Source: a virus
Reading direction: 5' to 3' (one strand)
Length of the DNA stretch: 34,092 bases
IMG/VR virus record: IMGVR_UViG_3300029286_000149
Location: 1 to 34,092 of that record
How positions within the stretch are numbered: position 1 is the first letter of the stretch; each line of letters begins with the position of its first letter. The notes below the pieces were generated by a model. It was not told where the DNA came from. It saw nothing but the letters and a program-made list of their open reading frames with translations, and did no database searches. Of the stretch, positions 1 to 34,092 are shown one piece after another. The translations under genes were made by a program, and so were the position numbers.

Positions 1-213
1 GCGCGCTGGGCTGTAGTGAACGACCCGCAGACATTACGCGAATTGCTTAACGCGTTCCGCAAAAAAACACGAGGCACTCGTGACCGGATTGGCGCTCAAA
101 TGGCCGGACAACTCGTCGCCGGTTTCGATGCGTCCGAGCTTGTCTTGAGAGGCTACCGCCGCCGTGCCACTATCACCGAAAATACAAACGCCGAAATAAC
201 GGTCGCAACTTAA
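1..213 (+). CDS. C-terminal end of an unrecognised protein (5' truncated by window)
   Basis: The frame is open from the first base and stops with TAA at 211-213, so this is probably the tail of a longer gene that begins left of the window. A GTG at 16 is a possible but unsupported start. The 70 visible residues are rich in Arg, Thr and Ala (segments such as LRELLNAFRKKTRGTRD) and show no motif I recognise. Codon use is GC-rich like the amidotransferase gene that follows and unlike the phage genes after 1983, so I assign it to the flanking DNA rather than to the T7-like phage. No function is proposed. Confidence 0.5.
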   Translation, partial: ARWAVVNDPQTLRELLNAFRKKTRGTRDRIGAQMAGQLVAGFDASELVLRGYRRRATITENTNAEITVAT

Positions 214-220
214 GCCCTTT

Positions 221-286
221 GGCGGGGTGTGCTACTGTCTGCAAAGACGTAGTTGCACTTAAAGTGGAGTCGCTCCGCGCCCCGCC
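221..286 (+). ncRNA. Candidate three-way-junction RNA (leader or terminator)
   Basis: A closing stem GGCGGGG (221-227) pairs perfectly with CCCCGCC (280-286). Inside it, TGC-ACT-GTC (230-239) pairs with GAC-AGT-GCA (246-257) with small bulges and a 6-nt loop, and GTGGAG (264-269) pairs with CTCCGC (273-278) around a TCG loop. Together they form a compact three-way junction followed by TCTTTTG. It fills most of the gap between the first gene and the glutamine amidotransferase. It may be a terminator of the first gene or a cis-acting leader; I do not recognise a known riboswitch class. Confidence 0.4.
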
Positions 287-341
287 TCTTTTGCGACACA
301 GTCTATTAACCCAAAAAACCAAAACAGAAAGAACCAAATAA

Positions 342-1262
342 ATGTGTAAACTCGCAGCGTGGACAACCACCACCAACAACCCACTCAACAAAGCCACCGC
401 CGCTCGCGCCCTGATCGCCGCTAAACAAGCGATTAAATGCCAGCAAGACGGTTTCGGCTTTGCCCAACACGGTAACACCGGACTACATGGCCGATTCGTC
501 AGCCCCTCCGATTTTGTCGGACTGGATGCCCTGCCAACCCTAACCCGCACCGCTGGAGCAGCCGCCGCAGCCTTCGCCGTGACCACACGAGCACAGCAGA
601 CCGGAAACTACCGACCGACCCGCTCGCTTATCGTCCACGGACGCACAGCTACGATGGGTCGCGGACTGGACAATACGCACCCATTTCGCAAAGACGGATG
701 GACGCTCGCGCACAATGGAGTTGTCACGTGGGACGGTCAGCCGTCCGAGTCTCACAAATCCGTCACGTGCGACTCTCAACACCTCCTCCTCTGCATGACC
801 GAAAACGCAACCGACGAGACACGCAAAAAAGATTTGGAGAATGTCCAAGGTTACGCCGCCTTTCTCGCGCTCGCACCGGATGGCCGATTAATTGTGGCGG
901 TTGATGCCACCGCTCCCCTTTACGCAGGAATCACAAATAAGGGACGCTGGATTTTTGGCACAACTCCCGCAATCGTGAATGCCATTGCCGCCGCATGGAG
1001 GGCCACCAACGTCTCACCGTTTGCCGTGGAGCCGTGGACATGGCTCTCATTTGCCCCAAATGCCAAGGAACCAACCGTGAGCAAATGGAGCCACAAGCGC
1101 AGTACGTGGGAACAAGACCAATTCAGCGGTCGCAGCCTAGGACGAGGAACCGCAAAAAAATGGCGCAAAGAGTATACCGAGACCGACGAAAAAGCTTTTG
1201 TCAGTTTCCCTGACTACGAGCCAACCCGAAAAGACGTGGAGGAATGGCATTGGACAAAGTAA
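342..1262 (+). CDS. Stand-alone class II glutamine amidotransferase-like protein
   Basis: A 306-residue protein of the Ntn-type class II glutamine amidotransferase fold, which hydrolyses glutamine and passes ammonia to a partner. It starts MCKL, so Cys2 becomes the N-terminal nucleophile once Met is removed. Other family signatures follow in order: DGFGFA near residue 37, HGRTATMGRG with R101, AHNGVV with N125-G126, and CDSQHLL with D144. About 100 C-terminal residues after the glutaminase core contain no synthetase domain that I recognise, so the acceptor reaction is unknown. No amidotransferase partner gene is adjacent. The leader holds AGAAAG but no strong SD. Codon use is GC-rich. The gene lies left of the integrase and control region, so it is probably host or older mobile DNA rather than part of this phage, although such free-standing proteins also occur in phages. 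Confidence 0.75.
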   Translation: MCKLAAWTTTTNNPLNKATAARALIAAKQAIKCQQDGFGFAQHGNTGLHGRFVSPSDFVGLDALPTLTRTAGAAAAAFAVTTRAQQTGNYRPTRSLIVHGRTATMGRGLDNTHPFRKDGWTLAHNGVVTWDGQPSESHKSVTCDSQHLLLCMTENATDETRKKDLENVQGYAAFLALAPDGRLIVAVDATAPLYAGITNKGRWIFGTTPAIVNAIAAAWRATNVSPFAVEPWTWLSFAPNAKEPTVSKWSHKRSTWEQDQFSGRSLGRGTAKKWRKEYTETDEKAFVSFPDYEPTRKDVEEWHWTK

Positions 1263-1339
1263 AAGTGCTCGGCTGGGTCATCACCGCGCTTAACCTCGTA
1301 TTCTGGTGGCTCCTGGTCAAATTTATTGACCGAAGTTAG
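1244..1339 (+). CDS. Tiny single-membrane-span ORF (31 aa)
   Basis: ATG at 1244 opens a 31-codon frame ending TAG at 1337-1339. It overlaps the last 19 bases of the amidotransferase gene in another frame. The peptide begins MALDKVKVLGWVIT and has one hydrophobic stretch (residues about 8-26, rich in Leu, Val and Trp) followed by KFIDRS, the layout of a small one-span membrane protein. A GGAGG run at 1238-1242 precedes the ATG but almost touches it, which is too close for ideal SD spacing. It ends just before a strong terminator. Support is limited to overlap, composition and position; it could be noncoding. Confidence 0.4.
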   Translation: MALDKVKVLGWVITALNLVFWWLLVKFIDRS

Positions 1340-1358
1340 ACCGCCGCAAATAAACACG

Positions 1359-1401
1359 CCGCCGGCCCCACCTCGAACAGAGCACAGGCCGGCGGTTTTT
1401 T
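1359..1401 (+). terminator. Strong rho-independent terminator
   Basis: CCGCCGGCC (1359-1367) pairs perfectly with GGCCGGCGG (1387-1395) across a 19-nt loop and is followed directly by six T (1396-1401). This is a classic intrinsic terminator. It closes the GC-rich amidotransferase unit and sits close to where composition changes to the AT-richer control region of the phage. Confidence 0.88.
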
Positions 1402-1490
1402 GCGTTCACTATCACGCCCCCTAATCTCATTTGATTCTCATTATCAATTTTCCAAAAATTTTTTTTGAAGGCAGTTTGATCTTTTGGATG

Positions 1491-1595
1491 CTCGCTTCGC
1501 TCGCATTATGTTGTTGATCTGTTGGTAACTCGCTTCGCTCGTGTTATGTTGTTTATCTGTTGGTAACTCGCTTCGCTCGTGTTATGTTGTTGATC
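1491..1595 (+). repeat. 38-bp tandem repeat, about 2.8 copies
   Basis: The phrase CTCGCTTCGCTCG recurs at 1491, 1529 and 1567, exactly 38 bp apart. Each copy is followed by a near-identical TTATGTTGTT(G/T)ATC segment, and the first two also share TGTTGGTAA. A degenerate fourth copy (CGCTCACTCCGTTCGC) follows near 1605. The repeat is non-coding and has no unique spacers. It could bind a protein, or be simple expansion of intergenic sequence. Confidence 0.85.
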
Positions 1596-1658
1596 CACAC
1601 GTAACGCTCACTCCGTTCGCTTTAGGCAGTTTCACTATCAGCATTGGGCAATTTTGAC

Positions 1659-1742
1659 TTTTCAATTTCAAATCTGAGCGGCAGCCAATATTGGTTTTTC
1701 ATTTTTAGATTGGCCGGCGATTTTAGTTTTTCAATTTCAAAT
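1659..1742 (+). repeat. 15-bp direct repeat pair in control region
   Basis: TTTTCAATTTCAAAT occurs identically at 1659-1673 and 1728-1742, with the palindrome CCAATATTGG between the copies. The copies lie about 120-235 bp upstream of the predicted sigma-54 start sites, where binding sites for sigma-54 activators are often found, and also where integrase arm sites could lie. Which role applies is inference. Confidence 0.7.
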
Positions 1743-1765
1743 TAACCGGATTGATCGGTCACTAT

Positions 1766-1847
1766 CATCCTTGCTGTATTTTGGATAATCAAATTTCACC
1801 AGCAGCAGCACGACCCTCCACCCCTTTTGGCATCCTTGCTGTATTTT
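1766..1847 (+). repeat. 17-bp direct repeat pair sharing TYCTTGCT with the promoter elements
   Basis: CATCCTTGCTGTATTTT occurs at 1766-1782 and 1831-1847. Its core (T/C)CTTGCT recurs in the two sigma-54-like elements that follow at 1875 and 1903, so the region carries four spaced copies of that core. This leaves open that some copies are integrase arm-type sites rather than promoter parts. Confidence 0.7.
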
Positions 1848-1863
1848 TGAAATCCGTAAACAG

Positions 1864-1880
1864 TTGGCACGGTTCTTGCT
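1864..1880 (+). promoter_or_regulatory. Sigma-54 promoter element 1 (-24/-12)
   Basis: The sequence reads TTGGCACG, four bases, then TTGCT. This matches every fixed position of the published sigma-54 consensus YTGGCACGNNNNTTGCW, with ten bases between the GG and GC pairs. Transcription would start near 1891. That is where the -24 element of the second copy begins, so the two promoters are tandem and partly overlapping. Use by sigma-54 is inferred from sequence only. Confidence 0.65.
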
Positions 1881-1891
1881 GGTAAAAAATG

Positions 1892-1908
1892 TTGGCACGA
1901 TTCTTGCT
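1892..1908 (+). promoter_or_regulatory. Sigma-54 promoter element 2 (-24/-12)
   Basis: This is a second full match to the sigma-54 consensus (TTGGCACG, ATTC, TTGCT), placed exactly 28 bp after the first. The predicted start is near 1919, giving a leader of about 64 nt before the integrase ATG at 1983. It would place the integrase and the small genes behind it under an activator-dependent host sigma factor. Sigma-54 needs an enhancer-binding ATPase; candidate upstream sites are the 15-bp repeats at 1659 and 1728. Confidence 0.65.
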
Positions 1909-1982
1909 AAAAATTCAAAAAAGATTTTTTCAAAAAGTTCTTGATCTTTTCAACCCATCGCATAGACTTTCCCCTGTAAGAA

Positions 1983-3032
1983 ATGAGCACAATCAACATC
2001 AGACCCAATGGGAGTTTCCTCGTCTCCGTTCACAAGAACAACAAACGAGTTCGCCGCACGTTCAAAACAAAGCACGAGGCTGAATTGTTTCTTGCTGAGA
2101 ACCAAGTGAGGGCTTTGAAGAACAACACCAGCATCTTTCACGTTGCGCTGTCGGAGGCTCCCAAAACAGTTGGAGAGCTTCGTGACCGAGTTCTTTACGG
2201 CTTGTGGAAAGGAACACGAGCAGAGAAAACCGTGACCATCAACAGCCAAAGCGTTGAGGACTTTTTCGGTAAGGACACTGAGCTTGAAGCTGAGTTGTTC
2301 TCACCGGAACGCATCGACCAGTTCATTCATCATTTTCAAGCTAAAGGAAACAAGAAAGGCACGATCAACCTCAAGCTCTCAGCTTTGAACCGGATGCTGA
2401 CTTACGCTAAAGAACGGGGATGGTTGAATGTCAACACCAAGATCCGTGGTCTTAGTCAGGATCGTGGACGAACTCGTTTTCTAACCAATGAAGAAGAAGC
2501 AAAGTTGATTGGGTTGACAAAGCAGTTGAAACGTCCAGACCATGCTGACTTGTGGATGTTCCTCATTGATACCGGAGCACGAGTTGGGGAAGCTCTCAAG
2601 CTGGAGTGGAAAGATGTTAGGTTTGTTTCTGATCAACACAACCACAATGAAGTTACCTTTTGGCATACCAAGAATGGTGAGTTCAGGACTGTCCCGATGA
2701 CCAGCAGGGTAGCTAACATGATGATGACTAGCAGGGCTAGTGGAAAGCAGCGTCCTTTTGAGATGACTCAATGCAACGTCAACTACGTCTGGCAATGTGT
2801 TAAGACCAGCAACACAGCTTGGGCTAACGATTCCGAGTTCGTTCCCCACGCTTTGCGTCATACCTGTGCTTCTCGACTTGTGCAACGTGGAGTTCCGCTA
2901 TACACTGTGATGCACTTCCTTGGACACAAAGATTTGCACATGACTACACGTTACGCTCACTTGACATCAGCAAATTTTGGAGACGCAGTTGCGGCTCTGG
3001 AAAACAACATCAACACATCTATCAATGAATAA
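1983..3032 (+). CDS. int: Tyrosine recombinase / phage integrase
   Basis: A 349-residue site-specific recombinase that would join phage and host attachment sites. The N-terminal third looks like an arm-binding and core-binding region (basic start with KNNKRVRRTF, then a helical SAM-like segment near residues 60-150). The C-terminal catalytic domain carries the full set of active-site residues: R200 in TGARVGEAL, H289-x-x-R292-H293 in HALRHT, H315 in LGHKD, and the nucleophile Y324 in TTRYAH. Length is typical of phage integrases. The start ATG at 1983 lies behind GTAAGAA, a weak SD at best. The gene sits beside the repeat-rich control region and upstream of the RNA polymerase, the position used by integrase-bearing T7-like phages. 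The next ORF overlaps its stop by 8 bases. Confidence 0.95.
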   Translation: MSTINIRPNGSFLVSVHKNNKRVRRTFKTKHEAELFLAENQVRALKNNTSIFHVALSEAPKTVGELRDRVLYGLWKGTRAEKTVTINSQSVEDFFGKDTELEAELFSPERIDQFIHHFQAKGNKKGTINLKLSALNRMLTYAKERGWLNVNTKIRGLSQDRGRTRFLTNEEEAKLIGLTKQLKRPDHADLWMFLIDTGARVGEALKLEWKDVRFVSDQHNHNEVTFWHTKNGEFRTVPMTSRVANMMMTSRASGKQRPFEMTQCNVNYVWQCVKTSNTAWANDSEFVPHALRHTCASRLVQRGVPLYTVMHFLGHKDLHMTTRYAHLTSANFGDAVAALENNINTSINE

Positions 3033-3159
3033 AAACGAAATCCAAGACATCCTAATTGCACTTGTAACCCTGTTTGCCGTGGCTATCTCCAAGCTCACAA
3101 TGCTTGCCTTGTGTGTTTGGGTAGTTGTGGAAGTGCTCAGAATCCTCAAAGTTATCTAA
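3025..3159 (+). CDS. Miniature membrane protein (44 aa), coupled to integrase
   Basis: ATG at 3025 overlaps the integrase stop by 8 bases, which suggests translational coupling. The product begins MNKNEIQDILIALV and is almost entirely hydrophobic from residue 9 to 42 (one long or two short membrane spans), ending ILKVI. No family is recognised. A longer reading from 2977 would lie inside the integrase gene and is not needed. Location in the early region next to the integrase would fit a membrane-acting lysogeny or superinfection-exclusion factor, but that is only a guess. Confidence 0.6.
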   Translation: MNKNEIQDILIALVTLFAVAISKLTMLALCVWVVVEVLRILKVI

Positions 3160-3338
3160 TGACTTACTTAACCTACAAAAAAAGTGACCTGAAACCTAAG
3201 CGTAAACCTCTTACTTTTGGAAGGTTTTGGTTTTTCATCACATTGGCTTTTCTTCACCATCTTGGGAAGTTGGGACAAATAGCTTTAGCTACTATTGTCA
3301 TAATCTACATCCTCAAAGCATTTGAAATTTTGAAGTGA
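3159..3338 (+). CDS. Miniature membrane protein (59 aa)
   Basis: ATG at 3159 shares its A with the previous stop (TAATG), so the pair is tightly coupled. The N-terminal 20 residues are basic (KKSDLKPKRKP), followed by hydrophobic segments at about residues 22-33 and 38-53 and an end EILK. It resembles the preceding ORF in size, position and C-terminal ending (LRILKVI versus KAFEILK), so the two may be diverged partners. Function unknown; membrane location predicted from composition. Confidence 0.6.
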   Translation: MTYLTYKKSDLKPKRKPLTFGRFWFFITLAFLHHLGKLGQIALATIVIIYILKAFEILK

Positions 3339-3568
3339 GCGCATTTATTATCCAATCACAGCTTGAAGACACAATAGACTTGTTAAGCAAACGCAACGTC
3401 ATATTGTCGATGGACAACGCAGAGTTGAAACGAAACCTACGCAAAGCTAGGGCAACAGTTCACCAGCTTAGGCTCCAGCGGAAACGTCTTAACCAGATAG
3501 TGAAAGAGTTAAACAAATGCGTAACGATGAATACCAACAGATCGTGGACAGAGTTACAAAAAAAGTAA
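3335..3568 (+). CDS. Small coiled-coil protein (77 aa)
   Basis: Starts at GTG 3335 in a GTGA overlap with the previous stop. Residues 8-62 are strongly helical, with heptad-like spacing of Leu, Ile and Val and many Arg and Lys (for example ELKRNLRKARATVHQL), which predicts a basic coiled coil that could dimerise or bind nucleic acid. No homologue is recognised. Its last 52 bases overlap the next ORF in another frame; both frames look coding, as is common in phage early regions. Confidence 0.6.
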   Translation: MSAFIIQSQLEDTIDLLSKRNVILSMDNAELKRNLRKARATVHQLRLQRKRLNQIVKELNKCVTMNTNRSWTELQKK

Positions 3569-3747
3569 ACCTTTCAAATACGTTTAGGATTTTCTTTCAC
3601 AGACCTAACGGAGTTTTAGACGGTTACTTTAACAACATCAACGGAAACAATCTCAAAGAAGTCTTGAACACACTTCCTAAACTATGGATTGCAGTTGTGT
3701 TCAACATTTCCGAAAACGAATTTCAATTCAGCAGAAACAATTTTTAA
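3517..3747 (+). CDS. Small early protein of unknown function (76 aa)
   Basis: ATG at 3517 opens a 76-codon frame ending at 3747, inside the left arm of the large hairpin that follows. The product begins MRNDEYQQIVDRV and has mixed alpha/beta character with an aromatic C-terminal half (FRIFFHRPNG; LWIAVVFNI). There is no recognised domain. It overlaps the coiled-coil gene by 52 bases. It belongs to the integrase-proximal operon by spacing. Confidence 0.55.
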   Translation: MRNDEYQQIVDRVTKKVNLSNTFRIFFHRPNGVLDGYFNNINGNNLKEVLNTLPKLWIAVVFNISENEFQFSRNNF

Positions 3748-3842
3748 CGTGTATGCACAGCAACATAATCTAACAGCAAACAAAAACTCTGGGGAGGGTT
3801 TTGCGCCAAAAGAAAACCGTTGCTCCCTACATACACGTTAAA
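3743..3842 (+). ncRNA. Long structured hairpin RNA between early operon and polymerase operon
   Basis: TTTAACGTGTATG (3743-3755) is a perfect inverted copy of CATACACGTTAAA (3830-3842). Inside it AGCAAC (3759-3764) pairs with GTTGCT (3819-3824), and GGTTTT (3797-3802) pairs with AAAACC (3813-3818). An alternative pairing GGGAG (3792-3796) with CTCCC (3823-3827) competes with the middle stem, so two folds are possible. CCCCTTTT follows, then the ATG at 3851. T7 places RNase III processing hairpins around its early genes and gene 1, so a processing site, attenuator or early terminator is likely. The 104-nt gap is otherwise empty. Confidence 0.65.
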
Positions 3843-3850
3843 CCCCTTTT

Positions 3851-4114
3851 ATGGTAAAACCCAAAGAAACAAAATGGTTGGTTCAGTCCGGTAAAGACGT
3901 AGTTGATCTATGTGGTTACGGGTTGACCAAAGAACAAGCAGACAACCTGAAAACCAAACTGAAAAACGAGGAACACAAGCACGTTAGGATCAGGAAAGAA
4001 GATCCTCATTATCCTTCATGGCCCTTGGAGTTTGATGCCGAGCATGAAGAACGGATTAAAACGATGATAGCTTCAAAAAAGCTGTTAAAAAATGAACAGA
4101 ACATCCGCACCTAG
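3851..4114 (+). CDS. Small charged protein of unknown function (87 aa)
   Basis: An 87-residue protein that starts 9 bases after the hairpin, with no SD in the leader (CCCCTTTT then ATG). The N-terminal half (KWLVQSGKDVVDLCGYGLTKEQADNL in two pieces) resembles short phage proteins with a beta-alpha arrangement; the C-terminal half is rich in Lys and Glu. It overlaps the deaminase gene by 23 bases. No function is recognised. Confidence 0.65.
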   Translation: MVKPKETKWLVQSGKDVVDLCGYGLTKEQADNLKTKLKNEEHKHVRIRKEDPHYPSWPLEFDAEHEERIKTMIASKKLLKNEQNIRT

Positions 4115-4529
4115 ACCCGATTGGGATACATGGTTCATGGGACTTGCTGTCGCCGTAGCGTCCCGAAGTGAAGACCCCCATCAAAAGGTGGGGTGTGTAG
4201 CTGTCCGTCAGGATCTAAGCATTGTTGGTGTGGGATACAATGGGGTTCCTTCTGGTGTCGAAATAGATTGGTCTAACAGAGATGCCAGAAGGCCCATTGT
4301 TATCCACGCTGAAGCCAATGCCCTACGCTACGCAAAGCCTCACGAAGTCAGAGTTCTTTACGTGACCCTGCTTCCATGTCCATCCTGCCTGACCCTCATT
4401 GCGTCCTACCGCATCCCTGCGGTGCGTTGTATGTGTCCGTTGGATAGGTCAAACGACATCCCTAATGCCCTTGAGATAGCGCAAGCTCTTGGTATTCAAC
4501 TCAACATCAGTATGCCTAACAATGGATAA
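4092..4529 (+). CDS. dCMP/cytidine deaminase family protein
   Basis: A 145-residue zinc-dependent deaminase that probably converts dCMP to dUMP to feed thymidylate synthesis during phage replication. The zinc site is complete: H72-A-E74 (HAEANAL) with the proton-shuttling Glu, and P95-C96-P-S-C99. Upstream motifs fit deoxycytidylate deaminases: SEDPHQKVGCVAV and GYNGVPSGV. Length matches phage dCMP deaminases. The start at 4092 lies inside the end of the previous gene and behind AAAAA. It overlaps the RNA polymerase start by 8 bases, so the enzyme is made with the earliest genes. Substrate preference over tRNA- or nucleoside-acting relatives is inferred from the phage context. Confidence 0.88.
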   Translation: MNRTSAPRPDWDTWFMGLAVAVASRSEDPHQKVGCVAVRQDLSIVGVGYNGVPSGVEIDWSNRDARRPIVIHAEANALRYAKPHEVRVLYVTLLPCPSCLTLIASYRIPAVRCMCPLDRSNDIPNALEIAQALGIQLNISMPNNG

Positions 4530-6936
4530 TCAGCTTACTCTGGAGAAAAGCCAGATTGAGGAGGGTAAGCTACGGTATCGAAAACGGTTGAACAGCCTTG
4601 AAAGCTCCGAAACCTATTGGGGAAACAACCTTCTTAAACAAGCCGTTCCTAATTTTAAGAAAGCTATTTCAGATTGGTTTGATTCACAGAAAAGTTCCCG
4701 TGCTGGGAACATTGCTTACTTTTCGGAAATAAGGAAAGTTCTTTCCTCTTGGGATATAGCCGAAGCTGCTACTCAGGAAATTATTAACTCCCTTACTACT
4801 GGTGAGGGAATGAACAGAGTGTGCTTACTGGTAGGACACGCTATTGAGTTCCGGTTTGTAATGAGCAAAGCACGAGCAAAGATTGGGAACAAAGAGTGGG
4901 ATCACATTGTTAAAAACTTTATCAGCAAGCATCATTCCTTGAGACACAAACAAGATTCATTACGGGACATTGTGGAAGATAAAGGCTTTGTTTTTGATTT
5001 TAGCACCAAGCAACGTCTCGCCATTGGAAACTGCCTTGTCCATTTGTTCCATAGCAGCACCGGACTTATTGAGTTCATAAAGCTCCGCACCCCTAATTTT
5101 CGCTACAGAATCCACGTAGTAATGTCTGAAGAAGCAAAGCAATGGGTGGAAAAGGTAAACGAACATTGCGAAATAATGAATCCAGTTCGTTACCCGATGA
5201 TAACCCCTCCCGAAGATTGGCAACCATTCCAACTGTATTCCGGTGGGTATAAGATGGATGAGAATAAGTTACCGTTAATCAAATCGCATCACCGTCTGCA
5301 TCATTTGGTTCCACGAAACAACCCAATGAGAAACGTGATAGAGGCTGTTAACGGTCTGCAAAAAGTTCCGTGGAAAATCAACACACAAGTTCTTGAAGTG
5401 GTTGATAAATTCTTCTCAGAAAAACGAAGCATCAACGACATTCTTCCGTTCCACGGCTTGCAGGATTTACCTCAAAAGCCATACGACATGGAAACCAACG
5501 AGGAAGCACGGAAGTATTGGAGGCGACAAGCCAACATGGTTTACCGCTCCAACTACGAGAACAAGACTCGTTTCTTCCTTATCGCCAAAACAATCCACAT
5601 TGCTCGCTTACTCAAGGGACACAGCAAATTCTGGTTCCCAATGCAGTTGGATTTTAGAGGACGTATGTATTACTCAACCGAGTGTTTGCAACCTCAAGGA
5701 AGCGACTTGGCCCGTGGGCTACTTACCTTTGGTGAATCCAAACCCCTCAAAAACGATGAAGACTTTTCGTGGTTTTTTATCAACGGAGCCAACAAGTTTG
5801 GTATGGATAAGGAGAGCTTTGAAGTCCGGTTGCAATGGGTAACAGACAACTTTGAAAACATCCGAAGGAGTGCTGAAGATCCTTATTCTGAAACGTGGTG
5901 GACAACGGCTGACAAACCTTGGCAGTTCCTAGCGTGGTGTTTTGAGTATTGGAGATTCCACACCAGAACAACCGAAACATTTGAAACAAGCCTTCCGTGT
6001 GGGATTGATTCGACCAACAACGGTTTACAAATCCTTTCCCTGCTTTGTCGGGATTTGAACACGGCAGTTTTGACCAACGTGATTGCCCCTTCCAAAAAAG
6101 CAGGGCCAAATGACATTTACCGAACCGTCTTGAACCGAGTCATTTCAAAACTTCAAGAGACAAACGATGAGCTTTCCAAGCAACTTCTCCAAAGCGGCTT
6201 GTTGAGACGTTCCGTAGTCAAAGTTCCGGTAATGGCTATGCCTTACGGAATCAAACCCCACGGGACGCTGGAAGCTATTGATGCTGAGTTCAAACGGATC
6301 AGCTTCAACGAGCCTAAAACTTATGACATACTACCAGATAACGTGAGGCGAAATGCGGCTCTACTTCTTGGTAATGCCATACGAGACGTTATCGGTGATC
6401 TTTTGAACGGGCCGAAGGAAGTCATGGAGTGGCTTAAAGAAACAACGAAGAAAGTTTCCAACCAAAACGTGTTCGTCCAATGGCTAACCCCTAGCGGATT
6501 CAAAGTGGTGTGTGCCTACCCAAAATCCACTGTTGAGTCATACAATTTGGTATGGAACGGAAAAGCAGTAAACCGTTCATCTATGGTGGAGGACTATTCA
6601 ACGGTCAGTTCCAGAACCACAGTCAACTCAATCTGTGCCAATTACGTCCACAGTCTTGATGCTTCCGTAGCCCACATTGTTTCCCAACGTGCTTCTGAAA
6701 TGGGCATATCTCTTGGGGTCATACATGATTGCTACGCAACCCATCCAAGTGATGTTCAAGCTGTAATCTCTTTGGTGCGAGACACTTACGCCGATATGTT
6801 TTCCGTGAATTTACTGGAAGATTTTCGGCAGCAGCTATCGTGCCAAGTAACCAAAAACAAACCCGAAAAAATTTTCAGCATTGATGAAGATTTTCCTATT
6901 GACCAAGTGCGTCAGTCCGAATACTTTCTCTGCTGA
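4522..6936 (+). CDS. T7-like single-subunit RNA polymerase
   Basis: An 804-residue DNA-directed RNA polymerase of the T7/mitochondrial family, the hallmark of Autographiviridae. It would transcribe the middle and late phage genes. Conserved parts are visible in order: MQLDFRGRMYYS and PQGSDLARGLLTFGE (T7: DWRGRVYA, PQGNDMTKGLLT); motif A with D496 in CGIDSTNNGLQILS; motif B with K567 and Y575 in RSVVKVPVMAMPYGIK, keeping the K-to-Y spacing of T7; and motif C with D736 in GVIHDCYATHP after VHSLDAS. T7 RNAP is 883 aa, so this one is shorter, mostly in the N-terminal domain. I choose ATG 4522, which overlaps the deaminase by 8 bases; an upstream ATG at 4489 would add 11 residues from within the deaminase reading. 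Motif A differs from the T7 DGSCSGIQ, and no T7-type promoter was found, so promoter specificity is probably different. Confidence 0.97.
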   Translation: MDNQLTLEKSQIEEGKLRYRKRLNSLESSETYWGNNLLKQAVPNFKKAISDWFDSQKSSRAGNIAYFSEIRKVLSSWDIAEAATQEIINSLTTGEGMNRVCLLVGHAIEFRFVMSKARAKIGNKEWDHIVKNFISKHHSLRHKQDSLRDIVEDKGFVFDFSTKQRLAIGNCLVHLFHSSTGLIEFIKLRTPNFRYRIHVVMSEEAKQWVEKVNEHCEIMNPVRYPMITPPEDWQPFQLYSGGYKMDENKLPLIKSHHRLHHLVPRNNPMRNVIEAVNGLQKVPWKINTQVLEVVDKFFSEKRSINDILPFHGLQDLPQKPYDMETNEEARKYWRRQANMVYRSNYENKTRFFLIAKTIHIARLLKGHSKFWFPMQLDFRGRMYYSTECLQPQGSDLARGLLTFGESKPLKNDEDFSWFFINGANKFGMDKESFEVRLQWVTDNFENIRRSAEDPYSETWWTTADKPWQFLAWCFEYWRFHTRTTETFETSLPCGIDSTNNGLQILSLLCRDLNTAVLTNVIAPSKKAGPNDIYRTVLNRVISKLQETNDELSKQLLQSGLLRRSVVKVPVMAMPYGIKPHGTLEAIDAEFKRISFNEPKTYDILPDNVRRNAALLLGNAIRDVIGDLLNGPKEVMEWLKETTKKVSNQNVFVQWLTPSGFKVVCAYPKSTVESYNLVWNGKAVNRSSMVEDYSTVSSRTTVNSICANYVHSLDASVAHIVSQRASEMGISLGVIHDCYATHPSDVQAVISLVRDTYADMFSVNLLEDFRQQLSCQVTKNKPEKIFSIDEDFPIDQVRQSEYFLC

Positions 6937-6961
6937 ATCAACAAGGATTCATGTAATCAAA

Positions 6962-7603
6962 ATGAACGAAAGACCAAAATACATCCGTCTCGTCAGCCCT
7001 AAAGGGGTGGCTGTCTATCCGAGGCTCAACACCCCTTCAACGAAGTTCAAGGAGGAAGGCGAATATTCAGTTCGACTCGCAATTCCTGTGGCAGATGCAT
7101 CCCAATTCCTTGAAAAGATCAAAAGCGTTGCACGGGAGTTCTACACGGAACAATGCGCTCTCTTGAAAAAAGAGAAGCTAAAGGTTCATCCTTTCCCTTG
7201 GGAAGAAGATGGTAACACCGTTACCGTCAAGTTCACCAATGTCGCTAAGATTACGTCGAAGTCCGGTCAGGTTTACGAAATGAAAGTTGCCCTTCTTGAT
7301 ACCAAGGGTAATCCTATTACCGATCTCATCGGTGGTGGTTCAGTTCTTAAAGTGGCATCGGAAGTTAAGCCTTGGTATGTTCCCGCATTGGGAGTCGGCG
7401 TTAGCCTCAGATTGAAGGCAGTTCAGGTTCTTGACCTGAAGGCTCCCTCTCAGTTGGTTAGTGCGGAACAGTTCGGCTTCTCAACTGACGAAGAAGGCTT
7501 TGTTTCGGGTGGCGAGACATTCAGTGATTCACTGTTTGGCTCCGATCAGCCGAAAGAGCCTTCCGAGGCGAGCAACACCGCAACGTCTGGGGGGGAATTT
7601 TAA
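6962..7603 (+). CDS. Single-stranded DNA-binding protein (T7 gp2.5-like)
   Basis: A 213-residue protein in the slot of T7 gp2.5, between RNA polymerase and endonuclease I. It has an OB-fold-like beta-rich body (residues about 5-165: YIRLVSPKGVAVYPRL, NTVTVKFTNVAKI, GVGVSLRLKAVQVLDL) and a low-complexity acidic C-terminal tail rich in Glu, Asp, Ser and Gly that ends in EF. The acidic tail with a terminal Phe is the feature through which gp2.5 contacts DNA polymerase and primase-helicase. ATG 6962 is preferred over the longer frame from 6881, which lies inside the polymerase gene. T7 gp2.5 is 232 aa. Assignment rests on context, fold pattern and tail. Confidence 0.85.
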   Translation: MNERPKYIRLVSPKGVAVYPRLNTPSTKFKEEGEYSVRLAIPVADASQFLEKIKSVAREFYTEQCALLKKEKLKVHPFPWEEDGNTVTVKFTNVAKITSKSGQVYEMKVALLDTKGNPITDLIGGGSVLKVASEVKPWYVPALGVGVSLRLKAVQVLDLKAPSQLVSAEQFGFSTDEEGFVSGGETFSDSLFGSDQPKEPSEASNTATSGGEF

Positions 7604-7632
7604 TCCTCCATTAACCGAGACAATGCTAACCC

Positions 7633-8055
7633 ATGCCTAACCGAAGACGTAAAAAATCAGAAGCAAAGCGTGGGTTACGTTATCGCTCCAAATTGGAAGA
7701 CGGGGTAGCAATCCAAATTCAGTGTTACAGCACGTTTGAATATGAGTCAAAAAAAATCCCATTCGTGGTTTCGGAATCTTGTGTTTACATTCCAGATTTC
7801 ATACTACCTAATGGTATTCATATTGAAGCAAAAGGCTATCTACGTAGGGAAGATCGTAAAAAACTTCTTCTCGTAAAAGAGCAACACCCTGATCTTGATT
7901 TGCGCCTCGTCTTCCAATGCGCGAGCAACAAAATAAATAAACGGTCTAAAACGACTTACGGCCATTGGGCCACAAAACATGGATTCCTTTTTTCAGACAA
8001 CGGACGAGTCCCTAAACAGTGGCTCCTCCAACCTTGTAAGACACATACCCTGTGA
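7633..8055 (+). CDS. Endonuclease I / Holliday junction resolvase (T7 gp3-like)
   Basis: A 140-residue junction-resolving nuclease. The active site of T7 endonuclease I is kept with the same numbering: D55 in YIPDF, E65 and K67 in HIEAKG, plus an N-terminal Glu (E22 in KLEDG, T7 E20). The following DRKKLLLVKEQHPDLDLR closely matches the T7 segment. The N-terminus is very basic (RRRKKSEAKR), suited to DNA. The role is resolving branched replication intermediates and breaking down host DNA. Its 3' end overlaps the primase-helicase gene by 77 bases. Confidence 0.95.
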   Translation: MPNRRRKKSEAKRGLRYRSKLEDGVAIQIQCYSTFEYESKKIPFVVSESCVYIPDFILPNGIHIEAKGYLRREDRKKLLLVKEQHPDLDLRLVFQCASNKINKRSKTTYGHWATKHGFLFSDNGRVPKQWLLQPCKTHTL

Positions 8056-9631
8056 AGCGTGTGGCTCAAGTGATGCCAATGCTCTTTACACGGACGGACA
8101 CGAATACTGCTTTAGTTGCAAGGCTTACAAACACGGTGATTCTTCACCAACAATAAAATCTCGCACTAATATGAGTTTTGAACCAGTAGCGGGGGAACAT
8201 CGTCCCTTGCAGAAACGCGCAATCAACGAGGAAACAGTCCGTAAGTGGGACTACCAAGTTGGTATCTACAACAACCAGCCTGTTCACATTGCCAACTACC
8301 GTAACCTTCAAGGTGAGTTAGTGGCTCAGAAACTACGGTTCCCTAACAAAGAGTTCATCATCAAAGGGGATGCTTCCAAGATGGGCCTTTACGGTCAGCA
8401 TTTGTGGAAAGATGGCGGTAAGATGATTGTTGTTACCGAAGGGGAAATTGATGCCCTGTCGGTGTCTCAAGTTCAGAACAACAAATGGCCCGTGGTATCC
8501 GTTCCTAACGGAGCACAAGGAGCCTTGAAAGCGGTCAAAGCTAACATCGAATACTTTGATAACTTTGAAACTGTGGTGTTCATGTTTGATAACGACGAGC
8601 ACGGAATAAAAGCTGCTAAGGAGTGTGCTTCCATTCTCAAGCCTAATCGGGCCAAGATTGCTACTCTTGAAGCCAAGGATGCCAATGACCTTCTTGTTTC
8701 CGGTAAGGGAGCCAAGATCATTGACGGTGTTTGGAGTGCCAAGAGCTTCCGTCCAGATGGCATTGTAGATGCGGCTCAAATGTGGGATGCGCTGGTTAAC
8801 GCCCCAAAGATGGAGTCTATTCCCTACCCGTGGATCGGTCTGAATGACATGACAAGAGGGATACGTAAGGGTGAGCTTGTCACGCTTACCGCTGGTTCTG
8901 GTATCGGAAAGAGCCAGATATGCCGTGAGATTGCCCACTGGCTTGTTCAGTCCGGTCAGAGTGTTGGGTATATCGCACTTGAGGAAAGTGTTCGCAGAAC
9001 CGTTTTGGGGATGCTTGGAATCCACCTTAACCGTCCGTTACATCTCGATATGAACGTCTCTGAAGAACAACTCAAGGAAGCGTTTAATGAAGTTATCGGC
9101 GGGGGTAAGTTCTTTACCTACGACCATTTTGGCTCCATTGAGTCTTCTAATCTCCTTAATCGCATTAGGTATATGGTTCATGGATGTGAGTGCGGATGGA
9201 TTATCTTGGATCATTTGTCTATTGTTGTAAGCGCATTTGGGGATGGAGACGAGAGGAGGCTTATTGATTCGGTGATGACCAAACTACGCTCATTGGTTGA
9301 AGAATTGAAAATTGGAATCATCCTCGTTTCCCACCTAAAGCGTCCTGATGGTAGAGGACATGAAGAAGGTGCGTCAACATCCTTGTCACAACTCCGTGGT
9401 TCTGCTGGTATTGCACAACTCAGCGATATGGTGTTAGGATTGGAGCGTAACCAGCAAGATGAGCAAAACAAACACCTTACCAGAGTCCGTGTCCTCAAGA
9501 ACCGCTTCAGTGGAGAAACTGGGCTTGCTTGCAATCTTCTTTACATACCAGATGAAGGACGTTTGCGGGAAACCCATGTTGAAGCTGATGTCCCAGACGA
9601 ACTAGCCAAAAAAGGAGAAAGTGATTTTTAG
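7979..9631 (+). CDS. Primase-helicase (T7 gp4-like)
   Basis: A 550-residue bifunctional replication protein. A zinc-binding domain opens it with C25, C28, C44 and C47 (CEAC, then CFSC), the same spacing as in T7 gp4. A TOPRIM primase core follows (VVTEGEIDALSVSQ near residue 150; VVFMFDNDEHG near 200). The C-terminal RecA-type helicase has Walker A GSGIGKS (306-312), then GWIILDHLSIV and LVSHLKRP. T7 gp4A is 566 aa. The ATG at 7979 is needed to include the zinc finger and lies inside the endonuclease gene. An internal ATG encodes Met65, at nearly the same place as the T7 gp4B start (Met64), so a short helicase-only form is possible. Confidence 0.96.
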   Translation: MDSFFQTTDESLNSGSSNLVRHIPCEACGSSDANALYTDGHEYCFSCKAYKHGDSSPTIKSRTNMSFEPVAGEHRPLQKRAINEETVRKWDYQVGIYNNQPVHIANYRNLQGELVAQKLRFPNKEFIIKGDASKMGLYGQHLWKDGGKMIVVTEGEIDALSVSQVQNNKWPVVSVPNGAQGALKAVKANIEYFDNFETVVFMFDNDEHGIKAAKECASILKPNRAKIATLEAKDANDLLVSGKGAKIIDGVWSAKSFRPDGIVDAAQMWDALVNAPKMESIPYPWIGLNDMTRGIRKGELVTLTAGSGIGKSQICREIAHWLVQSGQSVGYIALEESVRRTVLGMLGIHLNRPLHLDMNVSEEQLKEAFNEVIGGGKFFTYDHFGSIESSNLLNRIRYMVHGCECGWIILDHLSIVVSAFGDGDERRLIDSVMTKLRSLVEELKIGIILVSHLKRPDGRGHEEGASTSLSQLRGSAGIAQLSDMVLGLERNQQDEQNKHLTRVRVLKNRFSGETGLACNLLYIPDEGRLRETHVEADVPDELAKKGESDF

Positions 9632-9635
9632 TAAA

Positions 9636-9788
9636 ATGAAAACCAACAAACGCTACGAACAAACGGAGTTTGATTTCTCTAAAAAGATGAAACGCAAACC
9701 CAAGTCCAACAACCAAAAGAAAAAGCTGATTAAGCAGATCAGAGAGGAAGAAACCCAAATCCAACTTAAATTATCTTATGAACTCTGA
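9636..9788 (+). CDS. Small basic ORF (50 aa) after primase-helicase
   Basis: ATG at 9636 opens a 50-codon frame to TGA at 9786-9788, filling the gap between the helicase stop and the methyltransferase start and overlapping the latter by 11 bases. The product begins MKTNKRYEQTEFDFSKK and has a Lys-rich centre (KMKRKPKSNNQKKKLIK) with a helical, Glu- and Gln-rich C-terminus. This suggests a small nucleic-acid-associated protein, but no family is recognised. Gapless packing between genes is the main support. Confidence 0.55.
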   Translation: MKTNKRYEQTEFDFSKKMKRKPKSNNQKKKLIKQIREEETQIQLKLSYEL

Positions 9789-10401
9789 CCCTAAAAATCT
9801 AAAAGCTATCTACGACGAAATGTATGGGATAAAGCCTCGTCGCGTGGCCGAAGTGGGGGTTAATGATCCACACCTGTGCTCGCTTTTGTCATTTATTAAC
9901 GAGGGTATTCCCACCTTACTTGTCGAACCTTTACCGTCTTGCTGCCAGAATTTGCGTGACGCTTTTACTGGAAAGACAGTAGAAGTTATTGAAGGTGTCA
10001 TAGGCGACAAAGAAGGAAGCGTCCTTTTGTATGACCGTGGGGCGGGTAGTTGGATAGAAGATGTTCCGAAAGGTGGAGCACCGGACGAACACCCAAACGG
10101 TTGCAATACGAAGCGGGAGGAGTTTAATCATAGCTATGTCCGCACGGTGCGAAGCTACCGCTGGCAAATGGTTGATCCCAGCGACATTGACGTTCTTTGC
10201 GTTGATACGGAGGGAGCAGAGTGGTTTGTTGTGCGTGAAATGATTAGCCGACCAGCATTGGTGCGCTGTGAAATGCACTTCCCTCCTACTGGGTGGATGA
10301 ATCCCCATAACGCAGCGATTCGACAGAAAATGGAAGAAATGGGTTATACTGTGATCGGAGAAGACGTAAGTGATGTTCTTTGGGCGAGGACAACTAAATG
10401 A
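9778..10401 (+). CDS. FkbM-type SAM-dependent methyltransferase
   Basis: A 207-residue protein with the FkbM methyltransferase pattern: RRVAEVGVNDP in the place of the glycine-rich SAM loop, LLVEPLPSCCQNL as the acidic strand-2 ligand, VIEGVIGDKEGSVLLY, and the signature DVLCVDTEGAEWFVVREM. FkbM enzymes methylate hydroxyl groups of sugars or small molecules; the target here is unknown. It sits between primase-helicase and DNA polymerase, a slot with no such gene in T7, and overlaps the polymerase start by 4 bases (ATGA). Its base composition looks somewhat GC-richer than the neighbours, which fits an acquired gene. The start at 9778 lacks an SD. Confidence 0.8.
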   Translation: MNSDPKNLKAIYDEMYGIKPRRVAEVGVNDPHLCSLLSFINEGIPTLLVEPLPSCCQNLRDAFTGKTVEVIEGVIGDKEGSVLLYDRGAGSWIEDVPKGGAPDEHPNGCNTKREEFNHSYVRTVRSYRWQMVDPSDIDVLCVDTEGAEWFVVREMISRPALVRCEMHFPPTGWMNPHNAAIRQKMEEMGYTVIGEDVSDVLWARTTK

Positions 10402-12236
10402 CCTTACTTTTTGACACCGAGACAGACCACTTGATTGAGAAAGCTACCAAGGTTCATTGCCTTGTTACTTACAATGTCGAGACAGGTAAAATCAGTCGGT
10501 TCAATTCGCTATTCGGGAATATCGAACAGGGATTGAAACTCCTTGAATCCGCTACGCAAATCGTGGGACACAACTCCCTTGGTTTTGACGTTCCGGTTCT
10601 CAAGAAACTCTACCCTTCCTTCAACCCGAAGCGTGTTCTGGATACCCTCGTGTTTACCCGCTACATCTGGGCAGACCTAAAAGATCGGGACTTCCAACGT
10701 CTGTCAAAAGACGCTGAGTTTCCTAGGAAATTGATTGGTTCTCACAGCCTTAAAGCGTGGGGCTACCGTCTCAAAGTTCTCAAGGGAGACTTTAAGGAAA
10801 ACAACTCCTTTGAAAACTGGTCGCAAGAGATGGAAGATTATTGCGTTCAGGATGTCATGGTTACTAAGCGGCTGTGGGAGCTTGTTCAGGGGAAGACTCC
10901 AGACCCAAGATCCGTTGAATTGGAACACACCTTTGCCGAGCTTATCTACGGTCAGGAAAAAAGTGGTTTCAAGTTCGATGTCCGTAAGGCTCAAGACTTG
11001 TATGCCGAGCTTGCCATGAAGCGGGTGGACATTGAGCAAGAGCTTCAACGTGTCTTTGAACCGAAAATTGAAGTGATGAAAAAGCGGCACTACCTTTTCT
11101 TTGACAAGGTGTTTTCCACAAAGGGGGAAGCTACTGCCTATGCTAAAGTTTGGGCAAGGGAACAAACCATGACCCAAAAGGATGCCCTTGCTCTCATCAA
11201 GGAGGGGGAACCCTTTAAGAAAGAGATTCCCTTCAACTGTGGTAGCCGTGAGGAAATTGCCAGAAGGTTCAAGGAGAAATACGGATGGGAGGCGAAAGAG
11301 TTCACACCTGACGGAAAACCGAAGATGGATGAATCCATTCTCTCGTCCCTTGACTTCCCTGAAGCAAAGCCCTTGCTGGAATACCTGACCATTCAAAAGC
11401 GTATTGGTCAGCTTGCCGAAGGTAAGGAAGCGTGGATTAAGCTGGAACGAAACGGACGTATTCACGGACGGGTCAACACTAACGGAGCCGTTACCGGACG
11501 TTGCACACACAGCAACCCCAACATTGCTCAAGTTCCCGCTGTCCGTGCTGCTTACGGTAAGGAGTGTCGTTCCTTATTTACTATGGATACTGGCAACAAG
11601 TTGGTAGGATGTGACGCTTCAGGTTTGGAGCTACGTTGCCTAGCTCACTACATGGCTAAATGGGATGACGGAGCTTATGTTAAGGAGTTGTTGGAGGGCG
11701 ACATTCATACAGCCAACCAAACGGCTGCTGGACTCCCTACTCGTGACGATGCCAAGACCTTTATCTACGCTTTCCTTTACGGTGCGGGGGATGCCAAGAT
11801 CGGCTCTATCATCGGTAAGGGGCAAGAAGAAGGTAAAGCCTTGCGGGAAAACTTCCTACGGAAGACCCCTGCTCTCCGCTACCTTAAAGAAGCTGTGGAA
11901 AAGGCTTCAAGTCGGGGATACCTTATCGGTTTGGACGGAAGACATCTTGTAGTTCGTTCCCAACACGCAGCACTTAACACCCTGCTACAATCGGCAGGAG
12001 CCTTGGTTATGAAGAAAGCGGCTTGTTTCCTGTGGGAAGGATACCGTGGGGTATTTCCTTGGAAGTTTGTTGCTAACATCCATGACGAATGGCAAATCGA
12101 AGTAGCGGCTGAAAACGCACCCCTCATAGGCTCTGCGTCAGTTCAAGCCATGAAAGACTCAGGGGAATATTTCAGCTTCCGCTGTCCCTTGGACGGAGAG
12201 TTCCGTATCGGTAATAATTGGGCAGAAACACACTAA
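10398..12236 (+). CDS. Family A DNA polymerase (T7 gp5-like)
   Basis: A 612-residue replicative polymerase. The N-terminal 3'-5' exonuclease domain starts at once with D6 and E8 (LLFDTETD) and includes QIVGHNSLGFDVPVL and a later YCVQDVMVT. The polymerase domain has motif A with D406 (GCDASGLELRCLAHYMA, nearly identical to T7), motif B (DDAKTFIYAFLYGAGD) and motif C H562-D563-E564 (ANIHDEWQ). T7 gp5 is 704 aa, so this one is shorter, possibly in the thumb or thioredoxin-binding region. No processivity factor is encoded in the window. Confidence 0.97.
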   Translation: MTLLFDTETDHLIEKATKVHCLVTYNVETGKISRFNSLFGNIEQGLKLLESATQIVGHNSLGFDVPVLKKLYPSFNPKRVLDTLVFTRYIWADLKDRDFQRLSKDAEFPRKLIGSHSLKAWGYRLKVLKGDFKENNSFENWSQEMEDYCVQDVMVTKRLWELVQGKTPDPRSVELEHTFAELIYGQEKSGFKFDVRKAQDLYAELAMKRVDIEQELQRVFEPKIEVMKKRHYLFFDKVFSTKGEATAYAKVWAREQTMTQKDALALIKEGEPFKKEIPFNCGSREEIARRFKEKYGWEAKEFTPDGKPKMDESILSSLDFPEAKPLLEYLTIQKRIGQLAEGKEAWIKLERNGRIHGRVNTNGAVTGRCTHSNPNIAQVPAVRAAYGKECRSLFTMDTGNKLVGCDASGLELRCLAHYMAKWDDGAYVKELLEGDIHTANQTAAGLPTRDDAKTFIYAFLYGAGDAKIGSIIGKGQEEGKALRENFLRKTPALRYLKEAVEKASSRGYLIGLDGRHLVVRSQHAALNTLLQSAGALVMKKAACFLWEGYRGVFPWKFVANIHDEWQIEVAAENAPLIGSASVQAMKDSGEYFSFRCPLDGEFRIGNNWAETH

Positions 12237-12237
12237 C

Positions 12238-12588
12238 ATGGACATAAAAGACACCGATCTAGCTTACGTTGGAGGATACTTTGATGGAGAAGCGTGTATT
12301 AGGTGGTCATCCTATTCACCTAAAATTGGAGTCCAAAGTTGTAACCCAAACCCCTTAAATTTTATTTGTAATCTTTTTAATACTGGGAACAAAGTGATTT
12401 TAGATAAGCGAAGAACCTCAGTAGGAAAACCTGTGTATCGTTTAGAATACTACGGAATAAAAGCTATAAATATTTTATCACAAGTTAGCCCCTACATGAT
12501 TGAGAAAAAACCTCAATCCGAGAAATTAATACAAATGTTTAACCTAAGAGAAGAAATCAAAGCAGAAAAAAATAAACGACATAAATGA
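12238..12588 (+). CDS. Freestanding LAGLIDADG-type homing endonuclease-like protein
   Basis: A 116-residue protein with one LAGLIDADG-family helix, YVGGYFDGEACI (residues 10-21, with D16 and E18), followed by the pattern seen in this family: a beta strand region (YRLEYYGI) and a C-terminal PYMIEKKPQSEKLIQMF. One motif means it would act as a homodimer to cut DNA and spread its own gene. It begins 2 bases after the polymerase stop and overlaps the exonuclease start by 4 bases (ATGA), so it is inserted without breaking either gene. It is AT-richer than its neighbours and ends in a Lys-rich tail, as expected of a selfish insertion. Catalytic activity is inferred. Confidence 0.82.
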   Translation: MDIKDTDLAYVGGYFDGEACIRWSSYSPKIGVQSCNPNPLNFICNLFNTGNKVILDKRRTSVGKPVYRLEYYGIKAINILSQVSPYMIEKKPQSEKLIQMFNLREEIKAEKNKRHK

Positions 12589-13343
12589 AACGCACACTAC
12601 TCATTGACGGAGATACAATCGCTTACCAGCAATCAATCATATCGGAAGTTCCGGTAGATTGGGGTGATGGGTTTTGGACACTACACAGCTACGCTAAAGA
12701 AACCATAGCGGCTGTGGAAGACCGGATCGTTAACTACAAAAATGATCTGGAAGCTGATGAAATTGTTATCGCTTTATCAGATTCCAAAAACTTCAGGATG
12801 TCGATTCTTCCTTCCTACAAGGAAAACCGCAAAAAGGGCCGTAAACCCCTGTGCTTGGGGGATGTCCGAGAACATCTCATCTACAACCACAAAGCTGTAA
12901 TCATCCCTACCCTAGAGGCTGATGACGTTATCGGGATCATGGCTACGGAAAACACCCACCGGAACACAGAGTTCATCATTGTAGGCATTGATAAGGACTA
13001 CAAAACCATTCCAGCCAAGACCTACAACCCGAACAAACCGGACTTGGGGATTGTTGAGCAAAGCCCTTTGGAAGCTGATCGGTTCTGGATGATGCAATCC
13101 CTTATGGGGGATGCTGTGGACGGTTACAAAGGCTGTCCTACAGTCGGCCCCAAGAAAGCTGAAACACTGCTTGGGGAGCTAAAAGACTTTGATTCCATGT
13201 GGCTCAAAGTGGTGGAAACCTATGAGAAACAAGGACTTACACGGCTTGACGCTTTGGTTAATGCCAGAGTTGCCCGAATCCTCCGCTTTGGCGATTACAA
13301 CAAAAAAACAAAACACATAAATATATGGACACCAAGTATTTAG
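12585..13343 (+). CDS. 5'-3' exonuclease (T7 gp6-like, FEN/PIN family)
   Basis: A 252-residue exonuclease that would remove RNA primers and degrade host DNA. Acidic metal-binding residues of the FEN fold are visible in LIDGDTIAY (residues 5-13), LEADDVIGIMA, GIDKDYKTIP and MGDAVDGYKGCPTVGPKKAETLL, the last including the helix-three-turn-helix DNA-binding element. Length and position after DNA polymerase match T7 gp6 (300 aa, slightly longer). It starts within the homing endonuclease stop and overlaps the next gene by 19 bases. Confidence 0.93.
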   Translation: MKRTLLIDGDTIAYQQSIISEVPVDWGDGFWTLHSYAKETIAAVEDRIVNYKNDLEADEIVIALSDSKNFRMSILPSYKENRKKGRKPLCLGDVREHLIYNHKAVIIPTLEADDVIGIMATENTHRNTEFIIVGIDKDYKTIPAKTYNPNKPDLGIVEQSPLEADRFWMMQSLMGDAVDGYKGCPTVGPKKAETLLGELKDFDSMWLKVVETYEKQGLTRLDALVNARVARILRFGDYNKKTKHINIWTPSI

Positions 13344-13615
13344 CCCCATCTCCAGATGACCTTAAAACCATGATTTGCGGTATCATTGACCGTGTTATGG
13401 AGGGAGGTAAAGCCAAGCACGGGGAACACATTTGGTTCCTCAAGGAAACCGTGCGTCACCATGCCGATAGGTCTTCCCGCCATGCTCTTACAGCCGCAAT
13501 GCGGTGGGAGGGGGATGAATCCTCCGTAAGCGATGGGGAATCTGCCGTAAATCACATGGAACGTGGCGTTATCAGGGGGTTGTTTGCCCTTGCCAAAATG
13601 AAATCAATAGCTTAA
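13325..13615 (+). CDS. Small helical protein, possibly DUF5664-like
   Basis: A 96-residue protein with the pattern KAKHGEHIWFLKE, then RHALTAAMRWEGDE, then NHMERGVIRGLFALAK. This His-, Trp- and Gly-containing helical layout resembles the DUF5664 family found in many phages (annotated as dATP/dGTP diphosphohydrolase N-terminal in some sources), which would suggest nucleotide metabolism. The resemblance is by eye only and could be coincidental. It overlaps the exonuclease end by 19 bases. Confidence 0.6.
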   Translation: MDTKYLAPSPDDLKTMICGIIDRVMEGGKAKHGEHIWFLKETVRHHADRSSRHALTAAMRWEGDESSVSDGESAVNHMERGVIRGLFALAKMKSIA

Positions 13616-13627
13616 AATTTACGTTAA

Positions 13628-13816
13628 ATGGACGAAACCCCTTCAATTCCTAAACAACTCATTGATTGGTTGTCTGATCGTATTCCAGAACGACACCCAA
13701 CTATTGACCAATCGGATAGGGAAGTGTGGTTTAATGCTGGAAAAAGAAATGTTGTCAATTTCCTTGTTGACAAATACAACGAACAAAACCAAAACATTCT
13801 CCACAACAACCTTTAA
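13628..13816 (+). CDS. Small protein of unknown function (62 aa)
   Basis: A 62-residue product with many polar and charged residues and one pattern PKQLIDWLSDRIPERHPT near the N-terminus, followed by WFNAGKRNVVNFLVDKYNEQ. It is probably alpha-helical and cytoplasmic. The leader is AACGTTAA-like and has no SD. No family is recognised; support is the gapless position between neighbours and plausible composition. Confidence 0.55.
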   Translation: MDETPSIPKQLIDWLSDRIPERHPTIDQSDREVWFNAGKRNVVNFLVDKYNEQNQNILHNNL

Positions 13817-13830
13817 CTAAATACTTTATT

Positions 13831-14202
13831 ATGTGTATGCCATCAGCCCCGAGAGGGCCAGATCAATCTTTAATTAGGCAACAGCAAGCGTCCATGCGAA
13901 AACAGGAAGCTCTGCTGGAGCAACAACTAAATGAATCTAAAGCAGCCGCAGAAGCTACGCGCGCCCAGCAAAAAACGGCTAATGAGAGGTCTGAGAAAGC
14001 TCTTGCTGACGCTGAAACTAGACGTAAGGAGCAGGAGGAAAACCTTAAAGTAAAACAGGCTAAAACTGAAGCAACTATGGCTAAAGGGATTGCCAATATT
14101 ACTGACAAAACAAGGGGCAGGGCTGGATTGAAAATCAATAAGCAAATGCCTTCTGTTGGGATTTCAAACCCGATGGAATCACTTCTTAATCTACCAGTAT
14201 AA
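13831..14202 (+). CDS. gp7.3-like virion/tail assembly protein (putative)
   Basis: A 123-residue protein with an N-terminal MCMPSAPRGPD, a long Gln/Ala/Glu/Lys coiled coil (residues about 15-90) and a C-terminal tail TRGRAGLKINKQMPSVGISNP. The tail resembles the GRaxL-I ... GINI ending of T7 gp7.3, a small protein needed for tail assembly and carried in the virion. The similarity is a short signature only. The leader AACTAAATACTTTATT has no SD. It precedes another protein with a related C-terminal signature, supporting a joint structural role. Confidence 0.5.
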   Translation: MCMPSAPRGPDQSLIRQQQASMRKQEALLEQQLNESKAAAEATRAQQKTANERSEKALADAETRRKEQEENLKVKQAKTEATMAKGIANITDKTRGRAGLKINKQMPSVGISNPMESLLNLPV

Positions 14203-14204
14203 AC

Positions 14205-14990
14205 ATGATTGATGCAGGGGGAGCAAAACATTGGCAAGGTGAGCTAGGGAAACTAGCTCCTCAAGTAATCAAGGTAAATGGACATCATTACGAGAGAACT
14301 GAGTTTGGTGGCCCTTGGAAGTCTTTTGATCCAGCCCAAAGAGCCAAAGATGAACAAGAAGTTAAACAAGCCTACGAAAAACGCATATTTGACCTGAATA
14401 CCGCTAAAGATTGGTATTCAATGAGTGAAGATCAACGTAAAGATGTAGGTTCAAAACTGTTCCCAACCATAGCTACCCCTGAAGGTGGGTGGACAAAAGA
14501 AAAAGCAGTAGAAGCTGGTATTTTTTCCAAAAATGCCCTGTCTCGTCCTGAAAGTTCTGCTTCTTTTTTCAATGCTGTAGGACAAACTGGAAGTATTGTT
14601 TCAAAAGGAATGGATACTGAAAACCAACCAATTTATGCTTTTCAAGGTAAAGGAAGCTCCACGGTTGCTTCCGGTTCTGACCCTTCAGGAATAACAAGGT
14701 TTTCTCAATTAGCTCGTTCTGAAGGATACTTCCAAGAAAATACAGAACTTAGTGATTTCCTTACTGGACTTGGTAGAGAATCCAAAATGGAAATTACTAA
14801 AGCGACTCCTAAATACATAGAAGAAGCTAAAGCCAAAGCACTTAAACAAAAAATAGAGTCTGCTGAAACTATGCCTTCATCTGGTGGACGACCTTCCCTT
14901 AAACGTGGTCTTTCATCTTCCCCAAAAAATTCCTTGCGTATCGGTGGCGTTGCTGATACTGATGAATCACCTGTAAACATTCCAACCTAA
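14205..14990 (+). CDS. Unknown protein with gp7.3-like C-terminal tail
   Basis: A 261-residue protein starting MIDAGGAKHWQGELGKL, with a mainly helical and polar body, and ending PSLKRGLSSSPKNSLRIGG ... VNIPT. The final Ser-Leu-Arg-Ile and Val-Asn-Ile-Pro pieces echo the end of the previous protein and of T7 gp7.3. This could mark a shared docking site on the tail or capsid. The rest matches nothing I know. It begins 2 bases after the previous stop. It is probably a virion protein, given its place before the portal gene. Confidence 0.5.
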   Translation: MIDAGGAKHWQGELGKLAPQVIKVNGHHYERTEFGGPWKSFDPAQRAKDEQEVKQAYEKRIFDLNTAKDWYSMSEDQRKDVGSKLFPTIATPEGGWTKEKAVEAGIFSKNALSRPESSASFFNAVGQTGSIVSKGMDTENQPIYAFQGKGSSTVASGSDPSGITRFSQLARSEGYFQENTELSDFLTGLGRESKMEITKATPKYIEEAKAKALKQKIESAETMPSSGGRPSLKRGLSSSPKNSLRIGGVADTDESPVNIPT

Positions 14991-15009
14991 ACTAAACCCT
15001 TATACCTTT

Positions 15010-15261
15010 ATGCCTATCCAAACTTCACCCAATCCTTATGGTCTTAACGGAGCCGTTGTCGAAACCGGAACCACTGCTGTTACTGGCCGGTTTTACGCTA
15101 TCCAATGTCTTGAAGATACCGTCTTTTCTTCTGTTACTGTAAACTACGAAGGAGACGCTATTACTGGTGTCACCATCCCCAAAGGAGTCTTTCTTTACGG
15201 TGATTGGAACGGATTTACCCTGACTAGCGGTAAAGTTATTGCTTACAAAATGAGTTTCTAA
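15010..15261 (+). CDS. Small beta-rich phage protein (83 aa)
   Basis: An 83-residue protein with alternating hydrophobic and polar residues throughout and the phrase GVTIPKGVFLYGDWNGFTL, a pattern I associate with small beta proteins common in phage structural regions (possible decoration or fibre-associated protein). There are no membrane or signal segments. It lies 4 bases before the lectin-like gene, so the two probably work together on the particle surface. Function is inferred from context only. Confidence 0.55.
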   Translation: MPIQTSPNPYGLNGAVVETGTTAVTGRFYAIQCLEDTVFSSVTVNYEGDAITGVTIPKGVFLYGDWNGFTLTSGKVIAYKMSF

Positions 15262-15265
15262 AATC

Positions 15266-16363
15266 ATGCCTAATCTTGGGTTACAACTAAGTCGAACATC
15301 TAATTTTTTTGTTGGTGGGGAGTTTTTACCAACTAACCTCTCCGATCTTGTTGTTTGGCTAGATGCAGGGGAAGGGGTTCTATATATTGAAGGTAACAAT
15401 TTTACAGACTCTAACAGGACTTTTACACTTTCTGGTTTCCCAACTTCCCCAGCAGGAGGAAGTGTAAATGGGCTTGCTTCACCAACTGGCTCAATTCAAA
15501 ATGGACGTAATAGCTATAATGTTCCGTGGGGTGGAAACCTAGATGGAGGATATGCTACTATGTATTGGAATACCAACAACTGGTATTTAGAGGCAACAGA
15601 GTTAGACGGTGAAAATACCAATAATTATGTATATACTGCATCTGGTAATACCACGTATCCTTGGCAAGCTGCTTGGACTGATGGAACACTTACGCCAACT
15701 GCTACTACTGTTGACGTTCCTGCTACTAACAACCAAACCGTAGCTAAATGGGTAAATAAGGTGGGTGATCGCTCGCTCACTCAAACCACTTTAGGGTTAC
15801 AACCACAATTTAGAAATTTAGGTAATGGAGATGTGTATGTTAGTTTTAACACTGACTATTTAAAAGGGGAAAACGTTGCTTCTGAACCTAATTGGGCTAG
15901 TTCTTGGTCTTATTACGTTGTTTCAACTCCAATGACCGCTGCTGGACAAAGCGCAACTATTGCAAGATATGTGTTGGGTCATAGTGGTGGTAGTTTTTCT
16001 AGAGGTGGTTTTGGTTCTACTATAGGATCACTAGAAATTAGAAATGGGCTTTCGGCTTTATCTACAACACCAACAGTTACATCTGGTTTAACAGAAAACC
16101 CCAATGCAACTTATGTGTTTTCCGCAAGAGTTTTCTCATCTGGGTTTTATTTAGGAAATAACTCTACTTTTGTAGGCAAATCCACACCAATAGCTTCATC
16201 AAATCAGCGCACTTTATTTCTAGGAACCCTTGGGGGAAGTTCATCTGATAGTATAGTTAGCGGCAACATTAAAGAAGTTTTGGCTTACCAACAAACACAC
16301 ACTAACCAAGAGGCAAACCTAGTTGTAGGATACTTGGCTCAAAAATGGGGAGTAACGCTATGA
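15266..16363 (+). CDS. LamG/concanavalin-like lectin domain protein
   Basis: A 365-residue beta-rich protein. It opens with LSDLVVWLDAGEGVLY and, after an insert (residues about 35-130, rich in Asn, Thr and Gly), continues with VAKWVNKVGDRSLTQ, the W-x-D...W-x-N/D-K pattern of the LamG-like jelly-roll domains of secreted and virion proteins. It ends GNIKEVLAYQQTHTNQEANLVVGYLAQKWGV, the typical last strands and helix of that family. Such domains bind carbohydrate; here it could decorate the head or tail and help attachment. The gene is AT-rich and overlaps the next start by 4 bases (ATGA). Confidence 0.75.
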   Translation: MPNLGLQLSRTSNFFVGGEFLPTNLSDLVVWLDAGEGVLYIEGNNFTDSNRTFTLSGFPTSPAGGSVNGLASPTGSIQNGRNSYNVPWGGNLDGGYATMYWNTNNWYLEATELDGENTNNYVYTASGNTTYPWQAAWTDGTLTPTATTVDVPATNNQTVAKWVNKVGDRSLTQTTLGLQPQFRNLGNGDVYVSFNTDYLKGENVASEPNWASSWSYYVVSTPMTAAGQSATIARYVLGHSGGSFSRGGFGSTIGSLEIRNGLSALSTTPTVTSGLTENPNATYVFSARVFSSGFYLGNNSTFVGKSTPIASSNQRTLFLGTLGGSSSDSIVSGNIKEVLAYQQTHTNQEANLVVGYLAQKWGVTL

Positions 16364-16593
16364 CGATAAAAATCTACAAAATCCATCCCGATTACTACCC
16401 CGATTTTCAACAAGCTGTTGATGCGGCTTTTGAGGATACACTGATTAAATCAGGTAGATGTAAACATATTTTCCCCCCAGAAATAGAAATTGCTGAAGAT
16501 GGGTATATTTACCTCCACGTAAAAGATTTTATTGCTAGTCTTCCTAATATGTGGCAGTTTTTGGCTGAACTAACCGAAGTAGAACAACCCTAA
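16360..16593 (+). CDS. Small protein of unknown function (77 aa)
   Basis: ATG 16360 overlaps the lectin gene stop as ATGA and is chosen over an in-frame ATG at 16345. The 77 residues (MTIKIYKIHPDYYPDFQQ start) include a His/Tyr/Pro-rich opening, KHIFPPEIEIAEDGYIYLHV as a beta hairpin, and a helical end. It is an acidic soluble protein with no recognised family. Confidence 0.55.
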   Translation: MTIKIYKIHPDYYPDFQQAVDAAFEDTLIKSGRCKHIFPPEIEIAEDGYIYLHVKDFIASLPNMWQFLAELTEVEQP

Positions 16594-16607
16594 ACCTCAT
16601 TACCATT

Positions 16608-16784
16608 ATGGACATTATTAACCTCATCTCATTTATCTCCTCTCTTAACTGGCTTGAAATTGTTGGAGCCGTAACAACGCTTCTTACCGTTTTGATTGCC
16701 ATTTTTGAGTTCATCCCTAGCGATCAACCTGAAAAAACGCTTAAAGCTATCGTCTCCTTTATCGAAAAATACTCACGAAAGTAA
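16608..16784 (+). CDS. One-span membrane protein (58 aa), possible holin
   Basis: ATG at 16608 opens a 58-codon frame. Residues about 16-37 are hydrophobic (LEIVGAVTTLLTVLIAIFEF) and are followed by a charged, Lys-rich C-terminus ending EKYSRK. A short protein with a single membrane span and a basic tail is the usual build of small phage holins, including T7 gp17.5 (67 aa, one span). The gene comes before a small basic protein and a lipoprotein, which together resemble a lysis-related cluster, although no endolysin gene is next to it. The holin role is inference; membrane location is well supported by composition. Confidence 0.55.
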   Translation: MDIINLISFISSLNWLEIVGAVTTLLTVLIAIFEFIPSDQPEKTLKAIVSFIEKYSRK

Positions 16785-16789
16785 ACCTT

Positions 16790-16927
16790 ATGAGTCTCTA
16801 CGCAAACATGAACAAACGGAAAAAAGAGGGAACATCCCGTTCTAAATCCAAGTCAACCATCAGCCCTAAAATGTATTCTCTTATGATTAAAAAGAAGGGT
16901 GGGTTTGCTCCTAAAAAGTCTAAATGA
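16790..16927 (+). CDS. Small very basic protein (45 aa)
   Basis: ATG at 16790 gives 45 residues beginning MSLYANMNKRKKEG, with a Ser/Lys middle (SRSKSKSTISPKMYS) and ending GGFAPKKSK. The opening S-L-Y-A-N followed by a K/R-rich stretch is, from memory, a recurrent type of tiny conserved phage protein in the structural region of T7-like marine phages. Its role is unknown; the charge suggests nucleic-acid or capsid-interior binding. It overlaps the lipoprotein start by 4 bases (ATGA). Confidence 0.6.
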   Translation: MSLYANMNKRKKEGTSRSKSKSTISPKMYSLMIKKKGGFAPKKSK

Positions 16928-17097
16928 AACTTGGGATTGTTTTCTTAATTTCTATGTTGATTACTGGATGCCTGACGGTTGGTGTCTCTTATGACCAAAA
17001 TGGCACTCAATTTTCAGCAGGGTATTCGGATGGAAAAACTGTTTTGTCTGCTACCCAAGGAAGTAAAACAATAGATTTGAAATACAAAAAACCTTAA
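16924..17097 (+). CDS. Tiny lipoprotein (57 aa)
   Basis: ATG at 16924 gives 57 residues with a signal peptide (MKLGIVFLISML) and lipobox I-T-G-C16, so the mature form would be about 42 residues attached to a membrane by a lipid. The mature part (LTVGVSYDQNGTQFSAGYSD ...) looks like a short beta structure and lacks the Pro-rich stretch of typical outer-membrane spanins. Possible jobs are a spanin-like lysis factor or a surface lipoprotein that blocks a second infection. It ends 1 base before the portal ATG. A lipoprotein in a phage implies a host with a standard lipoprotein pathway. Confidence 0.65.
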   Translation: MKLGIVFLISMLITGCLTVGVSYDQNGTQFSAGYSDGKTVLSATQGSKTIDLKYKKP

Positions 17098-17098
17098 A

Positions 17099-18823
17099 AT
17101 GGCTAACGATTCTTACAGCAAAGTATCCCTTCCAACCGAAAACGGTGAATCTGAGGAAAACGAAGGAACAGCCGCTTCTCTTTACGCTAGTTTGGAGAGC
17201 AACCGACTCACGTTTCTAGATAGGGCTAGGGATTCTTCCAAGCTGACCATCCCCATGCTTATTCCCCCTGCGGGATATGGGGAGCATACGAAATACGATA
17301 CTCCTTTTCAGTCTATTGGAGCTAGGGGCGTAAACAACCTTGCCTCTAAGTTGCTCATGGCTTTGTATCCCCCAAATAGCCCTTTCTTCCGGTTGGTTAT
17401 TGATCCCTACATCCTTGCTAAAGAAGCTGGGGAAGATGCCGATAAGCTCAAGACTGAGATGGATAAAGCCCTCAGTAAGATTGAGCGTATTGCCATGCAG
17501 GAAGTTGAGACTACTGCCATCCGTGTTGGAGCTTACGAAGCCCTGCGTCATCTTATTGTTGCTGGTAACGTCCTTGTTCACACCCCTGATGAGGGAGGGT
17601 TGCGGGTTTTCCGTATGGATAGCTACGTAGTTAAACGTGATCCCGCTGGGACTGTGACACATATTGTAGTCAAAGAACGTGTCAGCCCTATGACGCTTCC
17701 TCCCCAAGCTAAAGCTCTTTGTTACTCTACCGAAGAAGAACACGGAACCAAGGAATACGTGGATGTTTACACCAAAATCTGCCTTGAGGAAGAAGACAAG
17801 TCTTACGAAATCTACCAAGAGATTAACGGAGAAGAAGTTCCCGAATCTCACGGTGTTTACCCTGAAGGTAAGTTGCCGTGGATGGCCCTAAGATTTAACC
17901 GTATTGACGGTGAGGACTACGGACGAGGCTTTGTTGAAGAATACATTGGTGATCTACGCTCCCTTGAAGCCCTTTCCCGTGCTGTGGTCGAGGCTACGGC
18001 TGCTTCTAGTAAAGTCATCTTTCTAGTTAACCCTACTGGGACTACCCGAATTAAGACTCTAGCTGATGCACCCAACGGAGCTTACATTAGCGGTATCGCT
18101 ACTGATGTTACTTCCCTACAAGCCGATAAACGTGCTGACCTTCAGACAGTTATCTCTTTTACCCAAGACATTCAGGCCCGACTTTCCTTTGCTTTTCTTC
18201 TTAATAGTGCAGTTCAGCGTAATGCCGAGCGTGTCACGGCTGAAGAAATCCGCTTCATGGCTCAAGAATTGGAAACAACCCTTGGTGGTGCTTACTCCAT
18301 TCTTAGTCAAGAGTTCCAGCTTCCCCTTGTTCGCCGCCTCCTTGACCGTTTGAACAAGCAAAAACGGATGCCTAAACTGCCCAAGGAGGTAGTTAAGCCT
18401 ATGATTGTCACAGGCGTTGAGGCTCTTGGTCGTGGTAACGATTTGATGAAGCTGGATCAGTTTCTTGTGGGTATCCAACAAGCCCTCGGCCCTGAAGCTA
18501 TGCGCTACATTAACCCCTCAGAATACCTTTCTCGCAGGGCTGCTGCCTTGGGTATTGATTCTGAAGGATTGATTAAAACTCAAGACGATTTGGCTGCTGA
18601 ACAAGAAGCTGCCCAACAGCAACAACAGCAGCAGCAAATGGCGGCACTAGCCCCTGACATGATTAAGGGTATGGCTCAAGTTGCCAGTTCTACCCCAGAA
18701 ACAGCCACAGCCGCTACCAGTATGCTTTCCCGTGGTGTGGCCCAAGCTCAAGGACAGGAATCTAATGTTCCTATGAATTTGGAAGGATTTACACCCCCTT
18801 CCGCACAAAAGAAAACTAAATAA
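17099..18823 (+). CDS. Head-tail connector (portal) protein, T7 gp8-like
   Basis: A 574-residue portal through which DNA enters and leaves the capsid, acting as a dodecamer at one vertex. Characteristic segments match T7 gp8: LYASLESNRLTFLDRARD, then LTIPMLIP, then SIGARGVNNLASKLLMALYPP near residues 60-100, a long central alpha/beta part, and LSFAFLLNSAVQRNAERVTAEEIR near 370. A poly-Gln stretch (about residues 504-513) and an Ala/Thr-rich tail follow. T7 gp8 is 536 aa. The leader has no SD (CCTTAAA then ATG). It opens the virion structure operon. Confidence 0.95.
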   Translation: MANDSYSKVSLPTENGESEENEGTAASLYASLESNRLTFLDRARDSSKLTIPMLIPPAGYGEHTKYDTPFQSIGARGVNNLASKLLMALYPPNSPFFRLVIDPYILAKEAGEDADKLKTEMDKALSKIERIAMQEVETTAIRVGAYEALRHLIVAGNVLVHTPDEGGLRVFRMDSYVVKRDPAGTVTHIVVKERVSPMTLPPQAKALCYSTEEEHGTKEYVDVYTKICLEEEDKSYEIYQEINGEEVPESHGVYPEGKLPWMALRFNRIDGEDYGRGFVEEYIGDLRSLEALSRAVVEATAASSKVIFLVNPTGTTRIKTLADAPNGAYISGIATDVTSLQADKRADLQTVISFTQDIQARLSFAFLLNSAVQRNAERVTAEEIRFMAQELETTLGGAYSILSQEFQLPLVRRLLDRLNKQKRMPKLPKEVVKPMIVTGVEALGRGNDLMKLDQFLVGIQQALGPEAMRYINPSEYLSRRAAALGIDSEGLIKTQDDLAAEQEAAQQQQQQQQMAALAPDMIKGMAQVASSTPETATAATSMLSRGVAQAQGQESNVPMNLEGFTPPSAQKKTK

Positions 18824-18835
18824 TCAAATATCAAA

Positions 18836-19681
18836 ATGACTAATACTGTCGAAATTAAATCCGAAGAAACGGGGGCTGATGCTCCTATTGCAGAAGAAAC
18901 CAAACCTACTACCGATACCCCTGAAATCGAAATTGTAGATCAGGGAGGAACAAAGGTAGCCCGTCCTAAACAGGAAAATACCGAAGATCGTCCTGAAGCC
19001 CTTCCAGAGAAGTTCAAATCTGTTGAGGATTTGGCTAAAGCCTATAGCGAACTGGAAAAGAAGTTGGGTCAGCCTAAACAAACCGAAGAAATTAAAGAAG
19101 ATGAAAACAAACAAAGTGATAGTGAGGAACCCAAAGACGAAGAAAAAGAAGCCGAAAAGCCTGAAGACCAGCCGGAAGACCCCAAAACCCACAACCTCGC
19201 AAAATTCTCCGAAGAATGGACTGAAAAAGGGGAACTCTCCGAAAACAGCTACAAAGAGCTTCAGAAGTTGGGCTACCCTCAAGAGTTTGTGGACACTTAC
19301 ATTGCGGGTTTTCAAGCTCTCCAAGATCGTCAAGTAGGGGAAGTTTACAAAACTGTGGGTGGTGAAGATAACTACAAATCAATGATTGAGTGGGCTTCTA
19401 CTAACCTCCCTAAAGAAGAAGTAGAATCATACGATAATATCATTACCAGTAACGACCCTTCCCAAACCAAACTTGCGGTTAAGGGGCTGTGGGCGCAATA
19501 CACTGAAGCCAATGGTAAACAACCTAAGCTGATTGGTGGTAGCCAAAGCTCTAGTAGTTCTGTTACCCCGTTCCGTAGCACGGCTGAAGTGGTCAAAGCT
19601 ATGAGTGACCCTCGTTACTCCACTGACCCAGCTTATCGTAAGGATGTTGAGAAGCGTCTAGAATTTTCAGATGTTTTGTAA
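18836..19681 (+). CDS. Capsid assembly (scaffolding) protein, T7 gp9-like
   Basis: A 281-residue, strongly acidic protein between portal and capsid, the fixed place of the T7 scaffolding protein gp9 (307 aa). The N-terminal third is low-complexity Glu/Pro/Lys (for example EEPKDEEKEAEKPEDQPED). The middle has FSEEWTEKGELSENSYKELQKLGYP and FVDTYIAGFQAL, which fits the helical scaffold pattern, and the C-terminus has SVTPFRSTAEVVKAMSDPRY. It would guide procapsid assembly and then leave. Identification comes from position plus these segments. Confidence 0.9.
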   Translation: MTNTVEIKSEETGADAPIAEETKPTTDTPEIEIVDQGGTKVARPKQENTEDRPEALPEKFKSVEDLAKAYSELEKKLGQPKQTEEIKEDENKQSDSEEPKDEEKEAEKPEDQPEDPKTHNLAKFSEEWTEKGELSENSYKELQKLGYPQEFVDTYIAGFQALQDRQVGEVYKTVGGEDNYKSMIEWASTNLPKEEVESYDNIITSNDPSQTKLAVKGLWAQYTEANGKQPKLIGGSQSSSSSVTPFRSTAEVVKAMSDPRYSTDPAYRKDVEKRLEFSDVL

Positions 19682-19863
19682 ATTCTTTGTTGACAAAACG
19701 ATTCTAATAACCTAAAAGCTATTTAACCGAAAAATACATAAAGTAAACAAACTACTTTTGGCCCTTTGCGAAGGATAACCTTTGGAAAATGTTTCTTAAA
19801 CGTAACTAATCGGGAAACCAAAACCAAAAAACTAACAACTAACATAGAAAGAAATAAATTACT
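19682..19863 (+). promoter_or_regulatory. Capsid gene leader: possible promoter and regulatory sequence
   Basis: A 182-base gap without an ORF. It contains TTGACA at 19690-19695 followed 17 bases later by TAAAAG, a weak sigma-70-like pair. Further on, CCTT (19763), AAGG (19771) and CCTT (19779) can form two mutually exclusive short hairpins. The last 60 bases are an A-rich leader ending AAATTACT before the ATG, without an SD. In T7 the strongest late promoter drives the capsid gene, so the promoter for this phage polymerase may be here, but I cannot define its consensus. Confidence 0.4.
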
Positions 19864-20829
19864 ATGGCTAATGGCGATACTACTGTCTCTCGTTTGGGGC
19901 AAGTTAACATTACTTCGGATGTTTACAGCCTTTTCTTGAAGAAGTTTGCGGGTGAGGTTCTCACTAGTTTCACGACTGAGAACATCATGATGCCGTTGCA
20001 TACGGTTCGCACAATTTCCAATGGTAAAAGTGCTCAATTTCCGGTCACTGGAACTGCCTCTGCGAAATATCACACCCCAGGTCAAAACATCCTTGATTCG
20101 GGTAACTCCTACCTGTCCCAGATCCGCGCTGGCGAACGTGTTATCACGATTGATAACCTGCTGCTCTCCTCAACCTTTATTGCTCGTATTGACGAAGCGA
20201 TGAACCACTACGATGTGCGTTCCATCTATTCGACTGAGCTTGGTCGGGCGTTGGCTCAGAAGTTCGACAAAACGGTTCTTCAGGTCTTGTCCACTACTGC
20301 TTCTGTTGCTGAAGCGTTCACTGGTAGTGGAGCCGGAACGACTCTGAACAAAGGCACGGCTGTGCGGACGGGTGCTAACCTTTCCGCTGCGGTTTACGAA
20401 GCTGCTCAGACTCTCGACGAAAAGAACATCCCCTCGGATGGTCGTTTCGTTGTGGTCAAGCCTGCTGAGTATTATGCTTTGGTTCAGGAACTTTCGGCCC
20501 CTTCTAAGCCCTCTCCTGTTGGTTCGTATGTGAATGGTGACGTTGCTGTGATTGCGGGTATCCGCATCTTCAAGAGCAACAACCTTCCTACGACTAACGT
20601 GAACGCTGGACTTATCGAAACCGGAGCCAACACCAACTACAACGGTAACTTCACTAACACTGTCGCACTTGTCGCCCACAAAGCGGCAGTCGGCACGGTG
20701 AAGCTCCTTGATTTGGCTATTGAATCTGAGTATCAGATCACTCACCAAGGAACTCTGATGGTTGCGAAATACGCTATGGGTCACGGAGCACTCCGTCCTG
20801 AGTGTGTTGTTCGCATCACTGCTGCCTAA
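19864..20829 (+). CDS. Major capsid protein, T7 gp10-like
   Basis: A 321-residue HK97-fold shell protein. T7-like landmarks: FLKKFAGEVLTSF near residue 23, TVRTISNGKSAQFPVTGTASAKYHTPG (in T7 MVRSISSGKSAQFPVLG), GERVITIDNLLL, and DEAMNHYDVRSIYS. T7 gp10A is 345 aa. Codons are visibly GC-richer and more uniform than those of neighbouring genes, as expected for the most expressed protein. No frameshift extension (as in T7 gp10B) is evident; the frame ends in TAA and a hairpin follows. Confidence 0.96.
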   Translation: MANGDTTVSRLGQVNITSDVYSLFLKKFAGEVLTSFTTENIMMPLHTVRTISNGKSAQFPVTGTASAKYHTPGQNILDSGNSYLSQIRAGERVITIDNLLLSSTFIARIDEAMNHYDVRSIYSTELGRALAQKFDKTVLQVLSTTASVAEAFTGSGAGTTLNKGTAVRTGANLSAAVYEAAQTLDEKNIPSDGRFVVVKPAEYYALVQELSAPSKPSPVGSYVNGDVAVIAGIRIFKSNNLPTTNVNAGLIETGANTNYNGNFTNTVALVAHKAAVGTVKLLDLAIESEYQITHQGTLMVAKYAMGHGALRPECVVRITAA

Positions 20830-20837
20830 CATTTGGC

Positions 20838-20897
20838 GGGGTGTCTCTAGCTTAATACGGTTTTTGCTCATTTTACCGTAAAGCTAAGGGACACCCC
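20838..20897 (+). terminator. Hairpin terminator after capsid gene
   Basis: Three stacked stems: GGGGTGTC (20838-20845) with GACACCCC (20890-20897), TAGCTT (20848-20853) with AAGCTA (20881-20886), and TACGG (20856-20860) with CCGTA (20876-20880), around a T-rich loop. T7 has its main late terminator (T-phi) at this very place after gene 10. The hairpin is followed by TCCCAAAAAATTT rather than a T-run, so host-type intrinsic termination is not assured; it may act on the phage polymerase or stabilise capsid mRNA. Confidence 0.75.
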
Positions 20898-20947
20898 TCC
20901 CAAAAAATTTGTTTGAAAATGAGTCTTAATTAGGTCTTAATACTTCC

Positions 20948-21523
20948 ATGTCACTTTCCCTTACTTCCAGACTTGAAGCAGTTAACTCAATGCTTATGTC
21001 TATTGGGGAGGCTCCTATTAACCAGTTGGACGGACTTACGGTGGATGCCTCTATTGCCGAAGCTACTCTTGATGAGGTTAGCCGTGCGGTTCAATCTATT
21101 GGATGGCACTTCAACACAGAAAAAAATTTCCCCCTTTCTCGGTCTATTGATAACAAAATCCCACTTACTTCTGATATTGTTCGTGTCGATCTATCTGCTT
21201 ACGAATACATCAACATTGATGCGGTGCAACGCAACGGTTTTCTGTATGATCGAAAGAACCATACTTACACTTTTGACACTGATCTTAAAGCAGAGGTTGT
21301 CAGGTTGCTTGATTGGGATGACCTCCCTCAACCAGCCCGAAGTTACATCATGGTCAAAGCTACTCGTATGTTCCAAACACGGGTTGTTGGTAGCGATACC
21401 CTTGCTGGGCAACTAGCGGCTGATGAGCTTTCGTCTCTTGTGGTTTTCAAAGAGTTTGATGCTGACACAGCCGATCACACGGTTTTTGATAATTACAGTG
21501 TTGCTGAAGTTCTTGACCGCTAA
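20948..21523 (+). CDS. Tail tubular protein A, T7 gp11-like
   Basis: A 191-residue tail protein (T7 gp11 is 196 aa) that forms the ring between portal and nozzle. The opening SRLEAVNSMLMSIGEAPIN with DGLTVDASIAEATLDEVSRAVQSIGWHFNTEKNFP is typical of the family, as is KATRMFQTRVVGSDTLAGQL further on. It lies after the terminator hairpin, with a direct repeat GTCTTAAT (20923 and 20934) in the leader, which may be part of a new promoter. It is followed by the nozzle gene after 6 bases. Confidence 0.93.
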   Translation: MSLSLTSRLEAVNSMLMSIGEAPINQLDGLTVDASIAEATLDEVSRAVQSIGWHFNTEKNFPLSRSIDNKIPLTSDIVRVDLSAYEYINIDAVQRNGFLYDRKNHTYTFDTDLKAEVVRLLDWDDLPQPARSYIMVKATRMFQTRVVGSDTLAGQLAADELSSLVVFKEFDADTADHTVFDNYSVAEVLDR

Positions 21524-21529
21524 CTAAAT

Positions 21530-24511
21530 ATGTCCCTTCTCAACGTAAATGTTCCAAATCTTCTAAACGGTGTCAGCCAACAAGCAGACTCTTTGAGGTT
21601 TGCTACTCAAGGTGGAGAGCAGATTAACGGAATGAGTTCGATTGTCAGTGGTTTGACTAAACGTAATGGGGCTGAATTTGTGTGCCAACTTTCTAGAAAC
21701 AGTTTACGAAATCGAAACCCCTACGTTCACTTTATTAACAGAGACGAAAACGAAAAATACGTAGTTTTGTTCTACGGTGGACTTGAAAAACCTGTAACTT
21801 ATATCCAAGACTACGGTTTTATTCGTATTTTTGATTTACAAACAGGAAACGAGAAAAAAGTATACGGGCGTTTTGAGGATGGATCACTTATTGCATCCAA
21901 TACCCCAATATTGACTTACGGAACAAGTGCTGGAGCACCAGAACCCATTACTGGTGGAGATCAAGAAACAATAGGTTATTACGATGAGTCCTCATTTTAC
22001 ATCGGTGAAAACCCTAAAAAAAACCTTAAAGCATTTACTGTAGCTGACAGCACGTTTGTTTTAAATACCAGCAAAACTGTTAGAACAACCCCCGCAACCC
22101 GCCCAGCAACGCTTACTAACAAAACTGTCAATAGGTCTGGAACAACAGCAACCGTAAATTTAGGGGCTGGAGTTTCTAACTCTGTTGTAGAAATAGGTGA
22201 AGTAATTCAGGTTCTAGGGACTACAACCCTTGCTGGTAGTGTAACCGTTACTGGAAAACCTAATGGAACGAGCTTTACGTTTGATACTGTAGATGCTGGG
22301 CCAGTTACTTACACTAATAGTATTTCTTTTGAAAAAGGGGAACGTCTTGTTCCCTTTGATATGCCGCACACTTTGATTAGACAAGCTGACGGGTCTTTTC
22401 TTCTGGAGAGAAATTACTGGAACGCTAGAGGAGTTGGAACTAGATCGTCTAACCCAAACCCTTCATTTGTGGGTAAGACTCTTAACGACATATTCATGTA
22501 TCGTTCCCGTTTGGGTTTCCTTTCAGATGAAAATGTTATTTTGTCGGAAAACTCCCAATTTTACAATTTTTACAGGACAGAGTTAAGCACTTTGCTGGAC
22601 TCTGATCCTATTGATGTCTCTACCAGCCACAGTAAAATAACTATTCTTCATAATGCGGTTCCGTTCTCAGAACGTCTTGTTTTGTTCTCAGATGAAGCCC
22701 AGTTTTACATGACCGCTGTTGATATTCTCACACCTAAAACAGCTTCTATTCAACAAACCACTGAATTTTCAGTTGATAAAAACGCTAAACCTATTGTTGT
22801 TGGTAAAAACATCTTTTTTCCATTTAACAGGGGAAACTTTTCAGGGGTTATGGAATACTTCATTACCCAAGATACTTTAGAGTTTAACGGTATAGATGTT
22901 ACGTCTCCGATCCCAGCTTACATTAAAAATAAAATTACTAAAATTGTTTCGTCTAACAACGAACAAATAGTTGCTTTGATTACAGAAGATTCTGAAAACA
23001 CAATTTACGTTTACAAATATTTTACTACAGATGATCAGAAACTTCAAGCATCTTGGTCTAAATGGGAATTAGGATCTGTTAATGATAAAATTTTGGGAAT
23101 GGAATTTATAGATAATTATCTTTATTTAGTTGTCGATAAAACAAGTAATGAGGCGTTAGACATTAATCAAAACCAAGATATAGTTTTTCAAGAACAATCT
23201 ACAAATTTACTAAAAATCAATGTTCAAGATTTTTATTCAGATTCTAGTTCTGATTTTTTCGTTAAATTAGATAAAAAAATAGATGAATCTCAGTTGCTAA
23301 ACGCTTCTTACAATTCCTCTACAGACATCACAACCTTTACGCTTCCTTACTTGGAAGGAGGAACTTCTTTAGTAGTTGCTGAACGTGCTGAAACAGACAG
23401 AATCAGTTACGTATTTGATGCGTCACCACAAAACGATTCAGTTATTATTCCCTCTGGATGGGACGATTTTGGGGGAGATTACACCCTTTTATCAAGGGGA
23501 ACAGCTACCGTTCTTGAATCAGTGTTTTTTACGAGCAATCCTTTATCCCTAACTGGAAAAGGTTCTAAAAATCTGTATTCTAGTGGGACTAGTTTTGCTT
23601 CCGCAAAAGAAAATGGAATTGTTTGCTACATAGCTTCTTTTACCGGAAGGGAATCAACTAACCCAATTCCAGAAACAACTGTTCATTGGGTAGTAAGTCA
23701 ATATAAAGACAGTGATTTAATTCAATTTTACATTTCCAAACCGTATCCTGATTTTTCAGCTAGTTTATGGAACGATACTGATGACCCACTATTTAGCTCA
23801 TCTTCTACCTCTCTACCTCAAAGCCTTCCAACATATCCTTGGGAAGTTACTGAGTGGTATTCCAATATTATCAATAACTCTATACTAGATTACCCGTTTC
23901 TTAATTTAGTTAGTGGAGATGCTTATTTGACTGATCCAGTTAATAAAAAACTACACCCCCGTAGGAACCCTCAAACTACCGTTTCTCTCCCAGATACTAC
24001 AGTTGGTAAACTGTTTCCTGTTGAATCGGTGTCTTCAATAGCGATAAACAACCCGTATTGGAATAAAGATTTCGACTACACACAAATTCAAGTAAAAGGA
24101 AACCAGCTAAACAAACCACTTTGGTTTGGTGTCCCTTACGAATTTAAATATCAGTTTTCTAATCCATTCCTTCGTTTAGGGGGAGGAGGAGGTCAGAAAA
24201 CAGCCGTTTCGGACGGGCGTTTTCAAGTTAAAAACGGAAACCTGACTTTTAATGATACAGTAGCTTTCGATGTCGAAGTTACTGCTCCATTCCGTAACAA
24301 AAATGTTTACAAGTTCTCCAATTACACCCTTGGTCGTGGGGATTCAATTATTGATACCCTACCCATCAAAAGCGGAACCTTTCGTTTCCCCGTGTTAAGT
24401 CGGAACGACAAGGAACTAAAAGTTGAAATCGTAAACTCTACTCCATTCCCCTCATCCTTTATTTCAATAGATTGGGAAGCATTTTATTCTTCACGAGCCA
24501 GACGAGTTTAA
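21530..24511 (+). CDS. Tail tubular protein B (nozzle), T7 gp12-like
   Basis: A 993-residue nozzle protein of the short tail. The N-terminus is typical: NVPNLLNGVSQQADSLRFATQGGEQINGMSSIVSGLTKRNGAEF. The middle holds family segments such as DIFMYRSRLGFLSDENVILSEN and SFLLERNYWNARGVG. T7 gp12 is 794 aa, so there are about 200 extra residues, apparently in the second half (about residues 600-850), where Ser- and Asp-rich loops and repeated aromatic patches could form a receptor-facing insertion. The gene is AT-rich in its centre. The leader TAACTAAAT before ATG lacks an SD. Confidence 0.94.
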   Translation: MSLLNVNVPNLLNGVSQQADSLRFATQGGEQINGMSSIVSGLTKRNGAEFVCQLSRNSLRNRNPYVHFINRDENEKYVVLFYGGLEKPVTYIQDYGFIRIFDLQTGNEKKVYGRFEDGSLIASNTPILTYGTSAGAPEPITGGDQETIGYYDESSFYIGENPKKNLKAFTVADSTFVLNTSKTVRTTPATRPATLTNKTVNRSGTTATVNLGAGVSNSVVEIGEVIQVLGTTTLAGSVTVTGKPNGTSFTFDTVDAGPVTYTNSISFEKGERLVPFDMPHTLIRQADGSFLLERNYWNARGVGTRSSNPNPSFVGKTLNDIFMYRSRLGFLSDENVILSENSQFYNFYRTELSTLLDSDPIDVSTSHSKITILHNAVPFSERLVLFSDEAQFYMTAVDILTPKTASIQQTTEFSVDKNAKPIVVGKNIFFPFNRGNFSGVMEYFITQDTLEFNGIDVTSPIPAYIKNKITKIVSSNNEQIVALITEDSENTIYVYKYFTTDDQKLQASWSKWELGSVNDKILGMEFIDNYLYLVVDKTSNEALDINQNQDIVFQEQSTNLLKINVQDFYSDSSSDFFVKLDKKIDESQLLNASYNSSTDITTFTLPYLEGGTSLVVAERAETDRISYVFDASPQNDSVIIPSGWDDFGGDYTLLSRGTATVLESVFFTSNPLSLTGKGSKNLYSSGTSFASAKENGIVCYIASFTGRESTNPIPETTVHWVVSQYKDSDLIQFYISKPYPDFSASLWNDTDDPLFSSSSTSLPQSLPTYPWEVTEWYSNIINNSILDYPFLNLVSGDAYLTDPVNKKLHPRRNPQTTVSLPDTTVGKLFPVESVSSIAINNPYWNKDFDYTQIQVKGNQLNKPLWFGVPYEFKYQFSNPFLRLGGGGGQKTAVSDGRFQVKNGNLTFNDTVAFDVEVTAPFRNKNVYKFSNYTLGRGDSIIDTLPIKSGTFRFPVLSRNDKELKVEIVNSTPFPSSFISIDWEAFYSSRARRV

Positions 24512-24996
24512 TGAAACTGAGCTACAATACCTGTAAAATCCGTAAAGCCACCCTTGAAGACACCGATTACCTCGGCCCTAAGCTCCGTCCTGAAGACCTC
24601 CTTGAAATTGAGAGTTTTCGTCCTAACAGTGACCCAGCAGAAGCCCTAGTAGCGGGTGTTGAGGCTTGCGGGGAACAGTGTTGGACAGTTACGTGTCTAA
24701 AAAACAAGCCTATCCTCATGTTCGGGGTAGCTCCGGTTATCCCAGAACAGTTTGGAAGTATCTGGCTCCTTGGAACCCCACGAATCAAAGAAATCCAATG
24801 GGAGTTTCTGCGTAATTGTCGAACAATCCTTGATGAACTCCACAAAGGCTTCCCAATTCTCGGTAATTACGTATCCCTAAACAACCGTGTTCACGTTAAA
24901 TGGTTGAAATTTATGGAATTTAAGTTTATCAATAGGCTGGACAACTTTGGAAGTTTAGGGTTGTCTTTTTACGAATTTATCCATATTAAAAACTAA
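24511..24996 (+). CDS. Internal virion protein, T7 gp13-like (GNAT-like fold)
   Basis: A 161-residue protein whose ATG shares its A with the nozzle stop (TAATG); an upstream ATG at 24472 would lie inside the nozzle gene. The segments KIRKATLEDTDYLGPKL, AGVEACGEQCWTVTCLKNKPILMFGVAP and VHVKWLKFMEFKFI line up with the acetyltransferase-like T7 gp13 (CGDQCWFVT; HIRFLKTIGA). T7 gp13 is 138 aa and is needed for internal core assembly. Acetyltransferase activity is not expected. Confidence 0.85.
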   Translation: MKLSYNTCKIRKATLEDTDYLGPKLRPEDLLEIESFRPNSDPAEALVAGVEACGEQCWTVTCLKNKPILMFGVAPVIPEQFGSIWLLGTPRIKEIQWEFLRNCRTILDELHKGFPILGNYVSLNNRVHVKWLKFMEFKFINRLDNFGSLGLSFYEFIHIKN

Positions 24997-25002
24997 CTAA
25001 GT

Positions 25003-25773
25003 ATGTGTGAACCTACAACTATTGCTATTACGTCCGCAGTTTTGACTGTAGCCGCTACAGCCGCTAGTTCGTATATGCAGTATCAGGCTCAAAACCAAGC
25101 TGCCTCTGCTGCCCAACAACAGGCTAACTACATGACTCAGTTGGAAATCCAGCGTATGAACGCTGAAACTCTCCAAATGCAGGTGGTTTACAACCAACAG
25201 GAAGAAGCTCAACTTCTTGCTATGCGTAATTTGTCGGAGGATTCTATGAGAGCTTTGACGCTTTCTGATAAGCAGTTTGAAAGACAGCTAGACGCTATGG
25301 ATGTCGAATACAACAAAGTTGCTCGCCAAACCAAGGAAGGAGCCGCTTCAGCCCTTGTTCGTGCGTCTGAATCAGGTGTAGGTGGCCTTTCCGTTGGGGC
25401 TTTGTTGGCTGATTACACTACCCAAGAATATGATGCTCGTCTCACACTGGATAAACAATCCGGTTATCTTCTTGAGGACTTCACTTTCCGTAACCAAGAC
25501 ATTAAGACCACTCTTGACCGTGCTAAAGAGAGCTACACAATCCAGAGCCGTAACGATATGGGAGCACTTGCGCGGGGTCTTTACTCTACTGAGCTACAAT
25601 CTTCTTTTAACCTCGCTCAAATCAACGATCCTTCCCGTATGCCTACTGGTGGAAGTCTTCTTGCTGCGGGACTACAAACAGCTGGTGGGGTTTCTGAAGG
25701 GCTTAACACACTTACTTACGCTGGTGTATTTAAACCCAGTAGTCCTAGAGTTCCAACCGGAACCCTTGCATAA
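25003..25773 (+). CDS. Internal virion protein B, T7 gp14-like
   Basis: A 256-residue core protein that, in T7, is ejected and forms a channel in the outer membrane. It starts MCEPTTIAITSAVLTVAATAAS, a hydrophobic helix as in T7 gp14, then Gln- and Ala-rich helices (MQYQAQNQAASAAQQQAN), and ends in a Gly- and Pro-containing tail. T7 gp14 is 196 aa. Its place between the gp13-like and gp15-like genes supports the call. The leader TAACTAACTAAGT has no SD. Confidence 0.88.
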   Translation: MCEPTTIAITSAVLTVAATAASSYMQYQAQNQAASAAQQQANYMTQLEIQRMNAETLQMQVVYNQQEEAQLLAMRNLSEDSMRALTLSDKQFERQLDAMDVEYNKVARQTKEGAASALVRASESGVGGLSVGALLADYTTQEYDARLTLDKQSGYLLEDFTFRNQDIKTTLDRAKESYTIQSRNDMGALARGLYSTELQSSFNLAQINDPSRMPTGGSLLAAGLQTAGGVSEGLNTLTYAGVFKPSSPRVPTGTLA

Positions 25774-25779
25774 CAAATT

Positions 25780-28563
25780 ATGGCTATTCAAAATCAAATC
25801 ACACCACGTAAGGAAGTAGGTCGGGCTGTAGATTATCTATCACCATCCACCCAAATTCAAGTTGGTGGAGGGCCGCAATCCTTTTCTGTTAGTGCTTCTA
25901 AGTCTGTAACCATGCCTACCCCGTATGTAGGAAGGGCTGCTAAAAATACAGAACTTATTGAGCTTGCTGAATCCCTTGGGATGTTCAACAAACAGATCAA
26001 TGCACTTTCCTATGTAGTAACTAACAAGGCTGAAGAACAAGCCGAACAACAGGGTAAAGAAGATGCCGTAGCTAACACTGAATTGGCTCGTGAAATATTC
26101 AAACGAAACATGGATCAAGCCACAAAAGATGGTCTTTTTCCTAAAAATGCTCACCCCGCATACCGACTTGCTTACACTGAGACAGCAGCTAAAGCTATTG
26201 TAGCCGAAGATTTACCAGCATACTTGGAAGAAAATTTAAACTACTTGGCTAGTGCTGCCAACATGGAACCTGTCGGCCCTACAGTTAGAAATGCTGTAAA
26301 TAAACGTATGGCTGAGATGTTCACTGACCCTTCCGCACGTAGGGCTGCTATGGAGTCTGCTATACCTTACGGTATTAGGTTTGAGGAGCAAATGCGTAAC
26401 AAACGAGAAACTAATTTTATTCAAAAAAGCCAAGAAGTATATTCCCAAAACGTAATGGGACTAACTGCTAATTTGGCGTTGAACAATGATGAGGACGATC
26501 AAACACAGCAAATGGTAAGTCTCGATCAACTAACTCAGTTGCAACGCAATTACGATCAACGTATGGCACATCCCGATTTCCAGAAAACAGGGTCTAGGGA
26601 TTTTGCTAATGAAGTATCTGCTGGTGTTATTTCTCAAGTTAGAGACGGGAAAGTAAACCCCACAGATGGTATTGATACTATTAACAAAATTAGAGATTCC
26701 ATCAAAAGCGGAACTGGGCCGATTGCTGGTATAAGCGAAGTTGCCGATGTGTTTAACAACGCTCAAGCTACTTTGATGGGTTTGGCTTCAAGTCAATCTT
26801 CTGCCTTGTTAAGTCTGGAAAAAGCTAAACAAGAAGACCTTTCTACACAGGTAAGAGACTACGTTCAAACATCTTTACAGGAAGGTAATGTATTAGACGT
26901 AGCTACAGACTCAAAATTTTTTACAACTGTTTCTCAAATGTATGATGCTCTAGGTATGCCTTTTAATCGTGATGAAGCTCGTGCTTTGCGAACAGAAGCT
27001 ATGGACGAATTAGCTAACTACAACAAACAAGAGCTTGAGTTAGGGGAAGAAATGAACAGGTTAATCGTTACTGACCCAAAACAAGCCCTGGCTTATATTA
27101 ATGCCATGCCTTCACTTCCAAAAGCCACTAGAGACAGCTACAAAGAACAAGCTACTCAACGCATCAATGTTGTTGGTGATTTAGATAAAATTGGTGGATT
27201 TAACTCTAAAAAAGGGGATTTGGATAAACTGGCTAAAGATTTGATGGGTATTCCTGATGGTATGAGTATTACTCTACTTTCGTCGGAAGACATGAAAAGT
27301 CTAATGGAAGACGATAATGAAGTATCTCCCGAAACTCTTATTCAAGTTCAAGAACTCATGGCTTATGGGGAAAACGAGTTTCGTCAGTTGGCTACCGATA
27401 AACTATTAGACGAACTACGGATCGACCCAACGCTAAAAGACCCTGAACGTGAAAATGAATACACCACCACCGTTACTAAAGTTATTAATGACGCTAAAGT
27501 AGAGACTTCTAAGCGTATGAACGAGAGAAAAAACGCTATTAAAACTAAAGTTGAGCAAGAAGAAAAAGCCAAGACTGATCAATTTGGGAAAGGTGGGAGA
27601 GTTGTTAGTAAGGCTGATCAAATTTTTAAGTCTTTCAATGAAGGTCAAATCAATTCTGCTGATTTTCAGCTTGGAGTTCACAATTTAAAACAGGACGTTA
27701 AAACCCTAGCTAGGGATGTTATAGCTGCACCGGAAAACGAAAAAGGCCCGTTGACTGAAGCGTTTTTCAATCTACTGACAAAAACAGGTATTGGAATTGA
27801 TGCCGTTCTGACTGGTGAAAAGATGGGTGTTAAAATCCCAACAGAACGCATTGATTGGTTTCGTCAACCCCTGTATGAAAGCAGGGAAGAATTTGAAGAC
27901 ATAAGACAGGAACAGAAAAATTCCATTATGCAGGGAGGTAGCGGAGGTAGTCTTGTGGACTTTGTTATCCGTGAGGAAGCTGGGCCAGACGGAAAATCGT
28001 TTTATTCAACCCCCACACCTGACCACAAACAAAATAGTATTGGTTACGGAACCGAAGCTAGGGGGCCAAATGACCGAGTAACCCCAGTGGAAGCCAGACG
28101 TAGGCTTGAAGAAGCTTTAGGAATAAGAGCAATAGCGATTGATTCAGCCCTAGACAAAGTTGGACTTATTTTAAGTGAAAACGAACGTAACGCTTTGATT
28201 TCTTTCCACTTTAACACTGGTAAGGGTGAGCAAGTTATCCTTAACTCTGGTGGGGACAAAGCACTTATCAGAAGCGCACTATCACCAATTAACTCTAGCG
28301 GAACAAATAAAGGTCAATATGTCCACGTAACACGAACTCCCGATGGAAGACTCCTTTCAGTTCCTAAAGTCCTGTCGGGTTTGGTTGATCGTCGTCAAAG
28401 AGAACTTGACTTGTTTGACGGTAAATCCTATCAAGCACCCGCAACTAAAACAAAATACATTCAATTACTTGAGCAGCTAGGAATCGAACCTAATTCAGAA
28501 AAAGAAAAACTCTTTGTTAAAACTCAAGTAAAATTGATTGATAAACTTAACTTTAAGCCTTAA
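25780..28563 (+). CDS. Internal virion protein, gp15-type, with C-terminal GH24 lysozyme domain
   Basis: A 927-residue core protein in the T7 gp15 position (747 aa in T7). Residues 1-720 are long polar helices (for example KAEEQAEQQGKEDAVANTELAREIFKR, in part) with no known enzyme. Residues about 725-885 form a T4-lysozyme-like (GH24) muramidase: FVIREEAG with E733 as the likely acid, D748, then NSIGYGTEA in place of the usual TIGYG (Ser753 for Thr), VTPVEARRRLEEAL, NALISFHFNTGKG, and GLVDRRQRELDLFDG. This would cut peptidoglycan during DNA entry. In T7 the wall-cutting domain is a transglycosylase on gp16 instead. The stop and the next ATG overlap (TAATG). Confidence 0.88.
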   Translation: MAIQNQITPRKEVGRAVDYLSPSTQIQVGGGPQSFSVSASKSVTMPTPYVGRAAKNTELIELAESLGMFNKQINALSYVVTNKAEEQAEQQGKEDAVANTELAREIFKRNMDQATKDGLFPKNAHPAYRLAYTETAAKAIVAEDLPAYLEENLNYLASAANMEPVGPTVRNAVNKRMAEMFTDPSARRAAMESAIPYGIRFEEQMRNKRETNFIQKSQEVYSQNVMGLTANLALNNDEDDQTQQMVSLDQLTQLQRNYDQRMAHPDFQKTGSRDFANEVSAGVISQVRDGKVNPTDGIDTINKIRDSIKSGTGPIAGISEVADVFNNAQATLMGLASSQSSALLSLEKAKQEDLSTQVRDYVQTSLQEGNVLDVATDSKFFTTVSQMYDALGMPFNRDEARALRTEAMDELANYNKQELELGEEMNRLIVTDPKQALAYINAMPSLPKATRDSYKEQATQRINVVGDLDKIGGFNSKKGDLDKLAKDLMGIPDGMSITLLSSEDMKSLMEDDNEVSPETLIQVQELMAYGENEFRQLATDKLLDELRIDPTLKDPERENEYTTTVTKVINDAKVETSKRMNERKNAIKTKVEQEEKAKTDQFGKGGRVVSKADQIFKSFNEGQINSADFQLGVHNLKQDVKTLARDVIAAPENEKGPLTEAFFNLLTKTGIGIDAVLTGEKMGVKIPTERIDWFRQPLYESREEFEDIRQEQKNSIMQGGSGGSLVDFVIREEAGPDGKSFYSTPTPDHKQNSIGYGTEARGPNDRVTPVEARRRLEEALGIRAIAIDSALDKVGLILSENERNALISFHFNTGKGEQVILNSGGDKALIRSALSPINSSGTNKGQYVHVTRTPDGRLLSVPKVLSGLVDRRQRELDLFDGKSYQAPATKTKYIQLLEQLGIEPNSEKEKLFVKTQVKLIDKLNFKP

Positions 28564-31500
28564 TGAATCCTACTCCTACCATTCTTGATAACGCTGAAAG
28601 TCTTGATGACATCCTAAATAACGACATTGCTGCGACTACCGCTACTAAAGAGATGCTTGATGCTGCTTTGGCGGCAGAAGAAGGTAGGGAATACGTCCCA
28701 CCAAATCCCCAGCCCACCCCAACCCCCACCCCAACCCCAACTCCCGAACCCACCCCTGCTGAATTCGCAACGGCAGCACAGGCTTACGAGGAAATAAACA
28801 CGGATTTGGGAATTTCTGTTGGGGGTGAACAACCCGCACCTAGTGATAAATCAGCTTTGGAAGAAACTAAGGACTCGGCTATGGCTTTTGCAGCAAACGC
28901 CGCTAACACAGTTGCCCCAACTACGGCTGCTATGGCTGCTTTCCCTTATGGTATGACTGGTGGTGCTGCTATTGGTGGCCCTGCTGCTCCGGTTACAGGT
29001 ATTATTGGTGGTTTAGGTGCTGCTGGTCTTGCTTATTGGGCTACTTCTGCGGCTCAAGAAGCGGCTCTTGAGACTGTTGCTCCAGAATCTTACGCTAATT
29101 TCAAACAATACCTAGAAACGGCTAAAGAAGAATACCCTGTATCGTCTTTTCTTGGAGAAACGATGGGTGGTCAACGTGGGGTGATGAAAATGAGCATTTC
29201 GGGTGTCAAAGAAGCTATGTCTTTTGGCCGTCAGTTGATGGGACGGGGATTCAGTCGGGAAGAATTACTCACAAAATCTAACCAGTATCGAATGGACAAC
29301 TTCATCAATGTTGTCTTTGGTGCGGGAACTGAAATGGCTGCTGAAGCTGCCCGTCAATTCACAGAAGAAGGTAAGATTGACCTCCCACTTCTCGGCATGG
29401 CTACGGTTGTGGGGGCAACAATGAACAAACCTACCGCTTTGGGTAGTAAATTGACCAATGCTTTGCCGTTTAAGCCTGATTTCAGTAAAGGTGTTGACCC
29501 CACTATTAACAAAACGGACGAAGAACTTGCTCAAGAAGTTCTTGATAAAATGGCCGGTAAAGAGCAGCCACCACCACCTGAAGCTGAAGCCCCTCCGGTA
29601 AGGCAATCTCAAATAGATCACCCTAAAACACAGGTTGAACGTCTCCACGAGGCTTCAGATATGTCTGTTGACGGTCTTAAAACTGGTGGATTTGCTGCTA
29701 AAACAGATAAATACGGTATTTCTGAGTGGACAAAAACCGAAACTTATTCTGATGGGGAAACAGCTTCTACACGGAAATTTTCGCATCCTAACTTCCCCGA
29801 CAAAGTTTTTAAGTCCAAAAACAGTCTGATTAAAGCCCTTAAAATTAGGAAAGAAGCCAAGAAAAACAACACTTGGGATGCTCCGATTGAGGCTACTCCG
29901 GTTTCTGTAGAAGTTACCCCCAGACCTCTTACCAAAGAACAAGAGAAACAGGCTGCTATTGCTGCTGGACAACTGAGCGATTTTGCTAAACACTTGGCAA
30001 ACAACATTGCAAACCCACTAGAGGCTACTGTTCCCCCCAGAACCCTTAATGGGGAGGTTCTGAACTCGGTAATCACACGCGAACCTGAAGAAGCCATTAT
30101 CGCTTTGGCTCAAACCCTTAAAACGGAGCTTCACAAAGCCAAAGGCAACCCGCTTACCCTTCAACAACGGTTGGCTGATGCTAAAGAGTGGCTGGAAAGT
30201 AACGGATTTGGTGATCGGGTTAACATGATGCAGAAAAACGTCAAAGCCCAAGAAGAACTGCAATATCAAATCCTTGCTGCCCGTGCTGTTACCGAAAGAG
30301 CTACACAATATCTCCAACAAACCCTTAACAAGTGGAGAGTAACCAAAGACCCTCGTGACTTGGCTGAAGCTGTTGTAGCTATGCAGGACGTTAAGAAAGT
30401 TCTCATGCCCTTGGAAGCAGCTAGAACTAACTGGGGAAGAATGGGACACGCTTTTAGAACTATGGGGCCAGAAGTCCGTAGCCTATCTACAGTTGATTTC
30501 ATGCTCAAAAGCTCTGGTATTGAGGTTGGAACGCTTGATGAACAGACTGCAACAAACCTTGCTGAAAACATGGCAAGAGCTTTGGACTCAGGGGATTATG
30601 GAAACATCAAGAGAGCTTTGAATTACTCACTAGAAGAAAAGATTCTTGGAGCAATTAACGAAACGATGTCGGGTTCTGTTATGAGTTCCACTTTTACAAC
30701 TGCCGTAACTGCTGTTGGTGGTCTTGGTGAAGCACTTGTTTTTGCCCCAGTTAACGGAACTGTGGGAGGTTTGGTAAGACTTGCTGCTACTATGGCAGAA
30801 AAAGGTAAAAGCGAGGAAACAAAACGAGCCGCTATTGAGCTAAAAAACATCTTAAAATATCATTTTATGGTGTTTGAACGCTTTAAAACAAACCTAAGAG
30901 TCGGCTGGGAAGCGTTTAAGAATGCTGAACCTCAGTTTGGAGCAAAAACATCACAGCTAATGGATGTCAAAATGGGGGCAACTCCGGCACAACGAGGGCA
31001 ACGTGTTTCAGACGAAACAAAAGGTTTTAGTGCTGCGGCTGCTAGATTGTTTTACAAAGGTTTTGAAAAAAGTGGCAATATTGGTTTTGTTAATCGGGCA
31101 ACAAGTCGGATAACTTCCGAAAGTTTGGGTATTGATCCAAACAAGCATCCTATGGCTGCTGTGCTTATGGATATTTATGCTGAGATTATCAGTTTTGTCC
31201 ACAGACCAATGTTGATGGCAGATGAGATGATTAAAAGCAGCAACGCTTATGCTCACGCAAAAATCAAAGCCCTTACTGAAGGTGAGATGAAAGGATTGAA
31301 GGGGCCAGAGCTTAAAAAGTATGTGCAAGAAACGATGGATACCCTGTTTGACATGAACAATAAGCTCTATACGAAACAGCGTGTCATTGATGAAGTTAAA
31401 GCGGAACTTCTTAAAGAAGGTTTGAAAACAGATGACCCTGCTTTTTATGCTGAAATGGTTAAGCGTAGTGAAGCTCGTTATAGTTCCGATTTAGGGGCGA

Positions 31501-33221
31501 TGGCTGAAAACGCAGATAAATGGGCAAGAGAAATCACTTATCAAGCTGATCTTGGTAATTTGACTACTGGTAAACCGACATTTGCTAAACGATTTGCCAC
31601 GTTTATGAACGAATCCCCTGCTTTTAAGTTCGCTACCGGAACTATTTTCGTAACTAGCCCACTGAACATTGTAAAAATGATCGGAAAATACACCCCGACA
31701 GCTTTTATTTCTCAAACAGTCCAAGCACATAAGTTACCTAGTGGTAAAACTCTTGGAGAAGCGTTTCCAGCATTGAGAAATGTTCAAAAAGAATTTTACG
31801 AAGCTATGCAATCTGACGATGAGTTTAGAAAAAATCAAGCTGTTGGTCGTCAAATTACAGGGCTTTTTATGTCTATTCTTGGGTATCACTTTGTAATGAA
31901 CGACATTATTACTCCGAGTCTTCCGCCCACTAAAGAAAACCGGAAACTACAAGCATCTAAAGAAGTTCCTTATGCTTTTAAGATCAAAAAAGAATCAAAT
32001 ATAGGAAAAGCTATTACAGAAAGTATTAAGTTTTCTGGGTTAAAAACAGATTTTGAAGACGTAGATAACTACTATTTTGAGTTTAAACGTATCCACGAGC
32101 CTACTTCTTCAATCATCATGGCTATGTCCGATTTGGGACAATACCTAAAAAGCCCTGAATACGACGAAGCTACTTTTCAAGATGGAGTAGCCTTAACTGC
32201 TGCTTCTATTTCAAGCATGATGATGGAAAAGACTTACTTTAATAACTTCAAACAGATGTTTGATCTAATGCAAGCTATGTCAGATGACAGGAAAGATTGG
32301 GGTCAAAAAGTTGCCAATTATTTAGGACGCAGAACATCCTCAATGATTATGCCTGTCATGGAAGCTCGTGACCCTGTTCAGCTTGAGTTGCATAGTTGGA
32401 CTCAACAAGTAGCTAGACGCTTTGACCCTAACCTCCGAGATGTTGTTTTTGGGGAAAATTACTACCTACCTAAAGCCTATAACATTTTGGGTGAAAACAT
32501 TGACGCATACATAACAGGAGTTGCTCCTATTGATTTTGTCCAACCGTTCTACGTTAGCGCAAAAAAGAATGATGAACTAATTGATGAGCTTCTTTTGATA
32601 AATGAAAATTGGTCATCACCTGAAGCTGTTCCGTTTACTAAAACAAACGAACAAGGCCGTCCTGTTGTGTTTAACATGAAAAAGGTTCCTTTTAAGCCTC
32701 TCCCTATTAACTTAGTTCAAGAGCCTAATCCTGATGACACCACTTTTTACCCTGAAAAAGCCCTTAAATACCTTCAATCTCAAGAAAACCCTACCGAAAG
32801 AAGTAATGGACTGCTTCAAGCCTACGTAAAACTTGGTGTAACAAAACTTCCTGAAATTAATCAAACAGCTTATGACCGCTGGAACCAAAACATCGGTCAA
32901 ATCCGGTTGAAAAAATACAGATATAAAACTCTCCGAGAAGCCTTGGAACACGAAATCAATACCCCTGCTTATCAAAGACTTTCTGCAATAACTTTCACTG
33001 GTGAGTTGAACCCACGAGCAGCACATTTAACACAGTTTATTTCAGATTATCGGCAATCCGCTTTGGCTCTTACAATGATGGAATATCCTGAAGTTGAAGA
33101 AGCCAAAAAAAGTAAAAAAATTGTTGATCGTCTTCTTAAAAAAGGAGCCACTAGAGAGCAAATTTCTGAAACTCAGAAACAAATTACTGAATTACTTTCG
33201 TTTCCAAACCAACCAGACTAA
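28563..33221 (+). CDS. Giant internal virion protein, T7 gp16-type, without transglycosylase
   Basis: A 1552-residue protein, the largest in the window, in the T7 gp16 place (1318 aa), expected to span the periplasm and inner membrane during DNA ejection. The N-terminus has an acidic helix, then a Pro-Thr linker (residues about 50-65), an Ala/Gly-rich hydrophobic stretch (about 115-165), and a second Pro-rich linker near 335. Long helical regions follow. Later segments such as FARFATFMNESPAF-like KRFATFMNESPAFKFATG and IVKMIGKYTPTAF (about residue 1005) look membrane-associating. I see no lytic transglycosylase signature; that role appears to have moved to the preceding protein. Codons become AT-rich in the second half. 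Confidence 0.85.
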   Translation: MNPTPTILDNAESLDDILNNDIAATTATKEMLDAALAAEEGREYVPPNPQPTPTPTPTPTPEPTPAEFATAAQAYEEINTDLGISVGGEQPAPSDKSALEETKDSAMAFAANAANTVAPTTAAMAAFPYGMTGGAAIGGPAAPVTGIIGGLGAAGLAYWATSAAQEAALETVAPESYANFKQYLETAKEEYPVSSFLGETMGGQRGVMKMSISGVKEAMSFGRQLMGRGFSREELLTKSNQYRMDNFINVVFGAGTEMAAEAARQFTEEGKIDLPLLGMATVVGATMNKPTALGSKLTNALPFKPDFSKGVDPTINKTDEELAQEVLDKMAGKEQPPPPEAEAPPVRQSQIDHPKTQVERLHEASDMSVDGLKTGGFAAKTDKYGISEWTKTETYSDGETASTRKFSHPNFPDKVFKSKNSLIKALKIRKEAKKNNTWDAPIEATPVSVEVTPRPLTKEQEKQAAIAAGQLSDFAKHLANNIANPLEATVPPRTLNGEVLNSVITREPEEAIIALAQTLKTELHKAKGNPLTLQQRLADAKEWLESNGFGDRVNMMQKNVKAQEELQYQILAARAVTERATQYLQQTLNKWRVTKDPRDLAEAVVAMQDVKKVLMPLEAARTNWGRMGHAFRTMGPEVRSLSTVDFMLKSSGIEVGTLDEQTATNLAENMARALDSGDYGNIKRALNYSLEEKILGAINETMSGSVMSSTFTTAVTAVGGLGEALVFAPVNGTVGGLVRLAATMAEKGKSEETKRAAIELKNILKYHFMVFERFKTNLRVGWEAFKNAEPQFGAKTSQLMDVKMGATPAQRGQRVSDETKGFSAAAARLFYKGFEKSGNIGFVNRATSRITSESLGIDPNKHPMAAVLMDIYAEIISFVHRPMLMADEMIKSSNAYAHAKIKALTEGEMKGLKGPELKKYVQETMDTLFDMNNKLYTKQRVIDEVKAELLKEGLKTDDPAFYAEMVKRSEARYSSDLGAMAENADKWAREITYQADLGNLTTGKPTFAKRFATFMNESPAFKFATGTIFVTSPLNIVKMIGKYTPTAFISQTVQAHKLPSGKTLGEAFPALRNVQKEFYEAMQSDDEFRKNQAVGRQITGLFMSILGYHFVMNDIITPSLPPTKENRKLQASKEVPYAFKIKKESNIGKAITESIKFSGLKTDFEDVDNYYFEFKRIHEPTSSIIMAMSDLGQYLKSPEYDEATFQDGVALTAASISSMMMEKTYFNNFKQMFDLMQAMSDDRKDWGQKVANYLGRRTSSMIMPVMEARDPVQLELHSWTQQVARRFDPNLRDVVFGENYYLPKAYNILGENIDAYITGVAPIDFVQPFYVSAKKNDELIDELLLINENWSSPEAVPFTKTNEQGRPVVFNMKKVPFKPLPINLVQEPNPDDTTFYPEKALKYLQSQENPTERSNGLLQAYVKLGVTKLPEINQTAYDRWNQNIGQIRLKKYRYKTLREALEHEINTPAYQRLSAITFTGELNPRAAHLTQFISDYRQSALALTMMEYPEVEEAKKSKKIVDRLLKKGATREQISETQKQITELLSFPNQPD
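28711..28756 (-). repeat. C-rich repeat encoding Pro-Thr linker; G-quadruplex-prone on the minus strand
   Basis: The + strand repeats CCAACC/CCCACC units here, encoding PTPTPTPT in the gp16-type protein. The minus strand therefore carries seven runs of three to five G separated by 1-4 bases, which fits the G-quadruplex pattern well. This is the template strand for transcription. Confidence 0.75.
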
Positions 33222-33262
33222 AAATAATTGACATCACGTAACCAATAATTAGGTTTAATTTT

Positions 33263-34066
33263 ATGGCTTTTGCTTACACAGACTACACAGCTAATGGAAC
33301 TGCTACCACTTTTGGTATCACGTTCCCTCGTATCAATGACAACCATGTAAAGGTGTATCAATCCACCAACTCCGTGTTTAGCTTGGTGTCTGGAACGGCT
33401 TATACCATTCAGAATAACAATGTGGTGTTTAATGCGGCCCCAGCCAACGCCAACACAATCCGAGTAAAGCGTGAAACCCCAAATAACGCCCGATTGGTGG
33501 ATTTCCAAAACGGTTCTCGACTTGGGGAAAGTGATTTGGACACAGATAGCCTTCAAGCGTTTTACCTTTTGCAAGAGGAGCACGATGACCTTGAGCTTTA
33601 CGGTATTTACAACACCATGTCAGTCATGGGTCAGTGTTCCCGCATGACGGATGGCACGGTCACTATCACCACTCAAGGAACTTACGTCCTGTTCCCAACG
33701 GCTGTAGCTGCTACCCTTGACGCATCAACGGCGAATGGCATTGAACTCGACACTTCAACCAACGGCTTTGTGCTTAAAAATGTCTCCGGTATCGGGCGGT
33801 TCTTCCGAGTGTATGGAAGCGTTGATGCTACGTCTGCAAACAACCAAACTTTAGGTGTTAAACTTAATCATGTGGGTGGTGGAGGAGTATTAAACGCTTC
33901 TGAGTGTCGTGCATTTACTGGCTCTGGGAACCAAGAAGCTAAACTTGTTACGTCGTGGATTATTTATATGCCCAATAACACAAGTGTTGGCTTGATGTTG
34001 GCTAACCACAGCGGAACTCAAAATGTTACTGTAAAACGTGCTAGATTGGTGGTATCGGCTGTATGA
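33263..34066 (+). CDS. Tail fibre anchor protein with T7 gp17-like N-terminus
   Basis: A 267-residue protein. Residues 1-115 match the T7 gp17 N-terminal domain that docks the fibre to the tail: FAYTDYTANGTATTFGITFP, then NNARLVDFQNGSRLGESDLDTDSLQAFYLLQEEHDDL (T7: RLVDFTDGSILRAYDLN...QEEARDL type). The rest is a beta-rich region without the long coiled coil and knob of T7 (553 aa), so this is probably an adaptor or short fibre that carries a separate receptor-binding protein encoded outside the window. It is GC-richer than the gp16-type gene before it. A TTGACA (33228) and an AATTAGGTTTAAT motif precede the ATG. Confidence 0.88.
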   Translation: MAFAYTDYTANGTATTFGITFPRINDNHVKVYQSTNSVFSLVSGTAYTIQNNNVVFNAAPANANTIRVKRETPNNARLVDFQNGSRLGESDLDTDSLQAFYLLQEEHDDLELYGIYNTMSVMGQCSRMTDGTVTITTQGTYVLFPTAVAATLDASTANGIELDTSTNGFVLKNVSGIGRFFRVYGSVDATSANNQTLGVKLNHVGGGGVLNASECRAFTGSGNQEAKLVTSWIIYMPNNTSVGLMLANHSGTQNVTVKRARLVVSAV

Positions 34067-34092
34067 ATGAGGATGCACAACGTCTAGTGAGG
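34063..34092 (+). CDS. Start of next gene (truncated by window), possible small terminase
   Basis: ATG at 34063 overlaps the fibre stop as ATGA and gives MNEDAQRLVR before the window ends. In T7 the genes after the fibre are the holin (gp17.5) and the small terminase subunit (gp18). The polar start does not look like a holin, so a terminase small subunit is a reasonable guess, but ten residues cannot settle it. Confidence 0.4.
   Translation, partial: MNEDAQRLVR

Follow-up and report, generated by a model that had tools for sequence, protein, structure and literature searches.

A structured RNA of about 100 nt is present on the + strand at positions 3743–3842 of a T7-like phage contig. We propose, with a probability of about 0.5, that it forms a hairpin in the early mRNA and acts in cis, coupling translation of the deaminase–polymerase cluster to that of a small upstream gene, ORF 3517; this would be a known type of device at a new place, its coupling role being predicted. 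The window is the whole stretch of DNA that was analysed, 34,092 nt in length. Profile matches of its proteins identified the contig as a T7-like phage carrying an integrase, with genes for a single-subunit RNA polymerase, a dCMP deaminase, a tyrosine integrase, a primase/helicase, a DNA polymerase and an exonuclease, and structural genes for the head-tail connector, scaffold and capsid. The nearest named polymerases were about 30% identical to its RNA polymerase, and a prophage search for the host of the phage gave no match. Among the IMG/VR relatives, L006 and L008 were near-identical to the window, and L001–L005 and L007 were related. The features of the region are as follows.

3517–3747, + strand: ORF 3517, the 76-aa upstream ORF, with its stop codon within the 5′ arm of the hairpin
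3743–3755, + strand: 5′ arm of the outer stem, TTTAACGTGTATG, a perfect complement of 3830–3842, identical in L005 and L007
3745–3747, + strand: TAA stop codon of ORF 3517, hairpin bases 3–5, inside the 5′ arm, at the same position in L005
3759–3764, + strand: 5′ side of the inner stem, AGCAAC, pair probability 0.94–0.995
3783–3790 and 3795–3802, + strand: apical hairpin AAAACUCU-GGGG-AGGGUUUU, in the minimum free energy (MFE) fold of both alleles, 7 bp kept in L005
3792–3796, + strand: GGGAG, 5′ side of the alternative helix, probability 0.005 in free RNA
3819–3824, + strand: 3′ side of the inner stem, GTTGCT; GTTGTT in L005, a change from G-C to G-U
3823–3827, + strand: CTCCC, 3′ side of the alternative helix; TTTCC in L005
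3830–3842, + strand: 3′ arm of the outer stem, CATACACGTTAAA, identical in L005 and L007
3851–4114, + strand: ORF 3851, an 87-aa ORF, first of the deaminase–polymerase cluster, start codon 8 nt past the hairpin
4092–4529, + strand: dCMP deaminase (PHROG 174, E 6.7e-38), overlapping ORF 3851 by 23 nt
4522–6936, + strand: T7-like single-subunit RNA polymerase (PHROG 414, E 4e-189), overlapping the deaminase by 8 nt

The outer stem is a perfect 13-bp inverted repeat (3743–3755 and 3830–3842) with an interior of 74 nt. It was the longest perfect inverted repeat in the window at spacers of up to 150 nt, where the chance expectation for a repeat that long is about 0.07 per window; first-order Markov copies gave 0.03 for length 13 and 0.03 for length 14. 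The hairpin had an MFE of −29.8 kcal/mol (z −4.27), and 0 of 200 shuffles were as good. In a + strand scan of 1700 segments of 100 nt, the element ranked about 11th by z among separated peaks, those at 20801, 1361 and 221 being stronger. The perfect outer stem described in the original prediction was thus borne out, exceeding the Markov-copy expectation. The best + strand fold consisted of this stem, the inner stem AGCAAC/GUUGCU and the apical hairpin AAAACUCU-GGGG-AGGGUUUU. Of the two inner 6-bp stems that had been described, AGCAAC/GTTGCT was retained with high pair probability, and the other, GGTTTT (3797–3802) with AAAACC (3813–3818), had a probability of 0.01; it is displaced by the AAAACUCU/AGGGUUUU hairpin, which had been missed.

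Copies of the element, 87% identical to the window, lie at the corresponding gene junction of L005 and L007. The copies in L005 and L007 are the same and that of L006 equals the window, so that the comparison holds two distinct alleles only. Searches of viral contigs with the polymerase, the integrase, ORF 3851, ORF 3517 and three DNA patterns returned the same few contigs and no extra alleles. The fold of both alleles supports the prediction that a structured + strand RNA separates the integrase-side genes from the deaminase–polymerase genes.

A competing GGGAG/CTCCC pairing had also been predicted. The pairing exists as a minor state: its helix and GGUUUU/AAAACC belong together in one alternative fold, with pair probabilities of 0.005–0.01, at −27.2 kcal/mol compared with −29.8 kcal/mol for the best fold of the window allele (2.6 kcal/mol worse). 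In L005, the alternative helix needs two G-U pairs and is 6.6 kcal/mol worse. The alternative became the best fold of the window allele only when a ribosome covered the 5′ arm or the start codon carried an initiation complex, and in neither case in L005. When the 5′ arm was masked, the alternative best fold of the window freed most of the 3′ arm, and L005 did not form the alternative. The only distinct relative therefore does not conserve the mutually exclusive helices of a two-state switch.

Nearly all gene junctions from the integrase through the polymerase overlap or abut in three lineages. The gap between ORF 3517 and ORF 3851 is 103 nt in both alleles and is the only such gap in the early cluster of the window; L005 has a further gap of 106 nt at another junction, where a 136-nt stretch folds at −27.5 kcal/mol. 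Between the hairpin end and the start codon of ORF 3851 there are 8 nt in the window and 10 nt in L005, and from ORF 3851 to the RNA polymerase each gene overlaps the next in both. The ORF 3851 protein showed 63% identity in L005 and 45% in L003, and the ORF 3517 protein 86% and 53%, respectively. The ORF 3517 product had no match in Pfam or PHROGs; it was predicted to adopt a small alpha/beta fold (pLDDT 84), which gave no significant match in fold comparison. An apparent deletion at about 3517–3570 in the window fuses two small ORFs relative to L005, and with this apparent fusion ORF 3517 starts in another frame than its L005 homologue and differs at the N-terminus. Most listed gene starts in the window have no evident Shine-Dalgarno sequence, and their leaders are A/T- and C-rich.

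We computed the cost of opening the start-site stretch (−18 to +12), free or with a ribosome footprint of 31 nt on the upstream stop codon. For ORF 3851 the free cost was 15.7 kcal/mol, the second highest among 34 gene starts (median 6.65), and it dropped to 5.8 kcal/mol with a ribosome on the ORF 3517 stop. For L005 the costs were 17.1 and 8.9 kcal/mol, respectively. In both alleles, then, computed structure covers the downstream start site and, by computation, an upstream ribosome relieves it. Dinucleotide-shuffled gaps gave a relief of 0.0 ± 0.8, and 0 of 400 reached 9.9 (window) or 8.2 (L005); the blockage level itself was matched by 2% and 0.75% of shuffles, respectively. At the T7 junctions 0.4–0.5, 0.7–1, 1–1.1 and 1.2–1.3, the relief was −0.3, 0.0, 0.1 and −0.7, respectively. 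It ranged from −2.2 to 0.1 at the integrase–polymerase gaps of LUZ100, BB8, HTVC019P and a Limnohabitans phage, and was 0.5 at the capsid junction of the window phage. Since the stem joins the stop and start regions, the relief quantifies this geometry and does not prove its use. For translational coupling, what is established is the geometry of the sequence, the fold predicted for each of the two alleles and the opening costs obtained by computation.

From these we infer that the hairpin folds in the cell, that it couples translation and that polymerase output depends on the coupling. In free RNA, the outer stem would end 8 nt 5′ of the ORF 3851 start, within the ribosome-binding stretch, so that initiation at ORF 3851 is proposed to be blocked. 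A ribosome finishing ORF 3517 would halt on the UAA in the 5′ arm, cover that arm and free the 3′ arm, and this release would make initiation at ORF 3851 possible. Through the overlaps of ORF 3851 with the deaminase and of the deaminase with the polymerase, the hairpin would also set polymerase output. Precedents for coupling of this kind are genes VII–IX of phage f1, where a long hairpin ends just 5′ of gene IX, and E. coli rpmI–rplT (PMC12548453). As proposed here, the hairpin in these systems ends just 5′ of the downstream start, and the ribosome translating the upstream gene opens it (PMC12548453). The spacing differs, being −4 nt in f1 and +52 nt in rpmI–rplT, whereas the window has a gap of 103 nt with a hairpin spanning stop to start. 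Structure just 3′ of a stop codon can reduce coupling (review PMC12548453). The deaminase and the polymerase, with start-site opening costs of 10.0 and 10.8 kcal/mol, could start independently, which counts against coupling.

The main rival of coupling is RNase III processing, also raised in the original prediction, in which the host enzyme would cleave the early polycistronic mRNA at the hairpin and release a separate polymerase message. T7 early mRNA is processed by RNase III at five sites (PMC4858673), and the window element resembles these sites in being a hairpin between cistrons of the early mRNA, ahead of the phage RNA polymerase gene. It lies just 5′ of the polymerase cluster, in an early region of co-directional genes. 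Its stem of 13–15 bp, internal loop and 6-bp stem could serve as a substrate. However, the hairpins of the T7 early leaders leave the downstream start site open, and they share a sequence (AAGGTC..TC, read from the T7 leaders) that had no match near the element and no matches above chance in the window. We consider processing of this kind unlikely as the explanation of the element, although it and coupling could act together.

Comparison of the two alleles bears on a further reading, that the hairpin merely provides spacing, as a chance or relic structure in a recently exchanged block of DNA. The alleles differ by 11 substitutions and one 2-nt indel (87 of 98 aligned positions identical). At the synonymous sites of the adjacent ORF 3517, identity was 15/17 at fourfold sites and 50/56 at third positions, which is the level of the element; the level of identity alone is therefore no sign of selection. 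Fourfold-site identity in the polymerase was 110/246 between the window and L005. A block of about 300 bp, comprising the last part of ORF 3517 together with the element, looks recently exchanged between two lineages, as judged from these identities. The divergence is thus as expected of a relic, but its distribution argues for a maintained structure, as do the 13-bp repeat and the fold, which exceed shuffles. None of the 26 outer-stem positions changed, compared with 11 of the 74 interior positions (p 0.03). In the fold of the window itself, substitutions weakly avoided paired positions (4/64 paired vs 7/36 unpaired, p 0.048); the stronger contrast of 1/56 vs 10/44 (p 0.001) is biased, the helices having been picked with both alleles in view. 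The + strand fold energies were alike (−29.8 kcal/mol in the window and −30.9 in L005), and the minus-strand fold weakened from −37.0 to −24.8. With the changes placed randomly inside the outer stem, the observed strand difference arose in 0.25% of trials, and with the changes placed anywhere in the element in 3.7%. The two distinct alleles showed no compensatory pair, which counts against coupling, and one change from G-C to G-U; at a position just within the outer stem, C-A in the window is U-G in L005.

The element is also missing from a lineage closer to the window, which fits a relic and likewise speaks against coupling. In L002 and L003 the element is absent, and TAAAATG, with a gap of 1 nt, links this pair of genes; the start-site opening cost in L003 is 2.9 kcal/mol. 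The group L001–L003 is nearer to the window than L005 in polymerase (88% identity for L001, 82% for L005) and integrase (87% for L003, 72% for L005). The comparison of sequences shows an element that is optional, in one lineage and missing from a closer one, and one would not expect the closer lineage to lack a device on which the life cycle depends. Since L003 manages without it, the element is no required switch, and the idea that it decides between lysis and lysogeny was not upheld. On balance, a spacer or relic without function is quite improbable.

Still less probable is a DNA site at which a repressor or the integrase would bind the two arms in inverted orientation. The arms are identical in both alleles, and a MarR-like repressor that binds sites flanking a promoter 5′ of the polymerase has been hypothesised for other T7-like phages that are temperate (PMC10134795). 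However, no repressor was recognised among the scanned early-region proteins, nor on visual inspection of the L035 ORF list; the spacer had no promoter motif, there were no further copies of the arms, and the conserved interior fold would be left unexplained. A phage promoter in the spacer was rejected: no motif was common to other gaps, and CTCTGGGGAGGGTTT occurred once without mismatch.

Slightly more doubtful again is that the element terminates or attenuates transcription between the integrase genes and the polymerase genes; an attenuator was among the suggestions of the original prediction. T4 of LUZ100, a T7-like phage with temperate features, lies at the same integrase–polymerase position and strongly stops transcripts arriving through the integrase (PMC10134795). 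T4 is a predicted Rho-independent terminator, whereas the window element has no T-run after the stem, CCCCTTTTATGG being found instead, and a terminator scan was negative at the element. A T-tailed terminator of canonical form is present at another place in this phage, 1359–1401. A stand-alone stable RNA of 100 nt, which the paired, blunt ends would suit, is scarcely credible: Rfam 15 covariance models gave no match to the element at gathering score or E ≤ 5, there was no promoter motif, and no copies were found elsewhere in the window, in its relatives or in 84,980 genome species or plasmids, one chance phage match aside.

Further candidates were rejected. A reading frame, NSGEGFA.KENRC.LHTR, runs through the 3′ half in both alleles, but the 2-nt indel shifts the upstream frames and the changes hit second as well as third positions. 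The consensus ends of an integron attC site are GTTRRRY and RYYYAAC. By eye, GTTAAAC (3837–3843) fits the first, but TTTTAAC (3742–3748) misfits the second and the stem is continuous. A mobile repeat was rejected as no copies of the element occur elsewhere; L011, which is rich in ACGTGTAT repeats, is an unrelated phage. A search for a tRNA-type att site found nothing above chance.

Other elements of the window were also recorded. A strong hairpin without a T-run lies 3′ of the capsid gene (20833–20900, z −7.1) and is kept in L019, with an apparent compensatory pair (U-A to A-U) and a U-G to C-G change. In these sequences its covariation support is better than that for the 3743–3842 element, and it may be a terminator or a processing site of the phage. 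Another hairpin, G+C-rich and located 3′ of the first ORF (220–290), has TTTGGCGGGGTGT in common with the start of the late hairpin (20831–20843). A glutamine amidotransferase-like gene, an unusual phage cargo, lies 5′ of the integrase (342–1262) and is followed by the canonical intrinsic terminator at 1359–1401 (CCGCCGGCC...GGCCGGCGGTTTTTT). Short direct repeats 5′ of the integrase, at 1476–1595, 1647–1742 and about 1773–1850 (CTCGCTTCGCTCG three times, GGC.ATTTT...TTTTCA three times and CATCCTTGCTGTATTTT twice), are possibly integrase arm sites. Tandem perfect sigma-54-type sites (TTGGCACG-N4-TTGC) at 1864–1879 and 1892–1907 lie about 80–120 bp 5′ of the integrase start, and L003 has similar tandem sites 5′ of its integrase, the one exact and the other carrying a single mismatch. 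It would be unusual, if true, for a phage integrase to be under sigma-54 control.

Returning to translational coupling, published ideas on how integrase-bearing T7-like phages keep the polymerase off are a MarR-like repressor and a terminator (LUZ100, PMC10134795). That translation of the 76-aa ORF might gate the phage's own RNA polymerase through the hairpin, as RNA-level control of lytic entry in an integrase-bearing phage with no repressor recognised among its scanned early-region proteins, is a doubtful extension of the model. If true, a translational gate before the polymerase cluster would be a layer of control distinct from the repressor and terminator ideas.

Follow-up and report, generated by a model that had tools for sequence, protein, structure and literature searches.

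We analyzed a 34,092-nucleotide stretch of viral DNA (positions 1 to 34,092 of IMG/VR record IMGVR_UViG_3300029286_000149; here termed the window) and conclude, with a probability of about 0.7, that the small gene between its DNA polymerase and exonuclease genes encodes an I-CreI-like LAGLIDADG homing endonuclease of the free-standing type. A homing-type nuclease appears here to have kept a single position across a clade of uncultured T7-like phages with its active site retained, and the data suggest as the route to this residence that alleles replace one another and take part of the polymerase gene, which is essential, along with them. What surprised us is that the gene both stays at one position across a clade and travels with the end of the polymerase gene. 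The features of the window to which we refer, with the evidence for each, are as follows.

10398..12236, + strand: T7-like family A DNA polymerase, uninterrupted (ORF, Pfam, PHROGs)
12017..12236, + strand: polymerase 3' tip, putative holder of the target (position transferred from the L088 swap tract)
12238..12588, + strand: single-motif LAGLIDADG protein, 116 amino acids (ORF, profile, fold, and conservation evidence)
12283..12291, + strand: codons of D16-G17-E18, the LAGLIDADG acidic residues (conservation; alignment to I-MsoI and I-CreI)
12505..12507, + strand: codon of K90 (conservation; alignment with the active-site lysine of I-CreI)
12585..13343, + strand: 5'-3' exonuclease, outside the L088 swapped tract (Pfam, PHROGs; L088 trees and site pattern)

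Location and composition of the gene

The open reading frames of the window place the LAGLIDADG gene at exactly 12238 to 12588. It opens with a plain ATG, a single base separates this start from the polymerase stop, and its end overlaps the exonuclease start by 4 nt. The upstream polymerase is an uninterrupted family A enzyme of 612 amino acids (PF00476, E 1.7e-43) that ends in NWAETH, and the downstream gene encodes a 5'-3' exonuclease (PF02739, E 1.3e-11). A first-pass annotation of the DNA had described the gene as AT-rich and as lying flush between intact polymerase and exonuclease genes, and both statements hold: its GC content is 33.3%, against 43.8% for the window, and only 1.3% of the 351-bp windows are as low in GC.

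The order of genes (RNA polymerase, gp2.5-type single-stranded DNA-binding protein, endonuclease, primase-helicase, polymerase, LAGLIDADG gene, exonuclease, head-tail adaptor, and major head genes) fits a T7-like phage. Within this T7-like genome, the ORF at 1983-3032 matches a tyrosine-type integrase family (PHROG 1, E 1.8e-55), which suggests that the phage may lead a temperate life. Elsewhere, an FkbM-type methyltransferase gene (PF05050, E 2.1e-8) at 9778-10401 overlaps the polymerase start by 4 nt, and the ORF at 342-1262 resembles a glutamine amidotransferase (PHROG 4736, E 2e-9).

Protein family, fold, and active site

The motif of the 116-amino-acid protein reads AYVGGYFDGEAC. Taken alone, the protein matched Pfam LAGLIDADG_3 with an E of 0.071 and 13.8 bits, below the cut-off of 22.5. 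Eleven orthologues were assembled into a set (A1) that served as alignment and profile, and 7 of the 11 reach Pfam LAGLIDADG at an E of ≤0.01. Against PDB sequences, the A1 profile matched I-MsoI (1m5x, E 6.1e-6), I-CvuI (5a74, E 6.1e-5), and, weakly, I-CreI (1u0c, E 0.0046). An AlphaFold model of the window protein had a mean pLDDT of 94.2 and a pTM of 0.82. With this predicted model as the query, the top Foldseek matches were I-MsoI and I-CreI chains (E 2e-5), and VIA-align superimposed 104 residues on I-CvuI (Z 13.5, 2.8 Å). The predicted fold is that of a LAGLIDADG domain, with the I-CreI family heading both the Foldseek and the VIA lists.

Residues D16 and E18 are kept in 73 of 73 aligned sequences, and K90 and Q93 in all 72 sequences that have those positions in view. 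D16-G17-E18 aligns with the motif of I-MsoI and I-CreI; E18 thereby faces the I-CreI residue that we take to be D20, and K90 faces the active-site lysine of I-CreI, presumably number 98. Since the acidic residues and the lysine are invariant, the protein has the catalytic residues expected of a single-motif LAGLIDADG enzyme. The first-pass annotation had proposed a free-standing enzyme of this type, to be doubted if catalytic acidic residues were missing; fold prediction, profile, and conserved catalytic residues all bear the proposal out. Enzymes of the I-CreI type are homodimers that cut a site of 20 to 22 bp and leave 4-nt 3' overhangs. By analogy, the window protein is probably a homodimer as well and would dimerize to cut its DNA. 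It shares fold, motif, and the positions of the acidic and lysine residues with I-CreI, I-MsoI, and I-CvuI but differs from them in being shorter (116 amino acids versus chains of 150 to 170), in being 15 to 22% identical to I-CreI-family chains in structural alignments, and in its genetic setting, since these three are encoded by group I introns whereas the window gene has no intron and is linked to a phage polymerase.

Two other identifications were rejected. PHROGs assigns the protein to family 5046, labeled "HNH endonuclease" (E 1.6e-12), whereas the profile and fold matches are LAGLIDADG; no HNH family appeared in Pfam scans of the window protein (E ≤1) or of the A1 members (E ≤0.01). The label of PHROG 5046 is a naming error that hides a LAGLIDADG family. 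A chance ORF is rejected on the basis of occurrence at 73 polymerase-linked loci, purifying selection, the invariant active site, and the confidently predicted fold with its I-CreI-family matches. As a separate observation on naming, RefSeq records such as NC_022751 and NC_055773 label LAGLIDADG proteins "HNH endonuclease," and some of the matching GenBank records name them LAGLIDADG.

Distribution of the gene and of empty junctions

The 73 distinct polymerase-linked loci that have the gene include the window's own sequence, represented by L001, a 35,178-base record that matches the window at each of five probes of 200 bases and was used in its stead in several analyses. (i) Among the close relatives fetched, all 12 loci with the polymerase-exonuclease junction in view have the LAGLIDADG gene there, and none has an empty junction. 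Ten of them (L002 to L007; L008, whose end is cut off; L083; L088; and L089) have a polymerase identity of 77.7 to 94%, whereas the polymerases of L086 and L091 are partial (142 residues at 89% and 58 residues at 69%, respectively); L009 stops short of the junction and stands outside this count. The same LAGLIDADG protein is found in L002, L003, L004, and L086. (ii) Among the loci fetched by profile, 77 of 80 have a T7-like polymerase directly upstream. Of the remaining three, L140 is cut by the contig end, and L159 and L169 lie elsewhere, the former preceding a capsid-type gene and the latter having neighbor genes with no Pfam match. Because these were the best 80 of 260 relatives in the viral scan, copies in other positions are under-sampled; two further relative scans likewise comprised the best 80 each. 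(iii) On a polymerase tree of 163 rows (FastTree, with many long branches and a midpoint root), 65 of the 163 usable loci have the gene directly behind the polymerase, and its presence changes 5 times, compared with a mean of 51 after shuffling. The smallest clade that holds all 65 has 89 members, 24 of which lack the gene, and 19 of these 24 form one nested sub-clade; the 41 clade members fetched independently of the endonuclease comprise 17 with and 24 without it. The cleanest empty sites are the near-flush junctions of 15 of the 24, in which the exonuclease match starts 4 to 30 nt past the polymerase stop. We found no remnant of the gene in these 24 members (best tblastn match E 0.005 over 24 residues, in L016) and noticed no degenerate copies by profile and intact-frame search, a search that misses some.

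The LAGLIDADG gene is, in summary, an optional occupant of the space between two conserved genes, its site being empty in some clade members, and at the same time a long-term resident of this polymerase clade. A recent stray insertion is rejected by its presence in 12 of 12 close relatives and by the 5 changes on the tree. Carriage by all relatives without empty sites, which the first-pass annotation had counted against a homing enzyme, is thus found locally, among the close relatives, and breaks down globally, in the nested sub-clade. The lack of empty sites in close relatives and the mere 5 changes over 163 loci are atypical of genes whose homing is directed at empty sites and speak against homing.

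A lateral replacement that includes the polymerase tip

One lateral event is well resolved. Between loci L088 and L089, identity is 93% for the polymerase and 96% for the exonuclease but 44% for the LAGLIDADG protein, and the L088 protein has 71% identity with its counterpart in L083, a member of the window's lineage. In tree tests whose L088 groups were named after these identities were known, the endonuclease of L088 grouped with L001, L083, and L002 (98/98), and a place with L089, L005, and L007 was rejected (p 0.014). The exonuclease tree put L088 with L089, L005, and L007 (99/99) and rejected the lateral grouping (p 0.0004); the polymerase tree also rejected it (p 0.036), with modest support for the vertical place (65/91). 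Along the alignment, L088 resembles the window's lineage between -219 (-228 when all rather than strict sites are used) and +350 relative to the polymerase stop, the latter limit lying just beyond the gene end, and resembles its own lineage outside. Strict informative sites side with the window's lineage versus its own by 22:3 inside this tract and by 19:213 outside; the permutation count was 0 of 5,000, and sequence triples repeat the tract. It is therefore well supported that the L088 gene and the last ~220 bp of its polymerase gene come from the window's lineage and that the rest of the polymerase gene and the exonuclease gene do not. We read the tract as a homing-type co-conversion, and further events of this kind are suggested.

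Because L089, L005, and L007 all have a version of the gene, the L088 recipient was probably already occupied. With an occupied recipient, the incoming enzyme would be independent of an empty junction, which favors a target lying within the sequence that was replaced, in either the polymerase tip or the resident gene. The first-pass annotation had named the polymerase or the exonuclease gene of competing phages as the probable target; since the swap takes in the polymerase 3' end and not the exonuclease, the former is favored over the latter.

Recombination segments, which do not represent independent events, fell within -350 to +365 in 14 of 17 cases in gene-bearing sets (31 sequences), compared with 12 of 56 in gene-lacking sets (46 sequences). 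The 17 gene-bearing segments were distributed as 12 in set A, 2 in set B, and 3 in set F, the last lying elsewhere; sets C, D, and G had none. In clade A, 7 of the 12 start within the polymerase at -251 to -177, and five start elsewhere.

Selection and divergence

Divergence was studied in 21 pairs, and residue replacement in 17 near pairs; both collections were hand-picked, and pairs share sequences. The dN/dS of the LAGLIDADG gene was computable for 18 of the 21 pairs, several of them near saturation, and ranged from 0 to 0.44; the gene is under purifying selection, yet it has diverged much faster than the genes on either side. Its nonsynonymous divergence exceeds that of both flanks in 17 of 21 pairs and its synonymous divergence in 14 of 21. 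The remaining 7 pairs have no synonymous excess over both flanks, and a swap is therefore not needed in every pair. Fast point change alone is in turn rejected by the synonymous excess in the 14 pairs together with the tree conflict of L088. In pairs with polymerases at least 90% identical (n = 18), the mean identity of the LAGLIDADG protein was 82% (SD, 16), that of the exonuclease 95% (SD, 4). Identity dips fall mostly on the LAGLIDADG gene and are deepest at about +120 to +240 in most pairs displayed; several pairs have a smaller dip in the polymerase at -240 to -60.

Within the protein, strand 54-59 has the highest entropy and the highest near-pair replacement rate (0.58), and the catalytic loop 87-90 is lowest in both (rate, 0.07). 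The family is a source of small natural LAGLIDADG proteins with recognition strands that differ among genomes that are otherwise nearly identical. At the polymerase tip, nonsynonymous change at codons -20 to -40 was 3.1 times the average in gene-bearing pairs (n = 11) versus 1.7 times in gene-lacking pairs (n = 20), a comparison that is suggestive only; the excess in tip variability is partly present without the LAGLIDADG gene.

Proposed mechanism and alternative explanations

We propose that the endonuclease would be made by translational coupling to the polymerase directly upstream. When related phages infect the same cell, the enzyme of one would cleave the other's polymerase gene within its final ~220 bp, provided that this tip is sensitive, and repair from the donor would copy the endonuclease gene together with the donor's polymerase tip, which is presumably resistant. 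Spread would amount to one allele replacing another, nearly all close relatives already having a version, and it would be for this reason that the recognition part changes fast while the active site is frozen. The placement of the target in the polymerase 3' end is the weakest part of the endonuclease reading. A more far-reaching proposal, which we put forward tentatively and consider possible rather than probable, is that the LAGLIDADG endonuclease and the final ~220 bp of the polymerase gene, as a target immune to it, form a two-part selfish cassette whose parts move together and replace resident cassettes. If this were true, a homing endonuclease would have a hand in shaping an enzyme of phage replication at its catalytic end. 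Whether selfish endonucleases mold a replication gene at its 3' end is directly testable at this locus.

The protein might instead descend from a homing endonuclease but be domesticated and serve the phage, for instance as a nuclease or as a regulator that binds DNA and works with the replication genes, being maintained for this role. Stable residence across the clade with few changes, the invariant active site under purifying selection, and the replication-operon location shared by 77 of the 80 loci fetched by profile (the best 80 of 260) would all suit such a role. We nevertheless consider it unlikely, given that L088 received its copy laterally together with the polymerase tip, that a nested sub-clade lacks the gene, that unrelated nucleases occupy the slot elsewhere, that the recognition part differs between near-identical phages, and that the phage already has a gp3-type endonuclease. 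Less likely again is a passenger role, in which ordinary homologous recombination through the conserved flanks exchanges an accessory gene whose own cutting is not the driver. T7-like phages that lack the gene do recombine widely in and beside the polymerase (56 segments in 46 sequences), which fits this explanation; however, where the gene is present, the segments cluster at the gene and the tip (14 of 17 versus 12 of 56), and the active site is invariant across 73 sequences. Homing enzymes found with T7-like polymerases elsewhere are associated with introns, and roles in helping an intron to home (collaborative homing) or as an intron maturase were considered here as well. The polymerase frame is uninterrupted, and an Rfam scan of the window and seven relatives gave no family at the gathering score, so that we reject this explanation as highly improbable.

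Loci without a start codon behind the polymerase

In 26 of the 65 gene-bearing loci, including L124, L138, L139, and L119, the endonuclease frame contains no ATG, GTG, or TTG in the interval from the polymerase stop to the motif. In 22 of these 26, it is in the +1 frame relative to the polymerase. Upstream, the endonuclease frame of these 22 loci stays open for a median of 171.5 nt versus 47 nt in gene-lacking loci (n = 98; both medians unadjusted for relatedness and base composition), and in-frame starts lie inside the polymerase gene in all 22. Possible solutions for startless loci are a start inside the polymerase, a non-standard start, or a +1 frameshift; the last may yield a minor polymerase-endonuclease fusion at 22 of the 65 loci.

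Relation to known systems and the nuclease slot

Free-standing homing endonucleases of phages usually belong to the GIY-YIG or HNH families. The gene described here resembles those of T4-type enzymes such as SegF, SegG, and MobE, as presented in PMC2988022 and PMC10448857, in being an optional gene between conserved genes, in its putative coupling to the upstream gene, in flank co-conversion, and in that cognate places are filled by different enzymes. It differs in that the T4-type enzymes are GIY-YIG or HNH and not LAGLIDADG and in that its site is nearly always occupied among close relatives. According to PMC2988022, the intronless homing cassettes of T4 have no promoter of their own and overlap the upstream gene, and cut sites lie in the neighboring gene, away from the insertion point, with the flank being co-converted; the word LAGLIDADG is absent from the main text of this review. 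The anatomy of the window gene agrees, by analogy, with such intronless homing. Association of a homing enzyme with the polymerase is also shared with the intron enzymes of phiI, W31, and Pf-WMP3 and with the collaborative homing of T3 (PMC3428280, PMC6083498, and PMC10448857), but those enzymes are of the HNH or endonuclease VII type and intron associated, whereas that of the window is a LAGLIDADG protein without an intron. These three papers and PMC2988022 cover HNH, GIY-YIG, and endonuclease VII enzymes and introns in T7-like polymerase genes, and phage LAGLIDADG enzymes partly as inteins. In the open-access literature covered, we found no report of a LAGLIDADG gene behind a T7-like polymerase.

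Known phage relatives whose position could be read lie in other places. LAGLIDADG proteins of Gordonia, Mycobacterium, Streptomyces, Caulobacter, and Sphingobium phages and of cyanophage PP are related, with identities of 24 to 35%. The cyanophage PP relative (L095:4014-4439, 33% identical) sits between the terminase and head-tail adaptor genes and not behind a polymerase, and several of the Gordonia and Mycobacterium phage relatives sit, by feature label, at a DNA methylase gene. Four family proteins compared with 50,697 records of cultured phages revealed no copy behind a T7-like polymerase, the neighbors having been viewed for cyanophage PP only. A scan of genome contigs yielded 11 distant relatives that are 22 to 30% identical; the flanks of four were checked, and L252, L256, and L258 adjoin unrelated bacterial genes. 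In the fourth, L250:3205-6690, on a contig binned as Candidatus Eisenbacteria, the distant relative lies right behind a DNA methylase gene and ~600 bp ahead of a family A polymerase gene.

In loci that lack the LAGLIDADG gene (e.g., L042-L080), the first ORF behind the polymerase frequently matched other nuclease families in Pfam, namely, T5orf172 (14 of 54), PDDEXK_5 (8 of 54), and Endonuclease_7 (2 of 54); the 54 ORFs were chosen from 97, with near copies, exonuclease ORFs, and some others left out. Since other nuclease families occur there, the position behind the T7-like polymerase is a nuclease slot whose occupant varies by clade: LAGLIDADG, GIY-YIG (T5orf172), PD-(D/E)XK, or endonuclease VII. 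PMC10448857 similarly describes phage homing-endonuclease islands in which cognate places may house homologues or different classes. Next to this slot, 38 loci have a small conserved ORF of ~70 amino acids between the endonuclease and exonuclease genes (for example, L019:7084-7302, L021:7059-7268, and L074:2313-2522). Fifteen of these ORFs were aligned (A3), and 1 of the 15 matches a PHROG (25618, no function).
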